Source: Gemmatimonadota bacterium (GTDB taxonomy: Bacteria; Gemmatimonadota; Gemmatimonadetes; Gemmatimonadales; Gemmatimonadaceae). Taken from it: a stretch of 64,000 nt of DNA. Position numbers and translations under genes: made by a program. Of this stretch, positions 1 through 64,000 are shown one piece after another. Positions within the stretch are counted from its first letter, which is position 1. Each line of letters opens with the position of its first letter. The notes beneath the pieces are model-generated. The model saw only the letters and a program-made list of their open reading frames with translations. It made no database searches and had not been told where the DNA came from. The stretch covers positions 1-64,000 of the forward strand of contig JACQBG010000042.1 of assembly GCA_016194585.1 (NCBI GenBank), written 5' to 3'.

Positions 1-8
1 ATGATGAA

Positions 9-39
9 GGGAGCGCCCGGCGAAGCCGGCGCTCCCTTT
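9..39 (-). terminator. Hairpin terminator downstream of infA
   Basis: A 12-bp stem (GGGAGCGCC arms extended by GGC, one bulged C) closes a GAA/TTC loop. Read on the minus strand it lies about 105 bases after the infA stop, directly behind the G-rich repeat. There is no long U-run on the minus strand; on the plus strand TTTC follows, so it may also end a transcript entering from the left edge. Confidence 0.6.
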
Positions 40-50
40 CCTTTGCGGTC

Positions 51-140
51 CTCCCACTTCCCACTCCCACTCGGGTCCCACCCCCACTCTTCTCCCACTC
101 CCACTCGACCTCCCCCGCTGGTCGCTTGCCCTCCCACTGC
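51..140 (-). repeat. G-rich 3'-UTR repeat, copy 1
   Basis: Read on the minus strand, this segment begins just after the infA stop with GCAGTGGGAGGGCAAG, continues with CCAGCGGGGGAGGTCGAGTG and then runs of AGTGGG units. A second copy in the same gene-relative position follows the stop of the Asp-box protein gene (9655-9750). Four or more GGG runs with short spacers give G-quadruplex potential in the transcript. The hairpin at 9-39 follows immediately. The copies align almost end to end by eye with scattered differences. Confidence 0.75.
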
Positions 141-143
141 TCG

Positions 144-365
144 TCAGTTCTTGTGCCTGAACGTGATCCGCCCGCGGGAGAGATCGTATGGCGACACCTC
201 GACCGACACCCGATCCCCCTGCAGCACGCGGATGCGGAACCGCCGCATCTTGCCGGCCATCGTCGCGAGCACGTCGTGCCCGTTCGTCAGGTGCACGCGG
301 AACGTCGCGCTGGGGAGCACTTCACTGACCGTGCCTTCGAGTTCGATCGCTTCTTCTTTCGCCAT
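144..365 (-). CDS. infA: Translation initiation factor IF-1
   Basis: IF-1 binds the 30S A site during initiation and works with IF-2 and IF-3 in the cytoplasm. The 73-residue product is one S1/OB-fold domain with the family signature: [13 protein letters not shown] at the start, then the FRVHLTNGH and [11 protein letters not shown] segments and the closing [15 protein letters not shown]. The frame is open 15 codons further upstream, but the ATG at 365 gives the canonical IF-1 N-terminus and length. The gene stands alone here; in many bacteria it lies among ribosomal-protein genes, which are not in this window. A conserved G-rich repeat and a hairpin follow the stop. Confidence 0.97.
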
Positions 366-430
366 ATCCACCGGGTGATTGAGAAAGCGGCCGGGTGCGA
401 CCGCAATCATCTAATCTATCCTGTGCCGGG

Positions 431-862
431 TCAGACGACCAGCGCCAGGTCCATGGTGATCGGGGCGTTGAACAGCTTCGAGACCGGGCAGCCGGCCTTG
501 GCGGCGGCGGCGGCCGCCTCGACCTTCGCGCGATCCGCCCCGGGGACGGTCGCCTTCACGGCGAGGTGCACCTTGGTGATGGCGAAGCCGCCCTCGAGCT
601 TCTCCACCGTCACCGTCGCGGTGGTCTCGATGCTCTGGGCGACGAGCTGGGCGGCGCCGAGCTGGCCGGAGAAGGCCATCGAGAAGCACCCCGCGTGGGC
701 GGCGCCGAGGAGTTCCTCGGGATTGGTGCCGGCCCCGTGCTCGAACCGGCTCGTGAAATTGTAGGGCGCCGCGGCGAGCGTCCCCGTCTCCGTCGACACC
801 GTCCCCTGCCCTTCGCGGATCGAACCGCGCCACACGGCGCTTCCCTTGCGGTCCATCGTCAC
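431..862 (-). CDS. OsmC/Ohr-family peroxiredoxin
   Basis: Members of this family reduce organic or inorganic hydroperoxides in the cytoplasm with a pair of reactive cysteines. The 143-residue product has the family length and both cysteines: Cys59 in HAGCFSMAF (peroxidatic) and Cys125 in KAGCPVSKL (resolving). The TNPEELLGAAHAGC stretch and the alternating sheet pattern of the first 55 residues are those of the OsmC subgroup rather than Ohr. A second ATG two codons in (856) is an equally possible start. The gene is in line with infA on the minus strand, 65 bp upstream of it, so the two could share a transcript. The gene at 944 diverges from it. Confidence 0.93.
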   Translation of the reverse strand: MTMDRKGSAVWRGSIREGQGTVSTETGTLAAAPYNFTSRFEHGAGTNPEELLGAAHAGCFSMAFSGQLGAAQLVAQSIETTATVTVEKLEGGFAITKVHLAVKATVPGADRAKVEAAAAAAKAGCPVSKLFNAPITMDLALVV

Positions 863-943
863 CTCGGAATTGTGGCCCCGGCCTCGCGCCCCTGCGCTGC
901 GGCCGTTAGCGTGAAACGCACCTACGACGAGGAATCAACGCCG

Positions 944-2275
944 ATGCCCCCCATTTCGCTCCGTGCCGCCGCGGCGGTCACCGTTTCGCTGGTCGCCTTC
1001 GCCGCCCGTCCGGGACTCGCCCAGAAGGGCGCCGGCACGGACGACATCGACCGGCGCGTCGCCGCCGTCATGCCAAAGGTGATCGAGTGGCGCCGCGACA
1101 TCCACCAGCACCCCGAATTGTCCGGCGAGGAGGTGCGCACGGGCAAGCTCGTCGCCGACCAGCTGCGCGCCATGGGGATCGAGGTGCGCGAGCACGTGTC
1201 GCGAACGGGGGTCGTCGGCGTGCTGCGCGGCGCGAAGCCGGGTCCCGTCGTCGCGCTCCGGGCCGACATGGACGCGCTGCCGGTGACCGAGGAGGTCGAC
1301 CTCCCGTTCAAGTCGACGGTGCGCACGCGGTACAACGGCCAGGACGTGGGGGTGATGCACGCGTGCGGCCACGACGCGCACACCTCGATGCTGCTCGGCG
1401 CGGCGTCGGTGCTCGCCGGGATGCGCGACCAGCTCGCGGGGACGGTGGTGTTCCTGTTCCAGCCGGCGGAAGAAGGCGGGTTCGGCATCGGCGCGGGGCA
1501 CGAGCGGAACGGCGCCGGCGGGATGATCGACGGCGGCGCGCTCGACAACCCGAAGGTCGACGCGGTGTTCGGCATCCACGTGTGGCCCGACGAGCCGGGC
1601 GCGCTGTCGTACAAGCCCGGAGGCGCGATGGCGGCGGCCGACGGCCTGACGATCACGGTGCACGGGCGGCAGACGCACGGCGCGCAGCCGTGGCGCGGCG
1701 TGGACCCGATCGTGGTCGCCTCGGAGATCGTGGGCGCGCTGCAGTCGATCACGGCGCGGCAGACCGACATCACGGCGGCGCCGGCGGTGGTCACGGTCGC
1801 GACGATCCACGGCGGGGTGCGCGGCAACATCATCCCCGACAGCGTGGTGATGACGGGGACGATCCGCACGTTCGACGCGGCGATGCGGAAGGACGTGCAC
1901 ATGCGCATCAAGCGGACGGCGGAGATGATCGCGCAGGCGTCGGGGGCGACGGCGACGGTGGAGATCGGCGTGGGGAGCGACGTGGTCTACAACGACCCCG
2001 CGCTCACGCGGCGCATGGCGGCGACGATCCGCCGCGCGACGACGGCGACGGTGCGCGACAACGCCGTGTGGATGCCGTCGGAGGACTTCTCGCTCTACCA
2101 GCAGAAGGTGCCGGGGGTCTTCTACTTCCTCGGCGTGAACAAGGCCGGGGTGAAGGCGGAGGACGCGGCGGCGAACCACTCGACGAAGTTCTTCGTCAAC
2201 GAGGACGCCCTGCCGACGGGGGTGAAGACGTATGCGACGCTGGCGATCGATTACCTGAAGGGCGCCGCGAAGTGA
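944..2275 (+). CDS. Secreted M20-family amidohydrolase
   Basis: M20D metallohydrolases cleave amide bonds of N-acyl amino acids, hippurate and similar compounds with a di-metal centre. The motifs are clear: ALRADMDALPV, MHACGHDAHTSMLLG (metal-binding Cys and His), FLFQPAEEGG (Glu pair) and HGAQPWRGVDPI in the dimerisation domain. The ATG at 944 gives a signal peptide ending ARPGLA with Gln27 as the first mature residue; an in-frame GTG at 911 is possible but would precede the signal peptide. Mature enzyme location is periplasmic or outside. The stop overlaps the pnuC start by four bases, so it heads a five-gene operon. Substrate is unknown; the NAD-precursor context suggests, without proving, an amide related to nicotinamide. 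Confidence 0.93.
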   Translation: MPPISLRAAAAVTVSLVAFAARPGLAQKGAGTDDIDRRVAAVMPKVIEWRRDIHQHPELSGEEVRTGKLVADQLRAMGIEVREHVSRTGVVGVLRGAKPGPVVALRADMDALPVTEEVDLPFKSTVRTRYNGQDVGVMHACGHDAHTSMLLGAASVLAGMRDQLAGTVVFLFQPAEEGGFGIGAGHERNGAGGMIDGGALDNPKVDAVFGIHVWPDEPGALSYKPGGAMAAADGLTITVHGRQTHGAQPWRGVDPIVVASEIVGALQSITARQTDITAAPAVVTVATIHGGVRGNIIPDSVVMTGTIRTFDAAMRKDVHMRIKRTAEMIAQASGATATVEIGVGSDVVYNDPALTRRMAATIRRATTATVRDNAVWMPSEDFSLYQQKVPGVFYFLGVNKAGVKAEDAAANHSTKFFVNEDALPTGVKTYATLAIDYLKGAAK

Positions 2276-2859
2276 ACTGGCTGGAGACGACCGCCGTCGC
2301 GTTCGGCATCGTGAGCGTATTCCTGAGCGTGCGCCAGAACATCTGGAGCTGGCCGACGGCGATCGTCAACGTGCTGCTGTACGTGCTCGTGTTCCGCGAC
2401 GCGAAGCTCTACGCGGACATGGGGCTGCAGGTGGTGTACTTGGCCCTCTCCGTGTACGGCTGGTACGAGTGGCTGTACGGCGGGGAGCACCGCACGCACC
2501 TCAAGGTGTCGCGGCTGACGGCGCGCACGGGGATCGTGCTCGCCGGGATCGCGGTGGCGTGCGTGGCGTTGCTGGGCACCGTCCTCTACCGCTCGACCGA
2601 CGAGGCGTTGCCGTACGTCGACTCGGCGACGACGAGCACGAGCCTCGTCGCGCAATGGATGATGACGCGCAAGGTGATGGAGAACTGGATGGTGTGGATG
2701 GCGGTGGACGTCGTCTACGTGGGGATGTTCGTCTTCAAGCACCTGTACCTGACGGCGGGGCTCTACGCGGTGTTCTTCGTGCTCGCGGCGATGGGGCATC
2801 GCGAGTGGAAGCGATCGTGGGAGCACGACCGCGCGGCGCTGGCGGTGGCGCCGGCGTGA
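2272..2859 (+). CDS. pnuC: Nicotinamide riboside transporter PnuC
   Basis: PnuC carries nicotinamide riboside across the inner membrane by facilitated diffusion and depends on intracellular phosphorylation to trap it. The 195-residue product is almost all membrane segments and has the family pattern: WSWPTAIVNVLLYVLVFRDA, then YADMGLQVVYLALSVYGWYEW, then a later VDVVYVGMFVFKHLYLTA helix. Length is slightly below the E. coli protein. Start is GTG at 2272, overlapping the upstream stop (GTGA). The next gene, a NadR-type kinase, overlaps by another GTGA and supplies the trapping step, which strongly supports the riboside as substrate over thiamine or riboflavin relatives of the family. Confidence 0.92.
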   Translation: MNWLETTAVAFGIVSVFLSVRQNIWSWPTAIVNVLLYVLVFRDAKLYADMGLQVVYLALSVYGWYEWLYGGEHRTHLKVSRLTARTGIVLAGIAVACVALLGTVLYRSTDEALPYVDSATTSTSLVAQWMMTRKVMENWMVWMAVDVVYVGMFVFKHLYLTAGLYAVFFVLAAMGHREWKRSWEHDRAALAVAPA

Positions 2860-3401
2860 CGCGCCGTCTCGTCGTGACGGGCCCCGAGAGCACGGGGAAG
2901 ACGACGTTGGCCGGCGCGCTCGCGGCGCAGTTCGGCGCGCCGTGCCTGCCAGAGGCGGCCCGCGGTTACGCGGAAGCACGCCGCGCGGAGGGGCGAGCGC
3001 TCACCGCCGACGACGCCGAGCCGATCGCCCGCGCGGCGATCGCGGCGGAGGACGCGGCGCTCGCGGCCGCGCCGCCGCTGCTCGTGCTCGACACCGACCT
3101 CGTGAGCACGGTCGTCTATACGCGGCACTACTACGGCGGCGCGCCGGCGTGGATGGAGGACGAGGCGCGCGGCCGCCGCGGCCACCTCTACTTGCTGTGC
3201 GACGTGGACCTCCCGTGGACGCCGGACGGCGTGCGCGACCGGCCCGTCGCCCGTCGCGAGATGTACCAGCTGTTCGTCGCGGCGCTGCGGGAGTTCGACT
3301 GCGCGGTGGCGACGGTCTCGGGCGCGGGGACGGCGCGGCTCGAGACGGCGCGGCGCGCGATCGCCGCCTCCGGGGTGTTCGACTCGGCGGGACGGCGATG
3401 A
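2856..3401 (+). CDS. NadR-type nicotinamide riboside kinase
   Basis: This P-loop kinase most likely phosphorylates nicotinamide riboside to nicotinamide mononucleotide with ATP in the cytoplasm. The 181-residue product corresponds to the C-terminal kinase domain of NadR alone: a Walker A GPESTGKTTL at residues 9-18, a LDTDLVSTVVYTRHYYG segment typical of the riboside-kinase substrate lid, and a late RPVARREMYQLF helix. It lacks the N-terminal helix-turn-helix and the NMN adenylyltransferase domain of enterobacterial NadR, so it should neither repress transcription nor make NAD itself. Start GTG at 2856 overlaps pnuC by four bases; its stop overlaps the kinase gene downstream by four. Transport and kinase genes side by side are a recurrent salvage pair. 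Confidence 0.9.
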   Translation: MTRRLVVTGPESTGKTTLAGALAAQFGAPCLPEAARGYAEARRAEGRALTADDAEPIARAAIAAEDAALAAAPPLLVLDTDLVSTVVYTRHYYGGAPAWMEDEARGRRGHLYLLCDVDLPWTPDGVRDRPVARREMYQLFVAALREFDCAVATVSGAGTARLETARRAIAASGVFDSAGRR

Positions 3402-4717
3402 TGCAGCCGCTCGGCGCCGCCGTGACGAGCGAGTTCTCGGCCGCGCTGCTGCAGGCGACGATCACGCTCGCGCTGTCGGCGCTGTGCCTCGGCCTCTGGC
3501 GGCGCTACCGGCAGAAGTACTTCATGTGGTGGTCGCTCGCCTTCGCGCTGTTCCTCGTGCGGATCCTGATGATCGTGGTGTTCATCGTGTCGGGCGACCG
3601 CGCGTGGCTCTTCTGGCATCAGGTGATCACGGGGGAGACGGCGCTCGCGCTGCTGTGGGCGGCCGTCGTGTTCGCGCACGCCACCAAGTGGAACCACTGG
3701 TATCACGTGCCCGTCGCGTTCCCGCTGCTGTGGAGCTACGTGGCGGTGATCCAGCTCGACGACTTCAACCTGGCGGCGATCCCCGCCGTGATCTTCCTGT
3801 CGGCGGCGACGCTCTGGACGGGCGCCGTGCTCCTCCGCCACCGGCGCCCCGAGACGTACGGGGCGAGCACCCTGCTCGGCTGGACGTTCCTGCTCTGGGG
3901 GCTGCACCATCTCGATTATCCCGTGCTGCGCGCGCGGGGCGAGTGGAATCCCTGGGGCTACTACATCGACATCCTGTTCCTGCTGGCGGTGGGCGCGGGG
4001 ATCCTGCTCGTGGTGAACGCCGAGCTCGCGCACGGGCTGCAGGCGCGGACGGTGGAGCTCGAGCGGCTGTCGCGCCGGATGGTGCAGCAGCACGAGGAGG
4101 AGCGGCGCCGCCTCTCGCTGGAGCTGCACGACGAGACGGCGCAGGTGTTCGCCGCGGTGAAGATGCAGCTCGGCGTCGTGCGCGAGCGCGTCGCGCCCGA
4201 GCTGGGCGAGCGGCTGGAGCGCGCGCTCGAGCTGGTGGACGAGGGGATGCGCGGCATCCGCAACGTGACCAACGACCTTCGTCCATCGCTGATCGACGAC
4301 CTCGGGCTGGTGCCCGCGCTGCGGTCCCTGGTGGCCGACTTCAGCGAACGGCGGGGCGTGCGGGGGATGCTCGAATCACCCGACCACGTGCCGCCGATGA
4401 GCGACGAGGCGGAGGTGGCGTTGTTCCGCGCGCTGCAGGAGGCGCTGTCGAACGTGGCGCGACACGCGCCGGGCGCTCCGGTGCGGGCGGTGCTCGCGGT
4501 CGACGGCCGGTCGGTGCGTCTGCGGATCTCCGACACGGGACCCGGGTTCGCCGGTGACCATGCCCTCGCGAAATTCGAGTCCGAAGGTCACCTTGGACTG
4601 GCGGGCATGCGCGAGCGCATCACCGCGCTGGGCGGCGAGCTCGCCGTGCAGTCCGCGCCCGGGGCCGGCGTGACGATCGATATCAGAATCCCGTTGTCCG
4701 AAGGAGCACCGTCGTGA
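3398..4717 (+). CDS. Membrane histidine kinase, NarL/DesK-type (HisKA_3)
   Basis: A sensor kinase of 439 residues with about seven predicted membrane helices in residues 14-205 and no large periplasmic loop, so it probably senses something in or near the membrane. A short coiled coil follows, then the HisKA_3 dimerisation helix with RRLSLELHDETAQV, phospho-acceptor His244. The C-terminal HATPase has an N-box ALSNVARHA, a DTGPGF G-box and GLAGMRERI, as in kinases that phosphorylate LuxR-type regulators. Start ATG at 3398 overlaps the kinase upstream (ATGA), and its stop overlaps the response-regulator gene (GTGA). The signal is unknown; operon placement suggests a link to NAD-precursor status. 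Confidence 0.93.
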   Translation: MMQPLGAAVTSEFSAALLQATITLALSALCLGLWRRYRQKYFMWWSLAFALFLVRILMIVVFIVSGDRAWLFWHQVITGETALALLWAAVVFAHATKWNHWYHVPVAFPLLWSYVAVIQLDDFNLAAIPAVIFLSAATLWTGAVLLRHRRPETYGASTLLGWTFLLWGLHHLDYPVLRARGEWNPWGYYIDILFLLAVGAGILLVVNAELAHGLQARTVELERLSRRMVQQHEEERRRLSLELHDETAQVFAAVKMQLGVVRERVAPELGERLERALELVDEGMRGIRNVTNDLRPSLIDDLGLVPALRSLVADFSERRGVRGMLESPDHVPPMSDEAEVALFRALQEALSNVARHAPGAPVRAVLAVDGRSVRLRISDTGPGFAGDHALAKFESEGHLGLAGMRERITALGGELAVQSAPGAGVTIDIRIPLSEGAPS

Positions 4718-5376
4718 CCGAAGGAACTCCCATCCGAGTCGTCGTCGTCGACGATCACGCGATGCTGCGTGAAGGGATCCGCAGCGTGTTGGCGGCGCCG
4801 CTCTTCGACGTCGTGGGCGAGGCCTCGAGCGGCGTCGAGGCGGTGCAGGTGGCCGAGCGGCTGCGGCCCGACGTGGTGGTGCTCGACATCTCGATGCCCG
4901 GCGGCTCCGGACTGCACGCCGTGCCGACGCTCCTCGAGCGCGTCCCCGGCGTCCACATCCTCATGCTGTCGGTGCACGAGGATCTCGAGTACATCCTCGA
5001 GAGCGTGCGAGCGGGCGCCCACGGCTACCTGCGCAAGGATTCCTCGCCGGCAGAACTGCGCACGGCGGTGCAGACGGTGCACCGGGGTGAGGCCTACTTC
5101 TCGCCGCAGGTCGCGACGCAACTCGCGCAAGCCGTCCGCGGCGGCGTGACGTCGGAGCCGGCCGCGAAGGCGCCACGGGCGACCGACGTGCTCACGGCGC
5201 GCGAGCGGGAGATCCTCGTGCACATCGCGCAGGGGAAGACGAACCGCGAGATCGGCGCCGAGCTCGGCATCAGCACGCGCACGGTCGAGGCGCACCGCGA
5301 CTCGCTGATGCGGAAGCTCGGCATCCGCACCGTGGCCGGCCTCACGCGACTGGCGATCGAGCAGAAACTGCTCTGA
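4714..5376 (+). CDS. LuxR/NarL-family response regulator
   Basis: This is the partner of the preceding kinase: 220 residues with a receiver domain (residues 7-122) and a LuxR-type helix-turn-helix (about 158-215). The acidic pair Asp13-Asp14 and the phospho-acceptor Asp58 in VVVLDISMPGG are present, as are LMLSVHED and the conserved Lys in GYLRKDSSP. The DNA-binding part has TAREREILVHIAQGKTNREI and STRTVEAHRDSLMRKLGI. Start is GTG at 4714 inside the kinase stop. The gene ends the operon, and a 12-bp perfect hairpin follows within two bases of its stop. Target promoters are not evident. Confidence 0.95.
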   Translation: MTEGTPIRVVVVDDHAMLREGIRSVLAAPLFDVVGEASSGVEAVQVAERLRPDVVVLDISMPGGSGLHAVPTLLERVPGVHILMLSVHEDLEYILESVRAGAHGYLRKDSSPAELRTAVQTVHRGEAYFSPQVATQLAQAVRGGVTSEPAAKAPRATDVLTAREREILVHIAQGKTNREIGAELGISTRTVEAHRDSLMRKLGIRTVAGLTRLAIEQKLL

Positions 5377-5377
5377 C

Positions 5378-5405
5378 GCGGTGCGCCGGACTACCGGCGC
5401 ACCGC
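5378..5405. terminator. Convergent hairpin between response regulator and M28 peptidase
   Basis: GCGGTGCGCCGG and CCGGCGCACCGC form a perfect 12-bp stem around the loop ACTA. It begins two bases after the response-regulator stop, and the M28 peptidase stop codon (5391-5393, minus strand) lies in the loop and start of the arm. So one arm is made of the last four codons of that gene. There is no U-run on either side. Its position between convergent genes argues for a shared terminator. Confidence 0.6.
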
Positions 5406-6365
5406 CGCGACGGCATCCAGTCCCGCGTCGAGCCGCCGCACGAACTCGGCGACGGTGCGCGCCGAGCGCACGAAGAAGCCCGGCTCGATGCGCGAGAACT
5501 CGTCGCTCGGCTGGTGGTAATCGGGATGGTCCTCGACGCCGAAATACACGAAGGGGATCCCGTGCGCGTGGAACGGGCCCTGGTCGGACTGGCCGATCCA
5601 GTTCTCCTGGCCGCTCCCGGTGTCGTGGCCGAGCCGCAGCTTCACTTCGGCGACGGCGGACGTGGCGTCGAGGAGCGGACGCATGACGGGCCACGGCGCC
5701 GCGCCGGCGGCATAGAGCTCGCCCTGCGCGTTGCGGCCGACCATGTCGAGGTTCACGTTCGCGACGATGCGCGGGAGCGGCACCGGCGGATGCGCGAGGA
5801 ACGCGACGGCGCCGCGCAGTCCCGATTCCTCGCCGTCGAACCAGGCGAAGACGATCGTGTTCCGCGGCGGGTGCGCCCTGCACCACGCGGCGATGGCGAG
5901 CAGCGCCGAGGTACCGGAGGCGTTGTCGTCGGCGCCGTTCCAGATCGTGTCGCCGTTCACGCCGGGCGAGTGCATGCCGACGTGGTCGTAATGCGCCGAC
6001 ACGACGACGACCCGTTCCGGTGCCGTCGTCCCGCGGATCATGGCCACGAGGTTCACGCCGGTCGTCGAGGAGCCGTCGCGGCCGCCGAAGGTGAACGGCT
6101 GGGCGAGGCTGTCCCCCGCGGGGGCGAGGCCGATGCGGGCGATCGCGCGGACGAGATACGCGCGGGCCCGCGCCCCGCCGGGCGTGCCGACGCGCCGTCC
6201 TTCCATGGAATCGGCCGACAGGGCGGAGAGGTCGGCCATCAGGCGCGCGGAATCGAGCGCCGGGAGCGCGCCGTGGTATCGCGCGCGTTGCCCGATCGCC
6301 GGGGACGTGATGGCGGGGAGCGCGGCGAGCGCGATCAGGGCGAGGGGCCAGCGGGGCGTCTGCAT
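5391..6365 (-). CDS. Secreted M28-family metallopeptidase
   Basis: A zinc aminopeptidase-fold hydrolase of 324 residues. The signal peptide (residues 1-25, ending SPAIG) is followed by Gln26. Di-zinc ligands of the M28 family are present: His in VSAHYDHVG, Asp in NGADDNASGTSALL, Glu-Glu in FDGEESGLRG, Asp in NVNLDMVGR and a late His in HPDYHQPSDEF. It therefore looks like an active exported aminopeptidase, unlike the mono-zinc cyclase-type M28 protein at 52646. The ATG at 6365 was preferred over upstream in-frame codons because only it places the signal peptide at the N-terminus. Transcribed alone, divergent from the Asp-box protein gene. Confidence 0.93.
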   Translation of the reverse strand: MQTPRWPLALIALAALPAITSPAIGQRARYHGALPALDSARLMADLSALSADSMEGRRVGTPGGARARAYLVRAIARIGLAPAGDSLAQPFTFGGRDGSSTTGVNLVAMIRGTTAPERVVVVSAHYDHVGMHSPGVNGDTIWNGADDNASGTSALLAIAAWCRAHPPRNTIVFAWFDGEESGLRGAVAFLAHPPVPLPRIVANVNLDMVGRNAQGELYAAGAAPWPVMRPLLDATSAVAEVKLRLGHDTGSGQENWIGQSDQGPFHAHGIPFVYFGVEDHPDYHQPSDEFSRIEPGFFVRSARTVAEFVRRLDAGLDAVAAVRR

Positions 6366-6494
6366 GCCGGAGAAGTTATTCAACGAGTGACGGGGCGGCG
6401 ACGCGCACCGGCGCCACTTCTGCCATCCCCGCATGGGGTGTAGACTCTCCAGCATCGCCTGCGCGAACCCCCCAACCTCCGCTGGAGTACGACC

Positions 6495-9400
6495 GTGCCA
6501 GTCTTCCGGGTCGCTCGAACCGTCCTCGCCTTGTCGCTCGCGCTGCCGCTCGGCGCGCAGAGCCGCCCCGCCACCGCCGCGCCGTACGATTCGTCGCTCT
6601 TCGGGGCGCTCCAGTGGCGCAATGTGGGGCCGTTCCGCGGCGGCCGGGCGAACGCCGTCGCCGGCGTGCCGAGCCAGCCCTACGTGTACTACGCCGGCTA
6701 CACCGGCGGCGGCGTATGGAAGACGGAGGATGCCGGGCACAGTTGGAAGAACATCTCCGACGGCTTCTTCCACACGGGATCGATCGGCGCGATCGCGGTC
6801 GCGGAGTCCGACCCGAACGTGATCTTCGTCGGCACGGGGGAGCACGCCGTGCGCGGGCAGTCGTCGAGCTATGGCGACGGGGTGTACAAGAGCACCGATG
6901 CCGGGAAGACGTGGAAGCACGTCGGCCTCGCGGCGACGAAGCAGATCTCGCAGGTGCGCATCCATCCGCAGAATCCCGACCTCGTGTACGTCGCCGCGCA
7001 GGGCGACCGGTGGAAGGGCACGAGCGAGCGCGGCATCTATCGCTCGACGGACGGCGGCAAGTCGTGGACGCTCGTGCTGAAGGGGGAGAACGCGACGAGC
7101 GGCGCCAACGACCTCTCGATGGATCCGGCGAACCCGCGCATCCTCTACGCGGCGTTCTGGGACGCGCAGCGGCTGCCATGGCAGGTGCGCTCGGGGGGCC
7201 CGGGCAGCGGCATCTGGAAGAGCACCGACGGGGGCGACACGTGGACGCGCCTCGCGGGCGGCCTTCCGAAGCTGATGGGGAAGATCGGGGTCGCGGTGTC
7301 GCCGGCGAACCCTGACCGCGTGTACGCGATCATCGAGTCGGAGAAGAGCGGCATGTGGCGCTCCGACGACGCGGGCGCGACGTGGAAGCAGCTCTCCGAG
7401 GACCGCAACACCGTGACGCGCAGCTGGTACTACATGAACGTCACCGCCGACCCGCAGAACGAGAACGTGGTGTACGCGATCAACGCGCCGATCATGAAGT
7501 CGATCGACGGCGGCCGCACGTTCACGACGCTCAACTCGCTGCACGGCGACAACCACCAACTGTGGATCAACCCGCGCGACGCGCGGCTGATGGCGAACGC
7601 GAACGACGGCGGTGCGTCGGTGACGCTCGACGGGGCGAAGAGCTGGAGTACGCAGGACAACCAGCCGACGGCGCAGTTCTATCACGTGATCGTCGACGAC
7701 GCGTACCCGTGGCGCCTCTACAGCGGGCAGCAGGACAACTCGTCGGTCATCATCAAGAGCCGCACCGACGGGTTCGCGATCACGGCGGCCGACTGGTTCG
7801 AGGGGCCCGGGTGCGAGAGCGCGAACATCGGCGTCGACCGCAAGAACCCGCGCTACGTGTACGGCGGCTGCTACCAGGGGATCCTCGACGAACTCGACGT
7901 GCAGACGGGACTCAAGCGGCAGATCATGCCGTGGCCGGCGCTCAACCTCACCGAGCCGAGCAACGAGACGCGGTACCGGTTCAACTGGACGGCGCCGGCC
8001 CTCGTGTCGCGACACGATCCGCGCGTGATCTACCACGGCGGCAACGTGCTCTTCCGCTCGCCCGACCGCGGGCGCACGTGGACGCCGATCTCCCCGGACC
8101 TGACGCGGAACGACAAGGCCACGCAGGGCGTGGGCGGCGTGCCGTTCACGAACGAGGGCGCGGGGGGCGAGATCTACGGCGCCATCGTGACGATCGCCGA
8201 GTCGCCGCACGAAGCGAACACGATCTACGTCGGCACCGATGACGGACTGGTGCAACTCACGCGCGACGGCGGCAAGACGTGGAGCAACGTGACGCCCTCC
8301 GGCCTGCCGGTGGGGCTTGCCAACGAGCTCGAGGTGTCGCCGCACGACCCTGGCACGGTGTACCTCGCGTTCCGGATGGACCGGCACGGCGACTACGCGC
8401 CCTATCCGATGAAGTCGACGGACTACGGCAAGACGTGGACGCGCATCGCCACGGGGATGCGCGACGGCGAGCCGGTGCGCGTGATCCGCGAGGATCCGGA
8501 GCGGCGCGGCCTGCTCTACGCGGGCACCGAGACGGGGGTCTACATCTCCTTCGACGGCGGCGCCCGCTGGCAGCCGTTCTCGCAGAACCTGCCGGTGGTG
8601 CCGGTGACCGGGCTCGAGGTGCGGCACGGGAATCTCTACGCGTCCACCGAAGGGCGCGCCTTCTGGGCGCTCGACGACGTGAGCCCGGTGCGGCAGCTGA
8701 GCGACGAGATCGCGAAGCGCGACGCCTACCTGTTCGCGCCGCACGAGGCGTTGCTCGTGCCTGGAGAGAGCGGCCCGATGCCGGGCGCGGGGAGGAATCC
8801 CGCGCCGGGCGCCGCCGTGTACTTCTCGCTCGCGAAGGCGCCGGACTCGACGACGGCCGTCACGCTCGAGTTCCTCGACGCGCGCGGCGTGGCGCTGCGC
8901 AAGTACGCGAAGGGGACCGGGGCAGCGGCGGCGGGTGGCCGCGGCGGACGCGGCGGCGGCGCGGGCGCCGCGCTCGCGCCGAAGGCGGGGCTCAACGTGT
9001 TCCATTGGGACCTGCGCAGCGAGCCGCCCACGGCGCTGCCGGGGATCAACATCTGGGGTGGCGGCACGTCGGGCTTCCAGGTGCCGCCGGGCCGCTACAC
9101 GGCGCGCCTGACGGTGGGCACGACGGTCCTCACGCAGCCGTTCGACGTGCGCCCCGATCCCCGCTCGACGGCGACCGCGGAGGAGGTCGCCGCGCGCGAT
9201 TCGCTCTCGCGGACGATCGTCGCGCGGATGTCGGAGATCCATGACGCCTTGCTGCGCATCCGCGACCTGAAGGCGCAGGTGGGCCAGTTCGTGGAACGCG
9301 CCAAGGACGTGCCGACGGCGAAGGCGATCGAGGAGAAGGGGAAGGCGATCACGGGCACGGCGAGCGAGCTCGACCCGAAGCTCTCGACGAAGGCCGCGAA

Positions 9401-9650
9401 CGGGCAGGACGTGATCAACTACCGCAACGGCATCAACGCGCAGTACGGATTCCTGCTCGGCAACGTCGAGGGGAACGACGCACTGACGCAGCCGATGCGG
9501 GAACGGTTCATCGACCTCGAGAAGCAGTGGGGGGCGCTGCGCGCGCAGATCGAGCGGCTCGAGGTGACCGACATCGCGGAGTTCAACAAGCTGCTCGCGG
9601 CGGCGGGGCTGCAGGGGGTCATCCTCCCCAAGCCCAAGGTCGCGATGTAA
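6495..9650 (+). CDS. Secreted Asp-box (BNR/sortilin-like) beta-propeller protein
   Basis: A 1051-residue exported protein. The signal peptide ends ALPLGA, with Gln22 first in the mature chain. About ten Asp-box motifs run through residues 70-700 (for example STDAGKTWKHV, STDGGKSWTLV, SDDAGATWKQL, SPDRGRTWTPI, TRDGGKTWSNV), which would form one or two beta-propellers like those of sortilin/VPS10-type and BNR glycosidase-like proteins. A Gly/Arg-rich linker (GGRGGRGGGAGA) precedes a segment with NVFHWDLRSEPP and a helical C-terminus. No neuraminidase active-site set is visible, so enzymatic activity is uncertain. No type IX secretion C-terminal domain was seen. Start is GTG at 6495. A G-rich repeat and a strong terminator follow. 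Confidence 0.88.
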   Translation: MPVFRVARTVLALSLALPLGAQSRPATAAPYDSSLFGALQWRNVGPFRGGRANAVAGVPSQPYVYYAGYTGGGVWKTEDAGHSWKNISDGFFHTGSIGAIAVAESDPNVIFVGTGEHAVRGQSSSYGDGVYKSTDAGKTWKHVGLAATKQISQVRIHPQNPDLVYVAAQGDRWKGTSERGIYRSTDGGKSWTLVLKGENATSGANDLSMDPANPRILYAAFWDAQRLPWQVRSGGPGSGIWKSTDGGDTWTRLAGGLPKLMGKIGVAVSPANPDRVYAIIESEKSGMWRSDDAGATWKQLSEDRNTVTRSWYYMNVTADPQNENVVYAINAPIMKSIDGGRTFTTLNSLHGDNHQLWINPRDARLMANANDGGASVTLDGAKSWSTQDNQPTAQFYHVIVDDAYPWRLYSGQQDNSSVIIKSRTDGFAITAADWFEGPGCESANIGVDRKNPRYVYGGCYQGILDELDVQTGLKRQIMPWPALNLTEPSNETRYRFNWTAPALVSRHDPRVIYHGGNVLFRSPDRGRTWTPISPDLTRNDKATQGVGGVPFTNEGAGGEIYGAIVTIAESPHEANTIYVGTDDGLVQLTRDGGKTWSNVTPSGLPVGLANELEVSPHDPGTVYLAFRMDRHGDYAPYPMKSTDYGKTWTRIATGMRDGEPVRVIREDPERRGLLYAGTETGVYISFDGGARWQPFSQNLPVVPVTGLEVRHGNLYASTEGRAFWALDDVSPVRQLSDEIAKRDAYLFAPHEALLVPGESGPMPGAGRNPAPGAAVYFSLAKAPDSTTAVTLEFLDARGVALRKYAKGTGAAAAGGRGGRGGGAGAALAPKAGLNVFHWDLRSEPPTALPGINIWGGGTSGFQVPPGRYTARLTVGTTVLTQPFDVRPDPRSTATAEEVAARDSLSRTIVARMSEIHDALLRIRDLKAQVGQFVERAKDVPTAKAIEEKGKAITGTASELDPKLSTKAANGQDVINYRNGINAQYGFLLGNVEGNDALTQPMRERFIDLEKQWGALRAQIERLEVTDIAEFNKLLAAAGLQGVILPKPKVAM

Positions 9651-9654
9651 GGCA

Positions 9655-9750
9655 GTGGGGGGAGTGGGAGGGCAAGGCTCCAGCGGGGGAGGTCGAGTGC
9701 AAGTGGGAGCCGAATGCGAGTGGGACCCGAGTGGGAGTGGGAGTGGGAGT
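9655..9750 (+). repeat. G-rich 3'-UTR repeat, copy 2
   Basis: Beginning five bases after the Asp-box gene stop, this segment has GAGTGGGAGGGCAAG, CCAGCGGGGGAGGTCGAGTG and ends in three tandem AGTGGG units preceded by GTGGGACCCGAGT. It matches the segment after infA (51-140, opposite strand) over nearly its whole length. The last 30 bases hold four GGG runs with spacers of 8, 3 and 3 bases, a quadruplex-capable arrangement in RNA. The 14-bp terminator hairpin begins 17 bases later. Confidence 0.75.
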
Positions 9751-9766
9751 ATTCCCTCTCTGTGTT

Positions 9767-9801
9767 GAGGCGGGCCCGGCGAACGATGCCGGGCCCGCCT
9801 C
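9767..9801. terminator. Bidirectional terminator hairpin
   Basis: GAGGCGGGCCCGGC and GCCGGGCCCGCCTC form a perfect 14-bp stem with the seven-base loop GAACGAT, followed on the plus strand by TTCGTTC. It lies between the convergent Asp-box gene (stop 9650) and the phosphodiester glycosidase gene (stop 9807) and could end both transcripts. Confidence 0.75.
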
Positions 9802-9806
9802 TTCGT

Positions 9807-11084
9807 TCAGTGCGGCCGTCCGCTGGTCCGAGCTGAGGTGCGCACGAGCAGGAGGGCGTTCCCCACCGCGCGCTCGCCGGTCGGGTCGGTCGGCGCGTTC
9901 ACGACCGAGTCGCGCACGACCATGGTCGTCGATCCGCCGCCGTCGAAGTTGAGCGCCTGCCATGCGCCGAGGTCGAGCATGAGGTCGGCGAGATCGACGG
10001 TCGAGATGCCGACGCTCCGTGGCGAGCGGCCGTCGACCACGACGAGGTAGAGCGTGGCGCTGTCGCGCGAGAACCCGATGGCGGTGCGCGGGTGGCGTCC
10101 GAGCGCGTTGCCGGCGATGGTGCCCTCCTCGGATGCCGAATGCGCGGCGATGTTCCGGCCGTCGCGGAGGATGCGCGGCCAACCGCCGACGAGCAGTGCG
10201 AGCGGCGCGCGCGGCGCCGCCGGCACGGCGCGCAGCGACACGGCGAGCGTCTCCCCTTCCCCGACGGCGGCGACCGACTTGGCCGTTGCGCCGTAGCCAG
10301 CGAGGACGGCGCCGCCGGGCGGGATCTCCCCACCCGACGTGGTGCGCACCGCGCCACGCCGTTCGAAGAGCAGCGCGCCGCCGCGCTCCCCGACGCGCAC
10401 GAGCGGCGCTTCGGCGACGGCCCGTGCGGGCGAGGGCGGACGCTGCACGGGGCCGTTGTCGGGATCGTATCCGTTGTCAGGCGCCGGGCGCGGGATCTCG
10501 CGCGGTGCCGTGGCGCCGAAACGCGCGGTATAGAGCGCCGCGCCCTCGGGGCCGGTGGGCACGGCATTCAGCGTGATGAGCGGGAAGGTCGACTTCCCGG
10601 CGCGCGCCTCGCCCTCGAAGAGGAAGCGGTCGAGGAGCGGATGGCCCGCCGAATCGAGTCCGAACTGCGCGTGCGCGTTGTCGAACGTGTCGTAGGGCGA
10701 TTCGGTGACCTTCACGCCCTTCCACCACTCGCCGTCGATGACCTGATTGTTCTCGTTCTCGCCGGTCTTGATGTTGAAGAAGTCGGCGTTCACGGCCGCG
10801 ATGACGTCGACCCCCTCGGCCTGGCGCCGCTTGACCATGTCGGAGGGACGTTCGCGCGAGCGCAATGCGTCGTGCGCGCGGACTTCGCGGAGCGTGAGGT
10901 CGCCGCGACGCAGGTCGACGGTGACGACGTTCACGATCCACGGGCCGTCGAGCCGCACGATCCGGCGCCACGTGACGCCCGGCGCGAGTGTGCGGGTAGT
11001 GAGGGAGTCGGCGCGCTGCGCGCGCGCCGGCGCGGTCGCGGCGAGCAGGAGGCAGAGCAGTCGGCGCATGTCGGTCCCGATCAT
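9807..11084 (-). CDS. Secreted phosphodiester glycosidase-family protein (NAGPA-like)
   Basis: The family is named after the human uncovering enzyme that removes N-acetylglucosamine from mannose-6-phosphate diesters; bacterial members act on phosphodiester-linked sugars, usually outside the cytoplasm. The 425-residue product has the family landmarks NADFFN near residue 98, the HPRTAIG segment, YLVVVDGRS, and the glycine-rich LNFDGGGSTTMV loop near the end. The signal peptide ends TAPARA, with Gln23 following. Two starts are possible, ATG 11084 (GAGG five bases upstream) or ATG 11069; both keep the signal peptide. It diverges from the TonB-dependent receptor gene across 141 bp. Substrate unknown. 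Confidence 0.88.
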   Translation of the reverse strand: MIGTDMRRLLCLLLAATAPARAQRADSLTTRTLAPGVTWRRIVRLDGPWIVNVVTVDLRRGDLTLREVRAHDALRSRERPSDMVKRRQAEGVDVIAAVNADFFNIKTGENENNQVIDGEWWKGVKVTESPYDTFDNAHAQFGLDSAGHPLLDRFLFEGEARAGKSTFPLITLNAVPTGPEGAALYTARFGATAPREIPRPAPDNGYDPDNGPVQRPPSPARAVAEAPLVRVGERGGALLFERRGAVRTTSGGEIPPGGAVLAGYGATAKSVAAVGEGETLAVSLRAVPAAPRAPLALLVGGWPRILRDGRNIAAHSASEEGTIAGNALGRHPRTAIGFSRDSATLYLVVVDGRSPRSVGISTVDLADLMLDLGAWQALNFDGGGSTTMVVRDSVVNAPTDPTGERAVGNALLLVRTSARTSGRPH

Positions 11085-11225
11085 GGCATCCTCGCGGTTG
11101 GAAACCTATTTTGGAGCGGCTCCGCCCCGCCGCGAGGCCGGTCGAAAGGTACGCGACCGGCTCGCACACTGGATACATGGACCGCGCGGTCGCGGGATCC
11201 TCCCACCCCCATTCGGAGGTCGTAT

Positions 11226-14039
11226 ATGAAGTTCCGTTTGCTGGCGCTCGCGTTCGGCGTGCTGTGGTACGCCGGCGCCGCCCGGACCCTCGCCGCCCAG
11301 AACACGGTGACGCTCGAGGGCGTCGTCCGCTCCGACGCCGGGCCGATCACGGGCGCCCAGGTGACGGTGGTGAACATCGCCACGCAGGAGACGGGGCGCG
11401 CGCTGTCGCGCGCGAACGGCGAGTTCCGCGTGCTCGGCCTCTTCACGGGGACGTACACGGTGACGGTCCGCTACATCGGCTACAAGCCGGTCGAGCAGAC
11501 GGTGCAGTTGGTGATCGGCCAGCGCGCCCGCCTCGAGTTCATGATGGAGAAGGGGGTCGCCGAGCTCGCGGCGCAGACCGTCGTCGGCGAGCAGGTGAAG
11601 CAGGTCGAGGTCCAGCGCCTGTCGGTGTCGTCGCCCGTCATGAAGGAGGAGATCGAGAACCTCCCGCTGAACTCTCGCGGCATCATGAACCTCGCCGGCA
11701 TCGCGCCGGGCATCAAGACGTATGCGCCGCAGTCGGGGCGCACGCTGCCGACGTCGGGCGGCGCGCCGGACCTGCGGTTCTTCAACGTCTACATGGACGG
11801 CGTGGAGATGAAGAGTCTCTACAACGGCAACATCGTCGGCCTCGGCCAGACGGGGTCGCCGCTGCCGCAGGAAGCGCTCGAGCAGTTCCGAGTGTACGTG
11901 AACCCGTACGACGCGGAGTACGCGCGCGCCGGGTCGTACGTGATCAGCGCCGAGAGCCGTCGCGGGACGAACACGTGGGAGGGGTCGGCGTTCGGCTTCT
12001 ACCAGAACAAGTCGATGATCACACAGAACGCGTTCCAGACGAAAGTGCCGGACTACAACCGCGATCAGCTCGGCCTCAACATCCGCGGCCCGATCATCAA
12101 GGACAAACTCTTCCTCGCGGCGAGCTATGAGCTGGCGAGCACCGACTACTATCTCGACGTGAATCCGACGAGCGGCCCGTGGGGGCAGTACAAGGGCTCG
12201 TTCCTCGCGCCGAACAAGAACCACACGTTCTACGGCCGGCTCACCTACGTGGAGAGCCCGGCGATCACCTACGACCTGATGACGTCGGTGCGCCTGCTGC
12301 AGGGGCAGGGCAACTTCGGCGGCCGCGTCGCGCAGAACGGCGGCATCTCGCAGGACTACAAGATCTACACCGGACAGTTGCGCCAGCGGTTCCTGGCCTC
12401 GAGCGGCAACTTCGAGAACGAGGCGAGCCTCCAGCTCGTGAGCTGGGACCACAACGAGGCGCCGCTGCAGCCGGGTCCGCAGTTCAACTACCCGGGCGTC
12501 ATCACCGGCACCTCGGGCTTCCCGCTCATCCTGAACGAGCTGCACCTGCGGGTCGTCGACCGCGCCACCTGGCACGTCGACAACGCGTCGGGGTCGCACG
12601 TCATCAAGGCCGGCGTCGAGCTCGCCAGCATCTCGGCGAGCCAGACGTACCCGAGCAACAAGGACGGCACGTTCACCTTCCTCACCGACACGTCGAGCCA
12701 GCCGTACCTGGCGTCGATCGCCGTCGGGAGCACGGACCCGAACGGCATCTCGGACGCGAAGGCGAGCGCGACCGGGTACGTCACGGGGTTGTACATCAAC
12801 GACGAGTGGCAGGTGAAGGACAACTTCACCCTGAGCCTCGGCCTCCGGCACGACGCCGAGTTCAACACGATGGACAACAAGTACACGGTGCCGTGGGCGA
12901 GCGACCCGACGCTCAAGGCGATCCCGCAGCTGGCCAATTTCCTCAACACGGGCAACCGCGAGAACCAGCTCGGCAACTTCTCGCCACGCCTCGCGTTCTC
13001 GTGGGATCCGACCCGGCAGAACAAGACGTTCATCCGTGGCGGCTTCGGCATCATCTACGACCGCGTCACGAGCTTCATCGGATTCCAGGAGCGCAAGAAC
13101 TCGACGTGGCGCACGTACAACTTCACGTTCAACAACACGAACAACCTGCCGACGACCGATCCGGCGGCGTTGCGCGCGCGAGTGCTGAGCGGGCTGTCGG
13201 GGTCGCCGGCGCCGATCCTCATCAAGCACGACATGAAGACGCCGCAGAACCAGCAGATGTCGCTCGGCATCGGGCATCAGTTCACCCCCGAATTCGGCGT
13301 GAACCTCGATTACGTGCGTCAACACCTCACGAACCTGTACGTGCAGGAGAACCCGAACTACGTCGACAAGTCGGTGACGCCCGCGGTGCGCAAGCTGACG
13401 CCGAAGTACGGCGACATCGTGCTGTGGGACGACGCCGGCACCGCCGACTACTCGGCGTTCCTGCTCTCGGCGACCTGGCAGCGCGGCAAGACGCGCGTGA
13501 ACCTCGCCTATACCCTCGGCTACTACGAGGGCAATTTCGACACCGCCGCGTTGCCGAACTACGCGCTGCCGTTCCTGTTCAACACGCAGCGCACGACGGG
13601 CGACGAGCGGCACCGTCTCGTGCTGTCGGAAGTGAGCCCCATCCCCTTCGGCTTCACCTTCTCGACGATCGCGACGATCGCCAGCCCGCGTCCGTATTCG
13701 GTCATCGACGGCCGCGACGTGAACCTCGACAACATCACGGCAGACGACTATCCGGGCGGCACGACGACCAGCACCGGCATCCGCACGGCGATGCCGTCGA
13801 ACAAGTGGGACAACTGGTATCGCACCGTGGACATCCGCCTCGCGCGGCCGCTCTACACCATCGACCGCACGAAGGTGAGTCTCTCCTTCGAGGTGTTCAA
13901 CCTGTTCAACTGGAGCAGCAACATCTCGTACGGCGGCACGCAGTTCACGGCGACGGGCACGCCCGTGGCCTCGTACGGTCTGCCGACGGGCGCCTACGCG
14001 GCCCGGCAGGCGCAGCTCGGACTCCGCCTCGATTGGTGA
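11226..14039 (+). CDS. TonB-dependent outer-membrane receptor with carboxypeptidase-regulatory-like domain
   Basis: A 937-residue outer-membrane protein. After a signal peptide ending RTLAA and Gln25 comes a carboxypeptidase-regulatory-like beta-sandwich (about 28-110, with GPITGAQVTVVN and YTVTVRYIGYKP). A plug-type region follows (about 125-260) and then a long beta-barrel with many aromatic alternating strands, ending in an aromatic residue (LGLRLDW), as expected for BAM-dependent insertion. The arrangement resembles Oar-like and OmpA-like TonB-dependent proteins more than classical siderophore receptors, and no TonB box was identified. A strong ribosome site, GGAGGT, lies five bases before the ATG at 11226. 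Transported substrate unknown. A textbook terminator follows at 14116. Confidence 0.9.
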   Translation: MKFRLLALAFGVLWYAGAARTLAAQNTVTLEGVVRSDAGPITGAQVTVVNIATQETGRALSRANGEFRVLGLFTGTYTVTVRYIGYKPVEQTVQLVIGQRARLEFMMEKGVAELAAQTVVGEQVKQVEVQRLSVSSPVMKEEIENLPLNSRGIMNLAGIAPGIKTYAPQSGRTLPTSGGAPDLRFFNVYMDGVEMKSLYNGNIVGLGQTGSPLPQEALEQFRVYVNPYDAEYARAGSYVISAESRRGTNTWEGSAFGFYQNKSMITQNAFQTKVPDYNRDQLGLNIRGPIIKDKLFLAASYELASTDYYLDVNPTSGPWGQYKGSFLAPNKNHTFYGRLTYVESPAITYDLMTSVRLLQGQGNFGGRVAQNGGISQDYKIYTGQLRQRFLASSGNFENEASLQLVSWDHNEAPLQPGPQFNYPGVITGTSGFPLILNELHLRVVDRATWHVDNASGSHVIKAGVELASISASQTYPSNKDGTFTFLTDTSSQPYLASIAVGSTDPNGISDAKASATGYVTGLYINDEWQVKDNFTLSLGLRHDAEFNTMDNKYTVPWASDPTLKAIPQLANFLNTGNRENQLGNFSPRLAFSWDPTRQNKTFIRGGFGIIYDRVTSFIGFQERKNSTWRTYNFTFNNTNNLPTTDPAALRARVLSGLSGSPAPILIKHDMKTPQNQQMSLGIGHQFTPEFGVNLDYVRQHLTNLYVQENPNYVDKSVTPAVRKLTPKYGDIVLWDDAGTADYSAFLLSATWQRGKTRVNLAYTLGYYEGNFDTAALPNYALPFLFNTQRTTGDERHRLVLSEVSPIPFGFTFSTIATIASPRPYSVIDGRDVNLDNITADDYPGGTTTSTGIRTAMPSNKWDNWYRTVDIRLARPLYTIDRTKVSLSFEVFNLFNWSSNISYGGTQFTATGTPVASYGLPTGAYAARQAQLGLRLDW

Positions 14040-14115
14040 CGATCTCCCCCGCCGGCGGCGGACCGGGTCCCGGTCTTCCGCCGACGGCGGGCGGCAGCAG
14101 CAGTCCGTGAATGAC

Positions 14116-14156
14116 GACGAGGGGTCGCGAGCGATCGCGCGGCCCCTCGTCTTTTT
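14116..14156 (+). terminator. Intrinsic terminator of the TonB receptor gene
   Basis: GACGAGGGG pairs with CCCCTCGTC, an inner CGCGA/TCGCG stem fills the loop, and TTTTT follows directly. This is the clearest rho-independent terminator in the window and ends the plus-strand receptor transcript. Confidence 0.9.
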
Positions 14157-14170
14157 CCGTCGAAGCCGCC

Positions 14171-14326
14171 TCAGCGCGGCCGCAGCTCCAGCACGACCCC
14201 CCGCAGCGCGCCGAGCGGCACGTCGAGCATGCGCGGGCCGGCGCCGAGCGTGCCCATCGAGTGTGTGCCGGTCGCGTCGTGACGCACGAGGCGCGCGCGC
14301 GCGACCGCGCTCCCCGGGACGCTCAT
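14171..14326 (-). CDS. Small hypothetical protein coupled to namZ
   Basis: A 51-codon frame that starts at an ATG overlapping the namZ stop by four bases (ATGA), the same coupling used elsewhere in this window. The product begins MSVPGSAVARARLVRHD and ends LDVPLGALRGVVLELRPR. It has no signal peptide or membrane segment, and I do not recognise a family. The end resembles a terminal beta-strand pair. It might be a real coupled peptide, a remnant of a longer gene, or chance in G+C-rich DNA. The plus-strand terminator at 14116-14156 lies just beyond its stop. Confidence 0.35.
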   Translation of the reverse strand: MSVPGSAVARARLVRHDATGTHSMGTLGAGPRMLDVPLGALRGVVLELRPR

Positions 14327-15546
14327 CGATACAGCAGGTACGGCCTCACCTGTTCCGCGAAGCGCCGCTCGTCGGCCGCCCACCGGGTGAGCAGTGCGTC
14401 GACGGTGCCCTGCTCCACGGCGAGCCGCAGCTCGTCGGTGCCGGCGAGACGGTCGATCGAGCGCTGACGCCACTGCCACTCCGACTTGTGCCGCGCGTAG
14501 ATCACCTGGAGCATCCGGACGCCGAGCGTCACCGGGCGCACCTCGTCGCGATCGGTGACGCGCACCTTGATCATCGGGATCGTCTGCCCCCCGAACTTGT
14601 AGCCTGCCTCGATCGTGCGCGTGGTCGTGTCGAAACGCACGCCGGGGAGATTGAGCGCGTTGAGCTCCGATGCCACCGCGGCCGCGTCGGTGAGCCAGCT
14701 CGCGCCGATGAGCGTGAAGGGGTCGTCGGTGCCTCGTCCCTCGGTCGCGTTCGTCCCCTCGAAGAACACGGTGCCTGGATAGAGCAGCGACGCATCGAGA
14801 TTGCGGAGGTTCGGCGAGGGGACGATCCAGGGGAGTCCCGTCTCGTCGTACCACATCGCGCGGCGGTAATTCTTCATCGGCACGACGGTCACCTGCGCGT
14901 CGATCAGCTTCTGGCCGACGAGGAACTTCATCAGCTCGCCCGGCGTGAGCCCGTAGCGCAGCGCCACCGGGTGCTGGCCGACGAGCGAGGCGAACTTCGG
15001 ATCGAGGATGTTCCCCTCCCACCGGTCGGCGCGGATGGGGTCGGGACGGTCGAGGATGATGACCGGCTTCTTCACCGCGGCGGCGGCGTTCGCGAGCGTC
15101 CACTCGAAGGTGTAGACGCGCGCGCCCACATCCTGGATGTCATAGAGCAGCACGTCGACGTCCTTCAGCATCTCGGCGGTCGGCACCGAGACGTCGCCGA
15201 ACAGCGAGTAGACGGGAACGCCGGTGGCCGAGTCGACCGCCGACGCCACCTTCTCCCCCGCCTTCGCCACGCCGCGCAGTCCGTGCTCCGGTCCGAACAG
15301 CGCCGTGAGCTTCACGCCGGGCGTCCGGAAGAGCAGGTCGATGGTGCTCGTGCCCTTGCGGTCGCGCCCCGAGTGGTTCGTGAGCAGCCCCACCCGCTTG
15401 CCGCGGATGAGATGGATCGAATCCGTGAGCAGCACTTCGATGCCCGGGATGACGCGGCCGGTGCCGCGAGCGGGGCCCTGCGGCGCGGCCGGGCGGAACG
15501 GGAGCGCCAGCGTGAGAGCCAGTACGTGGACGAGCGGTCTGCGCAT
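14323..15546 (-). CDS. namZ: Exo-beta-N-acetylmuramidase NamZ-family (DUF1343)
   Basis: NamZ releases N-acetylmuramic acid from the non-reducing end of peptidoglycan fragments, feeding cell-wall recycling. The 407-residue product carries family hallmarks: GKRVGLLTNHSG, LFGPEHGLRG, LLYDIQDVGARVYTF, PSPNLRNLDASLLYPG and VFFEGTNATEGRGTDDPF. It has an N-terminal hydrophobic export segment ending near FRPAAPQ, so the enzyme is extracytoplasmic. Here Gln follows a Pro, so the cleavage point is unclear, unlike the other secreted proteins of the window. A -10-like TACAAT lies about 57-62 bases upstream of the start. A 51-codon frame overlaps its stop. Confidence 0.88.
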   Translation of the reverse strand: MRRPLVHVLALTLALPFRPAAPQGPARGTGRVIPGIEVLLTDSIHLIRGKRVGLLTNHSGRDRKGTSTIDLLFRTPGVKLTALFGPEHGLRGVAKAGEKVASAVDSATGVPVYSLFGDVSVPTAEMLKDVDVLLYDIQDVGARVYTFEWTLANAAAAVKKPVIILDRPDPIRADRWEGNILDPKFASLVGQHPVALRYGLTPGELMKFLVGQKLIDAQVTVVPMKNYRRAMWYDETGLPWIVPSPNLRNLDASLLYPGTVFFEGTNATEGRGTDDPFTLIGASWLTDAAAVASELNALNLPGVRFDTTTRTIEAGYKFGGQTIPMIKVRVTDRDEVRPVTLGVRMLQVIYARHKSEWQWRQRSIDRLAGTDELRLAVEQGTVDALLTRWAADERRFAEQVRPYLLYR

Positions 15547-15662
15547 CTGTGGGTCTCTGGTCGCGTGGAAGGTCGTCCGGCACCCACGCCGGACGGCGCT
15601 TCATTGTATCACGATGGCCGCCGACGGGCTATCTTCTGTATCTCACGTAACCCGAGTCTGGG
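15547..15662. promoter_or_regulatory. Divergent promoter region, namZ / deoC
   Basis: This 116-bp spacer separates divergent namZ and deoC. On the plus strand TTGTAT (15605) and TATCTT (15630) are 19 bases apart and end 28 bases before the deoC ATG. On the minus strand TACAAT (15608 to 15603) sits 57-62 bases before the namZ ATG, with no clear -35. Both are single-element matches judged by eye. Confidence 0.3.
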
Positions 15663-16697
15663 ATGACGATCACCCGAGCGAACCTGCACCTCGCCGGCGC
15701 CGACGCCGTGACGCCGGCGCATGTGCGCCACGAACCGCCCGGCGAGCATGTCGAGCGGAACCCCGGCCAGCCGCTGGACCTCGACCTCGTGCTCGCACAG
15801 CACGTCAACAAGAGTGCGACCGAGCGCCGTGCCGCGACGATCCCGACGCGCCGCACGGTGAAGAAGCAGTGGCAGGCTGCGTGGCTGCTCCGCGCCATCA
15901 CCCTCATCGACCTCACGACGCTCTCCGGCGACGACACGCCCGGGAACGTGCGCCGGCTGTGCGCGAAGGCGATGCATCCGCTGCGTCCCGACCTCGAGGC
16001 GCTGCTGGGCGTCGAATCGCTGCACGTGACGACGGGAGCCGTCTGCGTCTACCACGCGCTCGTGCCGACGGCCGTCGAGGCGCTCCGCGGCTCCGGGATC
16101 CCGGTGGCCGCCGTGAGCACCGGCTTCCCCGCGGGACTCTCCCCCTTCTCGACGCGGCTGGCCGAGGTGCGCGAGAGCGTGGCCGCCGGCGCGCGGGAGA
16201 TCGACATCGTCATCACCCGCGGTCATGTGCTCACGGGGGACTGGCACGCGCTGTACGAGGAGGTCCGCGCCTTCCGCGAAGCGTGCGGCGACGCGCACAT
16301 GAAGGCGATCCTCGCGACGGGCGAGTTGGCGACGCTCACCAACGTGGCCCGCGCCTCGATGGTCGCGATGATGGCCGGCGCCGATTTCATCAAGACGAGC
16401 ACGGGCAAGGAAGGGGTGAACGCGACCCTCCCCGTGTCGCTGGTGATGACGCGCATGATCCGCGCCTACTTCGAGCGGACCGGATACGCCGTCGGCTACA
16501 AGCCGGCCGGCGGCATCCGCTCGGCGAAGAACGCCCTCGAATATCTGTATCTCATCAAGGAAGAACTCGGCGACCGCTGGCTGCGCGCCGACCTGTTCCG
16601 CTTCGGCGCGAGCGGCCTGCTCACCGACATCGAGCGCCAGCTCGAGCATTTCGCCACCGGGCGCTACGCCGCGGCCCACCGCCAACCGATGGTGTGA
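15663..16697 (+). CDS. deoC: Deoxyribose-phosphate aldolase
   Basis: DeoC splits 2-deoxyribose-5-phosphate into glyceraldehyde-3-phosphate and acetaldehyde, the last step of deoxynucleoside breakdown in the cytoplasm. The Schiff-base lysine is Lys244 in DFIKTSTGKEG, the phosphate/second-lysine loop is GYKPAGGIRSAKNA, and the acidic REIDIVIT segment holds the conserved Asp181. At 344 residues it is longer than the E. coli enzyme (259) because of an N-terminal extension of about 65 residues, giving it a size closer to animal DERA proteins. Two bases separate its stop from the aldehyde dehydrogenase gene, which could oxidise the acetaldehyde. Confidence 0.94.
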   Translation: MTITRANLHLAGADAVTPAHVRHEPPGEHVERNPGQPLDLDLVLAQHVNKSATERRAATIPTRRTVKKQWQAAWLLRAITLIDLTTLSGDDTPGNVRRLCAKAMHPLRPDLEALLGVESLHVTTGAVCVYHALVPTAVEALRGSGIPVAAVSTGFPAGLSPFSTRLAEVRESVAAGAREIDIVITRGHVLTGDWHALYEEVRAFREACGDAHMKAILATGELATLTNVARASMVAMMAGADFIKTSTGKEGVNATLPVSLVMTRMIRAYFERTGYAVGYKPAGGIRSAKNALEYLYLIKEELGDRWLRADLFRFGASGLLTDIERQLEHFATGRYAAAHRQPMV

Positions 16698-16699
16698 CG

Positions 16700-19087
16700 A
16701 TGGCCAGCACCGTTCCCGAGATCTTCCGTTCGATGGAGTACGGCCCGGCGCCGGAGAGCGACAAGGCCGCGCTCGCGTGGATCGACGCGCACAAATCCAC
16801 CTTCGGCCACCACATCGGCGGCGCCTGGACGAAGCCGAAGGCGACGTTCGACGTCATCAACCCCGCGACCGCGAAAGTCATCGCGAAGGTGTCGCAGGGA
16901 TCCACCGCCGACGTCGATGCCGCGGTGAAGGCGGCGAGGGCCGCCCTTCCCGCCTGGCGCGCCTCGAGCGGCCACGACCGCGCGCGGCAGCTGTACGCGC
17001 TCGCCCGCGCCGTGCAGCGCCACGCGCGGCTCTTCGCGGTGCTCGAGACGATCGACAACGGCAAGAGCATCCGCGAGACGCGCGACATCGACATCCCGCT
17101 GGTGGCGCGGCACTTCTATCACCACGCCGGCTGGGCACAGCTCTTCGAGACCGAGTTCGCTGGACATCAGGGCGCCGGCGTCGTGGGCCAGATCATCCCC
17201 TGGAACTTCCCGCTGCTCATGCTCGCCTGGAAGGTCGCGCCCGCGCTCGCCGCGGGGTGCACCGTCGTGCTCAAGCCCGCCGAATACACGCCCCTCACCG
17301 CGCTCGCCTTCGCCGAGATCGCACGCGAGGCGGGACTGCCCGCGGGCGTCCTCAACATCGTGACCGGCGACGGCGCCACCGGCGCGGCGCTCGTCGACCA
17401 CCCGGACGTCGACAAGCTCGCTTTCACGGGGAGCACTGACGTCGGCCGCATCATCCGCAAGCACACCGCGGGGAGCGGCAAGAAGCTCTCGCTCGAACTC
17501 GGTGGCAAGAGCCCGTTCGTCGTGTTCGACGACGCCGACCTCGACAGCGTGGTGGAGGGAGTGGTCGACGCCATCTGGTTCAATCAAGGGCAGGTGTGCT
17601 GCGCGGGGTCGCGGCTCCTCGTGAAAGAGGGGATCTACGATCGCCTCACGGAGAAGCTCCGCACGCGGATGGAGAAGCTCCGTATCGGCTCGCCGCTCGA
17701 CAAGGCGGTCGACATGGGCGCGATCGTCGCGCCCGTGCAGCTCGAGCGCATCGCGTCGCTCGTCGAGCAGGGGAAGCAGGAAGGATGCGAGTGCTGGCAG
17801 CCGAGCTGGGCCGTGCCGAAGGAAGGCTCATTCTATCCGCCCACGCTGTTCACCAACGTCGCGCCGAGCGCGACGCTCGCGCAGGTCGAGATCTTCGGAC
17901 CCGTGCTCGTGTCGATGACCTTCCGCACGCCGGAGGAAGCCGTCGCGCTCGCGAACAACACGCCGTTCGGCCTCGCCGCGAGCGTGTGGAGCGACAACCT
18001 GAACCTCGCGCTCGACGTCGCGCCGAAGATCAAGGCGGGCGTGGTGTGGATCAACTGCACGAACCTCTTCGACGCCGCGGCCGGCTTCGGTGGCTATCGG
18101 GAGTCCGGATACGGCCGCGAGGGTGGGCGCGAGGGGATGTGGGAGTACGTCAAGCCGATCGCCCCTAGTAAGGCGCCCAAGGCCGTGAAGCCCGCCAAGC
18201 CGGTGGCGAAGCAGCGCGCGACGGTCCCGGCGAGCGAGCCGGCGTCCGTCGGCATCGACCGCACGCCGAAGCTGTTCATCGGCGGCAAGCAGGCGCGTCC
18301 GGACTCGGGCTACTCGATCCGCGTCGAAGGACCGTCGGGCGCGCATCTCGGCGACGTCGGCGATGGGAACCGCAAGGACATCCGCAACGCCGTCGAGGCG
18401 GCGCGTGGCGCGCTGGGCGGGTGGTCGCGCGCGAGCGGGCACAATCGCGGTCAGATCCTCTATTACGTCGCGGAGAACCTCTCGGCGCGCGCGGCGGAAT
18501 TCGCGGCGCGGCTGCGGAACATGACCGGGGTGGACGGCGCCGCCGAAGTGGATGCGACGATCCGCCGCCTGTTCACCTACGCGGCCTGGGCCGACAAGTG
18601 GGACGGGCAGGTGCACCAGACGCCGATCCGCGGCGTCACGCTGGCGATGCACGAACCGGTCGGCGTGATCGGCATCGCCGCGCCCGCGGCGGCGCCGCTA
18701 CTCGGCTTCGTCTCGCTCGTCGCGCCGGCGATCGCCTGCGGCAACACCGTGGTCGCGACGCCGAGCGAGCCGTACCCGCTCGCCGTCACCGACTTCTACC
18801 AGGTGCTCGAGACGAGCGACGTGCCCGCCGGCGTGGTGAACATCGTCACGGGGCACGCCGATGAGCTCGCGAAGGTGCTCGCCGACCACGACGACGTGGA
18901 CGCCATCTGGCACTTCAACGGACGCGACGGCGCGAAGGCGTGCGAGCTCGCGAGCTGCGGGAACATGAAGCAGACGTGGTGCGACTGGTCGCCGCGCGAC
19001 TGGATGGACGCGGCGCAGGGCGAGGGACGCGCGTTCCTCCGCCACGCCACGCAGGTGAAGAACATCTGGATCCCGTACGGGGAGTGA
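16700..19087 (+). CDS. Two-domain aldehyde dehydrogenase (ALDH16-like)
   Basis: A 795-residue protein made of two aldehyde-dehydrogenase units. The N-terminal unit (about 35-495) is complete: PWNFP, Glu266 in LELGGKSP, catalytic Cys300 in FNQGQVCCAGSR, FGPV and the C-terminal GFGGYRESGYGREGG. A Lys/Pro/Ala linker follows (about 495-520). The second unit (about 525-795) keeps IGGKQ, PVGVIGIAAPA, VVNIVTGHAD and a degenerate cofactor fold but has no GQxC motif, so it should be inactive. This is the plan of the ALDH16 family. The position two bases after deoC suggests oxidation of acetaldehyde to acetate. The gene ends at a large inverted repeat. Confidence 0.92.
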   Translation: MASTVPEIFRSMEYGPAPESDKAALAWIDAHKSTFGHHIGGAWTKPKATFDVINPATAKVIAKVSQGSTADVDAAVKAARAALPAWRASSGHDRARQLYALARAVQRHARLFAVLETIDNGKSIRETRDIDIPLVARHFYHHAGWAQLFETEFAGHQGAGVVGQIIPWNFPLLMLAWKVAPALAAGCTVVLKPAEYTPLTALAFAEIAREAGLPAGVLNIVTGDGATGAALVDHPDVDKLAFTGSTDVGRIIRKHTAGSGKKLSLELGGKSPFVVFDDADLDSVVEGVVDAIWFNQGQVCCAGSRLLVKEGIYDRLTEKLRTRMEKLRIGSPLDKAVDMGAIVAPVQLERIASLVEQGKQEGCECWQPSWAVPKEGSFYPPTLFTNVAPSATLAQVEIFGPVLVSMTFRTPEEAVALANNTPFGLAASVWSDNLNLALDVAPKIKAGVVWINCTNLFDAAAGFGGYRESGYGREGGREGMWEYVKPIAPSKAPKAVKPAKPVAKQRATVPASEPASVGIDRTPKLFIGGKQARPDSGYSIRVEGPSGAHLGDVGDGNRKDIRNAVEAARGALGGWSRASGHNRGQILYYVAENLSARAAEFAARLRNMTGVDGAAEVDATIRRLFTYAAWADKWDGQVHQTPIRGVTLAMHEPVGVIGIAAPAAAPLLGFVSLVAPAIACGNTVVATPSEPYPLAVTDFYQVLETSDVPAGVVNIVTGHADELAKVLADHDDVDAIWHFNGRDGAKACELASCGNMKQTWCDWSPRDWMDAAQGEGRAFLRHATQVKNIWIPYGE

Positions 19088-19097
19088 GGCGCGGTCC

Positions 19098-19294
19098 GGG
19101 TCTCGCGACTCGGGCGATGCTACTGCTGGACACGGACCGCACGGATCGAGAGCACGATCCGCACGGATGAAACGAATGGGGGAACGACGGTGCGCCGTGC
19201 ACGCTGTCGTTCCCCCATTCAGTCATCCGTGACGATCCGCCGTCTCGATCCGTGCGATCCGTGTCCGGCGGTCAGACTCTCCGGGTCGCGACCC
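19098..19294. repeat. Long inverted repeat between convergent genes
   Basis: Two arms of about 90 bases (19098-19188 and 19206-19294) are imperfect reverse complements. The inner 15 bases, GAATGGGGGAACGAC at 19174-19188 and its complement at 19206-19220, match perfectly around a 17-base loop. Further out both arms carry GGACACGGAxCGCACGGATCGAGA. It fills the whole space between the aldehyde dehydrogenase and the UPF0173-type hydrolase genes, so it may act as a bidirectional terminator. The CACGGAT core is also found at 39003-39060. No U-run is present. Confidence 0.8.
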
Positions 19295-20067
19295 TAGAAC
19301 GCGCGCGTCTCTCCCGGCTTCATCACCGCGAGCCGCGCATCTCCCTTGAATGCCGCGCGCACCTGCGCCTCAGTGTTCAACGCCGGGAAGGTCGCGTAGT
19401 GCATCGGGATGATCGCGGTCGGCGTGAAGTACTTCTTCACCGCGAACGCCGCCGTGGCGGCGTCCTCCGTGTACGGACCGCCGCCCACGCCGAGCAGCAG
19501 GATCGACGGGTGGTACCGTTCCTGGATGAGCGCCATGTCGCCGAACACCCAGGTGTCTCCAGTGTGATAGAGCGAGCGTCCGTCGGCGAAGGTGAGCACG
19601 AAGCCCAGCGGACGTCCCCCGGGGTCGCTCGAATGCATGGCCGGCACGAGGTGCACCGTGACGTCGCCGAACTGCATCGTGCCGCCCACATTGCCCCCCA
19701 TCGCCTGCCCCTCGGGGAGCCCCAGCGTGTTCACCCACTCGAAGGCCCCCACCACCGGCGCGCCGCTCGCCTGCGCGAGCGCCTTGGTGTCGCCCGCGTG
19801 ATCGAAGTGCGAGTGCGAGATGAGGATCGCCGCCGGCTTGTTGGCTCCGCTCCAGCGGGCAGCGGGCTTGAGCGAGTCCGGTGCGCTCGGATTGCCCGAG
19901 AGCCAGGGGTCGATGAGCAGGCGGGTACCGCCCGGCGAGACGACTTCGAAACCGGCATGACCGAGCCAACGGACGGAGATCTTGCCGGCGACGTGTCTTG
20001 GCTGCGCGCTCAAAGCGCCGGCGAGGACGACCGTGGCGACGGCCGCGAGGGACCGAACAAGACGCAT
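19294..20067 (-). CDS. Exported metallo-beta-lactamase-fold hydrolase (UlaG/UPF0173-like)
   Basis: A 257-residue protein with a signal peptide (MRLVRSLAAV to AGALSA) and Gln22 as first mature residue, followed by a metallo-hydrolase domain. Metal ligands are visible in LGHAGFEV, SHSHFDHAGDT (the HxHxDH signature), VPAMHSS, LYHTGDTWVF and IPMHYATFP. The pattern matches the UPF0173 / L-ascorbate-6-phosphate-lactonase-like branch rather than true beta-lactamases or glyoxalase II. An exported form is less usual than the cytoplasmic one. A longer frame begins 24 codons upstream, but the ATG at 20067 places the signal peptide correctly. Substrate unknown. It is on the same strand as the desaturase that starts 1 kb upstream. 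Confidence 0.85.
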   Translation of the reverse strand: MRLVRSLAAVATVVLAGALSAQPRHVAGKISVRWLGHAGFEVVSPGGTRLLIDPWLSGNPSAPDSLKPAARWSGANKPAAILISHSHFDHAGDTKALAQASGAPVVGAFEWVNTLGLPEGQAMGGNVGGTMQFGDVTVHLVPAMHSSDPGGRPLGFVLTFADGRSLYHTGDTWVFGDMALIQERYHPSILLLGVGGGPYTEDAATAAFAVKKYFTPTAIIPMHYATFPALNTEAQVRAAFKGDARLAVMKPGETRAF

Positions 20068-20154
20068 GTGAGACTCCAGTGAAAGGTCCACCAACCATCC
20101 ATCAATGCACGAAGCCGGCCGCGAGTGCCCGCCGCCCATCGCCGCTGGTGCCTC

Positions 20155-21126
20155 TCAGGCGCCGCCGACCGTGTTGGCGGCGCCGCCACGGTTGCTGCGT
20201 GTCACCCGCGAGTACAGCGACAGCTCCGGGTCGGCGATGAACCGGACGAGCAACCGGCTCCACGACCGGTGCGCCCGCAGCGTGTCGTAGAACTCGGGCG
20301 CAGCGCGGCGGATCGCCGGCAACCGGTGCCACGGCACCGATGGGAGGTCGTGATGCTCATTGTGATATCCGACGTTGAGCGCCACGGCGTTGAGCGGGCC
20401 ATAGTAGCTCGACGTCTCCTGGTCGCCGTGCGTGAGGAAGTGCTCCTGGATCCAGCGCGCGCCGAGCGGATGCAGCCCGACCGAGAAGCAGAGCGACGCG
20501 GCGAGGTAGGCGAACGCCCGTGGGCCGAGCACGCTCCAGACGGCCGCGTCGAACGCGAGCTGCGCGATCCAGTTGCCCGCGACCCATGGGTCGAGCAACC
20601 GGATCTCCCGCAGGCGGAACGCGCGGGCGATCTGGAAGAACGGGAAGAACAACAGCCAGAGCGCCTTCCGCACGGTCCCGTTCTGCACGAGCCGCGCTTC
20701 CCACGGGGCGGGAAGGTCGGCGTCGAGTTCCGTCACGCCCTGATACGAATGGTGCTTGAGATGGTAGTGTCGGAACGAGACCGCGCTCGGGAAGATCTGC
20801 GGCAGGTTCGCGACGATCGCGAGCGACGTGTTCTGCCAGCGCCGCGGGAGCACCAGATCGTGCGAACACTCGTGCACCATGACGAACAGCGCATGATCGA
20901 GGAACGCGCCGACGCACCACGCGAGCGCGAGCACGGCCCACCACGGCGCGCTTCGGACCTCGAAGGCCAGTATGCCCTGCAGCGCGACCGTCCCAAGGAT
21001 CGCCACGGCGGTCCACGGGTTCCGCCCCACGAGCGAGCGCAGGCCGGGATGGGCGCGCAACAGCGCCTGCGTGCGGGCGCGGTGCGGTTCGCGGTCGTCG
21101 CTCCAGCGGAAGGACGGGGCAGCCAT
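20155..21126 (-). CDS. Sphingolipid delta-4 desaturase-like fatty acyl desaturase
   Basis: A 323-residue integral membrane di-iron desaturase. Histidine boxes are H85ECSH89, H122LKHH126 and H255NEHH259. Two features go beyond a generic desaturase. The N-terminus (FRWSDDREPHRARTQ, then HPGLRSLVGRNP) follows the pattern of the Lipid_DES N-terminal domain of DEGS1-type enzymes. The third box lies in SYYGPLNAVALNVGYHNEHH, followed by RLPAIRRAAPEFYDTL and PELSLYSRVTR, close to the animal and fungal sphingolipid delta-4 desaturase C-terminus. The likely reaction is introduction of a delta-4 double bond into a dihydroceramide-type lipid, but the substrate is unproven. The SDR gene ends nine bases upstream, so the two probably form an operon. 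Confidence 0.85.
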   Translation of the reverse strand: MAAPSFRWSDDREPHRARTQALLRAHPGLRSLVGRNPWTAVAILGTVALQGILAFEVRSAPWWAVLALAWCVGAFLDHALFVMVHECSHDLVLPRRWQNTSLAIVANLPQIFPSAVSFRHYHLKHHSYQGVTELDADLPAPWEARLVQNGTVRKALWLLFFPFFQIARAFRLREIRLLDPWVAGNWIAQLAFDAAVWSVLGPRAFAYLAASLCFSVGLHPLGARWIQEHFLTHGDQETSSYYGPLNAVALNVGYHNEHHDLPSVPWHRLPAIRRAAPEFYDTLRAHRSWSRLLVRFIADPELSLYSRVTRSNRGGAANTVGGA

Positions 21127-21135
21127 ACGGGAAGT

Positions 21136-22158
21136 CTATCGCGGCGCGATGGAGCCCGCGACGCCGGAGTGGGCCGGCAACCAGCCGGCGTCGCGGTACC
21201 ACGCGTACGTCTCGCGGACGCCGTCGTCGAACGAAACGGCGGCGTGCCAGCCGAGCTCGGCGCGCGCACGACTCGCGTCGCACGTCCACCAGCGCGGACG
21301 CGCGAGCGCGACTTTGTGGGGAGAGACGAGCGGCACCGTGCCGCGCCGCGCGAAGAGCGGTCCGAGCGCGGCACCGGCCGCGAGCGTCCACGCCGGCAGT
21401 TGCACCGCGCGCAGCGAACGCCCCGCGGCCGCGGCGACCGCGCCGTACAGCTCGCGCCAGCTCACCGATCGCTCCGCCGCGACGAAGTAGGTGCGTCCGA
21501 CGGCCGCCGGCGAGTCTGCCGCCGCGAGCACCGCGCCGACGACGTCACGCACGTGCACGATCGACAGCCGCTGCTCCGCCGGCGCCGCGTACACGGCGAT
21601 CGGCGCGAGCGCCTGCCGGAACGCCTCGAGAAAATCGCGGTCGCGCGGTCCGTACACCGCCGCCGGCCGGATGACCGTGACCGGCACACGGTCCGCGAAC
21701 TCGGCCACCGCGCGCTCGCCCGCCAGTTTCGAAGCGCCGTACGCCTCGACGGGGGCTGGTTCGTCCGTCTCTCTTCTGGGCGAATCGGCCGCCGGCGCCG
21801 GTCCCGATGCGGCGAGCGACGAGAGGTACACCAGGCGCGGCGGCGTGTCGCCGCGAGCCGCCAGCGCGCGCGCGATGTGACGCGTCGGCGCGACGTTGTG
21901 CCGCTCGAACTCCGCGGCGCTGCGCGCCCTCGTGGCGGCACCCAGGTGAAAGCAGTGCGTCACTCCCCGCCAGACCGGCGAGTGGGTCAGCGCCTCCGCG
22001 TCGGCGAAGTCGACGAAATGCGTGGACGCGTCGTCCATCCCCGCGCCGCGCCGGCTCTCCGCCCGGCGGAGGAGTCGCACCTCGACGCCGCGCGATCGGA
22101 GCACCTCGACGAGATGTCCTCCGATGAAGCCCGTGCCGCCGGTCACCACTGCCACCAT
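21136..22158 (-). CDS. NAD-dependent epimerase/dehydratase (extended SDR)
   Basis: A 340-residue Rossmann-fold oxidoreductase. The dinucleotide motif VTGGTGFIGG is at residues 5-14, the active-site YGASKLAGER supplies Tyr and Lys, and VIRPAAVYGPRD follows as usual for extended SDRs. The ATG at 22158 puts the Rossmann motif at the N-terminus; an earlier in-frame start would add 27 unrelated residues. Directly upstream of the desaturase gene with a nine-base gap. Extended SDRs serve as 3-ketosphinganine/ceramide-pathway reductases (CerR) in some bacteria and as sugar-nucleotide or sterol enzymes elsewhere. The neighbour makes a lipid role plausible, not proven. Confidence 0.85.
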   Translation of the reverse strand: MVAVVTGGTGFIGGHLVEVLRSRGVEVRLLRRAESRRGAGMDDASTHFVDFADAEALTHSPVWRGVTHCFHLGAATRARSAAEFERHNVAPTRHIARALAARGDTPPRLVYLSSLAASGPAPAADSPRRETDEPAPVEAYGASKLAGERAVAEFADRVPVTVIRPAAVYGPRDRDFLEAFRQALAPIAVYAAPAEQRLSIVHVRDVVGAVLAAADSPAAVGRTYFVAAERSVSWRELYGAVAAAAGRSLRAVQLPAWTLAAGAALGPLFARRGTVPLVSPHKVALARPRWWTCDASRARAELGWHAAVSFDDGVRETYAWYRDAGWLPAHSGVAGSIAPR

Positions 22159-22248
22159 GGGAGCGGAATAGGGTCTGCCCCCTGCAGGACGACAGTGGCG
22201 CACGCGCGGTCGCGCGCTCAGCTTTCGCGCCATGTGCATCCGCCGACC

Positions 22249-23964
22249 GTGAGCCGCGCGACCATCTCCCGGCTGCCGAGCGGGAGAGCGGCAGGGCTCG
22301 GCCTCGCGCTCTCACTGATGGTCACGGCGCCGGCGCTCGTCGGCGCGCTCGCGCTCGATGCCGGCCTCTCGCTCGCGCCGTGGATGCTCGGCGGCAGCTG
22401 GCTCGCGATCGCCGGGTGGCACGTCTGGTCGAGCGCCGGCCGGCGACGCGCCACGGTCGACATCGCGGCGTGCATCGCGGTCGTCACCCTCGCGCTCTCG
22501 CTCGCTTCGACCGTGTTCGACCTCTCGTTCGACGGGCAGTACTACCACGAGACGGCGATCCGCCTGCTCGCCGGCGGCTGGAATCCGGTCTGGAACAGCG
22601 CTGCCGCCGAGTCGCTCCCCTCCGGCATGCACGTCGTGAGCATCCCGAAGGCCGCCTGGATCGTCGAGGCGATGCTCACGCAGGGCACGGGAGCGCTGGA
22701 GAGTGCGAAGGGACTCCAGGCGATCGCGCTCGCCGCCGCCTTCCTCCTCGCCTGGCCTTCGCTGGAATGCCTCGGCGTGCGCCGGCGCGCCGCGGTCATC
22801 GTCGCACTGCTCGCGGCGGCGAACCCCGTCGCACTCCAGCAGCTGCAGTCGTTCTACACCGACGGCCTCCTGGCGTCGTCGCTCGTGGCCGTTCTCGCGC
22901 TCGCCGTGCTGTTCGCGCACACCCAGGCCTGGCGATTCGGATGCGCGCTGGCGTTGGCACTCGCGTTCGTCGCGAACCTGAAGTTCGCCGGCGTCGTCTA
23001 CGCCGCGTTGATCGCTCTGGCCGTGTGGCTCACGCTGGTGCGACGGGGCACGATGAGCGCGCGCCGATGGATGCAGGTCGCGTCGCTCGCCGCCGCGGTC
23101 GCGGCCGTGGAGGGGGTCAATCCCTATCTGACGAACACGCTGCGGCACGGCCATCCCGCGTACCCGTTCGCCGGTCCCGACGCCCAGCCGATCGTGCGCC
23201 AGGTGTTCTACGAGCCGACGTTCCTCGCGATGTCGGCGCCGGAGCGCGTCGCGATCTCGCTGTTCGGGGAATCGAGCGACGACACCGAGCGCGCGCCGCG
23301 CTGGAAGGTGCCGTTCACGCTCCATGCGCAGGAAGTCGGTGCCTTCACGACCGTGGATACTCGCATCGCGGGCTGGGGTCCGTGGTTCGGGGGCGCGCTG
23401 CTCCTCTCGGCGGTGATCCTCGCGTTCGCCCGAACGAGCGAACGGGCCCGTTCCAGGACGCTCGCGGCGCTATCGGCCGCGTTCGTCCTGACGGCGCTCA
23501 TCGTCCCGTACGGCTTCTACGCCCGATACACGCCGCAAGTCTGGTTCGCCGCGCTTCCGGCGCTGCTGCTCGATGACCTCCGGGGATGGCGCACTCGGGC
23601 GCTGGCCGCGATCCTCGCTGCGAATCTCGCCTTCGTGGCGACCGTCTCCACCGCCGCGCAGCTCGTCACGGAGCGGACGCACCGCGCGCAGCTGCGCGCG
23701 CTGGCGGCGCAGGCCGCCGGCGTCCCGGTCGCGGTGACACAGCGCGAGGCGCCGTTCGAGAACGTCGACCTGCACTTCGCGGCGTTCGGGCTGCGCACGC
23801 AGGCGGCGCCGGTCGCGCCGTGTGCCGCACCGGCGCAGTTGCTGCGCACGCACGCGTGGATGTGCCTGGCGGACGGCCGCTCCCCCGACCCCGCCCCCGA
23901 CCCGCTCCGCGTGATCGAGCCGCTGCGATCACGGCTGCGAGCCGTGATCGGCGCGCGACCGTAG
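22249..23964 (+). CDS. Polytopic membrane protein, possible GT-C glycosyltransferase
   Basis: About 571 residues with many hydrophobic helices and a C-terminal soluble part (about 470-571). The first loop contains FDGQYYHETAIRLLAGGWNP, with acidic and aromatic residues like the catalytic loop 1 of GT-C enzymes that use polyprenyl-phosphate sugars, and a later NPYLTNTLRHGHPAYPF loop. No family could be assigned with certainty. It is divergent from the SDR-desaturase pair across 90 bases. The start is uncertain: GTG at 22249 or GTG at 22234; no ribosome site decides. The glycosyltransferase genes that follow suggest a role in glycan or glycolipid assembly. Confidence 0.65.
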   Translation: MSRATISRLPSGRAAGLGLALSLMVTAPALVGALALDAGLSLAPWMLGGSWLAIAGWHVWSSAGRRRATVDIAACIAVVTLALSLASTVFDLSFDGQYYHETAIRLLAGGWNPVWNSAAAESLPSGMHVVSIPKAAWIVEAMLTQGTGALESAKGLQAIALAAAFLLAWPSLECLGVRRRAAVIVALLAAANPVALQQLQSFYTDGLLASSLVAVLALAVLFAHTQAWRFGCALALALAFVANLKFAGVVYAALIALAVWLTLVRRGTMSARRWMQVASLAAAVAAVEGVNPYLTNTLRHGHPAYPFAGPDAQPIVRQVFYEPTFLAMSAPERVAISLFGESSDDTERAPRWKVPFTLHAQEVGAFTTVDTRIAGWGPWFGGALLLSAVILAFARTSERARSRTLAALSAAFVLTALIVPYGFYARYTPQVWFAALPALLLDDLRGWRTRALAAILAANLAFVATVSTAAQLVTERTHRAQLRALAAQAAGVPVAVTQREAPFENVDLHFAAFGLRTQAAPVAPCAAPAQLLRTHAWMCLADGRSPDPAPDPLRVIEPLRSRLRAVIGARP

Positions 23965-24028
23965 CGATGCGAGAGCGTCCACCGCCGTCGGTCGGCGCGC
24001 GCTCCGCCGTCCGACGGGAACGCCGCGA

Positions 24029-25153
24029 CTAGTAGCGCACCACGTATCCCTCGCCGCGCCACGTCACACCGCGCCGCGCGAGGAACGTGAAGGGGAGGAT
24101 GAGGAAGATGAACACGGTGTACAGCTCGAGCGCGGGGAGATAGCGCAACCACGCGGCGAGCTGCATGCGCCGTCGCTGCGCGTCGAGCGCGAGCGCGTCG
24201 ACCGCGACGCGTGCCGCCCACACCGCGCTCCACGCGGCCGGCCAGCGCATCCATCCGAGGAGCAGGAAAGCCGCGACGCCGCATCCCCAGCCGAAGGCGA
24301 GCGAGAGCCCGGCGCGGTACGCCCACCCCTGCTCCACACCGCCACCGAGCCACCGGCGTTGCTGGCTGATGAGGGCGCGCAGGTTCGGCACCGGCGTGAG
24401 TCGCACGGTCGTCTCGGCGTCGACGGCGGTGCGCGCGCGCAGTCCCGCGGCGAGGGTCATGCGGAACAGCGCCAGATCCTCCGCGATGCGGAACTCGGCG
24501 CGCTCGAGACCGCCGGCCGAGACGTAGACGTCGCGCCGGATCCCCATGTTCGGGCCGATGCAGATGATCGGCGCGCCGAGTCCGGCCGCTCCGACCGAGA
24601 AGAGCTGCGTGAACGCCCACGAGATGCGTTCGAGCACGCCGACGAGTCCGCGCGGTTCGACGACCAATCCGCCGCCGACCATGCCCACGCCGGGCCCGGC
24701 GAGCGAGAGCATGTGGCGTGCCCATCCGCGCGGCACGGTCGCGTCGGCGTCCGTGATGAGGACCCACGCGCCGGTGGCGACGCGGAAGCCGGCCGCGAGG
24801 CCACGCGCCTTCGCTTCAAGTGCGTTGGCCGGAAGGTCGGCGGTGTGCACCACCGTGGCATGCGGGTGCGCATCGGCGAACGCGTGCAGCAGGCGCGGCG
24901 TCTCGTCGGTCGAGCGGTCGTCCACGAGCACGAGTTGTAACCGGCCAACCGGATAGTCCAGCGCTTCGAGCGACGCGAGGCATGCCGGCAGGTCGGCGGC
25001 CTCGTTGCGCGCCGTCACGAGCACCGACAGCGTCGGACACTCGTCGTCGCGCAACGCGCGCGAATGCGGTAGCCGCCACATCCCGAGCAGCAGGGCGAGC
25101 ATCAGCGCGAAGTACACGCCCACCCAGACGAGGACAAGAATGGGCACGGTCAC
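24029..25153 (-). CDS. GT2-family membrane glycosyltransferase
   Basis: A 374-residue processive-type family 2 glycosyltransferase. An N-terminal membrane helix (about 5-25) precedes the catalytic domain with SVLVTARNEAADL, the nucleotide-sugar motif DDRSTDET (residues 78-85), ITDADATVP, an acceptor-site EDLALF and QQRRW. Two or three membrane helices close the protein. The D, D, D, QxxRW set is shared with ceramide glucosyltransferases (GT21), hyaluronan/cellulose-type synthases and carotenoid glycosyltransferases, so the acceptor cannot be read from sequence. Start is GTG at 25153, overlapping the POTRA-barrel gene stop by four bases, so the two are co-translated. A role in glycosylating a lipid made by the neighbouring desaturase genes is an inference. 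Confidence 0.85.
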   Translation of the reverse strand: MTVPILVLVWVGVYFALMLALLLGMWRLPHSRALRDDECPTLSVLVTARNEAADLPACLASLEALDYPVGRLQLVLVDDRSTDETPRLLHAFADAHPHATVVHTADLPANALEAKARGLAAGFRVATGAWVLITDADATVPRGWARHMLSLAGPGVGMVGGGLVVEPRGLVGVLERISWAFTQLFSVGAAGLGAPIICIGPNMGIRRDVYVSAGGLERAEFRIAEDLALFRMTLAAGLRARTAVDAETTVRLTPVPNLRALISQQRRWLGGGVEQGWAYRAGLSLAFGWGCGVAAFLLLGWMRWPAAWSAVWAARVAVDALALDAQRRRMQLAAWLRYLPALELYTVFIFLILPFTFLARRGVTWRGEGYVVRY

Positions 25154-26874
25154 GGTGTCAGGGCGCGCGCCGCGGCTTCGGCCTCGCGCGCGCCGAGGAT
25201 CGCTCCCGGGATCCCGTCATACGCAGAGGTGCGATCGCCGTACGAGATGCGGAATTCCATCTGGCGCACGCCCGGTGGATTCACGGGCCACCCGAATTCC
25301 AGGCGCACCATGTGCTTCGAGCCCTTCGGGATCGCCGCCATGAATGCGACGCCAGCCCCGTAACGCCACGGCGTCGTGACGCCGTAGAGCGCGTCGCCCG
25401 CATCGATCTTGCCGGCCTGCACGATGGGAGCGACGGCGAGCTCCGCCTTCTCGGTCGGCGAGGGGATCAGCCACCGGTCCTCGAACCGCCAGATCGTGCG
25501 ATGGCCGCCACCCACGTCGCTCGACCGATAGCCGAGGAGCCCCTCGTCGTCGCGGAACGTCAACTGCATCGGCAGTCGCGCGTTGGCGCCACCGGCCCAC
25601 TCGACGTCGAGCATGGTCGTGTGTCGCAGCGAGGTCTTCGCCGTCGCGACGACGTGTGCGCTGCCGAGCGTCGACACCGGTTCGCCGACCGTGCCGGGGC
25701 GGCGCACTTCGAGCTCGAAGCCCGACCGCAGCAGGAACGACGCGTTGCCCACTCCGGTGGTTCCATTGAGCACACCGATCATGTCCGGTGGCATGCCGGG
25801 GAAGACGCCGAGGCCCTGCAGGGCGATCCCCGTCAGCTGCCAGCCCAGCGGGACGTCCTGTACCGCCGTCAGGTCGCCGAGTCCCGCGACCGGAAGGAAG
25901 TGCAGCGCGCGGTAGCCGGTCGACGCGCCCACACGCAGCGCGGTGAACGGGTGGTAGCGCGCCATCAGTTCGGGTGCCGACACTGGCTCCGGTCCGTTCT
26001 GGCGGATCGCGATCGTCCGGATCGGATCCGTGTACGTGCCCGCCACAGCGGCGCCGAAGAACGGACCATTCACGCGATTCGCGTCGCGACGCAGACCGCC
26101 GACCACCCAATTCCGCTCGTCGTACTCGATCGAGACGTCGCGGATGCTCGTCTCGTGGAAGGTGTAGTAGAAGCGGCTCATGTCCGCCTCCACGAGCCAG
26201 GCGAACGGATCGTACTCGGTGAGGATGGGGCGCGAGAGCGCGATGCCGGAGTAGCGAGAGAGCGGCCGGGACGCCCAGTACGTCGAGAGGATGATCGGAA
26301 GTCCGAACAGCTGGCGGTCCGCGAACTTCCCTCCGCGGCCGATCGCCCCGCCGCGCCCGTACTCGAGCGTCGCCGAAAGCTCGCGCGCGCCGCCGAAGAG
26401 GTTGGCGCTTCCGACCTCCGCGCCGACCGGAACCCCCTCCAGGCCCCACCCCTCGACCCGCACCACGTACTCGTCGATCGTCTCCACGACCAGCCGCACC
26501 TCGCCGTCGCCCACCCGCTGCACGCGGATCGCGACGTCACTGATGAACGGCTGGGAACGCAGGACCCGCTCCGACGCGTACCGCCGCGCTTCGTCGCAGC
26601 TGTCGCCGATCTTCAACAGGAGGAATCCGCGGATGACGTGATCCGCGGTCCGGGGTTGTATCCACTTGATGCCGCGATTGACGGTGTCGCCGAGGCCTCC
26701 GACGCGATCCATGACGTCCCGCTGGGAGCCATGCAGCGTGATCTCGACGATGCGCTCGCCATGGCACCGCTCGGCCACGTCGACCGGCGCGAGATGCTGT
26801 GCACGCAGCGTGCCCGGCAGCACGGCGAGAACCGCCGCCATCACCACGCGTGCCTTGGAGGTCGTCGGGAACAT
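25150..26874 (-). CDS. POTRA / BamA-superfamily outer-membrane beta-barrel protein
   Basis: A 574-residue outer-membrane protein. The signal peptide ends GTLRA with Gln26 next. A POTRA-like region (about 40-150) includes RYASERVLRSQPFISDVAIRV split by short turns, the usual place for a POTRA strand-helix pair. A beta-barrel of about 400 residues follows, with repeated aromatic-glycine strands such as LEYGRGG, LLGYRSSDVGGG and RYGAGVAFMAA. It resembles surface-antigen/BamA-type proteins but is shorter than BamA, so it is likely a specialised translocator or lipid/glycan outlet. Its stop overlaps the GT2 gene start (GTGA), a coupling that suggests delivery of the GT2 product to the outer membrane. 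Confidence 0.75.
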   Translation of the reverse strand: MFPTTSKARVVMAAVLAVLPGTLRAQHLAPVDVAERCHGERIVEITLHGSQRDVMDRVGGLGDTVNRGIKWIQPRTADHVIRGFLLLKIGDSCDEARRYASERVLRSQPFISDVAIRVQRVGDGEVRLVVETIDEYVVRVEGWGLEGVPVGAEVGSANLFGGARELSATLEYGRGGAIGRGGKFADRQLFGLPIILSTYWASRPLSRYSGIALSRPILTEYDPFAWLVEADMSRFYYTFHETSIRDVSIEYDERNWVVGGLRRDANRVNGPFFGAAVAGTYTDPIRTIAIRQNGPEPVSAPELMARYHPFTALRVGASTGYRALHFLPVAGLGDLTAVQDVPLGWQLTGIALQGLGVFPGMPPDMIGVLNGTTGVGNASFLLRSGFELEVRRPGTVGEPVSTLGSAHVVATAKTSLRHTTMLDVEWAGGANARLPMQLTFRDDEGLLGYRSSDVGGGHRTIWRFEDRWLIPSPTEKAELAVAPIVQAGKIDAGDALYGVTTPWRYGAGVAFMAAIPKGSKHMVRLEFGWPVNPPGVRQMEFRISYGDRTSAYDGIPGAILGAREAEAAARALTP

Positions 26875-26943
26875 GCCCCCAATCTACGACCCGGCCAACT
26901 GGCCCAACACCGGGCGGCGCGTGTATCTTGCGCTGCCACCGAC

Positions 26944-28443
26944 ATGTTGCACACTCTCTACGCCTTCGCCACGAGTCCGGTCGGCGCCTGGGTCGCCTTC
27001 GCGCTCAATGCCGTCGGCGTCGCGGGGTTCCTCGCGTACGGCGTGGGACAGGGACATCTCGTCTGGCTCTACCTGCGTCGCGGCCCCCGTCGCGATCGCG
27101 CGACGTGGTCCGGCATCGCGGACGCATCGTTGCCGGTGGTCACCGTCCAGCTCCCGCTCTACAACGAGCACCTCGTCGCGGCGACGCTGATCGACGCCTG
27201 CGCGGCGCTCGACTGGCCCGCCGACCGGCTCGAGATCCAGGTGCTCGACGACTCCACCGACGAGACGGTGGCCATCGTCGACGAGCGCGCGTCGCACTGG
27301 CGCGCACGCGGCATCGACGTGCGCGTCGTACGGCGCGCCGTGCGGACCGGATTCAAGGCCGGTGCCCTCGCCCACGGGGCATCGATCGCCCGGGGGGAGT
27401 TCCACGCGCTCTTCGACGCCGACTTCCAGCCGCACCGAGACTTCCTCCGGCGCACGATGCCCTGGTTCGCGGCGCCGCGCGTCGGCGCGGTGCAGGCCCG
27501 CTGGGGCCACCTGAACCGCACGCAGTCGTGGCTCACGCGCGCGCAGGCGATGGTGATCGATTCGTTCTTCCTGGTGGAACAGGAGGCGCGCGACCGCGCG
27601 GGACTGTTCATCCGGTTCAACGGCAGCGCGGGGATCTGGCGCGCCGCGACGGTGGCCGACGCCGGCGGCTGGCAGGCCGACACGCTCTCCGAGGACTACG
27701 ACCTCTGCCTGCGCGCCCAGCTCGCGGGCTGGCAGATGGTGTACACGCGCGACGTCGTCGCCCCCGGCGAACTCCCGCCGACGATGCACGACTACAAGGT
27801 GCAGCAGACGCGCTGGGCGCGCGGCCGCGGGCAGGTCATCCGCAAGCTGCTCCCCACGCTGCTGCGCGCCGACCTCACGCCGCTCGTCAAGGCGCACGCG
27901 GTGTTCGACATGCTGAACATCCTCACCGTGCCCTCGCTGCTGCTCGTCGGCCTCGCCAGTCCGTGGCTGGCGCTGGCGCTCGCGCACCAGCCGAGCCTCC
28001 GCCCCTGGGCGCTCGCGCTCGGCATCGCCCAGTTGCCGCTCAACGGCGTGCTCGTGCCCTACTTCGTGTGGCAGGCGCTGCGGCCGTACGCGCGGGGGTT
28101 CACCGCGATCGTGCGCGAGGGGATCCTCAGCGTGCCGCCGTTCTTCGCGCTGATGATGGGGCTCAACCTGCTCATGCTCGTGTCGGCCGCTCGTGGTCTC
28201 CGCGGCGGCGACGTCGCCTTCCAGCGCACGGCGAAGTACCGGGCGCTCGACGGCGGCCGCAGCCGGCGTGCGCGCGTCACCGCGCGCCTCTCACCAGAGA
28301 CGTGGGGGGAGGGCGTCCTCGCCGGCTACTTCGCCGTCACGATCGCGCTCGACGCCGCGCTCGGCACGTGGCTGTACGCGCCGTTCCACGTGCTGCTCGC
28401 CGCGGGCTTCGGCGCGATGTTCGGCTCGACGCTGCTGCGCTGA
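26944..28443 (+). CDS. GT2-family polysaccharide synthase-like glycosyltransferase
   Basis: A 499-residue processive glycosyltransferase similar to beta-mannan/glucomannan or cellulose-synthase-like enzymes. It has one membrane helix at about 10-40, then VTVQLPLYNEH, LDDSTDETVAI, LFDADFQPHRDF, FNGSAGIWR, LSEDYDLCLR and QQTRWARGRGQV, followed by four to five membrane helices that could form a channel. The full D, DxD, ED, QxxRW set is present, so it should be active. It diverges from the POTRA-barrel/GT2 pair across 69 bases with a TATCTT element upstream. The stop faces the Wzi-like gene 22 bases away, consistent with a polysaccharide export locus. Confidence 0.87.
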   Translation: MLHTLYAFATSPVGAWVAFALNAVGVAGFLAYGVGQGHLVWLYLRRGPRRDRATWSGIADASLPVVTVQLPLYNEHLVAATLIDACAALDWPADRLEIQVLDDSTDETVAIVDERASHWRARGIDVRVVRRAVRTGFKAGALAHGASIARGEFHALFDADFQPHRDFLRRTMPWFAAPRVGAVQARWGHLNRTQSWLTRAQAMVIDSFFLVEQEARDRAGLFIRFNGSAGIWRAATVADAGGWQADTLSEDYDLCLRAQLAGWQMVYTRDVVAPGELPPTMHDYKVQQTRWARGRGQVIRKLLPTLLRADLTPLVKAHAVFDMLNILTVPSLLLVGLASPWLALALAHQPSLRPWALALGIAQLPLNGVLVPYFVWQALRPYARGFTAIVREGILSVPPFFALMMGLNLLMLVSAARGLRGGDVAFQRTAKYRALDGGRSRRARVTARLSPETWGEGVLAGYFAVTIALDAALGTWLYAPFHVLLAAGFGAMFGSTLLR

Positions 28444-28465
28444 ACGGCCGGCGCGCGGCGCGCGC

Positions 28466-30211
28466 TCAGAAGCCGTAGGACCAGCGCAACATCCAGCTGT
28501 GCATCCCCGGCGTGCGCGTGCCGCCGATCACGACGATCGAGTTCATCCGGGCCGTCATGCGGAGGCCGCGGATCGGCTCGCTCTCGAGCTCGACCTCGTC
28601 GTGCCGGTACGTCTGGAGGTCCGAGCCGGCGAGGAACGGGCCGTAGGTGTCGGTGGTCGTCGTGATGTCGCCGCCGACGTCCCGGATCACGTTCCCGTTC
28701 GCGTCGATGGGATTGAGTCCTTTGCGCACATGCCGCGTGCCGATCATCACGCGCGTCCGCCACGGGAACCAGCGCGTCAACCGGACCGCGACCTCATCCG
28801 AGTTCGGGCCGAGCGCCGCGCCCATCGGGACGCCGTACATCTCCCACGCATCCGACCCGTTCTGGTTCGAGTAGACGTAGGCGTCCACCCGCGAGTACGA
28901 GACGCCGAGCCGTACGTCGTACGGCAACCGCTGCTCGGCGCCGACGGTCGATGCGATCTTCGCCCAGCCGGTGCCGAACGGCTTGAAGGTCAGCCCCGCC
29001 GCATCGTCGACGAGCCAGCTCCCCTTGAGCTCGGTGCCGGCGATGGGCCGGCCCACCAGGTCGAGGCCCAAGAAGCCATTGTCCGCGCTCCCCTTGTCGA
29101 GGCCACCGAAGAGCGACGGCAGCAACGGGTTCAGATACTCGAAGTCGATGCCGCGGCGGCTGTAGAGCGTCATCTGATGCAGCGTGGCGGAGAACTTCGG
29201 CGACGGATTCCACGTCACGCGGGTCAGCGCGACCCACCGGGGGACCGGTGACGTCGTGACGACCTGTCGACCGTTGATCCACGAGGTGTCGGTCTGGGTG
29301 TCGCCCCCCAACTGCCCATGCATGAACGTGAGGTGCAGCACCGGCGGGCCGAACGTGATCCGGAACTGCCCCATGCTCGGTGCGCCGTCCCGGAGCACGA
29401 CCGGGTCGGTCACCGCCGGGCCGAACGACGCCGACCCCTTGCCCATCGCGATGAACAACTTCGGCCGCTGATACGAGACCCACGTCTCGTACGGAGTGGG
29501 CGGGTTCGCCGAATCCGACAGGAACGCCTCGTAGCTCGCCAGCCGCGGATCGAGCCGGTAGATGAACGCGTCGTTCGCGGTCGCGTTGTCGAGTTCAGCG
29601 TGGAAGCCGAATCCGCTGGTGGAGTTCACGAACGCGCGCACGCCCTTCGTCCAGAGATAGGCGTAGTCGTTGCGGCCCGCCCCTCCGCTCCACGCCTCGC
29701 CCCATCCCTTGCGCACCCACAACGCCGCGGAGATCGTCGAGTCACCCAGGTGCCCGGCGTACACGTACGGGTCGCGCCGCTCGCGGAGGCCGTCGATCGC
29801 GCCCTGTGGGATGTCCTCCACGAGCGCCTTCCGGAACAGGCCGTTCGACTCGAGCCGCTTGAAGTCGAACTCGTTCACGAAATCGCGCAGCAGCGCCCGG
29901 TCGGCGCCCGAGAGCCGCATCGAATCGCGCTGGAGCGTGCGCAGATGCTGGAGGATCGTGCCGCGCGACATCGGGCGCTCCTCTCCCTCGTATGCCGGGA
30001 GGCGCCCGAACACCCGCTGCTGCTGCAGCCAGTCGTAGACGCTGTGCCACGCCGGCACGACGGACGCCTGCACCTGATCAGCGGGGTGACTCTGGGCGCC
30101 GACGGCCTTCGCGCTCAGCAGCGCGACGCAGACGGCGAGCGCCGGCGCGCCGAGCAGTCGTGGCAGGGATCGAGCGAGCCAGCGCGAAGCGAGCGAGTGG
30201 GGAACGGTCAT
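28466..30211 (-). CDS. Wzi-like capsule-assembly outer-membrane protein
   Basis: A 581-residue exported beta-barrel protein. The signal peptide is long and ends AKAVGA, with Gln40 first in the mature chain. A periplasmic helical region (about 45-140, including MSRGTILQHLRTLQRD) precedes a barrel with VRKGWGEAW, FRITFGPPVLHLTF, LHQMTLYSRRG and FEYLNPLLPSLFGG. The last is like the YLNPL segment of Wzi, which anchors capsule polysaccharide at the cell surface. The chain ends in an aromatic residue (WSYGF) as expected for BAM substrates. The ATG at 30211 was chosen because it begins the signal peptide. It faces the GT2 polysaccharide synthase-like gene. Confidence 0.72.
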   Translation of the reverse strand: MTVPHSLASRWLARSLPRLLGAPALAVCVALLSAKAVGAQSHPADQVQASVVPAWHSVYDWLQQQRVFGRLPAYEGEERPMSRGTILQHLRTLQRDSMRLSGADRALLRDFVNEFDFKRLESNGLFRKALVEDIPQGAIDGLRERRDPYVYAGHLGDSTISAALWVRKGWGEAWSGGAGRNDYAYLWTKGVRAFVNSTSGFGFHAELDNATANDAFIYRLDPRLASYEAFLSDSANPPTPYETWVSYQRPKLFIAMGKGSASFGPAVTDPVVLRDGAPSMGQFRITFGPPVLHLTFMHGQLGGDTQTDTSWINGRQVVTTSPVPRWVALTRVTWNPSPKFSATLHQMTLYSRRGIDFEYLNPLLPSLFGGLDKGSADNGFLGLDLVGRPIAGTELKGSWLVDDAAGLTFKPFGTGWAKIASTVGAEQRLPYDVRLGVSYSRVDAYVYSNQNGSDAWEMYGVPMGAALGPNSDEVAVRLTRWFPWRTRVMIGTRHVRKGLNPIDANGNVIRDVGGDITTTTDTYGPFLAGSDLQTYRHDEVELESEPIRGLRMTARMNSIVVIGGTRTPGMHSWMLRWSYGF

Positions 30212-30311
30212 CGATCCGGACGGTTGAGGGGGCGGCACACCGGCTCCGCATCGACGCAATTTGGTCGCGCCGTCGTGAGCTTGTCGAGGTAGCAAGGTTG
30301 GAGGCGCCGGG

Positions 30312-31295
30312 TCATTTCAGGAAACCGAGCAGATCGGCGAGGTAGACGGGGTCGTTCCGGTCCGCCGACGGCCACGGCCCGCCGCCGGGCAGGAAGACCC
30401 CGGCGATCATTCCGACACCGCCGCCCCGGAGCACGGCGCCAGCCCGGTTGTCGTACTGGACGGTCAGCCGGTAGCGGTGATCCCGATGTACCCGGAGACC
30501 GAGCGTCGCGAGGAATCGCGCGATGGGGATGCTGGGCACTGCGCCGTCCGCCGCCGGCTCGAGCGCGCACTCCCAGAGGATCTTCCCCGTCGTGCGATCC
30601 TCGAAACGCAGCCGGGTCGCCCATCGCTTCACATAGCCGCCGAGTCCGAGGATGCGGCCATCGAACGCCGGCGGTCCTTCCCACGAGTGCTCGGAGAACC
30701 CCACCGGCAGATCGTACTCGTGGGCGCCTCCCGGTGACATCACCTCGAACTCGAACGGTTGGATTCGGATCGCGCCGATGAACGCCGCCGCGGAGACGTA
30801 CGGAAAGCGGAGCCGCGCGCGCACGCCCGCGTACCCACGCGACGACTGCGGGTGGAATCGTGACGACACGAGCAGCGTGTCCCCCGCCGTCGCGCGGTAT
30901 CCGATGAGCCGCGGCAGCTCGACCGCCGGCGATCCCGGCGCTACGGCTGCCAGCCGCAGCGCCACCGGAGCGAACAACTCACGCTCTCGAAGGCTCAGCA
31001 CGTTGATCGTGACGAGGTCGGTGGGCAGCGGCGCGCCCTGTTCATCGACGACCTCGAGCCGGAAGCCGTTCAGCCATCCGTTCACCGGCAACACGACCTT
31101 CACCGAGGGCGGCGCGATCGACCCTTGCCCGTCGGCGCGCGGCACGTCGATGGGCCCGATCTCGAGCACCAGGTCGTCGCCCTGCCGATGCAATAGAACG
31201 GCGGCGGACGCTCCCGACTGCGCATGCGCGCGCGCCGAGACACCGCATGTCAGCAGAGCCAGCGCCACCGACCAGGCGCGAACAGTTCGCGACAC
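30312..31295 (-). CDS. Secreted protein of unknown function
   Basis: A 327-residue exported protein of no family I recognise. A signal peptide (starting SRTVRAWSVALALL, ending SARAHA) is followed by Gln26. The mature part is rich in beta-strand patterns and looks like two or three beta-sandwich domains, with KVVLPVNGWLNGFRLEV, RFPYVSAAAFIGAIRIQPF and YRLTVQYDNRAGAV. No cysteines, catalytic motifs or membrane segments stand out. The start is uncertain: the frame stays open to 31511, but GTG at 31295 gives a clean signal peptide; GTG at 31355 is the alternative. It lies 100 bases upstream of the Wzi-like gene on the same strand, so it may belong to surface-polysaccharide assembly. Confidence 0.68.
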   Translation of the reverse strand: MSRTVRAWSVALALLTCGVSARAHAQSGASAAVLLHRQGDDLVLEIGPIDVPRADGQGSIAPPSVKVVLPVNGWLNGFRLEVVDEQGAPLPTDLVTINVLSLRERELFAPVALRLAAVAPGSPAVELPRLIGYRATAGDTLLVSSRFHPQSSRGYAGVRARLRFPYVSAAAFIGAIRIQPFEFEVMSPGGAHEYDLPVGFSEHSWEGPPAFDGRILGLGGYVKRWATRLRFEDRTTGKILWECALEPAADGAVPSIPIARFLATLGLRVHRDHRYRLTVQYDNRAGAVLRGGGVGMIAGVFLPGGGPWPSADRNDPVYLADLLGFLK

Positions 31296-31516
31296 CAGCC
31301 GGCCGTGCGTTCGACCAGCAGGCGGTTGGATGGTCGCGTCGAGCGGGACGATCACGATCGATCCTCTGGGGAATGCGTCTGGTGGCGGCGCCGGTCTCAA
31401 CGACCGCAACGTATGCCGCCGTTCCGAGCCGAACAATCCCGCAGTACCCGACCAGCCGCGGACGGGGCCGCGTATATTCAAACGCTCGCCACGTCGCGCC
31501 ACCTCGACCATCCATC
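31296..31516. promoter_or_regulatory. Divergent intergenic region upstream of the FabF-type gene
   Basis: These 221 bases separate the secreted protein gene and the divergent fabF-like gene. A -10-like TATATT lies at 31473-31478, 38 bases before the GTG start on the plus strand; no convincing -35 is at the matching distance. Nothing else was recognised, and part of it may be coding if the secreted protein starts earlier. Confidence 0.3.
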
Positions 31517-32764
31517 GTGACCCTTCGTCGTTCCGTCATCACCGGCATGGGCCTCATCACCCCGTGTGGCACGGGCCTCGAGTCCACATGGCAGGCGCTC
31601 GCGCACGGACGTTCGGGCATCGCACCCATCACGTCGTTCGACGCCTCGGCGCTCGAAACGCGGTTCGCGGGCGAAGTGCGCGACTTCTCGGCCGACGACC
31701 ACATGGATCGGAAGCTGGCGCGTCGCCTCGATCGCTACCAGCAGTTGGCGCTCGCCGCCGCGGAAATGGCCGTGACGGACGCCGGCGGCGCCATCACCTC
31801 CTGTGACCCGGCGCGCGCCGCGGTGATCGTCGGCTCCTGCGTCGGCGGGCTCGCCTCGGTCGAGGAGGCGATGCTCGCGGCACGCACCGCCAACGATCCG
31901 CGCCTGGTGAGCCCCTTCTTCATGCTGCAACTGCTGCAGAACATGGCGGCGAGTCACATCGCGATCCGCTTCGGCTGCAAGGGCCCGGTGTGGGCCACGG
32001 GGAGCGCCTGCGCCACGAGCGCCCACGCGCTCGGCGAGGCGCGCCGGCTCATCGCGAGCGGCGACGCCGACGTCGTCATCGCGGGCGGGAGCGAAGCGCC
32101 CATCGGCTTCATGGCGATCGCCGGCTTCAACGCGCTGCGCGCGCTCAGCACGCGGAACGACGATCCGGCGGGCGCGAGCCGCCCATTCGACAGCGCACGC
32201 GACGGATTCGTGCTGAGCGAGGGGGCAGCCGTCCTCGTCGTGGAAGAACTCGAGCATGCCCGCGCCCGTGGCGCGACGATCCACGCCGACTTCGCCGGCT
32301 ACGGCACCACCGCCGACGCCTACCACGTCACCCAGCCGGCCCCCGACCACGAAGGCGCGCAACGGTGCATGCGCATGGCGATGGCCGACGCCGGTCTGAC
32401 GCCATCCGACATCGGCTACGTCAACGCCCATGCCACGGCCACGCCGCTGGGCGATGTCGCCGAAGCGCACGCCATCGCGCAGTCGTTCGGCGAGGCCGCG
32501 TCAGGCCTGCTCGTCTCGTCCACGAAGTCGATGATGGGACATCTCACCGGCGCGGCCGGCGCCGCCGAGGCGATCATCAGCATCCTCGCCATGCAGCGTG
32601 GGCTCGTGCCGCCGACCATCAACCTCGCAAATCAGGACCCGCGCATCACGCTCGACTGCGTGCCCGACCGGGCGCGCCCGGCGACGCTCGACGCCGTGAT
32701 GACCAACTCGTTCGGCTTCGGCGGGACGAACGTCAGTCTCGTCTTCCGGGCGTTCCGGGCGTAG
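31517..32764 (+). CDS. fabF: Beta-ketoacyl-ACP synthase II-type condensing enzyme
   Basis: Condenses malonyl-ACP with an acyl-ACP during fatty-acid elongation. The 415-residue thiolase-fold protein has the catalytic triad of the KAS I/II class: Cys165 in GSACATSAH, His305 in NAHATATPLGD and His342 in KSMMGHLTGAAG, plus NSFGFGGTN near the end. Length is that of FabF. The gene is not with acpP, fabD or fabG, so it may be a second, specialised copy, for example for an unusual acyl chain, rather than the housekeeping enzyme. Start is GTG at 31517. Its last 32 bases overlap the convergent FkbM-type gene. Confidence 0.9.
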   Translation: MTLRRSVITGMGLITPCGTGLESTWQALAHGRSGIAPITSFDASALETRFAGEVRDFSADDHMDRKLARRLDRYQQLALAAAEMAVTDAGGAITSCDPARAAVIVGSCVGGLASVEEAMLAARTANDPRLVSPFFMLQLLQNMAASHIAIRFGCKGPVWATGSACATSAHALGEARRLIASGDADVVIAGGSEAPIGFMAIAGFNALRALSTRNDDPAGASRPFDSARDGFVLSEGAAVLVVEELEHARARGATIHADFAGYGTTADAYHVTQPAPDHEGAQRCMRMAMADAGLTPSDIGYVNAHATATPLGDVAEAHAIAQSFGEAASGLLVSSTKSMMGHLTGAAGAAEAIISILAMQRGLVPPTINLANQDPRITLDCVPDRARPATLDAVMTNSFGFGGTNVSLVFRAFRA

Positions 32765-33515
32765 CGGCCGGGAACGCCACGAACATCCATTCGTCTCCCC
32801 GTCGCACCATCGCGGTGAACTCCGCCTTCGTGTAGGCGCGGCCGCCGTCGAGCCACGTCTGCATCAAGGCGAGCTCCAGCCCCAGATCGTCGTGCAGCAA
32901 CGACCACATCATCTCCGGCGTCGTGCCGTACGACTTCATCCCTGCCTTGCCGTACTCGAACGCGATGTACGGCCGGTCCCGACGGATCGTCTCGCGCGCC
33001 CCGCGCAGCACGAGGTACTCCGCGCCCTCCACGTCGATCTTGATGAACCGGATCGGCGTCGCGGCCGCCACGACGTCGTCAAGACGCCGCACCGGCACCA
33101 TCACCGTGTCGGTGTGCTCGTTCGGCGTCGGATAGTCCTGCGTGTGGAATCCGCTGCGCGTCGGGTCCTCCCTCGCGACCACGAACGGCATCGTGCCGTC
33201 GGTATCGCCGAGCGCGCACGCGCAGACGTCGACCCGCGGGAACTGCGAGCGGAGGCGCGCCGCGTACGCCGGCTGCGGCTCCATCGCGTAGTGGTGCCCC
33301 CGCGGCGCGATCTCCGTCATCGGGCGCGTGAGCGTCCCCTCGAACGCGCCGACGTCCACGCCGTTCGCGTCGGGCGCCATCACGCGCCGCATGATGGCGA
33401 CCGTCTGCTCGTTGTATTGGGTGTCCTTCCCCTTCTCTTCCGGCCAGAGCAGCCAGGCCACCACGGCGACGCACGCGAGCGCCCCAACAGACATCGCGAT
33501 CCTGCGCCCACGCAT
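32733..33515 (-). CDS. Membrane-anchored FkbM-family methyltransferase
   Basis: A 260-residue protein with an N-terminal membrane anchor (SVGALACVAVVAWLLW) and a SAM-dependent methyltransferase domain. The glycine-rich SAM site is GVDVGAFEGTLT, the ribose/adenine region is HYAMEPQPAYAARL, and FIKIDVEGAEYLVLRGA is the FkbM signature. FkbM relatives O-methylate sugars, polyketides and lipid head groups. The domain is probably on the periplasmic side if the anchor is an uncleaved signal, or cytoplasmic if inverted. ATG at 33515 was preferred to a GTG at 33530. The gene converges with and overlaps the fabF-like gene by 32 bases, and diverges from the next gene across 165 bases. Confidence 0.83.
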   Translation of the reverse strand: MRGRRIAMSVGALACVAVVAWLLWPEEKGKDTQYNEQTVAIMRRVMAPDANGVDVGAFEGTLTRPMTEIAPRGHHYAMEPQPAYAARLRSQFPRVDVCACALGDTDGTMPFVVAREDPTRSGFHTQDYPTPNEHTDTVMVPVRRLDDVVAAATPIRFIKIDVEGAEYLVLRGARETIRRDRPYIAFEYGKAGMKSYGTTPEMMWSLLHDDLGLELALMQTWLDGGRAYTKAEFTAMVRRGDEWMFVAFPAATPGTPGRRD

Positions 33516-33680
33516 CGTCCAGCGCACCACGGCCTCCAGCGGGAAGGGAACGTCGAAAGCTACCGGGTGTGACGCGCGTCGCCAGACGCGAGGACTGGGA
33601 ACGCGACGTCACGTGCACCCACCAGCCCGTGCTGCCATATTCTCGCGGCATATGCCGCCCGCTCCGCCGATGCCCGACCG

Positions 33681-35450
33681 ATGATCCGAAGCGCCGTCGC
33701 CGCCCTGCTGCTGCGTCTGCTGTCCGCAGGTCGCGGCTTCGCGCTCGCACTCGCGCTCTCGCTCGCGCTGAACGTCGCGGTGTTCGGCGACATCTGGTGG
33801 CGACCGGGACGCTACCTCTTCGGCACGGGCGGTGACGGCCTCAAGAACTACTACACGACGGTCTATCACGCCGCGCACGACAGCTCCGTCGTCTGGTTCC
33901 GCGGGATGAATCATCCCGACGGCGACCACGTGCTCTTCACCGACGACCAGCCGGCGCTCGCCGAAGCCTTCCGCGTCCTCGTGCGTCACGGAGCCCTCGC
34001 GCCGGCGACCATCCCGGGGGTCATGAACTGGCTCATGATCTCCTCGATGGTCCTCGGCGCCGGGATCCTCTGGCTCGTGTTCGCGGAGCTCGCCGGCCCC
34101 GGCGATGCGAACGGCGGCCTCCTGCTCGCCGCCGTGCTCGTCGGAGGACTCGCGCCACAGTATGAGCGACTCGCGGGGCACTACGCCCTCGCGTACGCCT
34201 GGGTCATCCCCGCGGCCCTGCTGCTCTGGCTCAAGTTGCAGCGTCAACCGCGCGCGCACCGCTACCTCGGACTCGCGCTGTACCTCACGGCGGTCACCTT
34301 CATCCATCTGTATTACGGCGCCATCCTCTTCCTCCTGCTCACATCCCTCGCGGTCGCGTCGGCGTGGCAGGAACGCCGCCGCCTCGGCCAGGCGGTCGCG
34401 ACGGTGTGCGTCGCCGCCCTGCCACTGCTGGTGATGCGCCTTTTTCTCGCCCTCACCGATCCCGTGCGCGACCGCCCCGAAGCGCCGATCGGGTTCCTCG
34501 GATATCGGGCCCATTGGGAGAGCCTCTTTCTTCCGCTCGGTCACTTCCCCATCACGTTCCTCTCGCGCGTCATCCTGATCCGCCCTTGGGAGATCGAGAG
34601 CGCGGTCTACATCGGACTGCCCGCGACGCTGTTCTGTGCGGTCGTCGTCTGGCAGGGCCTCGCGGCCATCACGAGGGGCGCGCGCGCCGGCGTCTGGCTG
34701 GAGCTGGATTCGAACGAACGTTCGATGGCATTCGCCGCGATCGTCGCGGCCCTGTTCTCGCTCGGCGTGCCGTTCATCTTCGGACTCGACTGGCTGCTCC
34801 CCTACCTCGGACCGATCCGACAATTCCGCTCGCTGGGCCGCTTCGCGTGGGCGTTCTACTATCTGGCCAACATCCTCGCGTTCGGGTGGCTGATGGCGCG
34901 GTGCCGCGCGGGGACGATGCGCCTGCGCTGGCCGGCGCTCGCCCTGCTCGTGCTCGCCTGGCAGGTCTACGACTATCGCGCGGGCACGCACGCGCGGCTC
35001 GCCAACCTCTCGGAACTCGGCGCCGACGGCGCGCCGGCCCGCCTCGCGCGGTCGCTGCACCTCAGCGAGGCGGAGTATCAGGCGATCTGGCCTGTGCCAT
35101 ACTTCCACATCGGCGGGGAGCGTGTGAAGCGCGAGCCGGCGTGCGACGTGCTCGGGTCGACGCTGCAGCTCTCGTGGGTCACGGGCATCCCGACGAACGG
35201 CGTGGCGATGAGCCGCACCTCGTACGCTCAGACGGTCGCCAAGATCGCCGCGCACGACGACACCGCCGCGCTCGCCGCGTTCCGCGCCGGACTGGTGGAC
35301 CGTCGGCCGTTCGTCGTGGTGCGACGCACGCGCGACTGCCCGCTCTCGCCGTCGGACCGGACCGTGATCGCCGGGTCGGAGTTGCTCTACGCGGCGATCG
35401 AGGGAGCCGACGCGCGGGACTCGCTGCTCGTGTATCGCTTCAGGCCGTAA
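33681..35450 (+). CDS. Large polytopic membrane protein, GT-C-like
   Basis: A 589-residue inner-membrane protein with about ten to twelve hydrophobic segments and a soluble C-terminal domain (about 430-589). The first loop has YLFGTGGDGLKNYYTTVYH and FRGMNHPDGDHVLF, an acidic and aromatic arrangement common in GT-C glycosyltransferases and related membrane enzymes, followed by FEW-type helices. No specific family could be named. It differs from the membrane protein at 22249 but shares its general plan. It stands between the FkbM methyltransferase (divergent) and a small membrane protein (convergent). A role in glycan transfer or modification is possible. Confidence 0.65.
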   Translation: MIRSAVAALLLRLLSAGRGFALALALSLALNVAVFGDIWWRPGRYLFGTGGDGLKNYYTTVYHAAHDSSVVWFRGMNHPDGDHVLFTDDQPALAEAFRVLVRHGALAPATIPGVMNWLMISSMVLGAGILWLVFAELAGPGDANGGLLLAAVLVGGLAPQYERLAGHYALAYAWVIPAALLLWLKLQRQPRAHRYLGLALYLTAVTFIHLYYGAILFLLLTSLAVASAWQERRRLGQAVATVCVAALPLLVMRLFLALTDPVRDRPEAPIGFLGYRAHWESLFLPLGHFPITFLSRVILIRPWEIESAVYIGLPATLFCAVVVWQGLAAITRGARAGVWLELDSNERSMAFAAIVAALFSLGVPFIFGLDWLLPYLGPIRQFRSLGRFAWAFYYLANILAFGWLMARCRAGTMRLRWPALALLVLAWQVYDYRAGTHARLANLSELGADGAPARLARSLHLSEAEYQAIWPVPYFHIGGERVKREPACDVLGSTLQLSWVTGIPTNGVAMSRTSYAQTVAKIAAHDDTAALAAFRAGLVDRRPFVVVRRTRDCPLSPSDRTVIAGSELLYAAIEGADARDSLLVYRFRP

Positions 35451-35521
35451 CGCCGCATCCCTCGCGCCCGGCCGGGCACGCGACGTCGCGCCACGCCGCT
35501 TCGCGGCGGACTCGGCGAGCC

Positions 35522-35992
35522 CTACCGCGTCCGCACGACCACGATCGCGACCATCGCGACGAAGCACACGAGCATCAGGGCGTGCGCGAGCCGCAGCCGC
35601 GCGATCGTCGCTTCGAGCTCAGCGCCGACATCCGCCCCGTTCGCCCGCCGCGAGAGCGCCGACGCGAGCCGCAGCTCCGCGGGCGTCGCCATGGTGAAGC
35701 TCACCACCCACGTCGCGAGGTAGAACGCGAGCTTCAACGTCATCCATGGCATCGTGAGCTCTACCCAGTTCATGGTCCAGAGCAGCACGGCCCCGGTCGG
35801 CAACATCAGCACCGACCCGACGCGCGCGATGACGCCGAGATGCGCCGCCGCTGCCACGAGCCCCGGCAGCCGTGCGCCTTCGCCGCGCGCGGCGGCCGCG
35901 AGCGTCGGCAGGAGCAGCGCGCCGCCGATCCCGCCGGCGGCGAGGAGCGCCATCGACAGGAGGTGCAGGATGATCGCGATGCGGAATGCCAT
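35522..35992 (-). CDS. Small four-helix membrane protein
   Basis: A 156-residue inner-membrane protein with four predicted helices (about 2-28, 48-72, 84-105 and 133-154) joined by short charged loops. The arrangement resembles DUF2269/CopD-like small membrane proteins, often annotated only as integral membrane proteins. The N-terminal FRIAIILHLLSMALLAAGG and the HxxG spacing in the first helix may bind a metal or haem, but I see no conserved His pair that proves this. It lies 68 bases downstream of tnaA on the same strand and may be co-transcribed with it. Function unknown. Confidence 0.7.
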   Translation of the reverse strand: MAFRIAIILHLLSMALLAAGGIGGALLLPTLAAAARGEGARLPGLVAAAAHLGVIARVGSVLMLPTGAVLLWTMNWVELTMPWMTLKLAFYLATWVVSFTMATPAELRLASALSRRANGADVGAELEATIARLRLAHALMLVCFVAMVAIVVVRTR

Positions 35993-36060
35993 GTGGGATG
36001 GGCGCGGGTCGCGAAGAAGGTGTACGCCGATCGGGAACGCGGCAAGCTGAGGTCTGCGCC

Positions 36061-37452
<1,392 letters not shown>

Positions 37453-37580
37453 TCCGCAGAGTAACACCACCAGGGGATGCGAGCTGTCCGTCGTTTGGAA
37501 GGGGTGCGGTCGGCTATCGCCTGACACCGGCGGGACGGATATTTGGGGCGCCCCTCCACGATGCCACGCCGGAGCCTGCC

Positions 37581-38996
<1,416 letters not shown>

Positions 38997-39002
38997 ACAG
39001 CA

Positions 39003-39060
39003 GAGCCACGGAAACGCACGGATGTGACGCGCGATGGCCACGGATGCCCGCGAGTGCGGG
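39003..39060. repeat. Short CACGGAT-containing intergenic element
   Basis: Between the convergent GH29 genes lies CCACGGAAACGCACGGATG followed by GGCCACGGATGCCCGCG. The repeated CACGGA core is the one in the long inverted repeat at 19098-19294, in the same kind of place between convergent genes. It looks like a truncated or decayed relative; similarity is limited to short blocks. Confidence 0.4.
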
Positions 39061-39082
39061 GAAACGTCGCCCCGCCGCGAGA

Positions 39083-40537
39083 TCAGTCGTGCCTGTACAG
39101 CGACAAGCGGCTGATCCGCACCGGACCGATCGTCGATCGCGCCGTCACGACGAGCCGGTCGGTCGTCACCGACGCGGCCAGCCGATGCAACCGCCGGTGA
39201 CCGACGGTCGTCCCTGACGCGACGACCTGCATCGCGCCGGCGAGGCGCGCCTGCACCTCGTGCGATCCGATGCACTGCCCCTCCCCGATCGCCTCCTGCA
39301 GGCTCACGACGTCGAACGTCACGGGCGCGTCGAAGCGGAGCTCGATCGTCGCCTCGCCCGCATCATGTAACGGCGTGAAGAACGTGTCGGGATCGGGATC
39401 GATCGCCATCGCCGCGCGGTGCGCACGCGCCGAGGGCGCGTTCGACGACACCGTGGCGCCGAGGGCGACATCGCTCGCGTACATCCGCGCGATGCGCTCC
39501 CCGAACTCCGCCAGCGCCCGCACGTCGCGGTCGCCCAGCGTGCCGTTGGTCGTCGGCGGCACGTTGAGGAGCAGGTTCGCGTTCCTCCCCACCGAGGAGA
39601 AGTAGAGCGCCTCGAGGTCGTCGGCCGTGCGCACCTTCTCGTCCTCGCTCTCGCGCCAGAACCATCCCGGCCGGATCGAGACGTCGGCCTCCCCTGGGCG
39701 CCACACCGTGCCGCGCGGATCGCCGTGCTGGAGCGCGTCGATGATCTGCGGGCCGTCGGCGCCCGGATACGGCACGGCGGCCGGATCCATCGCACACCAG
39801 TTGGGGTCGCCGGCGACACCCGCTTCGTTCCCCATCCACCGGATGTCGGGACCGGCATCGCTGAACATCAGCGCCTTCGGCTGCAGGCGACGCACGGTGG
39901 CGTGCACGCGCGGCCAGTCGTAGACCTGACGCTTGCCGTTCGGTCCTTCGCCGTTCGCGCCGTCGAACCACACTTCGGTGAGGGGGCCGTAGTGCGTGAG
40001 CAGTTCGGTGAGCTGCCGCTCGTAGTAGTCGTTGTAGCGCGCGCTGTCGCCGTAGCTCGGCTCGTGGCGGTCCCAGGGCGAGAGATAGAGCCCCGCGCCG
40101 ACCCCTTCGGCGCGGCAGGCGTCGGTGAACTCGCGCACGACGTCGCCCGCCCCGCCCTTCCACGGACTCGACTTCACGGAATGCGTGGTGAACGCACTCG
40201 GCCAGAGGCAGAAGCCGTCGTGATGCTTGGCCGTGAGGACGAGCGACGCGAACCCCGCCGACTTCGCGGCGCGCACCCACTGGCGCGCATCGAGGTTCTG
40301 CGGCGCGAAGAGGCGCGCGTCCTCGGTGCCGTCCCCCCATTCGCGCCCGGTGAACGTGTTGACGCCGAAGTGCAGGAAGAGTGCGCGCTCGCGGCGCTGC
40401 CAGGCGAGCTGCGGGGCGCTGGGACGCGCGAGACTGGACCGCGGCCTGAAGCCCCGCGGCGTGGCGCCGACGCGCCGCGCCGCCGCCAGCGCCGCCAGCG
40501 CTGCCGACGAGCCGCGCACGAAATCGCGTCGAAGCAT
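39083..40537 (-). CDS. GH29-family alpha-L-fucosidase-like enzyme, second member
   Basis: A 484-residue exported glycoside hydrolase, more distant from the 37581 protein. A twin-arginine-type leader (LRRDFVRGSSAALAALAAA) precedes the barrel with LFLHFGVNTFTG, LVLTAKHHDGFCLW, GLYLSPWDRHEPSYG and LTEVWFDGANGEGPNG, whose Asp is the expected nucleophile. NLLLNVPPTTNGTL closes the barrel, and a C-terminal beta-sandwich (about 350-484) resembles a carbohydrate-binding F5/8-type domain. These features match the GH29 subgroup often selective for branched alpha-1,3/1,4-fucosides. The BTAD regulator gene ends 80 bases... on the low-coordinate side its stop faces the first GH29 gene. The regulator gene lies upstream on the same strand, so this gene begins 80 bases after that regulator's stop. 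Confidence 0.88.
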   Translation of the reverse strand: MLRRDFVRGSSAALAALAAARRVGATPRGFRPRSSLARPSAPQLAWQRRERALFLHFGVNTFTGREWGDGTEDARLFAPQNLDARQWVRAAKSAGFASLVLTAKHHDGFCLWPSAFTTHSVKSSPWKGGAGDVVREFTDACRAEGVGAGLYLSPWDRHEPSYGDSARYNDYYERQLTELLTHYGPLTEVWFDGANGEGPNGKRQVYDWPRVHATVRRLQPKALMFSDAGPDIRWMGNEAGVAGDPNWCAMDPAAVPYPGADGPQIIDALQHGDPRGTVWRPGEADVSIRPGWFWRESEDEKVRTADDLEALYFSSVGRNANLLLNVPPTTNGTLGDRDVRALAEFGERIARMYASDVALGATVSSNAPSARAHRAAMAIDPDPDTFFTPLHDAGEATIELRFDAPVTFDVVSLQEAIGEGQCIGSHEVQARLAGAMQVVASGTTVGHRRLHRLAASVTTDRLVVTARSTIGPVRISRLSLYRHD

Positions 40538-40617
40538 GCGGAGAATCTACGACGCGACGCGGATGCCCGCCGCGATCCGGACGCGCGCCGACCGGGGGCT
40601 CCTGCGCCGCGCCGCCG

Positions 40618-43600
40618 CTACCGATCCGGGGCGCGCGCGCCCACCGTCACGCGATCGCGCGGCTGCAGGACGGACCAATCGATACCCGGACGGATCCCCG
40701 TCCAGATCTCCAGCGGACCGACCGCGCTCGTCGTGTGCCAGCTCTTCCCCTGCAGATGCAGCGCCTGCGGCGCGCGCACGTTCACCCATCCCGTCGAGCG
40801 CACGAGCGGCCGGCCGTTGACGGCCACGCCGCACGTGCCATCGGGGAAGATCTGTACGTCGATCGTCACCCACGCGCCGCGCAACGCCCACTGCGCGTCG
40901 AACACACGCGTCCCGCCCGCCGGCGCCACCGCGTCACCCTTCGTCATCCCGGGGTACCCCTCGGCGTGCGGCATGTTGATGCCGCACGCATCGCCGAGCC
41001 CGATGGGCTCGCTCCCCTTGACGTGGTTCCACTTGGCGAGCGCGACGGAATCGGGTGCCATGAAGATCGCGGCTATCTCCTGCCACTGCGCGGCGCTCCG
41101 CGGCATGCTGAGTTCCGCGTGCAGCGCCAGACCGCTGCCCACGCGATGCCACACTCTCTCGTAGACGCCACTCTCGAAGCTCGAATCGCCGTTCACGAGG
41201 AGCGCCCGGCGCCCGCGTATCTCCCGCACGAAGGGCCTCGGCTCGCCGTACGGTACCCACCGTGCCGTGTCGAGCTGCGTCCACTCTTCCCGCATCGCCA
41301 GCTTCGCCTGGGGGTCGACGACTTCGATGCGCGCCGTGTCGGCGCGCCATCCCCCCGCCGACGCGATGACCCGGACCGCACCCTTCGAGCGCGGCACGAG
41401 CAGCCCGTCGGGGGAGACCGTCGCGACGAGGGTGTCGAGCGAACGCCAGCTGAGCACCTCGACGGCCGTCGCGCCGCCCGTCGCGTCGGTCGCCTCGACC
41501 CGCAGCCGCTGGGGAAGGTCGATCGGCACCCCACCGGGTGGCGCGACGATGCGGAGATGGGCCAGATACGGCCTTCCGCCACTCCGGTCCCCACCCACGA
41601 GCGTGGCATAGAAGTTCGACGGCGATCGGCCGCCGACGGTCAGTGCGATCGGGTTCTTCGCGTGCTCCAAGTCCAGCAGCACGAGCCGCTCCCCCTGCGA
41701 CGCGCCGCCCGACACCCTCGCGAGCACGAATCGTCCATCGCGGCTCCCATCGAGCACCGACCGGACCTCGATGACCGGCTGCTGCTCGAACGTCGCCACG
41801 TCGGTCAGGGTGAGGCGCGTCGTCGAGTCGCCGAAGACCGAGATGAGCAGCGTCCGCGCGTCGCGCCACGCTACCGTCTGCACCCAGGAGGCATCGGCGA
41901 ACTCCCGGCATCGCTCCCCCGTGCCGTCTACGGCGATCACGCAGAGTTCGGGGGCGTGCGGTACGTAATAGGCGCGTGAGTACGCGATGCGCGTGCCGTC
42001 GGGGCTCCAGCGCCCGCCGCCGACAAGCTGATCCCCCGAGACGAGACGCGTGATGCGGTTCGTGCGGAGATCGAGCAACCCAACACTGCTCCGTTCGTTG
42101 CTGTTCCATCGTCCGCTGGCGATGAGGAGCGTCGACAGATCGGGCGAGACGTCGTCCACGGCATCGTCGGCGGGATGGTCGGTCAGGCGATGCGTCCCGC
42201 CCCCCGGCTCGCGCAGGTAGATGTCGATGCCACCGGTATCGGGGCTTTCCATCGTGATGGCCCAGCGCTCGGAGCCGATCCGCACGACCTCGCGCCCGAC
42301 GCCGTTGAACATCTCCTCGGGCGCCGACAGCAACGGTCGATTCTTCGCGCCAAGCTCGACGGCAGTCCCCGAGCGCCACGCGTCAGGAGCGATGGGCTGC
42401 GCGACGGGCGTCCCGTCCGCGCGCCCCACCACCCACACGTCCACCGGCTCGTCACCCTTGAACGCCCGAGCGCCGATCGCCGCCCCGACCAGCAGGAGCG
42501 CCGCCGCCGCCGCGGTCGCGATCCACCGCGAACGCGTGCGCAACCGCCACGGCGCGCCCGACGCGAGTTCGCTCGCATCCATCTCGTCGGTGGCGTGGGT
42601 CAGGAACGACTGCGCGACCTCCAGCGTCGACCGCCGGTCCCCCGCCAGGCGCGCCTTCCGCAACTGCGCCACGAACAGCGCCCGCACGCCATCGCGATCG
42701 CCCCCCGCGACGAGGTGATGCGTCACGATGGGCCTGAGGATGGAGTCGTCGGTGAGGAGCGATGCCAGCGCGTGCCCCAGCTTCCGGTGCGCGAGCCGCA
42801 CCTGCTCGGGCGTGGCCCGTCGCACTGCGGCGTCGGCGATCTCGTCGTGCTCGGGCAGCCAGCCGGCCGCCGTGCGCCGCGCGAGGCCACGACGCTCCAG
42901 TTCCTGCAGGCCGTCTCTGGCGTTCGCCTCGATCCGCTCCGCCGCCTCGGCTGGCAACGGCATCCCCGCGACCGCGAGCACGAGCAGCAGCCACGCCGCG
43001 TCGCCGCCGAGCGGCGCGATGCGACGGTCGACCGCGCTCCCGGCCCGGAGCAACTCGGCCAGATCGTCGGGCCCGTCGCACACCCATCGCGAGTCCTGCA
43101 CCCGCAGTACGCCGCGCTCCATCGCGAGCTGCAGCGTCTCGAGCAGCAACAGCGGCGAGCCCGCCGTCGCCGCGTGCAGCGAGGGGGCGAACGAGTCACA
43201 CCATCCTTCCTCGGGCAACCGCGCCACGTTCGTCACGAACTCCTGCACCTGCGCGACCGTGAGCGGCTCGAGCACCAGCGGGTCACTCTCCGTGCGCACC
43301 GCGATCGGCACCTGCATCGGCCGCGACGTCGACACGAGCAGGATGCGCGAGTCCTGCAACCGTGGCATGGCGCCCGCGAGCACCTGCAGCGAGGCATCGT
43401 CGGCCCAGTGCACGTCATCGAGCAGGATGGCGAGCGGCGCATCCTCGGCGACCGAGCGCGCGAGCTCGGCGATCGCAAGCGAGCGGCGGCGCAGCGCCTC
43501 GTCTCCCGTGCTCGTGTCGGGCTCGACGCGATAAATGGAAGAGAGCGACGGATTGAGGGCGACGAGCGCCGCCGCGGCCGCCGGCGCGAGCCCCGCGGCG

Positions 43601-44628
43601 CCGGGGAGCGCGGCAAGCGACGCCGCCACGTCGGCGGCCGCGGCGAACGGGATCGTCCGCTCCCCCGGATTGGCCCGCACCAGCACGACGCGCGAGCGCA
43701 TCGCCCGGAGGCGCGCGTGCAGGTCTTTCACGAGCCGAGTCTTGCCGAGCCCGGCGGGCGCGCTGATGTGAACGTGCTTGGCCACGCCGTGGCGCGCCGA
43801 CCCCCACGCCACGAGCAATCGGGAGAACTCCCGCTCGCGTCCGATGAGGTCGACGATGAGCCCGCTCGCCGGCGGCGGCCCGTGTTCGTCTCCCTGCGCC
43901 TCCGGAACCTTTGGATGCCGCGCCAGGCGGATCGCCGCGCGGGTCGCGGGGTCGGGCTCGATCTCCTCCGCCTGGAGGAGCTGCTCGAGGCGGTCGGACT
44001 CCGTCGCCGCGCCGAGCGTGTCGTTCGCCGAGACGAGCGCTTCGAGCAGCAGGCGCCACGCCGCCTGGTTGAAGGGGTCGGCGTCGCGCTCGCGACGCGC
44101 GAGCGACTGAGCGTCCTTGTAGCGGCCGGCGAGCAGCGCTTCGCGCGCCATGAGCTCGGCGCTGCGCACGAACATCGAGCGCAGTCGCTGACGCTCGAGG
44201 TCGGCCCACCGCTCGAACTCACCGCCACCCGGCACGGCGAACCCTGGCAGGAAGTCGCCGGCGTACGCGGCGATCGCCTGCGCGTAGTCGCCGCCCTCGA
44301 CGAACGCGACGAACCGGTCGCGGTCCATCGTGAACGGCACACGCAGCGCGAGGGTGGCGCCGTCGGTCACGAGGACGCCGTCGCCGAGGCGGCGGCGCAC
44401 GTACCAGGTCACCTGCCGCAGCGCGTGGCGCGCGGCGTCGGGGTCGTTGTCGGCCCAGAGCAGGTCGACGAGCTGCTCGCGCGCCGCGGTGCAGCGCGGT
44501 GAGCAGGCGAGGTATACGAGCAGCGCGAAGGGCTTTCCCGGGCCGAGCGCGCTCCCGGACGGCGTTCGGACTTCGAGCGCCGGCGCGCCTGGCGCCGTCA
44601 GGGTGGTGATGCTCAGCGTGTCCGACAT
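40618..44628 (-). CDS. Membrane-anchored BTAD/AAA-type regulator with exported beta-propeller sensor half
   Basis: A 1336-residue multi-domain protein. Residues 6-97 form an OmpR-like winged helix (AARHALRQVTWYVRRRLGD), 100-235 a BTAD helical bundle, and 260-690 a STAND/AAA ATPase with Walker A APAGLGKTRL (290-299) and Walker B ILLDDVHWAD (401-410). One membrane helix spans about 701-721. The remaining 600 residues, predicted outside the cytoplasm, contain WD40/TolB-like PD40 repeats (RWSPDGTRIAYSR), an Ig/Big2-like segment and a laminin-G-like C-terminal domain. ATG at 44628 gives the usual short leader before the winged helix. It could bind DNA near the membrane in response to an extracellular ligand. 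Neighbouring GH29 and plug-protein genes suggest a glycan signal. Confidence 0.85.
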   Translation of the reverse strand: MSDTLSITTLTAPGAPALEVRTPSGSALGPGKPFALLVYLACSPRCTAAREQLVDLLWADNDPDAARHALRQVTWYVRRRLGDGVLVTDGATLALRVPFTMDRDRFVAFVEGGDYAQAIAAYAGDFLPGFAVPGGGEFERWADLERQRLRSMFVRSAELMAREALLAGRYKDAQSLARRERDADPFNQAAWRLLLEALVSANDTLGAATESDRLEQLLQAEEIEPDPATRAAIRLARHPKVPEAQGDEHGPPPASGLIVDLIGREREFSRLLVAWGSARHGVAKHVHISAPAGLGKTRLVKDLHARLRAMRSRVVLVRANPGERTIPFAAAADVAASLAALPGAAGLAPAAAAALVALNPSLSSIYRVEPDTSTGDEALRRRSLAIAELARSVAEDAPLAILLDDVHWADDASLQVLAGAMPRLQDSRILLVSTSRPMQVPIAVRTESDPLVLEPLTVAQVQEFVTNVARLPEEGWCDSFAPSLHAATAGSPLLLLETLQLAMERGVLRVQDSRWVCDGPDDLAELLRAGSAVDRRIAPLGGDAAWLLLVLAVAGMPLPAEAAERIEANARDGLQELERRGLARRTAAGWLPEHDEIADAAVRRATPEQVRLAHRKLGHALASLLTDDSILRPIVTHHLVAGGDRDGVRALFVAQLRKARLAGDRRSTLEVAQSFLTHATDEMDASELASGAPWRLRTRSRWIATAAAAALLLVGAAIGARAFKGDEPVDVWVVGRADGTPVAQPIAPDAWRSGTAVELGAKNRPLLSAPEEMFNGVGREVVRIGSERWAITMESPDTGGIDIYLREPGGGTHRLTDHPADDAVDDVSPDLSTLLIASGRWNSNERSSVGLLDLRTNRITRLVSGDQLVGGGRWSPDGTRIAYSRAYYVPHAPELCVIAVDGTGERCREFADASWVQTVAWRDARTLLISVFGDSTTRLTLTDVATFEQQPVIEVRSVLDGSRDGRFVLARVSGGASQGERLVLLDLEHAKNPIALTVGGRSPSNFYATLVGGDRSGGRPYLAHLRIVAPPGGVPIDLPQRLRVEATDATGGATAVEVLSWRSLDTLVATVSPDGLLVPRSKGAVRVIASAGGWRADTARIEVVDPQAKLAMREEWTQLDTARWVPYGEPRPFVREIRGRRALLVNGDSSFESGVYERVWHRVGSGLALHAELSMPRSAAQWQEIAAIFMAPDSVALAKWNHVKGSEPIGLGDACGINMPHAEGYPGMTKGDAVAPAGGTRVFDAQWALRGAWVTIDVQIFPDGTCGVAVNGRPLVRSTGWVNVRAPQALHLQGKSWHTTSAVGPLEIWTGIRPGIDWSVLQPRDRVTVGARAPDR

Positions 44629-44712
44629 CGCGTCGTGGTGGGCCCGGTTGACCATACGTCGATGAGACCGGATGGTCCATTGATGAGTGACGTACCGCTG
44701 ACGCCGACCGTT

Positions 44713-44829
44713 GACTGGAATCGGATCGTCGTCGCGCGCGCCTACCATCAATAGGGGGGCCGTCACATGGGCGTCATTTCGGCCCTGAAACGGCCCTTTT
44801 TAGGACACCCCCGTTGGACGATTCCAGTC
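44713..44829. repeat. Spaced 11-bp inverted repeat upstream of the BTAD regulator gene
   Basis: GACTGGAATCG at 44713-44723 and its exact reverse complement CGATTCCAGTC at 44819-44829 are separated by 95 bases in the spacer between the plug-protein stop and the regulator start. Length and spacing fit a two-site operator with DNA looping, or chance. No -10/-35 pair was convincing. Confidence 0.4.
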
Positions 44830-44835
44830 GCGAGC

Positions 44836-45846
44836 CTACCGCGTCCAGATCACGACCGTTCCGCAACCAGTCGAGGAGGTGTAGTCGTACTGCGCAGGGA
44901 TCACGCCGGACGAGGAGTAGATCTCGATCCCCTTGATCGTCCACGGCGGCGCCATCGTGGCGACGTCGTCGAAATCGGCGGGCGACTCGCCGCTTCCCGC
45001 CGGCGCCAGCCCACCGGGCCCCTTGTTGCCTCGCATGGCCGGGCCGGGGCGCGAGCTCTCGTACCGCGCCCCGTCGATGACGTACGTCGGGAGGCAGCGC
45101 GCCTCCTTGTTGCCGCGCAAGAAGACGATCGGCTTCCCCCGCACGCCGTATTCGACGTGCACGCCGAGTGAGCTACCCAGCAGCTCGGCCAGCGTGAGGT
45201 CCTGCCACTTCGCGATGACATCGGGCGTCAGGAACACGCCGAGCCCTTGTTTGCGACGGATCTCGAAGCCGTCCATGGCCATCAGCGAGTTCGAGCGCAT
45301 CGAGTCGCGGACGACGACGGCATCGAGCTGCTGGGCACCCGCCGATGCGCGCGCCACGGAGTCGCCGGGCGGCGCGTCCATCGCTGCCTGCCGCTCGGCG
45401 CGACGGGCGAGCCGCGAGCACGCGGTGCCGACCTTCATCGACGCCAGGATGTCCTTCTTGTCCGTGACGCTGGCCAGCCGGTCGGCGCAGCCGAGCGCAT
45501 ACGCCGTCATCGGGCTCGGCGTGGCGAGCGTCGCGATGGTCGTCTGTCCGTTCGTCACGTCGACGGCGAACCGTGGCGCCGCGACGTCGAACGAGTCGAG
45601 CACGGCGTGCATCAGGCCGAGCGTGTATCGGCCCTCGGGAATGCTGTCGAACCGGAATGCGCCGGACTGGTCGCTCGTCGCATAGCGGGCGCGCTCCATG
45701 AGCACGATGACGGCGTTCGCGAGCGGCGCGCGGGCGCTCAGCGAATCGTAGACCGTGCCGACGATGCTCGCCTGCGCCTCGGCGTGCGTGGCAGCGATGG
45801 CGAGCAATACGCAGACAGACGTACGCAGACCGAATCGAGACACCAT
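44836..45846 (-). CDS. Plug-only TonB-receptor-like protein with carboxypeptidase-regulatory-like domain
   Basis: A 336-residue exported protein. The signal peptide ends ATHAEA with Gln25 next. Residues 27-105 form a carboxypeptidase-regulatory-like beta-sandwich (SIVGTVYDSLSARAPLANA, GAFRFDSIPEGRYTLGL). A helical linker and a plug-like domain follow, with LTLAELLGSSLGVHVEY, ARCLPTYVIDGARYE and a final IKGIEIYSSSGVIPAQYD segment. It stops where the barrel would begin, so it cannot be a channel alone. The chain ends at VVIWTR after a GCGTVV strand, like complete short proteins of this kind rather than a frameshift. GGAGG lies a few bases before the ATG at 45846. It lies directly upstream of the BTAD regulator. 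Confidence 0.8.
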   Translation of the reverse strand: MVSRFGLRTSVCVLLAIAATHAEAQASIVGTVYDSLSARAPLANAVIVLMERARYATSDQSGAFRFDSIPEGRYTLGLMHAVLDSFDVAAPRFAVDVTNGQTTIATLATPSPMTAYALGCADRLASVTDKKDILASMKVGTACSRLARRAERQAAMDAPPGDSVARASAGAQQLDAVVVRDSMRSNSLMAMDGFEIRRKQGLGVFLTPDVIAKWQDLTLAELLGSSLGVHVEYGVRGKPIVFLRGNKEARCLPTYVIDGARYESSRPGPAMRGNKGPGGLAPAGSGESPADFDDVATMAPPWTIKGIEIYSSSGVIPAQYDYTSSTGCGTVVIWTR

Positions 45847-45955
45847 CACTCCTCCGTTCCGCGAAGTGTGGGGGGAGTCGGCGGCGGCGTCAACCGCGAG
45901 GGCGGCGAAGGGTCGGCACGCCAGACGTGCGGCCGACGCTCGACGCGGAGGAGGC

Positions 45956-46981
45956 CTATCTATGCGCCTTCGCGCCCACCGCAACAGGAACCGGCGGCGC
46001 CGACCGCAGGGTATCCAGCATCTCGCGCACCGACTGGATCACCAGGTCGGGCCGGTCGCGCTGGATGTAGTGGCCGCTGTGCTCGGCGAGGATCCAGCGT
46101 CCGCGCGTCGAGCGCGATACGATCTCCTGGTGCATCGCGACCCACTCGCGGTGCATCGAGTCGGCGACCGCTTGCGTGATCCCCGGGGCACGCGGCACCA
46201 CGTCGGCGGTGAGCGCGATCAGCGGCAACGGACCGAACGGCTTCACGTCCCGCTTCACCTCGGCATTGAAGGCGTCGAGGCTGCTGATCAGCGCCGACGT
46301 GTTCTCCATCGCCGCATCGCTCGTGGTGCGCGCCGCGATGATCGCCGAGATCGTGTCTTTGATCCGCGCGCTCGCGACGAGGCGGTCGACGCCGACGAAG
46401 TGCAAGGCGGGAAGCGAGCCCAGCACGAGGAACGCCCAGCGCGGCACGCCGGCTTTCATCCGCTCGACCTGATCTTCGTGCGATCCATCGACGAGGATCA
46501 GCCCCGCGACCTCCGCCGGGTAATGCACCGCGTAATGCCGGACGATCGCGCCGCCAAGCGAGTGCCCGACGAGGAGGTACGGTCCGGGCTCGCCGGAGCG
46601 GGCCAGCAGGTTGTGCAGGTCGGTGATGATCGCCGCCGGCGTGGGCCGACCGGGGACCCGATCGCTCCACCCCGTGCTGGCGCGGTCATAGGAACAGGTA
46701 CGGCTGAGCGCCGAGAGCTGCGGCTGCACGGAGTACCACGACGAGAGACTGAAGTCGCCCGCTCCAGCCTCGAGTATGACCGTCGGCGTGCCGCTGCCCG
46801 TGCAGTAGATGTGCATCGACCGCCCCGGCTCCACCTCGACCATGCGGCCGGGGGCCTTCCACCGCGCGTCGTCGCGCCGGTGGAGGATGCGGGCGTAGAC
46901 CGCGGTGCCGGTCAGCGCCAGAACGACACAGGCGGCGCCCCACTTGAGGAGCGTCAGCATCACACGAACCAACCCTTTCAT
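45956..46981 (-). CDS. Membrane-anchored alpha/beta-fold hydrolase
   Basis: A 341-residue serine hydrolase. An N-terminal membrane segment (about 8-30) anchors the domain outside the inner membrane. The nucleophile elbow is GHSLGG, the oxyanion region follows VILEAGAGDFS, an acidic member is probably in LILVDGSHED or LIALTADV, and the final His is in AEHSGHYIQRD. RTCSYDRASTGWSD matches the strand before the elbow in haloalkane dehalogenase/epoxide hydrolase-like proteins. Substrate unknown. It lies between the pilC terminator region and the plug-protein gene, on the same strand, with 109 bases to the next gene; transcription could continue into the plug and BTAD genes. Confidence 0.88.
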   Translation of the reverse strand: MKGLVRVMLTLLKWGAACVVLALTGTAVYARILHRRDDARWKAPGRMVEVEPGRSMHIYCTGSGTPTVILEAGAGDFSLSSWYSVQPQLSALSRTCSYDRASTGWSDRVPGRPTPAAIITDLHNLLARSGEPGPYLLVGHSLGGAIVRHYAVHYPAEVAGLILVDGSHEDQVERMKAGVPRWAFLVLGSLPALHFVGVDRLVASARIKDTISAIIAARTTSDAAMENTSALISSLDAFNAEVKRDVKPFGPLPLIALTADVVPRAPGITQAVADSMHREWVAMHQEIVSRSTRGRWILAEHSGHYIQRDRPDLVIQSVREMLDTLRSAPPVPVAVGAKAHR

Positions 46982-47121
46982 GCGCGAGCTCCCATGCGAG
47001 ACGAGTGTCGTGCGACGACCGTGGCAAAGGTGTCGCGGGGCTGCCGGTACTGTAAGGGGGACTGGCAGCCGAGCGCCGGGTGCGGCGCGACGCGCTGGAG
47101 CAAGCCGAAGTGGCGCGACGC

Positions 47122-47159
47122 ATTCGGCCCCGCACGCTCAGGGAGCGTCGGGGCCGAAT
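47122..47159 (-). terminator. Hairpin after pilC
   Basis: ATTCGGCCCCG and CGGGGCCGAAT plus inner ACGCTC/GAGCGT form a 17-bp stem with one unpaired base and a three-base loop. It lies 87 bases beyond the pilC stop in the direction of transcription. No U-run follows, so it may need other factors, but the stem is very stable. Confidence 0.6.
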
Positions 47160-47177
47160 TACGAGACGTTCGCGCGA

Positions 47178-47208
47178 ACTACGAAATACTTCGGCAAAAC
47201 ACTACGAA
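47178..47208. repeat. ACTACGAA direct repeat in an A+T-rich patch
   Basis: Two copies of ACTACGAA start at 47178 and 47201, 23 bases apart, inside a patch (47160-47230) that is clearly richer in A+T than the rest of the window. It is between the pil terminator hairpin and the pilC stop, upstream of the hydrolase gene. A spacing of about two helical turns could suit a dimeric regulator, or it may be a recent insertion remnant. Confidence 0.35.
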
Positions 47209-47245
47209 CTTCTCTGCAAAGTTGCTCGCGTAAGGCCGCGCCCGC

Positions 47246-48442
47246 CTACTGCACCGCGTTGATCATGTCGAAGATCGGCAGGTACATGGCCACGACCATG
47301 CCGCCCACCACCACGCCCAGGAACACGATCATCACCGGCTCGAGCAGCGAGAGCAGCCCGCTCACCGCCGCGTCGACCTCTTCGTCGTAGAAGTCGGCGA
47401 TCTTCGCGAGCATCTCGTCGAGACCGCCGGTCTGCTCGCCCACCGCGATCATCGAGATCACCATCGGCGGGAACACTTCGCTTTTCGCGAGCGGCGCGCT
47501 GATCGTGTCGCCGCCGGCGATCGAGGCCCGGCTCGCCATGATCGCGTCGCTGATCACGCGGTTGCCCGCCGTCTTCGCCGTGATCTCGAGCCCGTCGAGG
47601 ATGCTCACGCCCGAACTGATCAGCGTGCCGAGCGTGCGCGTGAACCGGCTCACGGCGCTCTTGCGCAGCACGTCGCCGAGCACGGGCGCCTTGAGCATCA
47701 GCCGGTCGATCACCAGCTGCCCCTCGTGCGTCGCGTAGTACTTCCGCAGTCCGAATTGCGCGCCATAGCCGGCGAGCCCGATCGCCCACCAGTACGACTT
47801 GAGGATGTTCGACATCCCGATCACGACCTGCGTCGGCAGCGGCAGCGCGAGGCCGACGCTCGCGAACATGTTCTGGAACACCGGGATGACGAAGATGAGC
47901 AGCACCACGATGGCGATGCCGGCCACGCTCATGATGACGCCGGGGTAGATCATCGCCCCCTTCACCTTGCGCACGAGGGCGTCGTTCTTCTCCATGAACG
48001 TCGCCAGACGCATGAGGATCGTGTCGAGGATGCCGCCCGCCTCGCCCGCCGCCACCATGTTCACGTAGAGGTCGGTGAACGCGTTGGGGTGCTTGGCCAG
48101 CGCGTCGGCCACCGTGTGCCCCGACTCGACGTCGAACACGACCTGCCGCGTCACCGCCGAGAGCGCCTTGTTCTCGGTCTGCTTGCTCAGGATGTCGAGC
48201 GCCTGCACGAGCGGGAGCCCCGAGTTGATCATCGTCGAGAACTGCCGGGTGAAGATCACGATGTCGCGCATCGCGATCTTGCCGCCGGTCTTCACCTTCG
48301 TCTTCGACTGCTCCTCGACCTTGACGACGTTCATCCGCATCCGGCGGAGCTGCTGGACGACGTCCTCGCGGTTGGCCGCCTCGATCGTCGCGGTCTTCAG
48401 CTCGCCCTTGGCGTCGCGCGCGGTGTACGTGAATGAGGGCAT
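47246..48442 (-). CDS. pilC: Type IV pilus inner-membrane platform protein PilC
   Basis: PilC is the inner-membrane platform that transmits ATPase rotation to the growing pilus. The 398-residue product has two GspF-type helical domains (about 65-190 and 270-395), each ending in membrane helices. Typical segments are DIVIFTRQFSTMINSGLPL, TRQVVFDVESGHTVADAL, AAGEAGGILDTILMRLATF, RFTRTLGTLISSGVSILDGL and AVGEQTGGLDEMLAKIADFY. Length is standard. It is the last gene of pilB-pilT-pilC, with 39 bases after pilT. A strong hairpin lies beyond its stop. Confidence 0.96.
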   Translation of the reverse strand: MPSFTYTARDAKGELKTATIEAANREDVVQQLRRMRMNVVKVEEQSKTKVKTGGKIAMRDIVIFTRQFSTMINSGLPLVQALDILSKQTENKALSAVTRQVVFDVESGHTVADALAKHPNAFTDLYVNMVAAGEAGGILDTILMRLATFMEKNDALVRKVKGAMIYPGVIMSVAGIAIVVLLIFVIPVFQNMFASVGLALPLPTQVVIGMSNILKSYWWAIGLAGYGAQFGLRKYYATHEGQLVIDRLMLKAPVLGDVLRKSAVSRFTRTLGTLISSGVSILDGLEITAKTAGNRVISDAIMASRASIAGGDTISAPLAKSEVFPPMVISMIAVGEQTGGLDEMLAKIADFYDEEVDAAVSGLLSLLEPVMIVFLGVVVGGMVVAMYLPIFDMINAVQ

Positions 48443-48481
48443 GGGACCTTGGGGGTTGAGTGCCGTTTACCGTCAGCAGGC

Positions 48482-49645
48482 CTACCGCTTGTATCCGCCC
48501 GGCGCCGCCGGCTTCTGCGGCGCCGACGGGTCGCGCGGCGTCGTGTCGCCCTCGGAGGGACTCTTGCCGATCATGCGGAGGAACTCGTTCGGGTCGCCCG
48601 ACACGCGCAGGCACTCGTCCTCGGCGACGTCGCGCGAGACGTACAGCGCGTAGAGCGCGTCGTTGAGCGTCTGCATGCCGTGCTTCTTGCCGCTCTGCAT
48701 CGACGAGTAGATCTGGTGGATCTTGTCGTCGCGGATGAGTGCCCGGATGGCCTGCGTCACGACGAGGATCTCGGCCGCCATCGCCCGCCCCTTCCCTGTG
48801 CGCTTCGGCAGGAGCGTCTGCGTGACGACCCCCTCGAGCACGAAGGCGAGCTGAGCCCGCACCTGCGACTGCTGGTGGCTCGGGAACACGTCGATGATGC
48901 GGTTGATCGCCTCGGCCGCCGAGTTCGTGTGCAGCGTCGCGAACGCGAGGTGGCCCGTCTCGGCGATCGTGAGCGCCGCCTGGATCGTCTCGAGGTCGCG
49001 CATCTCGCCGATGAGGATCACGTCGGGATCCTCGCGCAGGGCGTACTTGAGCGCGCTCGAGAACGACTTGGTGTCGGTCCCGACCTCGCGCTGGTTGATG
49101 ATGCACCCCTGATGGCGGTGGATGAACTCGATCGGGTCCTCGACCGTGATGATGTGGCCGCGGCGCTCCTTGTTGATCTTGTCGATCATCGCGGCGAGCG
49201 TCGTGCTCTTGCCCGACCCCGTGGGGCCGGTGACGAGCACCAGCCCGCGCGGCTTCTCCGCCATCTTCACGATCGCCGGCGGCAGCCTGAGGTCCTCGGC
49301 CGTCTTGATGTTGATGGGGATCTGCCGCATCACCATCGATACGCAGCCGCGCTGCTTGAAGCAGTTGCCGCGGAACCGCGCCAGCCCCTGGATGCCGAAC
49401 GAGAAGTCGAGCTCGTCCTCCATCTCGAAACGCTTCTTCTGTTGCTCGGTGAGCACCGAGTAGGCGACCTGCAGCGTGTCCTTGGGGGTGAGCACGAACT
49501 CGTTGCGCGAGCTCACGATCTCGCCGTCGATGCGGAGCTTCGCGCGCTCGCCGGCCGTGATGTGCAGGTCAGACGCGTCGCGCTCGATCATCTCCTCGAG
49601 CAGGACGCGCAGGTTGACGGATTGGGCGGTGGAAGGAGCGGTCAT
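48482..49645 (-). CDS. pilT: Type IV pilus retraction ATPase PilT
   Basis: PilT depolymerises the pilus, powering twitching movement and DNA uptake. The 387-residue hexameric ATPase has the N-terminal PAS-like domain (ASDLHITAGERAKLRIDGEI) and Walker A GPTGSGKSTTLAAM. The Asp box is ITVEDPIEF, Walker B is DPDVILIGEMRDLET, and the His box is GHLAFATLHTNSA. The end differs from the short PilT tail by about 30 Ser/Pro-rich residues. It lies 106 bases after pilB, with a perfect 22-bp palindrome in between, and 39 bases before pilC. Confidence 0.96.
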   Translation of the reverse strand: MTAPSTAQSVNLRVLLEEMIERDASDLHITAGERAKLRIDGEIVSSRNEFVLTPKDTLQVAYSVLTEQQKKRFEMEDELDFSFGIQGLARFRGNCFKQRGCVSMVMRQIPINIKTAEDLRLPPAIVKMAEKPRGLVLVTGPTGSGKSTTLAAMIDKINKERRGHIITVEDPIEFIHRHQGCIINQREVGTDTKSFSSALKYALREDPDVILIGEMRDLETIQAALTIAETGHLAFATLHTNSAAEAINRIIDVFPSHQQSQVRAQLAFVLEGVVTQTLLPKRTGKGRAMAAEILVVTQAIRALIRDDKIHQIYSSMQSGKKHGMQTLNDALYALYVSRDVAEDECLRVSGDPNEFLRMIGKSPSEGDTTPRDPSAPQKPAAPGGYKR

Positions 49646-49718
49646 TGATGGGGAAGTCGGTTCAGGATCGGGGCGATACTCGAGCCACGAGCACAGCCGT
49701 GTACGGTGATCGGTTCAC

Positions 49719-49740
49719 GGTGAACGGTGCACCGTTCACC
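49719..49740. repeat. Perfect 22-bp palindrome between pilB and pilT
   Basis: GGTGAACGGTG is followed with no gap by its reverse complement CACCGTTCACC. It is preceded by GGTTCACGGTGAAC, a second overlapping palindrome. The position inside the pilBTC operon suggests an operator, an RNA hairpin that tunes the pilB:pilT ratio, or a short dispersed repeat. Confidence 0.6.
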
Positions 49741-49751
49741 CGCAGTCGCAG

Positions 49752-51584
49752 TTACGCCGAGGTCTCCCGGATGACCTGCTCCAGCGTCGTCACGCCCTTC
49801 AGCACCTTCAGCCAGCCGTCCATGCGCAGCGTCAGCATGCCGCACTCGATCGCGCCCTCGCGGATCTCGGCGGCGCCGACGTTCTGCAGGATGAGCTTGC
49901 GCAGCGACGGCTGCATGGCCATCACCTCGTAGAGTCCCTGCCGCCCCTTCGTGCCGCTCCCGCCGCAGGCGTCGCACCCCTTGCCGCGGAAGAAGGGCAG
50001 CTCACCGATCGTCGTGTCGAGCGAGAGGTTCGTCAGGAACGGCGCCGCCTCCTTCGTGGCGCCCTTCTTCGCGTTCTTCAGCGCCAGTTCGGTGAACCGC
50101 AGCTCGCGCAGCGTGGTCGTCTTCTTGACCTTCGCGGCGTCGAGTTCGAGGTCGTCGGGCTCGTACTTCTCCTTGCAGCTGCTGCACACGCGGCGCACGA
50201 GGCGCTGCGCGAGCACGAGGTTGAGCGCCGAGCTCACGTTGAACGGCTCGAGCCCCATGTCCATGAGGCGCGTCACCGTCTCCGGCGCCGAGTTCGTGTG
50301 CAGCGTCGAGAGCACCATGTGCCCCGTAAGCGCGGCCTTGATGGCGATGCCGCCCGTCTCGAGGTCGCGGATCTCGCCCACCATGATGATGTTCGGGTCC
50401 TGCCGCAGGAACGCCTTCAGCGCCGCGGCGAACGTCATCCCGATCTCGTTGCGCACGAGCACCTGGTTCACGCCGTAGAGGTTGTACTCCACGGGGTCCT
50501 CGGCCGTCATGATGTTCGTGTCGATCGAGTTCACCTTCGACAGGCACGAGTACAGCGTCGTCGTCTTGCCCGAGCCCGTGGGGCCGGTGACGAGCACCAT
50601 GCCGTACGGGTTCGAGACCGCCTCCATCAGCTCCTTCTCGGCCTGCGGCTCGATGCCGAATTTCTCGAGGTCGAGCGTCAGGTTCCCCTTGTCGAGGATC
50701 CGGAGCACGACCTTCTCGCCGAAGATCGTCGGGAGCGTCGACACGCGGAAGTCGATCACCTTCTTGCCCATCTTCAACTTGATGCGCCCGTCCTGCGGCA
50801 CCCGCCGCTCGGCGATGTTGAGGGCGCTCATGATCTTGAAGCGTGAGACGAGCGCCGCCTGCATCTTCTTGGGCGGCTTCATGATCTCGGTGAGCTCGCC
50901 GTCGATGCGGTAGCGCACCCGGATGTCCTGCTCGAAGCACTCGAAGTGGATGTCGCTCGCGCCCTTCTTCACGGCGTCGGTGAGCAGCGCGTTGATCAGC
51001 TTGACGACGGGCGCCTCGTCCATCTGCGCGGCGAGCGCCGCGGCGCCGACCTCCTCCTCCTTCGTCTCGACGACCTCGAGGTCTTCCTCGGTCTCGAGCC
51101 CCGCGATGTCCTCGAGCAGCGTCGACATCTGCGCGTCCGTCGACTCGTACAGCTTCTCGAGCGCGTTGCGCAGGGTGAACTCGCCGGCGATCACCGGGAA
51201 GATGTCGTACCGGGTGATGAACTTGAGGTCGTCGATGACGGCGAAGTTCGTCGGGTCGGCCATCGCCACGGTGAGCGTGCGACCGTCGCGCTTCAGCGGC
51301 AGCACGAGGTTCTTCATCGCCAGCTCGCCGGGGATCATCTTCACGACCTTCGGGTCGAACTCGAACTTCGAGAGGTCGACCGCCTGCATCTTGTACTGGC
51401 GGGCCAGCGTGCGGATGAGGTCGATCTCCTGGATGAAGCCGAGCTTCACCAGGTTGTATCCCACGCGCGTCCCGTTCTGGCGCTGTTCCTGAAGGGCCTT
51501 GTCGAGCTGCTCGCGCGCGATCAACCCCTCTCTCAGGAGGAGGTCGCCAATGCGCTCACCGGATGCGGGTGCAGGAGATGCCAT
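49752..51584 (-). CDS. pilB: Type IV pilus assembly ATPase PilB
   Basis: PilB drives pilin polymerisation. The 610-residue product has the MshEN N-terminal domain (about 10-170, RIGDLLLREGLIAREQLDKAL, a c-di-GMP-binding-type region in other bacteria) and the ATPase core with Walker A GPTGSGKTTTLY. The Asp box includes MTAEDPVEYN, Walker B is DPNIIMVGEIRDLETGG, and the His box is GHMVLSTLHTNSA. Four cysteines form a zinc site (CSSC about 498-501 and CDAC about 565-568), as in PilB/GspE but not PilT. It heads the pilB-pilT-pilC operon; a TATAGT element lies about 50 bases before the ATG at 51584. Confidence 0.96.
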   Translation of the reverse strand: MASPAPASGERIGDLLLREGLIAREQLDKALQEQRQNGTRVGYNLVKLGFIQEIDLIRTLARQYKMQAVDLSKFEFDPKVVKMIPGELAMKNLVLPLKRDGRTLTVAMADPTNFAVIDDLKFITRYDIFPVIAGEFTLRNALEKLYESTDAQMSTLLEDIAGLETEEDLEVVETKEEEVGAAALAAQMDEAPVVKLINALLTDAVKKGASDIHFECFEQDIRVRYRIDGELTEIMKPPKKMQAALVSRFKIMSALNIAERRVPQDGRIKLKMGKKVIDFRVSTLPTIFGEKVVLRILDKGNLTLDLEKFGIEPQAEKELMEAVSNPYGMVLVTGPTGSGKTTTLYSCLSKVNSIDTNIMTAEDPVEYNLYGVNQVLVRNEIGMTFAAALKAFLRQDPNIIMVGEIRDLETGGIAIKAALTGHMVLSTLHTNSAPETVTRLMDMGLEPFNVSSALNLVLAQRLVRRVCSSCKEKYEPDDLELDAAKVKKTTTLRELRFTELALKNAKKGATKEAAPFLTNLSLDTTIGELPFFRGKGCDACGGSGTKGRQGLYEVMAMQPSLRKLILQNVGAAEIREGAIECGMLTLRMDGWLKVLKGVTTLEQVIRETSA

Positions 51585-51617
51585 CGGGCCTTGGACTCAC
51601 GGTCGGGCGTGCAAGGA

Positions 51618-51661
51618 CCGGTGCCGGCACAACTATAGAGAGGCGTCGTGTGCCGGCCCGG
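51618..51661 (-). promoter_or_regulatory. Inverted repeat with TATAGT element upstream of pilB
   Basis: CCGGTGCCGGCAC and GTGCCGGCCCGG form an imperfect inverted repeat whose loop contains TATAGT on the minus strand (51637 to 51632), a good -10 match 48-53 bases before the pilB start. The -35 region is G+C-rich and unconvincing. The repeat might be an operator over the promoter, or a terminator for the upstream ComEA-like gene. Confidence 0.35.
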
Positions 51662-51693
51662 TTTTGTGAAGCTGTCCGACGGTGGGAGTCGTG

Positions 51694-52560
51694 TCAAGGA
51701 CGAACGTCACCCCGTGGGCGGCGCCGCACCCGGAAGACACGCGTCTCCCCCGCACTCCCCAGACGTGGCGTGAGGGAAAACGTCACATAGGGAGCCAGCC
51801 TCCGGGCGAGCGTGGCCCCGATGCCGCTCACCCGGCGGAGCGCCTCGATGCTCCCGAACGGGCCACGCTCGGCGCGGTCGTTGACGATCCGGTAGGCCAA
51901 CTCCGCATCGACGTACGGCAGCCGCTCGATCTCGGCGACGCCGGCGACGTCGAGGTCCACGGGCGGACGGGCGGCGCTCATCCGTCGAACCCGGACGGTC
52001 GCGCCCGCGCCCGGCTCCTCGGCGCCGGCCGCGGGCCCGGCCTTGAACGCCGACACGGCCGCGCGCGCCGCGCGTTCGCGCTCGCGGCGCTCGGCGAGCG
52101 CCTGCGACTCGGCGCGCGCCGCCCGGGCGTTCGCGGACCCCCGCGCGGCGTCCTCGAGCGCGACGCGCCGCCGATAAGAGGCGCGGCGGTCGTTCGGGTC
52201 GTCGCCGCCGGCAGTGGGAGCGGCCACGCGACGCGAACCGCGCGGAGCTGGGTACGCCGGCGCGCCCGAGACCGACTCCTCACCGGGTGCGGCGCCGGCC
52301 GCGCCACGCCGCGCGGGGGCGCGAGTGGCGCGTGCCCCGCCGGCGCTCGAATCCGCGCCGCGGCGGCGACGCGCGCGCTTGGCGCCGCCGGTGGCGATGG
52401 CGGAATCCACCGCCTCGATCTGGCGCGCGAGCTCGACCCCACCGGCAGCGATCGCGGGGGCCTGCGCCCGGCGGTCGTCGCGGCACCCGCGCACCGCCAC
52501 GCCCAGCGCCGCCAAGCTGGCGAGGAAGATCAACGCACGCCGTTCACCCGAGGTTGCCAT
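51694..52560 (-). CDS. Helix-hairpin-helix protein, ComEA-like
   Basis: A 288-residue protein with a hydrophobic N-terminal anchor (LIFLASLAALGVAV), a long low-complexity Arg/Ala/Gly-rich middle (about 55-195) and a C-terminal HhH DNA-binding domain (about 203-265: VDLDVAGVAEIERLPYVDAE, then GSIEALRRVSGIGATLARRL). The end is like ComEA, which binds incoming DNA in the periplasm. The basic, disordered middle and the total length are atypical; ComEA is usually shorter. It lies upstream of the pilBTC operon on the same strand, which supports a DNA-uptake role with the pilus. The frame is well conserved only in the HhH region, so function of the middle is unknown. Confidence 0.72.
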   Translation of the reverse strand: MATSGERRALIFLASLAALGVAVRGCRDDRRAQAPAIAAGGVELARQIEAVDSAIATGGAKRARRRRGADSSAGGARATRAPARRGAAGAAPGEESVSGAPAYPAPRGSRRVAAPTAGGDDPNDRRASYRRRVALEDAARGSANARAARAESQALAERRERERAARAAVSAFKAGPAAGAEEPGAGATVRVRRMSAARPPVDLDVAGVAEIERLPYVDAELAYRIVNDRAERGPFGSIEALRRVSGIGATLARRLAPYVTFSLTPRLGSAGETRVFRVRRRPRGDVRP

Positions 52561-52645
52561 TGGCGCACGGTACGCTGCGCCCCGCGCGGCACCGTCATCG
52601 CGGGAGTGCGCCGCGGCGCCGAAACACGCGCCGCCGCGCGCGCCG

Positions 52646-53611
52646 CTACTGCCGCACGAGCGAGAGCGCCACGTCGCCGACGATCTTGAGCGATGCGGCG
52701 GAGATCTTGTCCATCGTGTCGCTCGTGGCGTGGTGGTACGCCTGCCCGGCCACCACGGCCTCGTGGTTCGGATACTCGAGGTCGATGACGTCGATCACCC
52801 GCAGCCCCGCCTTGATGAGCGGGATGTGGTCGTCGGTGATCGGGTAATCGCCGGCGCGCGGCACGAAGGTCGACTCGTAGCCGAGGTCCTTGGCCGTGCT
52901 CCAGACGCGCTGCACCACCTCGGGCGCGGCCTTCATCGAGTTCGGCTCCTGGAAGATCTGCAGTTCCTTGTCGCCGATCATGTCGAAGAGCACGCCGAAG
53001 AGCGGCTTGTAGTCCGGGTCCGGGAGGTGCGTCGCGAAGTACTCCGACCCGATGAGCACGTCGATGTCGGGCGGCCCGAACTCGCCCCAATCCTCGCCGT
53101 CGACGAGGAGGAGGTCGACCCCCACCGTCGGCGGCGTCTTCTTGAGCTGGTCGGCGAGGGCGAGGAAGAGGCCGACCCCGCTCGCGCCGTCGTTGGCGCC
53201 GTCGAACGGCTTGTCGCGGTTGGCCGGCACGGGGTCGGAATCGGCCCGCGGGCGCGTGTCCCAGTGCGTCAGGTACAGCACGCGGTTCTTCTCGTTCGGC
53301 CGGAACCGCGCGATGATGTTGCGCATCGGGAGCTTCTCCCCCTTCTGCGTGGTGTGCGTCCACGTCTGCTCGATGACGGTGTCGGCCGTCGCGCGCAGCC
53401 GTGCGGCGATCCAGTCGCCCGCCTTCCGCGCCGCCTCGGTGCCGGGGATGCGCGGGCCGAAGGCGACGTTCTGCCGCGCGTAGCTGAGGGCCGAGTCGCC
53501 GCTGAACCGCGTGGTGGCGGTGGCGGCGGGGGTCTTCTCCCCCCCGCCGCAGGCGATGGCGAACAAGGCGGCCGAGGCGAACGCGAGCGTCGTGCGTGGA
53601 CGGCGGATCAT
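52646..53611 (-). CDS. Glutaminyl-peptide cyclotransferase-type M28 enzyme, probable lipoprotein
   Basis: Predicted to convert N-terminal glutamine of exported proteins to pyroglutamate. The 321-residue product has a lipoprotein-type leader ending FAIAC (Cys21), so it would sit on a membrane facing the periplasm. The M28 fold is in its cyclase variant: His116 in LTHWDTRP, Asp141 in FDGANDGASG, Glu173 in LLVDGEDWGE and His262 in ITDDHIPLIKAG. The DDHIP segment is the hallmark of glutaminyl cyclases (a single zinc bound by Asp, Glu and His) and is absent from the M28 peptidase at 5391. Its ATG overlaps the sprA stop by four bases, so the two are co-translated. Confidence 0.88.
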   Translation of the reverse strand: MIRRPRTTLAFASAALFAIACGGGEKTPAATATTRFSGDSALSYARQNVAFGPRIPGTEAARKAGDWIAARLRATADTVIEQTWTHTTQKGEKLPMRNIIARFRPNEKNRVLYLTHWDTRPRADSDPVPANRDKPFDGANDGASGVGLFLALADQLKKTPPTVGVDLLLVDGEDWGEFGPPDIDVLIGSEYFATHLPDPDYKPLFGVLFDMIGDKELQIFQEPNSMKAAPEVVQRVWSTAKDLGYESTFVPRAGDYPITDDHIPLIKAGLRVIDVIDLEYPNHEAVVAGQAYHHATSDTMDKISAASLKIVGDVALSLVRQ

Positions 53612-56600
53612 CGGAGCTCTCCGGCGAAGAACGCGATCTGGAGCACCGTCGAGAACACGACCTGCGTGAACCGGCGGTTGAGGTTGTTGTCGAACGTCGT
53701 GATGTGCGCGCCCTGCAGCGAGAACGTGAGGTTCTCGGCGATGTCGGTGTCGGCATTCAAGCTAAACGCCTGGCGCCCGTTGTCGGCCAGCCTGCTCTTC
53801 GTACCCGCGATCAGGTCGTTGATCACCCAGGTGGTCGCCGACTGCTGCTGCCACCCGAACCGGGTGCGCAGCGGGCTCCGCATCTGCCAGGTGGCGGGGA
53901 GCGGGAAAGTGCGCGAGACGTCGGCGTTCATCTCGTTCGTCTTGCTGTCGGCGATGGTGCCGGGGAGCGAGTCGAGCCGGTAGCTGGTGCTCACGTTGAA
54001 CGACGCGCGCAGCCGTCCCTGGTCGGCGAACTCGACGTTGGCGCCGAGCGGGTAGCTGATGACGCGCGACGTCCGGATGTCGGCAGGGGTGTCGAGCGTC
54101 GACGAGGGCACGGCGGTGCGTTGCTGGGTGATGGCGAGCCGCGCCGACCAGCCGAGCGACGTGATGAAGTCCTGCAACGACTTGGGGTGCAGGGTGCCAC
54201 GCACCGTCAGGTCGGGGAGGGTCACCTGTTCGCCGTCGACGACGCCCTGCGTCTGGTCGGCGCGGCGGATCCAGTTGCGCGTCGCCACGCGGCGCGTGCC
54301 GGCGTCGATGACGATCCCCATCGGGAGCCGCACCCCCGTGTGCAGCGCGAGTTGCGCGTTGCTCCCCGCGGTGGTGGCGAGCTGGTCGTGGTCGCGCAGG
54401 AAGGCGTCGAGGCCGCCGAGCCCGAACTGGTACTCGAGCCCCGGCGTGAACGGGGTGCCGTCGAACGCCGAGGTGAGGGTGCGGGAGTAGTTGATGTCGA
54501 AGGGGAGCAGCGTGGTGGAGAGGCGGGCCCGCGACGCGGAGTCGGAGATCCAGCCGCCGGCGACGCGGGCGAGGTCGATCTGCGCGCCGCTCGTCAGCTG
54601 CTGCATGGCGTTCACGCGCCGCGGCAGCCGGTACACCCCGAGCGAGTCGTACTCGCGCAGCACCTGCGGCGCGTTGGGGTCGCGCAGCAGGCCGTAGCTC
54701 GTCGTGAGGTCGGCGCGCGGGCGGAACCAGCCGCGGAGCTGCGGGGAGAACGAGTAGGTCGAGCTCACGTACCGTTCGCGCTCGAGGCCGCCGACGCCGA
54801 GGAGGGTGGTGCGTTCGGCGTTCGCCGTCGCGGCGGTGAGCGACGTGTCGGTGTAATGGCGCAGGTCGCGGCTCGAGGCTACTTCCCAGCGGGCGCTGAG
54901 CGCGTCGACGGGACGCAGCTCGAGCGACGTCGTGTTGCGCCAGAGGTTCGTCGCGCCGTTCACGGTGCGCGCCGTGTCGGTGAGCGCAGCGGCCGGCGTG
55001 GTGTAACTCGATCGTTCGTCGTCACCCTTCGCATAGCTCGAGTTCACGTGGATCGTGACCGGCTGCACGTTGAGTTGCGAGGCGCGCATCGCCTGCACCA
55101 TCTCGGCGCTGGCGAGCCACTCCGGGAGCCCGGCGAGCGCGTGCGTCCACCATTCGGGCATGGCGCGCCGCGCCGTGCTGGCGCCGAGCAGCCAGTCGAC
55201 CCCGGCCGTGAAGAGCGAACTCTTCCCGCTGTCGAACTCGGAACGGGTCGAGGCCGTGTTGACCGCCGTCGTGACGACGAGCCCGTTGACGATCGGCGCC
55301 ACCCATCCGTGATCGAGCGGCGTCGTGCGCCGCAACGAGAGGGCGACGCTGGTGAGGTCGGCCTTCGGCGTGCGCAGGCCGTCGATGTCGCTCCCGCGGA
55401 TGTCGGAGTGCGTGACGAATTGCGGCGTCATGGCGCTCGACGAGTGCACGATCGTCACCGGCATGGTGAGCCCGAGTTGCGGCGCCAGCTTCTCGAGGCG
55501 GAGCGTGGAGCTGATGTCGAGCATGTCGTCGCCGACGTTGGTCGGCACGTCGCCCAGCTGGCGGAAGTTCGGGTCGCGCTGCGACATCGAGACGTGCAGC
55601 GTGCCGACGTCACCGGCGACGAGGTCGACCCCCGCGTGGCCGGCGTAGCCCGGCGTGTTGACGGCGCTGGCGAGACGGATGTCGTCGACCCACACCTCGA
55701 GCGTGTCGCCCGCGAGGATGCGGCTCGCGCCGAGTCCGCCCGAATCGACGCGCACGATGCCCACGGCCAGTTCCTGCACGGCGGCGAGGTTCGGCGCGCT
55801 CACGGCGGGGTCGATCGTGTACACCATGTAGCCGTCGGCGCAGGCGGCGCGGCGGTGCGCCGCCTGTCCGAGCGGGAGCCCGCTCGCGACGATGAGCGCC
55901 GAGTCCACTCCGGTGCACGAGATGGAGTCGGGACGGTTGCGGAGCCACGAGTTCTGGAGCTTCGAGCGGAGCGCCTGGAGCTTGTCGAAGTCGACACGCA
56001 CCTCGGGAAGCCACGCCCCCTGCCCCGTGCCCGCGTTCACCGACGTGCGGTACATGTAGAAGTTGTCGGCGTCGCGGCCGATCTTCACGAAGAACTGCAG
56101 CTCGCCGGTCGCCCCCCACCCGTTGCCGCGCCCCTTCGCCCACGCGCGCAGCTCGCGGTACTGGAGGAAGTTCTTGGCGCCCTCGGGGAACCGGTAGTAC
56201 GACTCGATGCGCTCGTACTTGTTGAGCTGCGTCGCCGTGAGGCGCATCGACCGCTCGTTGATGACGATGCGCTGGTTCTCGATGCCGATGAGCTTCTGGT
56301 TGGGCTGGTCGACCACGCCGGGGGGCGAGTCGTACACGAGCCCGCTCAGCGAGTCCTTGTCCTGCGTGCCGATCGTGCTCGCGAAGAGGAGGCCGATCGA
56401 GGGGCGCTGGCCGCCGATGCCGCTCAGCGCGCGGTCGGCGCGGCGGAGCCATGGCGCGCCGCGCAACTTGAGCCCGGCGATCGCCACCTGCGAGAACGCG
56501 TTGTCGGGGAGCGCGTCGCCGGAGATCATCGTGAGGCGCATCGTCCGCACGCGCCGGATGAGCGGGCCGCCGTTCACCGTGTCGGTGGGGGCGCCGAAGG

Positions 56601-59600
56601 GGACGCGCACGAACACCCAGCAGGTGCTCCCCGGCGTGCCGGTGGTGTCGGAGTCGACCGCGCCGCAGCCGCCGACCCGCACGTACGTCTTGGGGTCGGC
56701 GAGGTTCACGACGTAGCGCAGCAACCGCTCCTGCTCGCGCTGCGACGAGTCGAAGTTGAGCACGCCGTCGCCGTCGAGGTCCCACTCGTCGAGGCGGCCG
56801 TTGGCCACGGTGCAGTTGTTGCGCGTGTCGCCGAGCGGCACGAGACGCGTGTTGCCCCGCGAGCACATGGGGAAATTCGTGAGCGTGCCGCTGCTGTCGG
56901 GGGAGGCGAAGAGGAGCCGCGGGATGCGGTCGCCCGGGAGGCCGATGTCGTTCTTCTCCTGGTTGAAGGCGCGCGAGAACGGGTCGCGCTCGGTCTGCAG
57001 CGTGTCGCGGCCGAGGATCACGCGCCCCGTATACGACGAGTCCACGACGCCGCCGTTCTTCGTCACGATCAACTGCTTGGGCCCGACGGCGACGGTGTTC
57101 TCGGAGACGTCGCCGAGGTCGAACACGAGCGTCGGGTTCCGCTGGCGTCGGAGCGATGCCGTGTCGATGCGCACCCAGAACTCGATGTCGTCCACGCGCG
57201 AGAGGTCGGCACCGGAGCCGCCGAGCGGCTGCCGGATGCTGCGCCACCGCTTGCCCGGCGTGAGGTTCTGCGTGGCCCACTGCCACTTGTGGTTGAGGTC
57301 GTTGTAGGCGCCGCCGACGGCGAGCGGATAGAGCGTGAGCCAGAGCACCTTCTCCGGCGACTGGATCCCCGCCCCGGCGATGTTCGTGAGCGGGTCGATC
57401 TGCGGCAGGTACACGACCACCGTCTTGCCGTTGGGCGCGAGGGCGTTGTTCTGCCACGCCATCGTCGCGGCGCGCGAGAGGTCGAGCGTCGTCGCGCCGC
57501 CGATGCGCGCCGAGAGCTTGCGCCCGAGCGCGGGCTGGCTCGAGAGGTACCAGTTCGGGTCGTCGATCGTGAGCCCGCCCACGCCGGCGTCCCCCTCGAA
57601 CGACTCGAGCCACGCCTGCCCGCCGCCGCCGAGCTGCGGCCGGCTCGTCGCGAGCTCCGCCTCGAGCCGGAGCAGCGACGGCGCCTTCGCGTTCGCCCCC
57701 TTGAGCGCGCCGAGCGCGCGCGACAGCGCCGGCACCTCCCAGTGGAACGCGCCGTTCACGCCGGCGAGCAACGACGATTGCGATTCGTACCCGAGCGTCG
57801 GCCGCGTGAGCGAACTCGACTGCCGCTGCCCGATCGCCAGCATGTTGAGGTCGCCGTTCCTGAACGGATACGTCGACGCGAAGCCGAAGATCGACGTCGG
57901 CGTCGTCGGCACGAGCGAGGGATTCTCCTCGAACCGCGCCGTCACCGTGCGCTGCCGCGAGAAGAGCGAGTCGGGATGGAGGAAGGTCACCATGCCCACT
58001 TCGTACTCGATCGAATAGTCGCGGTCGCGCTTGAGCACGGTGCCGTCATCGAGCACGAGGTGCTCGGAGAGCGGCCGGATCTGGTTCACGCCGAGGGAGA
58101 GCGTCGTGTTGCCGGTGCCCCCCTCCGACTGGTAGCCGAGCCGCAGGTGGTACACGACCTGCGGATGCTGCGGCGAGTACAGGTACTCGCTCGGCGACGC
58201 GTAGATGTCGTCGTTCGCGGGGTTGCCGGCCGGCTGCGCCAGCCCGGCGCGCGCGAACGGCTGCAGCGACGGGAAGATGATGTAGTGGTCGGCGATGGCG
58301 CGCGTGCTCGCCGAGAGCCCGATCGCGGCGACCGGGTCGCCGGGGCGCGGCCAGAGGCGGTTATCGTAGTCGAACTGGGTCGGGTTCGAGAGCTGGGCCA
58401 GCCCGAACAGCTGCAGGAAGGTCTGCGCGCTCCCGGCGAGCGGCTTCTGCTGGTCGAAGGTGGCACCCGTGAAGACGCCGAGCGACACGCTCTCGCGCAC
58501 GACCTCGTCGCCCCCCACGCGGTACGCCGACCGGATCTCGCGGAAGAACGCGTCGTCCCCCGGGCGGACGTTCGGATCCCAGAGGAGCGCCGCCCACTGA
58601 TCGCGCGGCGTGAAGTTCACGTCGGGGGTGCCTCCCGTCGAGAGCACCGTCGTGTCGCGCCCGGCGATGCGCACGGTGTAGGCCACGACGAGCCGGTCGC
58701 TCCCCGGCGAGAGCGGCTGCTTGAGCGCCACCCAGAGCTGCGAGGGGTCGACGACGTAGTCGATGTTCTCGCGCAGCGGTTCGTAGATCTGCCCGCGCCG
58801 CGACGACGGGTCGCCGATGAGTCGGAACTGCGGGCCGTTCGGGTTGGGCGGCTGCCCGCCGAGGAGCAGGCGGTAGAGGGAGACCTTCACCGGGCGCACG
58901 GAGTCGGGGAGCGACGCCGCCAGCTGTCGCAATTGCGTCCCGTTGAGGATGTCGATGTTCGGGTAGCCCGCCAGGCGGCGCGGGTCGACGACGAAGAAGA
59001 AGCGCCGCGCCTCGACCTCGTAGTCGTTCACGTCGCGCGCCACGGGTTGCCGCGACCCCATCGCGCCGATCGTGTACGGCCGCTCGCGCACCACGTTGCC
59101 GGTCTGCTGGGCGAAGATCCCGCGCATGCGCAGCTTGCCGAACTGCGCCACCGCCTGCACCCCGTAATTGCCCTGCGGGATGCCGCTCGTGATGAACCGG
59201 CTCGCCGGGAGCTCGAAGGAGACGTTGCCGAGGTCGACGCGCTGCAGCCAGTCGCCCTTCTTCCCCTCGTAATAGAGCGAGATGCGGTTCGACGCGTCCA
59301 TCTCGCGCTGCGAGTCGTAGTCCATGTTCACGTGCACGCGATCGGCGACGGTGCCGCCTGTCTTCACGTTGAATTGGAAGTCGAACGCCGGCTGGAAGCT
59401 GGCGGTGCACTGCGAGGCGAGGCTGAAGAACTGGCTGGCGACGCACCGCTCGTTCTGGGTGCGGTCGAGCTTCGACTCGAGCCGTCCGTTCATCTGGAGG
59501 CCGAGGTCGCTGGCCGGCCCGAACAGCCCCCCGGACTTGGTGGAGTCGGGGCTGGGCTTGGTCGTGTCGGCCCGTGCCTTCGCGGAATCAGCCCCCGCTT

Positions 59601-59673
59601 GAGCGCCCAGCGGCGGCGCGAGGGCCAACAGGAAGACGGCGATCGGGAGGCTGAACGGTCGCAGAGGGCGCAC
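53608..59673 (-). CDS. sprA: SprA/Sov-family outer-membrane translocon (type IX secretion)
   Basis: SprA is the giant barrel through which type IX substrates cross the outer membrane. The 2021-residue product has a signal peptide ending PPLGA and Gln25, then SprA landmarks: VQAVAQFGKLRMRGIFAQQ, VVYHLRLGYQSEGG, LDDGTVLKRDRDYSIEYEVG (split), WLESFEGDAGVGGL, EKVLWLTLYPLAVGGAYNDL, EFWVRID...FDLGDVSEN and a late LRGAPWLRR. Length is slightly below flavobacterial SprA (about 2400). The start is GTG at 59673, since TTG at 59676 is weaker. Its stop overlaps the glutaminyl cyclase start. It diverges from lptF across 137 bases. No PorV, GldKLMN or C-terminal-domain substrate is in the window. Confidence 0.88.
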   Translation of the reverse strand: MRPLRPFSLPIAVFLLALAPPLGAQAGADSAKARADTTKPSPDSTKSGGLFGPASDLGLQMNGRLESKLDRTQNERCVASQFFSLASQCTASFQPAFDFQFNVKTGGTVADRVHVNMDYDSQREMDASNRISLYYEGKKGDWLQRVDLGNVSFELPASRFITSGIPQGNYGVQAVAQFGKLRMRGIFAQQTGNVVRERPYTIGAMGSRQPVARDVNDYEVEARRFFFVVDPRRLAGYPNIDILNGTQLRQLAASLPDSVRPVKVSLYRLLLGGQPPNPNGPQFRLIGDPSSRRGQIYEPLRENIDYVVDPSQLWVALKQPLSPGSDRLVVAYTVRIAGRDTTVLSTGGTPDVNFTPRDQWAALLWDPNVRPGDDAFFREIRSAYRVGGDEVVRESVSLGVFTGATFDQQKPLAGSAQTFLQLFGLAQLSNPTQFDYDNRLWPRPGDPVAAIGLSASTRAIADHYIIFPSLQPFARAGLAQPAGNPANDDIYASPSEYLYSPQHPQVVYHLRLGYQSEGGTGNTTLSLGVNQIRPLSEHLVLDDGTVLKRDRDYSIEYEVGMVTFLHPDSLFSRQRTVTARFEENPSLVPTTPTSIFGFASTYPFRNGDLNMLAIGQRQSSSLTRPTLGYESQSSLLAGVNGAFHWEVPALSRALGALKGANAKAPSLLRLEAELATSRPQLGGGGQAWLESFEGDAGVGGLTIDDPNWYLSSQPALGRKLSARIGGATTLDLSRAATMAWQNNALAPNGKTVVVYLPQIDPLTNIAGAGIQSPEKVLWLTLYPLAVGGAYNDLNHKWQWATQNLTPGKRWRSIRQPLGGSGADLSRVDDIEFWVRIDTASLRRQRNPTLVFDLGDVSENTVAVGPKQLIVTKNGGVVDSSYTGRVILGRDTLQTERDPFSRAFNQEKNDIGLPGDRIPRLLFASPDSSGTLTNFPMCSRGNTRLVPLGDTRNNCTVANGRLDEWDLDGDGVLNFDSSQREQERLLRYVVNLADPKTYVRVGGCGAVDSDTTGTPGSTCWVFVRVPFGAPTDTVNGGPLIRRVRTMRLTMISGDALPDNAFSQVAIAGLKLRGAPWLRRADRALSGIGGQRPSIGLLFASTIGTQDKDSLSGLVYDSPPGVVDQPNQKLIGIENQRIVINERSMRLTATQLNKYERIESYYRFPEGAKNFLQYRELRAWAKGRGNGWGATGELQFFVKIGRDADNFYMYRTSVNAGTGQGAWLPEVRVDFDKLQALRSKLQNSWLRNRPDSISCTGVDSALIVASGLPLGQAAHRRAACADGYMVYTIDPAVSAPNLAAVQELAVGIVRVDSGGLGASRILAGDTLEVWVDDIRLASAVNTPGYAGHAGVDLVAGDVGTLHVSMSQRDPNFRQLGDVPTNVGDDMLDISSTLRLEKLAPQLGLTMPVTIVHSSSAMTPQFVTHSDIRGSDIDGLRTPKADLTSVALSLRRTTPLDHGWVAPIVNGLVVTTAVNTASTRSEFDSGKSSLFTAGVDWLLGASTARRAMPEWWTHALAGLPEWLASAEMVQAMRASQLNVQPVTIHVNSSYAKGDDERSSYTTPAAALTDTARTVNGATNLWRNTTSLELRPVDALSARWEVASSRDLRHYTDTSLTAATANAERTTLLGVGGLERERYVSSTYSFSPQLRGWFRPRADLTTSYGLLRDPNAPQVLREYDSLGVYRLPRRVNAMQQLTSGAQIDLARVAGGWISDSASRARLSTTLLPFDINYSRTLTSAFDGTPFTPGLEYQFGLGGLDAFLRDHDQLATTAGSNAQLALHTGVRLPMGIVIDAGTRRVATRNWIRRADQTQGVVDGEQVTLPDLTVRGTLHPKSLQDFITSLGWSARLAITQQRTAVPSSTLDTPADIRTSRVISYPLGANVEFADQGRLRASFNVSTSYRLDSLPGTIADSKTNEMNADVSRTFPLPATWQMRSPLRTRFGWQQQSATTWVINDLIAGTKSRLADNGRQAFSLNADTDIAENLTFSLQGAHITTFDNNLNRRFTQVVFSTVLQIAFFAGELR

Positions 59674-59810
59674 CAAAGCCCGAAGTCGGGGTATCTACTA
59701 CCTTGCCTGAAGGTGGTCGCCGGGTGGAATATACGAGTGCCCCCGGACCCTACAACCCTTTGTGGTGCGCGGATTTCCTCGCCAGTGGCGGGACCCGCCG
59801 GACCCCCCCT

Positions 59811-61448
59811 TTGCGACTCAAGATCGTCACCCGGTACATCCTGAAGGAGCATCTGGGGCCGCTGGTGTTCAGCCTGTCGGCGCTCACCTCGCTCCTTCTG
59901 TTGAATTACGTCGCGAAACGGCTGGGCGAGCTCGTCGGCAAGGGGCTCCCGCCGCGGGTCATCGCGGAGTTCCTGCTCCTGTCGGTGCCGTTCACCGTCG
60001 CCATGACGCTCCCCATGGCGGTGCTCGTCTCCACCCTGCACGCCTTCAGCCGGATGGCGTCGGAGAACGAGATCACGGCCTTCAAGGCGAGCGGGATCTC
60101 CCTCCGCCGGCTCATCGTGCCGGTGATCGTGTCGGCGAGCATCCTCACGCTCGTGATGGTGTGGTTCAACGACCAGGTGCTCCCGGCGGCGAACCACCGC
60201 CTCAGCACCCTCTCGAACGACATCGCGCGCAAGAAGCCGACGTTCGCGCTGAAGGAGCAGATCATCAACGAAGTGGTGCCGGGACGGCTCTACCTCCGCA
60301 CGGCGCACCTCACGCGCATCGGCAGCCGGATGAAGGACGTCACCCTCTTCGACATGGCCGACCCGCAGCACCGTCGCACGATCCGCGCCGACAGCGGCCT
60401 GCTCGAGCTGACGACGGATGGCCGCGACCTCCTCATGACGCTGTTCTCGGGCAACGTCATCGAGCTGACGGCCACCGACCCGTCGCGCCTGCAGCGCAAC
60501 TTCTTCACCACCGACCGCTTCCGCGTGCGGGGGATCGGGAACAGCCTCGAGCGCGACTCGGTGGGCGGCGAGAAGAGCGACCGCGAGATGACGGTGTGCG
60601 AACTCGAGCGGAAGGTGCACCGCGCCCAGTTCGTCCGAGACAGCAACTTCACCGCGCTCAAGACGCTCGACCCGGTGCTCTACAAGAGCCTGCCGCAGCG
60701 CCCGGTGAAGGAGGGGATCGGCAACGCCTACTGCCGGGCGCTGTACTGGTGGACCGACCTGCGGCTCGTGAAGCGGGCGCAGGCCGAGACGCTCCCGCAG
60801 GGTGGCGCGGCCCAGGCGAGCACGCGCGCCGACGCCAAGCTCCCCGTCCCGCCGCAGGCCCCGCCGAAGACCGCAGCCGCGGCGCAAGGGGCGGTGCCCG
60901 CGCAAGCACCGCCGGCCCAGGCACCGCCCGCGCAGGCGCCGATCGCGCATCCGGTCGTGCCCCCCGCCACGATCCCACCGTCGGCCGGTCTCGAGCCGGG
61001 CCCCGACGGCGCCATCAACGTCGCCCAACGGTCGGTGCTCGGCGAGAGCGTGCGCATCTCGATCGAGCAGGCGCAGGCGATGATCGACGGCAACCAGGTG
61101 GAGATCGAGAAGAAGTTCGCGATCGCCGCCGCCTGCGTGATCTTCGTGCTGCTCGGGGCGCCCATCGCGCTGCGCTTCCCGCGCGGCGGCGTGGGGCTCA
61201 CGATCGGCGTGAGCCTCGGCGTCTTCGGCATCTACTACGTGGGTCTCATCGCCGGCGAGGACCTCGCCCGGCGCGGCATGCTCTCGGCGTTCTGGGCGAT
61301 GTGGACGGCGAACATCATCCTGTTCGTGGTGGGCGCGGCGCTCACGGCGCGCCTCGGGCACGAGGGGACGACGAGCCGCGGCAGCGAGACGAGCGAATGG
61401 TGGCGGCGGCTCATGGACCGCCTCGGCCGCGGCGAGGGCGCCACATGA
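59811..61448 (+). CDS. lptF: LPS export permease LptF with proline-rich insertion
   Basis: LptF, with LptG and the LptB ATPase, extracts lipopolysaccharide from the inner membrane. The roughly 545-residue product has three N-terminal membrane helices, the periplasmic beta-jellyroll, and three C-terminal helices (FAIAAACVIFVLLGAPIALR, GLTIGVSLGVFGIYYVG). Typical segments include FSRMASENEITAFKASGIS and FNDQVLPAANHRLS. Residues of about 340-395 form a Pro/Ala/Gln-rich insertion (PAQAPPAQAPPAQAP) in the periplasmic part that standard LptF lacks. TTG at 59811 was chosen because MRLKIVTRYILKEHLG is the normal N-terminus. Its stop overlaps lptG by four bases. Confidence 0.9.
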   Translation: MRLKIVTRYILKEHLGPLVFSLSALTSLLLLNYVAKRLGELVGKGLPPRVIAEFLLLSVPFTVAMTLPMAVLVSTLHAFSRMASENEITAFKASGISLRRLIVPVIVSASILTLVMVWFNDQVLPAANHRLSTLSNDIARKKPTFALKEQIINEVVPGRLYLRTAHLTRIGSRMKDVTLFDMADPQHRRTIRADSGLLELTTDGRDLLMTLFSGNVIELTATDPSRLQRNFFTTDRFRVRGIGNSLERDSVGGEKSDREMTVCELERKVHRAQFVRDSNFTALKTLDPVLYKSLPQRPVKEGIGNAYCRALYWWTDLRLVKRAQAETLPQGGAAQASTRADAKLPVPPQAPPKTAAAAQGAVPAQAPPAQAPPAQAPIAHPVVPPATIPPSAGLEPGPDGAINVAQRSVLGESVRISIEQAQAMIDGNQVEIEKKFAIAAACVIFVLLGAPIALRFPRGGVGLTIGVSLGVFGIYYVGLIAGEDLARRGMLSAFWAMWTANIILFVVGAALTARLGHEGTTSRGSETSEWWRRLMDRLGRGEGAT

Positions 61449-62533
61449 AGCGGCGCTGGCTCCGGCAGCTCGACCGGTACGTCTTCGTCGAGTATCTCAA
61501 GATCCTCGCGGCGACGGTGCTCGGCTTCCCCGTGCTCGTCACGGTGATCGACATCACGGAGAAGCTCGACAAGTACCTCGCCCGGCACCTCACGCTGCCG
61601 ACGATCCTCAAGGCGTACGTGCTCAACGTGCCGTACACGATGGGGCTCGTGCTCCCCGCGGCGGTGCTCTTCGCGACGGTGTTCGCGATCGGCGCGTTCA
61701 CGCGCCACTCCGAGATCACGGCGGCCAAGGCGAGCGGCATCAGCTTCCACCGCTTCATCCGGCCGATCGCCGTCGGCTCGGCCATCGCGACGCTGCTCGG
61801 GCTCGCGCTCGCCGTCGTGACGCCCGACGCCAACGCGAAGCGCGACGAGATCCTGCTCGAGAAGAAGTCGGACCTGAACAACCGGTTCAACTTCACGTTC
61901 GCGACGGACGAGTCGCGCACGTACACCATCACCACCGCCGACAAGCAGCGCGGGCAACTCGAAGGGGTGGTGGTGGAACGCAAGGGCAAGGGGCTGGACT
62001 TCCCCACCTACCTGCTCGAGGGGGCGACGGCGACCTACTCCCGCAAGCAGGGGAACTGGCTGCTCCGGCAGGGGAGCGCGCACGTGCTGCTCAGCGACTC
62101 GGCGAACTTCACGATGCAATTCGACTCGCTGCGCGACCGGCACTTCAAGGAGGAGCCGGCGCACCTGATGTCGAACCCGCAGGCCCCCGACGAGATGGGG
62201 TTCCGCGACCTGCAGCGGTACATCGTGGCGATGGAGCGCTCGGGGAGCGACGTGAACCAGCTCCGCGTCGAGCGCATGCTGAAGATCGCGATCCCGGCGA
62301 CGTGCATCATCATCATGCTGTTCGGCGCGCCGCTCGCGACGAGCAATCAGCGCGGCGGCGCCGCCTACGGCATCGGCGTGAGCCTCGCCACGACGATCGT
62401 GTTCCTGATGCTCGTGCAACTCACGCAGGCGATCGGCAACAAGGGGTTGGTGGTGCCGGAACTCGCCGCGTGGCTCCCCGGCATCGCGTTCGGGATCGTC
62501 GGCGGGATCCTCCTCTACCGGGTGCGCACGTGA
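61445..62533 (+). CDS. lptG: LPS export permease LptG
   Basis: The 362-residue partner of LptF in the lipopolysaccharide transporter. Six predicted membrane helices flank a periplasmic jellyroll (about 120-265). Family motifs include LDRYVFVEYLKILAATVLG, VIDITEKLDKYLARH, FTRHSEITAAKASGISFHRF and the closing GGILLYRVRT. Start ATG at 61445 overlaps the lptF stop (ATGA), and its stop overlaps the mlaE start (GTGA), so lptF-lptG-mlaE-mlaD are translated as one coupled unit. LptB and LptC are not in the window. Confidence 0.92.
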   Translation: MKRRWLRQLDRYVFVEYLKILAATVLGFPVLVTVIDITEKLDKYLARHLTLPTILKAYVLNVPYTMGLVLPAAVLFATVFAIGAFTRHSEITAAKASGISFHRFIRPIAVGSAIATLLGLALAVVTPDANAKRDEILLEKKSDLNNRFNFTFATDESRTYTITTADKQRGQLEGVVVERKGKGLDFPTYLLEGATATYSRKQGNWLLRQGSAHVLLSDSANFTMQFDSLRDRHFKEEPAHLMSNPQAPDEMGFRDLQRYIVAMERSGSDVNQLRVERMLKIAIPATCIIIMLFGAPLATSNQRGGAAYGIGVSLATTIVFLMLVQLTQAIGNKGLVVPELAAWLPGIAFGIVGGILLYRVRT

Positions 62534-63372
62534 ACGAGCCGTGGGCGCACAAGCAGACGGACTCCTACCCGGTGTTCACGCGGGGGAGCATCAAGTTCTT
62601 CCGCCGGATGTCGCGGTTCTCGCTCGGCTTCCTCGGCGGCGTGGGGCAGCGTGTGCTGTTCCTGCGCGACGTGCGCCGGGCGCTGGCGGAGCCGCAGACG
62701 TATCTGCCGCTGGTGATGCCGCAGATGCGGGCCATCGGGGTCGACTCGGTGCCGCTCACGATCATGGTGGCGGCGTTCATCGGCGGCGTCATCTCGCTGC
62801 AGATCCGCTACCAGCTCTTCCCGGGCATCCAGCTCTCGATCGTCGGCCTCTCGGTGCGGCAGATCGTGATCCTCGAGACGGGGCCGCTCCTCACGGGTCT
62901 CGTGCTGGCCGGTCGCGTCGGGGCGAAGATGACGGCCGAGATCGGCACGATGCGCGTCACGGAGCAGATCGACGCGCTCGAGACGCTGGCCTACGACCCC
63001 GTGGCGTACCTGGTCATCCCGCGGCTCATCGCGGCGATCGTGATGTTGCCGATCCTGGCGATCATCGCCAACGTATTCGGCGTGTTCGCCGGCATGGGGG
63101 CGGCGGTGTTCCTGACCGACGTGCAGATGTCGCAGTTCCTCGACGGCGTCCGATTGGGGTTCGACCAATTCCAGGTGACGTACAGCCTCATCAAGGCCAC
63201 CTTGTTCGGGGCGGCCATCGCCTATCTTTGTACGTACGAGGGTTACGTGACCGAGAGTGGCGCCGAGGGGGTGGGCAAGAGCACCGCCAAGGCCGTCGTC
63301 ATCTCGTCCATCTGGATCCTCATCCTTGACGCCCTGACGGCCGTCCTTCTCGCACCGTACTTGCAGGGATGA
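62530..63372 (+). CDS. mlaE: MlaE-family lipid-transport permease
   Basis: The permease of an Mla-type ABC transporter that moves phospholipids between inner and outer membranes. The 280-residue product has the MlaE pattern: five to six helices with QMRAIGVDSVPLTIMVAAFI, GGVISLQIRYQLFPG, LETGPLLTGLVLAGRVGAKM, TAEIGTMRVTEQIDALETLA and YDPVAYLVIPRLIAAIVM, the RVGAK...AEIG segment being diagnostic. Start GTG at 62530 overlaps lptG; stop overlaps mlaD. The ATPase MlaF, usually next to MlaE, is not between E and D here; it could lie further downstream outside the window. Confidence 0.93.
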   Translation: MNEPWAHKQTDSYPVFTRGSIKFFRRMSRFSLGFLGGVGQRVLFLRDVRRALAEPQTYLPLVMPQMRAIGVDSVPLTIMVAAFIGGVISLQIRYQLFPGIQLSIVGLSVRQIVILETGPLLTGLVLAGRVGAKMTAEIGTMRVTEQIDALETLAYDPVAYLVIPRLIAAIVMLPILAIIANVFGVFAGMGAAVFLTDVQMSQFLDGVRLGFDQFQVTYSLIKATLFGAAIAYLCTYEGYVTESGAEGVGKSTAKAVVISSIWILILDALTAVLLAPYLQG

Positions 63373-64000
63373 AACGACGCGACGAAGTGCTCGTGGGAAT
63401 CACCGCCACCATCGCCATGATCGCGCTGGTGCTGGGCTCGTTGTGGCTCGCCCGGGGCGGGCTGCAGCAGGGCTATCCGCTCTACGCCAAGTTCACGTGG
63501 GGGGCGGGGCTCAAGCAGGGGCAGCCGGTGCTGCTCGCCGGCGTGAACGTCGGGTACGTGGAGTCGGTCGACCTCCGGACCGACGGCATCCTCGTCGTGA
63601 AGATGCGGGTGCGCAAGAACTACCACGTGCCGCTGGGGACGACGGCGACGATCGAGCCCAACGGGTTCTTCGGCGACCAGCTGGTGGCGCTGCATCCGTC
63701 GCGGCCGAACCCGAAGACGTTCCAGCCCAACGACACGCTGCTCTCGGGGCGTCCGACGCCGCAGATCGGCGACGTGCTGGCGCGCCTCGACACGGTGATG
63801 GTGCACGTCTCGGTGCTGAGCCAGGGGTTGCGGACGGAGCTCGTCGACCGGAACGGCCTCGCCGACATGCACAAGACGGTGACCGAGGCGACGACGCTGA
63901 TCGCGCACCTCACGCAGGTGGCGGACCGGCAGAACGAGGAGCTGGCGAAGACGCAGGCGTCGCTGCGGCGCGCCGTGAGCGCCATCGACTCGGCGCGCGT
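63369..64000 (+). CDS. mlaD: MlaD-family MCE lipid-transport protein (partial, 3' end missing)
   Basis: The window ends inside this gene; 210 complete codons are visible. The product begins MKRRDEVLVGITATIAMI with a membrane anchor (about 8-27), then an MCE domain (about 35-115) with LKQGQPVLLAGVNVGYVESV and GTTATIEPNGFFGDQLVAL, then a helical region likely to extend into a coiled coil. MlaD hexamers collect phospholipid from MlaE. Start ATG at 63369 overlaps the mlaE stop (ATGA). Confidence 0.92.
   Translation, partial: MKRRDEVLVGITATIAMIALVLGSLWLARGGLQQGYPLYAKFTWGAGLKQGQPVLLAGVNVGYVESVDLRTDGILVVKMRVRKNYHVPLGTTATIEPNGFFGDQLVALHPSRPNPKTFQPNDTLLSGRPTPQIGDVLARLDTVMVHVSVLSQGLRTELVDRNGLADMHKTVTEATTLIAHLTQVADRQNEELAKTQASLRRAVSAIDSAR

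What the first reader, a model, noticed from the sequence alone, without database searches (positions are those of the whole stretch)
944..5376. Nicotinamide-riboside salvage operon ending in a two-component system
Four consecutive four-base overlaps join an exported M20 amidohydrolase, PnuC, a kinase-only NadR, a seven-helix histidine kinase and its response regulator. This suggests sensing coupled to NAD-precursor uptake, and a possible role of the amidohydrolase in releasing the precursor.
Basis: partly seen in the sequence, partly recalled or inferred. Interest (0 to 1): 0.5.

Follow-up and report, generated by a model that had tools for sequence, protein, structure and literature searches.

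The report
Vitamin-salvage operon with heme-linked sensor
A real bacterial operon for taking up a building block of NAD ends in a sensor-regulator pair that, judged from relatives, more likely tracks heme or iron supply than the NAD precursor, so one switch may govern the uptake of two nutrients.

Summary
In detail: five co-directional genes (secreted M20 hydrolase, PnuC, NadR-type kinase, seven-helix histidine kinase, LuxR-type regulator) with four 4-base overlaps at 944-5376. That the kinase senses the NAD precursor is not supported. Of 24 genomes outside the genus with this sensor, 1 has it beside pnuC, 8 have pnuC elsewhere, 15 have none; 58 of 80 named loci are unlinked. The kinase-regulator pair instead keeps company with heme supply: a hemin-type TonB receptor follows it in 18 of 21 judgeable linked and 15 unlinked named loci; ferrochelatase, HmuY or an iron permease in others. 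Receptor genomes lack heme synthesis: HemB missing in 15 of 16 against 9 of 45, and in 17 of 19 against 8 of 28 in a second set of genomes. Best reading: a heme/iron-responsive two-component system with its receptor became the tail of a nicotinamide-riboside operon; this genome lost the receptor and kept the sensor. Heme binding and regulation are inferred. In the window's own genome no such receptor, HemB or HemH was found, so its heme source is unexplained.

The parts
944..2275 (+). Secreted M20-family amidohydrolase/carboxypeptidase-like protein (443 aa)
   Evidence: Pfam Peptidase_M20 142.7 bits, M20_dimer 46.4; TIGR01891 amidohydrolases 335.2 bits over cut-off 153.75; CpsA 397.6 below cut-off 500. 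Signal-like N-terminus by eye.
2272..2859 (+). PnuC, nicotinamide riboside transporter family (195 aa)
   Evidence: PF04973 194.2 bits; TIGR01528 83.7 bits over cut-off 42.45; aligned with PnuC 4qtn incl. WxxW.
2856..3401 (+). NadR-type ribosylnicotinamide kinase, kinase half only (181 aa)
   Evidence: AAA_28 124.9 bits; TIGR01526 matched only at 163-318 of 325, 83.6 bits below cut-off 341.15.
3398..4717 (+). Sensor histidine kinase: 7-helix sensor domain + HisKA_3 + HATPase_c (439 aa), without the GAF-like insert of many distant relatives
3398..4051 (+). Seven-helix sensor domain (residues 1-218), no Pfam family
   Evidence: Best Pfam match of window:3398-4081 is E 0.22, under its cut-off; AlphaFold2 pLDDT 91.0, pTM 0.86; 23 invariant columns in 29 sequences incl. 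H74, H170, H171, D173, Y174, R178, D191.
3905..3922 (+). HHLDYP motif (residues 170-175) at the end of helix 6; HHLDY invariant in 29 sequences, the last residue P or T
4127..4129 (+). H244, phospho-acceptor histidine of the HisKA_3 box (inferred from the motif HDET)
   Evidence: Invariant in 16 sequences; lies within the HisKA_3 match 235-297.
4714..5376 (+). Response regulator, receiver + LuxR/NarL-type DNA-binding domain (220 aa); D58 (4885-4887) is the likely phospho-acceptor (inferred)
   Evidence: Response_reg 93.3 bits, GerE 67.7 bits.
5377..5390 (.). Site where many relatives carry a same-strand TonB-dependent receptor; here only 14 bases separate the regulator from the end of the minus-strand M28 peptidase gene

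Best explanation
The locus is a nicotinamide-riboside salvage operon (PnuC import, NadR-type kinase making NMN, preceded by a secreted M20 hydrolase of unknown substrate) that has captured, at its 3' end, a two-component system which in this phylum goes with heme supply. Mechanism proposed: the seven-helix sensor domain reads heme or iron status at the outer face of the inner membrane through an invariant cluster (H74, H170, H171, D173, Y174, R178, W183, Y188); the kinase is phosphorylated at H244 and passes the phosphate to D58 of the LuxR-type regulator, which controls its own operon. In the form kept by many relatives the operon ends with a TonB-dependent receptor, most likely for heme, so heme uptake and NAD-precursor salvage share one transcript and one switch. 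In the window's species the receptor is gone, while kinase and regulator remain inside the operon. Shown here: gene content, order, overlaps, conservation, the downstream receptor in relatives, the inverse distribution of receptor and heme synthesis, purifying selection on kinase and regulator. Inferred: that the genes are one transcript, that the receptor carries heme, that the sensor reads heme or iron, and that the regulator controls this operon.
For: Receptor on the same strand within about 410 bases after the regulator in 18 of 21 linked named loci where it can be judged and in 15 unlinked named loci, so it follows the kinase-regulator pair, not pnuC. Its best NCBIfam model is TonB-hemin (225 bits, under the 316.85 cut-off), next hemoglobin/transferrin. 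Other next genes: ferrochelatase in 5 loci (L183, L184, L187, L097, L102), HmuY in 3 (L185, L213; L178 after one gene), iron permease FTR1 in 1 (L206) (Pfam run on L187, L178, L206; ferrochelatase of L097 and L102 also by PF00762; the rest by blastp cluster). 61 genomes: with receptor HemB absent in 15 of 16, without it 9 of 45 (Fisher p 2.4e-7, not corrected for kinship); HemH absent 15 of 16 against 17 of 45. Within the genus (18 genomes): all 11 receptor-bearing genomes show no HemB or HemH, while the three that lack the receptor but keep the kinase besides the window's (G010, G012, G015) have both; G002, nested among them in the kinase tree (L145), has the receptor and neither. Second set of 49 genomes: HemB absent in 17 of 19 against 8 of 28, 2 undeterminable (p 6.3e-5). 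Sensor residues shared across linked and unlinked kinases. dN/dS 0.22 and 0.12 for kinase and regulator, window against G017; 0.08 and 0.08 for G012 against G015, both receptor-less. NadA is present in the window's genome, so NAD can probably be made de novo.
Against: In the window's own genome no receptor (E<=1e-60; 18 of 28 first-look candidates scored), HemB or HemH was found, and its other TonB receptors score under the hemin cut-off (best 96 bits), so heme supply there is unexplained. No heme-binding test was possible; the receptor misses the family cut-off in 3 of 3 tested. No inner-membrane heme transporter is in the operon. G029, L161 and L186 carry both receptor and HemB. G001 has a partial HemH match but no HemB and no receptor. 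Among unlinked pairs many have other neighbours: PAP2 phosphatase, transglycosylase, subtilase, genes without Pfam match, or an opposite-strand gene. The ferrochelatase loci form one clade and two of the three HmuY loci another in the tree, so the number of independent associations is small. Draft genomes can fake gene absence.
Confidence: 0.58

Rival explanations
1. The kinase senses the NAD precursor or NAD status and switches the salvage operon.
For: Tight overlaps and conserved order in the genus and in G029 and its kin; kinase and regulator are kept where the receptor is missing (window, G010, G012, G015).
Against: Same sensor with the same invariant residues in 15 of 24 outside genomes that show no pnuC; pnuC without the pair in 16 of 31 pnuC genomes; G001 keeps pnuC-nadR without the pair; no PnuC, NadR kinase or M20 homolog in the 58 unlinked named loci (other NAD genes were not sought there).
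Confidence: 0.1
2. The pair senses something more general (membrane state, redox, oxygen, light) and regulates heme-uptake genes among others; the heme link is in its targets, not in its signal.
For: Mixed neighbours of unlinked pairs (PAP2, transglycosylase, subtilase); the sensor model is a seven-helix bundle with rhodopsin/GPCR-like matches (Foldseek best E 0.042, VIA Z up to 14.9); distant relatives carry a GAF-like insert, which could take another input.
Against: The most frequent identified neighbours are heme/iron genes; invariant His and other polar residues lie at one face of the model's membrane domain (orientation inferred).
Confidence: 0.2
3. The TonB-dependent receptor imports not heme but another tetrapyrrole or cofactor (cobalamin, or a nicotinamide compound), and the link with HemB loss is indirect.
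For: Receptor falls below the hemin family cut-off; the TonB-B12 model also matches (118.8 bits); HemB loss affects all tetrapyrroles (recalled).
Against: HemH, the ferrochelatase, is missing together with HemB; hemin models score highest in the three receptors tested; the receptor occurs in loci without pnuC.
Confidence: 0.12

Closest known systems
PnuC/NadR nicotinamide riboside salvage (Haemophilus, enterobacteria; recalled)
   Same: PnuC-family transporter and ribosylnicotinamide kinase as neighbours.
   Different: Here the kinase stands alone without the adenylyltransferase and repressor parts; no NAD riboswitch in the window at Rfam gathering scores; a two-component system follows instead.
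HrrSA / ChrSA heme-sensing two-component systems of Corynebacteriaceae
   Same: Multi-helix membrane sensor reported to bind heme in a pocket within its helices (PMC11442138, passages); tied to heme genes. The HisKA_3/LuxR-type make-up of HrrSA is recalled.
   Different: Seven helices, not six; common descent of the sensor was not tested; the usual partner here is a TonB receptor, and here it controls (by inference) a pnuC operon.
MctSR two-component system
   Same: Best NCBIfam matches of kinase (153.4 bits) and regulator (199.8 bits).
   Different: Both below the cut-offs (700 and 300); kinase match covers residues 192-434 only, not the sensor.
TonB-dependent hemin receptors (TIGR01785; PhuR, ShuA)
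   Same: Plug and barrel; best family model; PhuR and ShuA among solved relatives.
   Different: Below the family cut-off; substrate untested; absent from the window.
Known NAD-supply regulators (NiaR, NrtR, NadR, NadQ, NAD riboswitches)
   Same: Control pnuC or NAD synthesis genes.
   Different: None is a two-component system (NiaR, NrtR, NadR seen in a search listing; riboswitch in passages; NadQ recalled).

Membership tests
PnuC nicotinamide riboside transporter | Full-length match over curated cut-offs | tested here: met
   PF04973 194.2/27.3 bits over positions 1-175; TIGR01528 83.7/42.45
PnuC nicotinamide riboside transporter | WxxW motif of the substrate helix | tested here: met
   Aligned with 4qtn; motif's role from a PMC7162841 passage
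PnuC nicotinamide riboside transporter | Transports nicotinamide riboside rather than thiamine, riboflavin or deoxynucleosides | not testable with these tools
   Adjacent NadR-type kinase argues for NR; PnuT/PnuX/PnuN exist (PMC7749635 passages)
NadR (trifunctional) | Repressor + NMN adenylyltransferase + kinase | tested here: not met
   181 aa; only 163-318 of 325 of TIGR01526 matched, 83.6 under 341.15 bits
HisKA_3 / LuxR-type two-component system | HisKA_3 with H box, HATPase_c, receiver with Asp, GerE domain | tested here: met
Heme-sensing two-component systems (HrrSA/ChrSA type) | Sensor kinase binds heme in its membrane domain | not testable with these tools
   Invariant H74, H170, H171, Y174, Y188 are candidates
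Heme-sensing two-component systems (HrrSA/ChrSA type) | Sensor homologous to HrrS/ChrS | not tested
   No comparison with those sequences was run
MctSR | NCBIfam equivalog cut-offs | tested here: not met
   153.4 < 700; 199.8 < 300
TonB-dependent hemin receptor (TIGR01785), for the receptor in relatives | Score over curated cut-off | tested here: not met
   225.2, 233.8 and 210.3 against 316.85 in three receptors
TonB-dependent receptor, for the receptor in relatives | Plug and beta-barrel domains | tested here: met
   PF07715 and PF00593 over cut-off in three of three
M20 amidohydrolase subfamily (TIGR01891) | Score over curated cut-off | tested here: met
   335.2/153.75; solved relatives YxeP and IAA-amino acid hydrolase homolog
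Carboxypeptidase CpsA (NF040868) | Score over curated cut-off | tested here: not met
   397.6 < 500

The most novel reading that the evidence does not exclude
Heme-dependent Gemmatimonadota use one operon, run by a new family of seven-helix, outward-facing heme-sensing histidine kinases, to acquire both heme (TonB receptor) and an NAD precursor (PnuC/NadR kinase), an environmental parallel to the X- and V-factor needs of Haemophilus. Lineages have lost either the receptor or the heme-synthesis cluster, and where the receptor was lost the heme sensor stayed on as the switch for NAD-precursor salvage. It would be the first two-component control of nicotinamide riboside uptake known to me.
Probability: 0.33. 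Interest if true: 0.75.

Novelty: new variant of a known kind. Interest (0 to 1): 0.55.

Why it matters
If true it gives a family of uncharacterised membrane sensors, seen here almost only in Gemmatimonadota, a testable signal; predicts heme auxotrophy in a largely uncultured phylum (hemin supplementation can be tried in cultivation); and couples two cofactor economies, heme and NAD, in one operon. The ten library searches (open-licence PMC only; results seen as listings, with passages of PMC11442138, PMC10581226, PMC7749635 and PMC7162841) showed no paper on this. The main heme-auxotrophy paper (Kim et al. 2021, seen only as a reference in PMC11442138) is not held, so mention of Gemmatimonadota there cannot be excluded. 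One phylum survey lists enzymes of heme biosynthesis among basic genes of all environments (PMC10581226, passages), which the distribution found here qualifies.

Tried and rejected
NAD riboswitch or other known RNA: none in the window at Rfam gathering scores. Sensor profile against PDB sequences: no match at E<=1. Sensor fold: the full-length model's listed matches were kinase cores and a few other signalling proteins; the sensor alone gave no Foldseek match at E<=0.001, best marine rhodopsin 0.042, and GPCR/rhodopsin-like seven-helix rows with VIA Z up to 14.9, the top one a designed protein, which I take as a common arrangement, not kinship. Idea that the 249-aa membrane protein near the receptor is a sensor paralog: hhalign probability 2.5%, rejected. 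Promoter comparison upstream of M20 (20 loci): by eye only, no inverted repeat shared by all, no motif statistics. Heme source of the window's genome: 22 sub-threshold matches to TonB-hemin and three stretches read for ORFs, without family scans; inconclusive. M20 as a precursor-releasing enzyme: no supporting association. MctSR: rejected on scores. Single origin of the pnuC link: the kinase tree needs two changes, since three unlinked short-form kinases (L152, L159, L160) nest inside the linked clade, so one gain plus one loss or two gains.

Rows dropped. Kinase tree: 94 loci given (window, 80 named, 13 others), L171, L175 and L215 skipped for want of a kinase core, 91 used; most other fetched kinase loci are the same contigs as named loci, but L106 (G032), L130 (G038) and L119 (G006) were left out without such a stand-in. 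Neighbour clustering: 71 unlinked loci (58 named, 13 others). The receptor search used E<=1e-60 and scored at most 18 first-look candidates per genome, so weaker or unscored receptors are not counted. The sensor scan rests on two peptide patterns and keeps the best 80 of 170.
Full report
OBSERVATION. The window is the first 64,000 bases of contig C7 of genome G000. Reading the DNA and translations confirms five + strand genes: M20 hydrolase 944-2275, PnuC 2272-2859, NadR-type kinase 2856-3401, histidine kinase 3398-4717, response regulator 4714-5376, with overlaps GTGA, GTGA, ATGA and GTGA. The flanks are infA and osmC on the minus strand upstream and an M28 peptidase on the minus strand, whose end lies 14 bases after the regulator. 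The AlphaFold2 model of the sensor domain has seven long helices at 7-37, 40-65, 68-92, 100-119, 123-147, 151-171 and 183-227.

CONSERVATION. In 61 genomes (own, 17 of the genus, 43 wider) I searched the M20, PnuC, NadR-kinase and histidine-kinase proteins and compared neighbourhoods by tblastn. Among the 17 other genus members the five-gene order is complete in 12 (G009 with a stop inside the kinase gene; G004 with the NadR kinase in two pieces), cut by contig ends in 2 (G002, G014), lacks kinase and regulator in 1 (G001), and is not found in 2 incomplete genomes (G011, G013). Outside the genus it is complete in 1 of 43 (G029), again next to infA. PnuC is in 31 of 61 genomes; 15 of the 31 have the sensor kinase beside it. 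In the 15 pnuC loci examined outside the genus cassette and G029, the NadR-type kinase is adjacent in 9 and the sensor-type kinase in none.

THE KINASE WITHOUT PNUC. At least 39 of 61 genomes hold a kinase with this sensor domain. Of 24 outside the genus, 1 is beside pnuC, 8 have pnuC elsewhere, 15 show none. A pattern-based scan of genome contigs (one genome for each of 84,980 species) found 170 relatives of the sensor; the best 80 were kept. 77 of the 80 are titled Gemmatimonadota, a group or genus within it, or Candidatus Benthicola (placed in Gemmatimonadota by the tree labels); one is titled Candidatus Kuenenia but falls among Gemmatimonadaceae in the tree, and two are titled only as bacteria. 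Of the 80, 22 are linked to M20-pnuC-nadR (some cut by contig ends) and 58 show no M20, PnuC or NadR-kinase match in the DNA held, some on short contigs. All 22 linked kinases are the short form, as are several unlinked ones (for example L152, L159, L160, L169); the rest of the unlinked have an extra segment between sensor and kinase core that resembles GAF, below Pfam cut-offs in the three tested. In the tree (91 rows) linked kinases lie in one clade of 26 (support 100/99) that also holds unlinked L152, L159 and L160. So the pair is older than its link to pnuC.

THE SIXTH GENE. In many linked loci a same-strand TonB-dependent receptor of about 720-750 aa follows the regulator: 18 of 21 linked named loci that can be judged, absent in L142, L143 and L144, undeterminable in L157. 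A homologous receptor (42-52% identity to that of L138, one fragment 65%) follows the regulator in 15 unlinked named loci. It therefore goes with kinase and regulator rather than with pnuC. Three were tested: plug and barrel in all, best model TonB-hemin at 210-234 bits under the cut-off of 316.85; solved relatives of the L138 receptor include the colicin I receptor, PhuR and ShuA. In other unlinked loci the next gene is ferrochelatase (L183, L184, L187, L097, L102), HmuY (L185, L213; L178 after one gene) or iron permease FTR1 (L206). Against this, others have PAP2, a transglycosylase, a subtilase, a gene without Pfam match or an opposite-strand gene.

RECEPTOR AGAINST HEME SYNTHESIS. With the receptor at E<=1e-60, HemH and HemB in the same 61 genomes: receptor present, HemB absent 15 of 16 and HemH absent 15 of 16 (exception G029 for both); receptor absent, HemB absent 9 of 45 and HemH absent 17 of 45 (p 2.4e-7 and 9.6e-5, kinship not corrected). 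In genomes at least 90% complete: HemB absent 13 of 14 against 6 of 37. In the genus all 11 receptor genomes lack both (p 0.043 for HemB, 0.011 for HemH over 18 genomes); G010, G012 and G015, without the receptor but with kinase and regulator, have both, in a hem cluster that also seems to contain hemA-, hemC-, hemL- and hemE-like genes (named by eye from their sequences). G000, G011, G013 lack all three, and G001 has only a partial HemH match. The HemB of G010, G012 and G015 groups with that of G029 and of G041/G053 (100/100), so the cluster may be ancestral in this lineage and lost elsewhere, or transferred; I did not decide. G002 (L145), nested between L142 and L143/L144 in the kinase tree, shows the opposite state, so shared ancestry alone does not explain the pattern. 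A second set of 49 genomes reached through the named loci gave HemB absent in 17 of 19 with the receptor after the regulator and 8 of 28 without, 2 undeterminable (p 6.3e-5); completeness of these genomes is not given. Three of those eight (L178, L191, L196) carry the unnamed 249-aa membrane protein, and L178 also HmuY and a receptor fragment.

HOW IT MOST LIKELY WORKS. Where the receptor is, heme synthesis tends to be missing, hence it is most likely a heme receptor (inferred from distribution and family). The kinase and regulator accompany heme uptake or heme synthesis genes; hence they most likely read heme or iron status (inferred). The invariant residues H74, H170, H171, D173, Y174, R178, W183, G187, Y188 and D191 lie near the start of helix 3, the end of helix 6, the following loop and the start of helix 7 in the model; if helix 7 runs into the cytoplasmic kinase these ends face the periplasm. 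H244 and D58 are the expected phospho-acceptors. The NR-salvage genes were joined upstream in the ancestor of the genus and of the G029 group, or twice. The window's species, and G010, G012 and G015, kept the pair without the receptor. The genes stay under purifying selection (window against G017, which has the receptor: kinase 0.216, regulator 0.116; G012 against G015, both without it: 0.078 and 0.080), so the pair has work beyond the receptor, most simply the operon it sits in. The M20 enzyme's role is unknown. NadA is present (48 of 61 genomes, the window's among them), so NR salvage is probably a supplement, not a need.

WEAK POINTS. No step from signal to promoter was shown, and one transcript is inferred from spacing. 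In the window's genome no receptor, HemB or HemH was found; its other hemin-type matches are weak (best 96 bits), so whether it needs heme, and how it gets it, is open. The tests are not corrected for phylogeny. Absences in draft genomes can be false, though the pattern repeats in those at least 90% complete.

COMPARISON AND NOVELTY. HrrS and ChrS are six-helix kinases that bind heme within the membrane (PMC11442138, passages only): a working model, not a shown relative. Regulators of NAD supply seen in the literature listing are NiaR, NrtR and NadR, and in passages an NAD riboswitch. Searches for pnuC with two-component system, pnuC with TonB, Gemmatimonadota with PnuC, and Gemmatimonadota with heme auxotrophy or heme biosynthesis gave nothing on point in their listings. 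I rate it a new variant of a known kind: known parts, a sensor domain without a Pfam model, and an operon combination I have not seen described.

Noticed in passing
L172:13848-14591, also L167, L168, L169, L170, L178, L179, L186, L191, L196: A conserved 235-250 aa membrane-type protein with no Pfam match (tested for L172) follows the TonB receptor or the regulator in ten unlinked loci (56-69% identity to the first). Not similar to the sensor domain; a candidate partner or inner-membrane permease.
   Followed up: partly
L189 (CALQGY020000003.1): Contig titled Candidatus Kuenenia stuttgartiensis carries a kinase that groups with Gemmatimonadaceae and shares their neighbours; probably a mislabelled or misbinned record.
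   Followed up: partly
window 895-910 and the same place in other linked loci: By eye, a GTTA(G/C)C(G/C)T element lies about 30-45 bases before the assumed M20 start in 11 of 20 linked loci; four loci (L146-L149) share TAATTGTAG instead. Possibly a promoter element.
   Followed up: no
L229:5627-13740 (G015:C27): A hem gene cluster of the type shared by G010, G012, G015, G029, G041 and G053 has a HemB apart from that of the other family members tested; horizontal transfer or differential loss.
   Followed up: partly
L258:199-3031 (G000:C17): In the window's genome an ABC-transporter ATPase-like ORF (by eye) directly precedes a TonB-receptor ORF near a contig end; a candidate for its iron, heme or cobalamin uptake.
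   Followed up: no
G007:C252:7346-9526 and G007:C202:5-1969: G007 has two matches to the receptor (59% identity each, the second at a contig end).
   Followed up: no
L113 (G001:C7): G001 keeps infA-M20-PnuC-NadR kinase but lacks the kinase-regulator pair and receptor at this locus; its NadR-kinase match has a TGA inside.
   Followed up: no

Follow-up and report, generated by a model that had tools for sequence, protein, structure and literature searches.

Does a cyclase gene that overlaps a secretion-channel gene belong to a dedicated machine for export and maturation, or does an enzyme for exported proteins in general share an operon with the channel? The question is raised by a stretch of 64,000 nucleotides from a Gemmatimonadota bacterium (contig JACQBG010000042.1, positions 1 to 64,000; hereafter the window), in which a homologue of sprA is followed by a gene for an M28-family protein of glutaminyl-cyclase type (QC). 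The original prediction combined the two genes, together with Gln at position +1 of exported proteins, into one export-and-maturation system. Q-rule biology and a lipoprotein QC are known in P. gingivalis (PMC5837995, PMC10653852). The Q-rule paper covers Bacteroidetes, Chlorobi, Spirochaetes, Chlamydiae and cyanobacteria, its main text being without Gemmatimonadetes, and for this class the open-licence PMC papers yielded nothing relevant on cyclases or on type IX secretion, an absence that is no proof of novelty. Based on our findings, we consider the following answer, taken as a whole, to be the probable one: QC belongs to a general pyroglutamate maturation system, and its gene and sprA are members of one old operon, within an ancient conserved envelope-biogenesis block of the class Gemmatimonadetes; the two do not form an obligate export-and-maturation machine.

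Results

Conservation of the sprA-QC junction

Both open reading frames are present as first described, and the M28 gene does start inside the sprA stop, with ATGA read from 53611 to 53608 (Table 1). The sprA start is GTG at 59673, and a TTG lies in frame at 59676.

Table 1. Features of the sprA-QC locus in the window
Feature	Position	Strand	Remarks
M28-family glutaminyl-cyclase-type lipoprotein gene (QC)	52646..53611	-	321 aa; ATG start; lipobox AIAC; Zn ligands D141/D174/H294 by alignment
sprA homologue	53608..59673	-	TIGR04189; 2021 aa; signal peptide ..PPLGA/QAGAD (cleavage at the slash), predicted +1 Gln
ATGA stop/start overlap of sprA and QC	53608..53611	-	
ComEA-like helix-hairpin-helix protein	51694..52560	-	Member of the conserved block
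pilB homologue (type IV pilus ATPase)	49752..51584	-	Conserved block; named from sequence and neighbourhood
pilT homologue	48482..49645	-	Conserved block; named from sequence
pilC homologue	47246..48442	-	Conserved block; named from sequence
lptF (LptF/LptG family permease)	59703..61448	+	Divergent neighbour of sprA
lptG homologue	61445..62533	+	Named from sequence and position
mlaE homologue	62530..63372	+	

By itself, an overlap of four bases is ordinary. Exactly this overlap is found in 8 of the 23 same-strand neighbour pairs within the window, lptF-lptG and lptG-mlaE next door likewise overlap by four bases, and it is the commonest overlap in these genomes (299/1439 same-strand pairs, or 21%, in 25 sampled stretches). 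Its conservation between sprA and QC is beyond chance: of the 24 sprA-QC junctions read in related genomes, 20 have NTGA at exactly -4, and the remaining four are at -1, +46, +70 and +70. Against the 21% background the binomial p is about 1e-10, a value that is only nominal because the junction sequences are related. The start codons at -4 are candidates, and a later start is possible in some junctions.

The gene order is conserved as well. Among 149 genomes of the class Gemmatimonadetes, SprA was found in 103 and M28-QC in 81. About 60 genomes with both genes could be assessed, and in 42 of these the two are direct neighbours on one strand; adjacency was tallied by hand from coordinates, with the end of SprA extrapolated where only its N-terminal piece was listed. 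By family, the counts are 15/16 in f1, 13/13 in f2, 2/2 in f3, 3/3 in f5, 3/3 in f6, 1/1 in f9, 5/6 in f10 and 0/15 in f7. Family f7, where QC sits elsewhere than sprA in all 15, accounts for most of the exceptions; outside it about 44 genomes are assessable, and 42 of them show the adjacency. The suggested survey of gene order in related genomes therefore shows a class-wide neighbourhood, and it rules out a chance arrangement or one unique to this strain. Stretches read at full length contain a conserved block in which mlaE-lptG-lptF diverges from sprA-QC-(comEA)-pilB-pilT-pilC. The pilC-pilT-pilB genes and the ComEA-like protein (47246-52560 in the window) are linked to sprA-QC across the class, and a connection of the block with pili or natural transformation is possible.

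How much meaning does this coupling carry? One possibility that we take seriously, while holding it less likely than our proposal, is gene-order inertia: the block would be old and stable, and an overlap that is the commonest spacing in compact genomes would say nothing about the pair. The background frequency of such overlaps agrees with this idea, as does the conservation of the neighbouring lpt and pil genes, which extends to genomes where sprA or QC is missing. It is harder to reconcile with the exact overlap being kept in 20/24 junctions down to 46% protein identity. Inertia is compatible with our proposal for the enzyme and denies meaning to the coupling only.

A putative glutaminyl cyclase, its probable stand-in and the predicted +1 glutamine

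The M28 protein had been called cyclase-type, and its sequence agrees well with this name: it belongs, as a lipoprotein, to the bacteroidal type II glutaminyl-cyclase group, with a predicted cyclase activity. It matches Peptidase_M28, and its nearest solved structures are Bacteroidota glutaminyl cyclases from Parabacteroides, Tannerella and Porphyromonas (3tc8, 6qro, 6qql and 7cje; E 2e-58 to 3e-62), while an aminopeptidase structure matches only at 1e-7. With PgQC (PG2157) and TfQC (PDB 6qql/7cje, 6qro) it shares the M28 family, a lipoprotein character, Asp/Asp/His zinc ligands, D-G and DDH. The zinc ligands of PgQC are Asp149, Asp183 (bacteroidal-specific) and His299, and Gly150 sets it apart from aminopeptidases, which have Asn/Asp there (PMC7948796). 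In the window protein the corresponding ligand columns (D141, D174 and H294) are invariant in the alignment, and the Gly after the first ligand is present (D141-G142, invariant in 13 sequences). DGED occurs in 34/34 and DDH in 32/34 M28-QC sequences, and 31/34 have a lipobox-like motif. M28 paralogues of QC-less genomes have SDH and mostly GEE; as candidate cyclases of those genomes they were rejected, their best matches being SDH-type, not DDH.

The bacteroidal type II QCs differ in coming from another phylum and in one position. Trp298 and Phe294 of PgQC, shared with animal QCs, are replaced in the window protein by His293 at the Trp position and by a residue other than Phe. His is also found there in the other sequences read from f1, the family of the window's genome, and Trp in f2, f3, f10 and f7. 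Because the Trp-to-His change is conserved in f1, it is probably functional; the activity of this lineage's enzyme could therefore differ, and we call the protein cyclase-type. The change, at residue 293, adjoins the zinc-binding His and among the families read is conserved in f1 only.

Many genomes without the M28 enzyme carry a type I (plant/Xanthomonas) glutaminyl cyclase, PF05096, a five-bladed beta-propeller that is unrelated to the M28 enzyme and catalyses the same reaction. PF05096 was present in each of the 4 SprA-positive, QC-negative genomes that were checked first; among 16 with M28-QC, 4 had it as well. Across the 149 genomes, 69 have M28-QC only, 39 PF05096 only, 12 both and 29 neither (Fisher p 4.9e-8). 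The PF05096 users cluster by clade (genus g4, one f7 genus and one f4 genus), so this p-value overstates independence, and there are fewer independent replacements than the counts suggest. PF05096 had no match in the window's genome. In Bacteroidetes the two cyclase types likewise segregate by clade, with plant-type QCs in Flavobacteriia (PMC5837995).

For the substrate side, 64-100 kb from each of 25 genomes was analysed, using a gene finder and a signal-peptide rule of our own in place of SignalP. Gln follows the AxA-type site in 147/298 signal-peptide candidates vs 27/298 in the mature part (pooled p 1e-28), and in a control segment taken from these proteins Gln accounts for 4-15%. By the same rule the count is 56/112 in Bacteroidota (50%, control 4%) and 7/29 in E. 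coli (24%, control 21%), the latter a small sample, from which Gemmatimonadota differ at p 0.01. Because the predictor is crude, these shares are lower bounds and not Q-values. In the window, Gln lies near the expected site of exported proteins starting at or near 944, 6531, 9807, 11226, 14323, 19294, 25150 and 44836, and of SprA, so the +1 Gln pattern, SprA included, holds at predicted positions. About half of the crude candidates carry Gln, as in Bacteroidota, which would extend the Q-rule. One PF05096 genome (G013) had no Gln enrichment in 10 candidates, several of which are probably false calls.

Grouped by cyclase, the Gln share is 47% with M28-QC only, 42% with PF05096 only, 56% with both and 63% (n=35) with neither. 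The genomes in the last group (G138, G146 and G018) keep a strong Gln pattern; therefore +1 Gln alone does not require a detected cyclase. A third cyclase that escaped detection, assembly gaps or spontaneous cyclisation could account for them.

Taking these data together, we consider it unlikely that the M28 protein is simply a periplasmic aminopeptidase and that the Gln reflects only a preference of the cleavage site, at most followed by spontaneous cyclisation. M28 QCs and aminopeptidases have conserved active-site residues in common, so that activity is not readable from those alone (PMC5837995), and both the His at the Trp298 position in f1 and the three genomes that keep the Gln pattern with neither cyclase would fit such an enzyme. 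The other signatures are those of the bacteroidal QC group, unlike the SDH-type paralogues, and the replacement of the enzyme by a cyclase family without homology to it is in keeping with selection for cyclisation.

SprA, separate losses and the comparison with Bacteroidota

The window SprA scores 603 bits against TIGR04189 over about 1400 positions, above the cut-off, and the F. johnsoniae SprA chain matches it at E 1e-22. Bacteroidota SprA is longer (about 2400 aa) and scores 2220-2997 bits (18/19). Of the type IX secretion system, the SprA/Sov translocon and PorV are shared: two PorV-family genes over the cut-off are found in the window's genome, and PorV exceeds the cut-off in 14/16 SprA-positive vs 0/4 SprA-negative genomes (p 0.003), being weak or absent where sprA was lost. 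The GldM/PorM motor was found in 0/20 Gemmatimonadota by a profile that finds it in 7/8 Bacteroidota. Type A sorting domains are nearly absent, with one sub-threshold match in the window's genome to TIGR04183, the family searched. With no GldM found and hardly any type A sorting domains, the SprA of these genomes is thus a divergent channel, and its energisation is uncertain. The SprA of G037 (C1:3015965-3021550) and of genus g4 (putative Gemmatimonas) reaches 875-1251 bits for its main piece; this is a far better fit to the Bacteroidota SprA profile than that of other members, and g4 is without M28-QC.

Either gene has been lost without the other repeatedly, which argues against an obligate sprA-QC unit. 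In G116, G008, G133 and G058, sprA is cleanly missing between lptF and pilB and QC is kept; in G037, G135, G143 and G006, QC is missing and sprA is kept. Of the 149 genomes, 63 have both, 40 SprA only, 18 QC only and 28 neither, a weak association (QC in 63/103 SprA-positive vs 18/46 SprA-negative genomes, p 0.02). The Gln pattern survives in genomes without sprA (54% in G116, 38% in G008 and 44% in G133). Here the original prediction of one export-and-maturation system does not hold: QC stays in place in genomes from which sprA has disappeared, sprA is retained where QC was lost or replaced by the unrelated cyclase, and the Gln pattern is kept in all loss cases. Since either gene is often lost alone, the clients of the capping enzyme are most likely exported proteins in general.

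The same prediction held that coupling of sprA and a cyclase gene was not known from Bacteroidota, and in the flanks of 80 Bacteroidota QC loci (1.39 Mb; about half with the full 10 kb on both sides) we found sprA in none. Five positive controls with Bacteroidota SprA were recognised by the HMM used, and of 20 of those genomes that were tested, 19 encode SprA elsewhere. The PgQC gene is the first of three in an operon that also contains PG_2158 and hemG (PMC10653852); the window QC gene follows sprA instead.

For these reasons we regard as quite unlikely a dedicated unit in which capping by QC is reserved for the SprA channel, for its cargo or its components: the adjacency outside f7, the overlap and the weak association of the two genes would all suit it, but not the repeated clean losses, the Gln pattern after loss of SprA, the separate QC of f7 or the Bacteroidota loci. 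More speculative still, and improbable as a whole, is a scheme in which SprA and PorV export without a GldM-type motor and the cyclase, translated together with SprA, adds the cap to SprA or to its clients while they are being exported. Capping of this kind would be one specialised branch of pyroglutamate formation across the phylum, and a further cyclase would act where both known ones are absent.

Discussion

Returning to the general maturation system, which we favour, we propose a mechanism for the capping of exported proteins in Gemmatimonadetes. The gene order, the overlap, the sequence signatures, the loss pattern and the Gln enrichment are observed; we infer the enzymatic activity of QC, pyroglutamate on proteins, and the co-transcription and co-translation of QC with sprA. 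Signal peptidase I would expose +1 Gln on many exported proteins, SprA among them. The QC lipoprotein, which may face the periplasm, would then cyclise the exposed Gln to pyroglutamate. The pyroglutamate would protect exported proteins from aminopeptidases, so that the scheme may be the counterpart in Gemmatimonadota of the Q-rule in Bacteroidetes, with which it shares Gln, predicted here, at +1 of many signal peptidase I substrates. QC and sprA probably share a transcript and are probably translated together by way of the four-base overlap; QC would serve general Sec export independently of SprA. In several lineages, the unrelated beta-propeller cyclase may take over.

The Q-rule, described as a feature of Bacteroidetes, would thus be present in a second phylum, as predicted from sequence. 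Two unrelated cyclases that appear to stand in for each other, together with the operon link, provide an independent case for asking why exported proteins are capped, and natural strains in which each gene is missing allow tests of that question.
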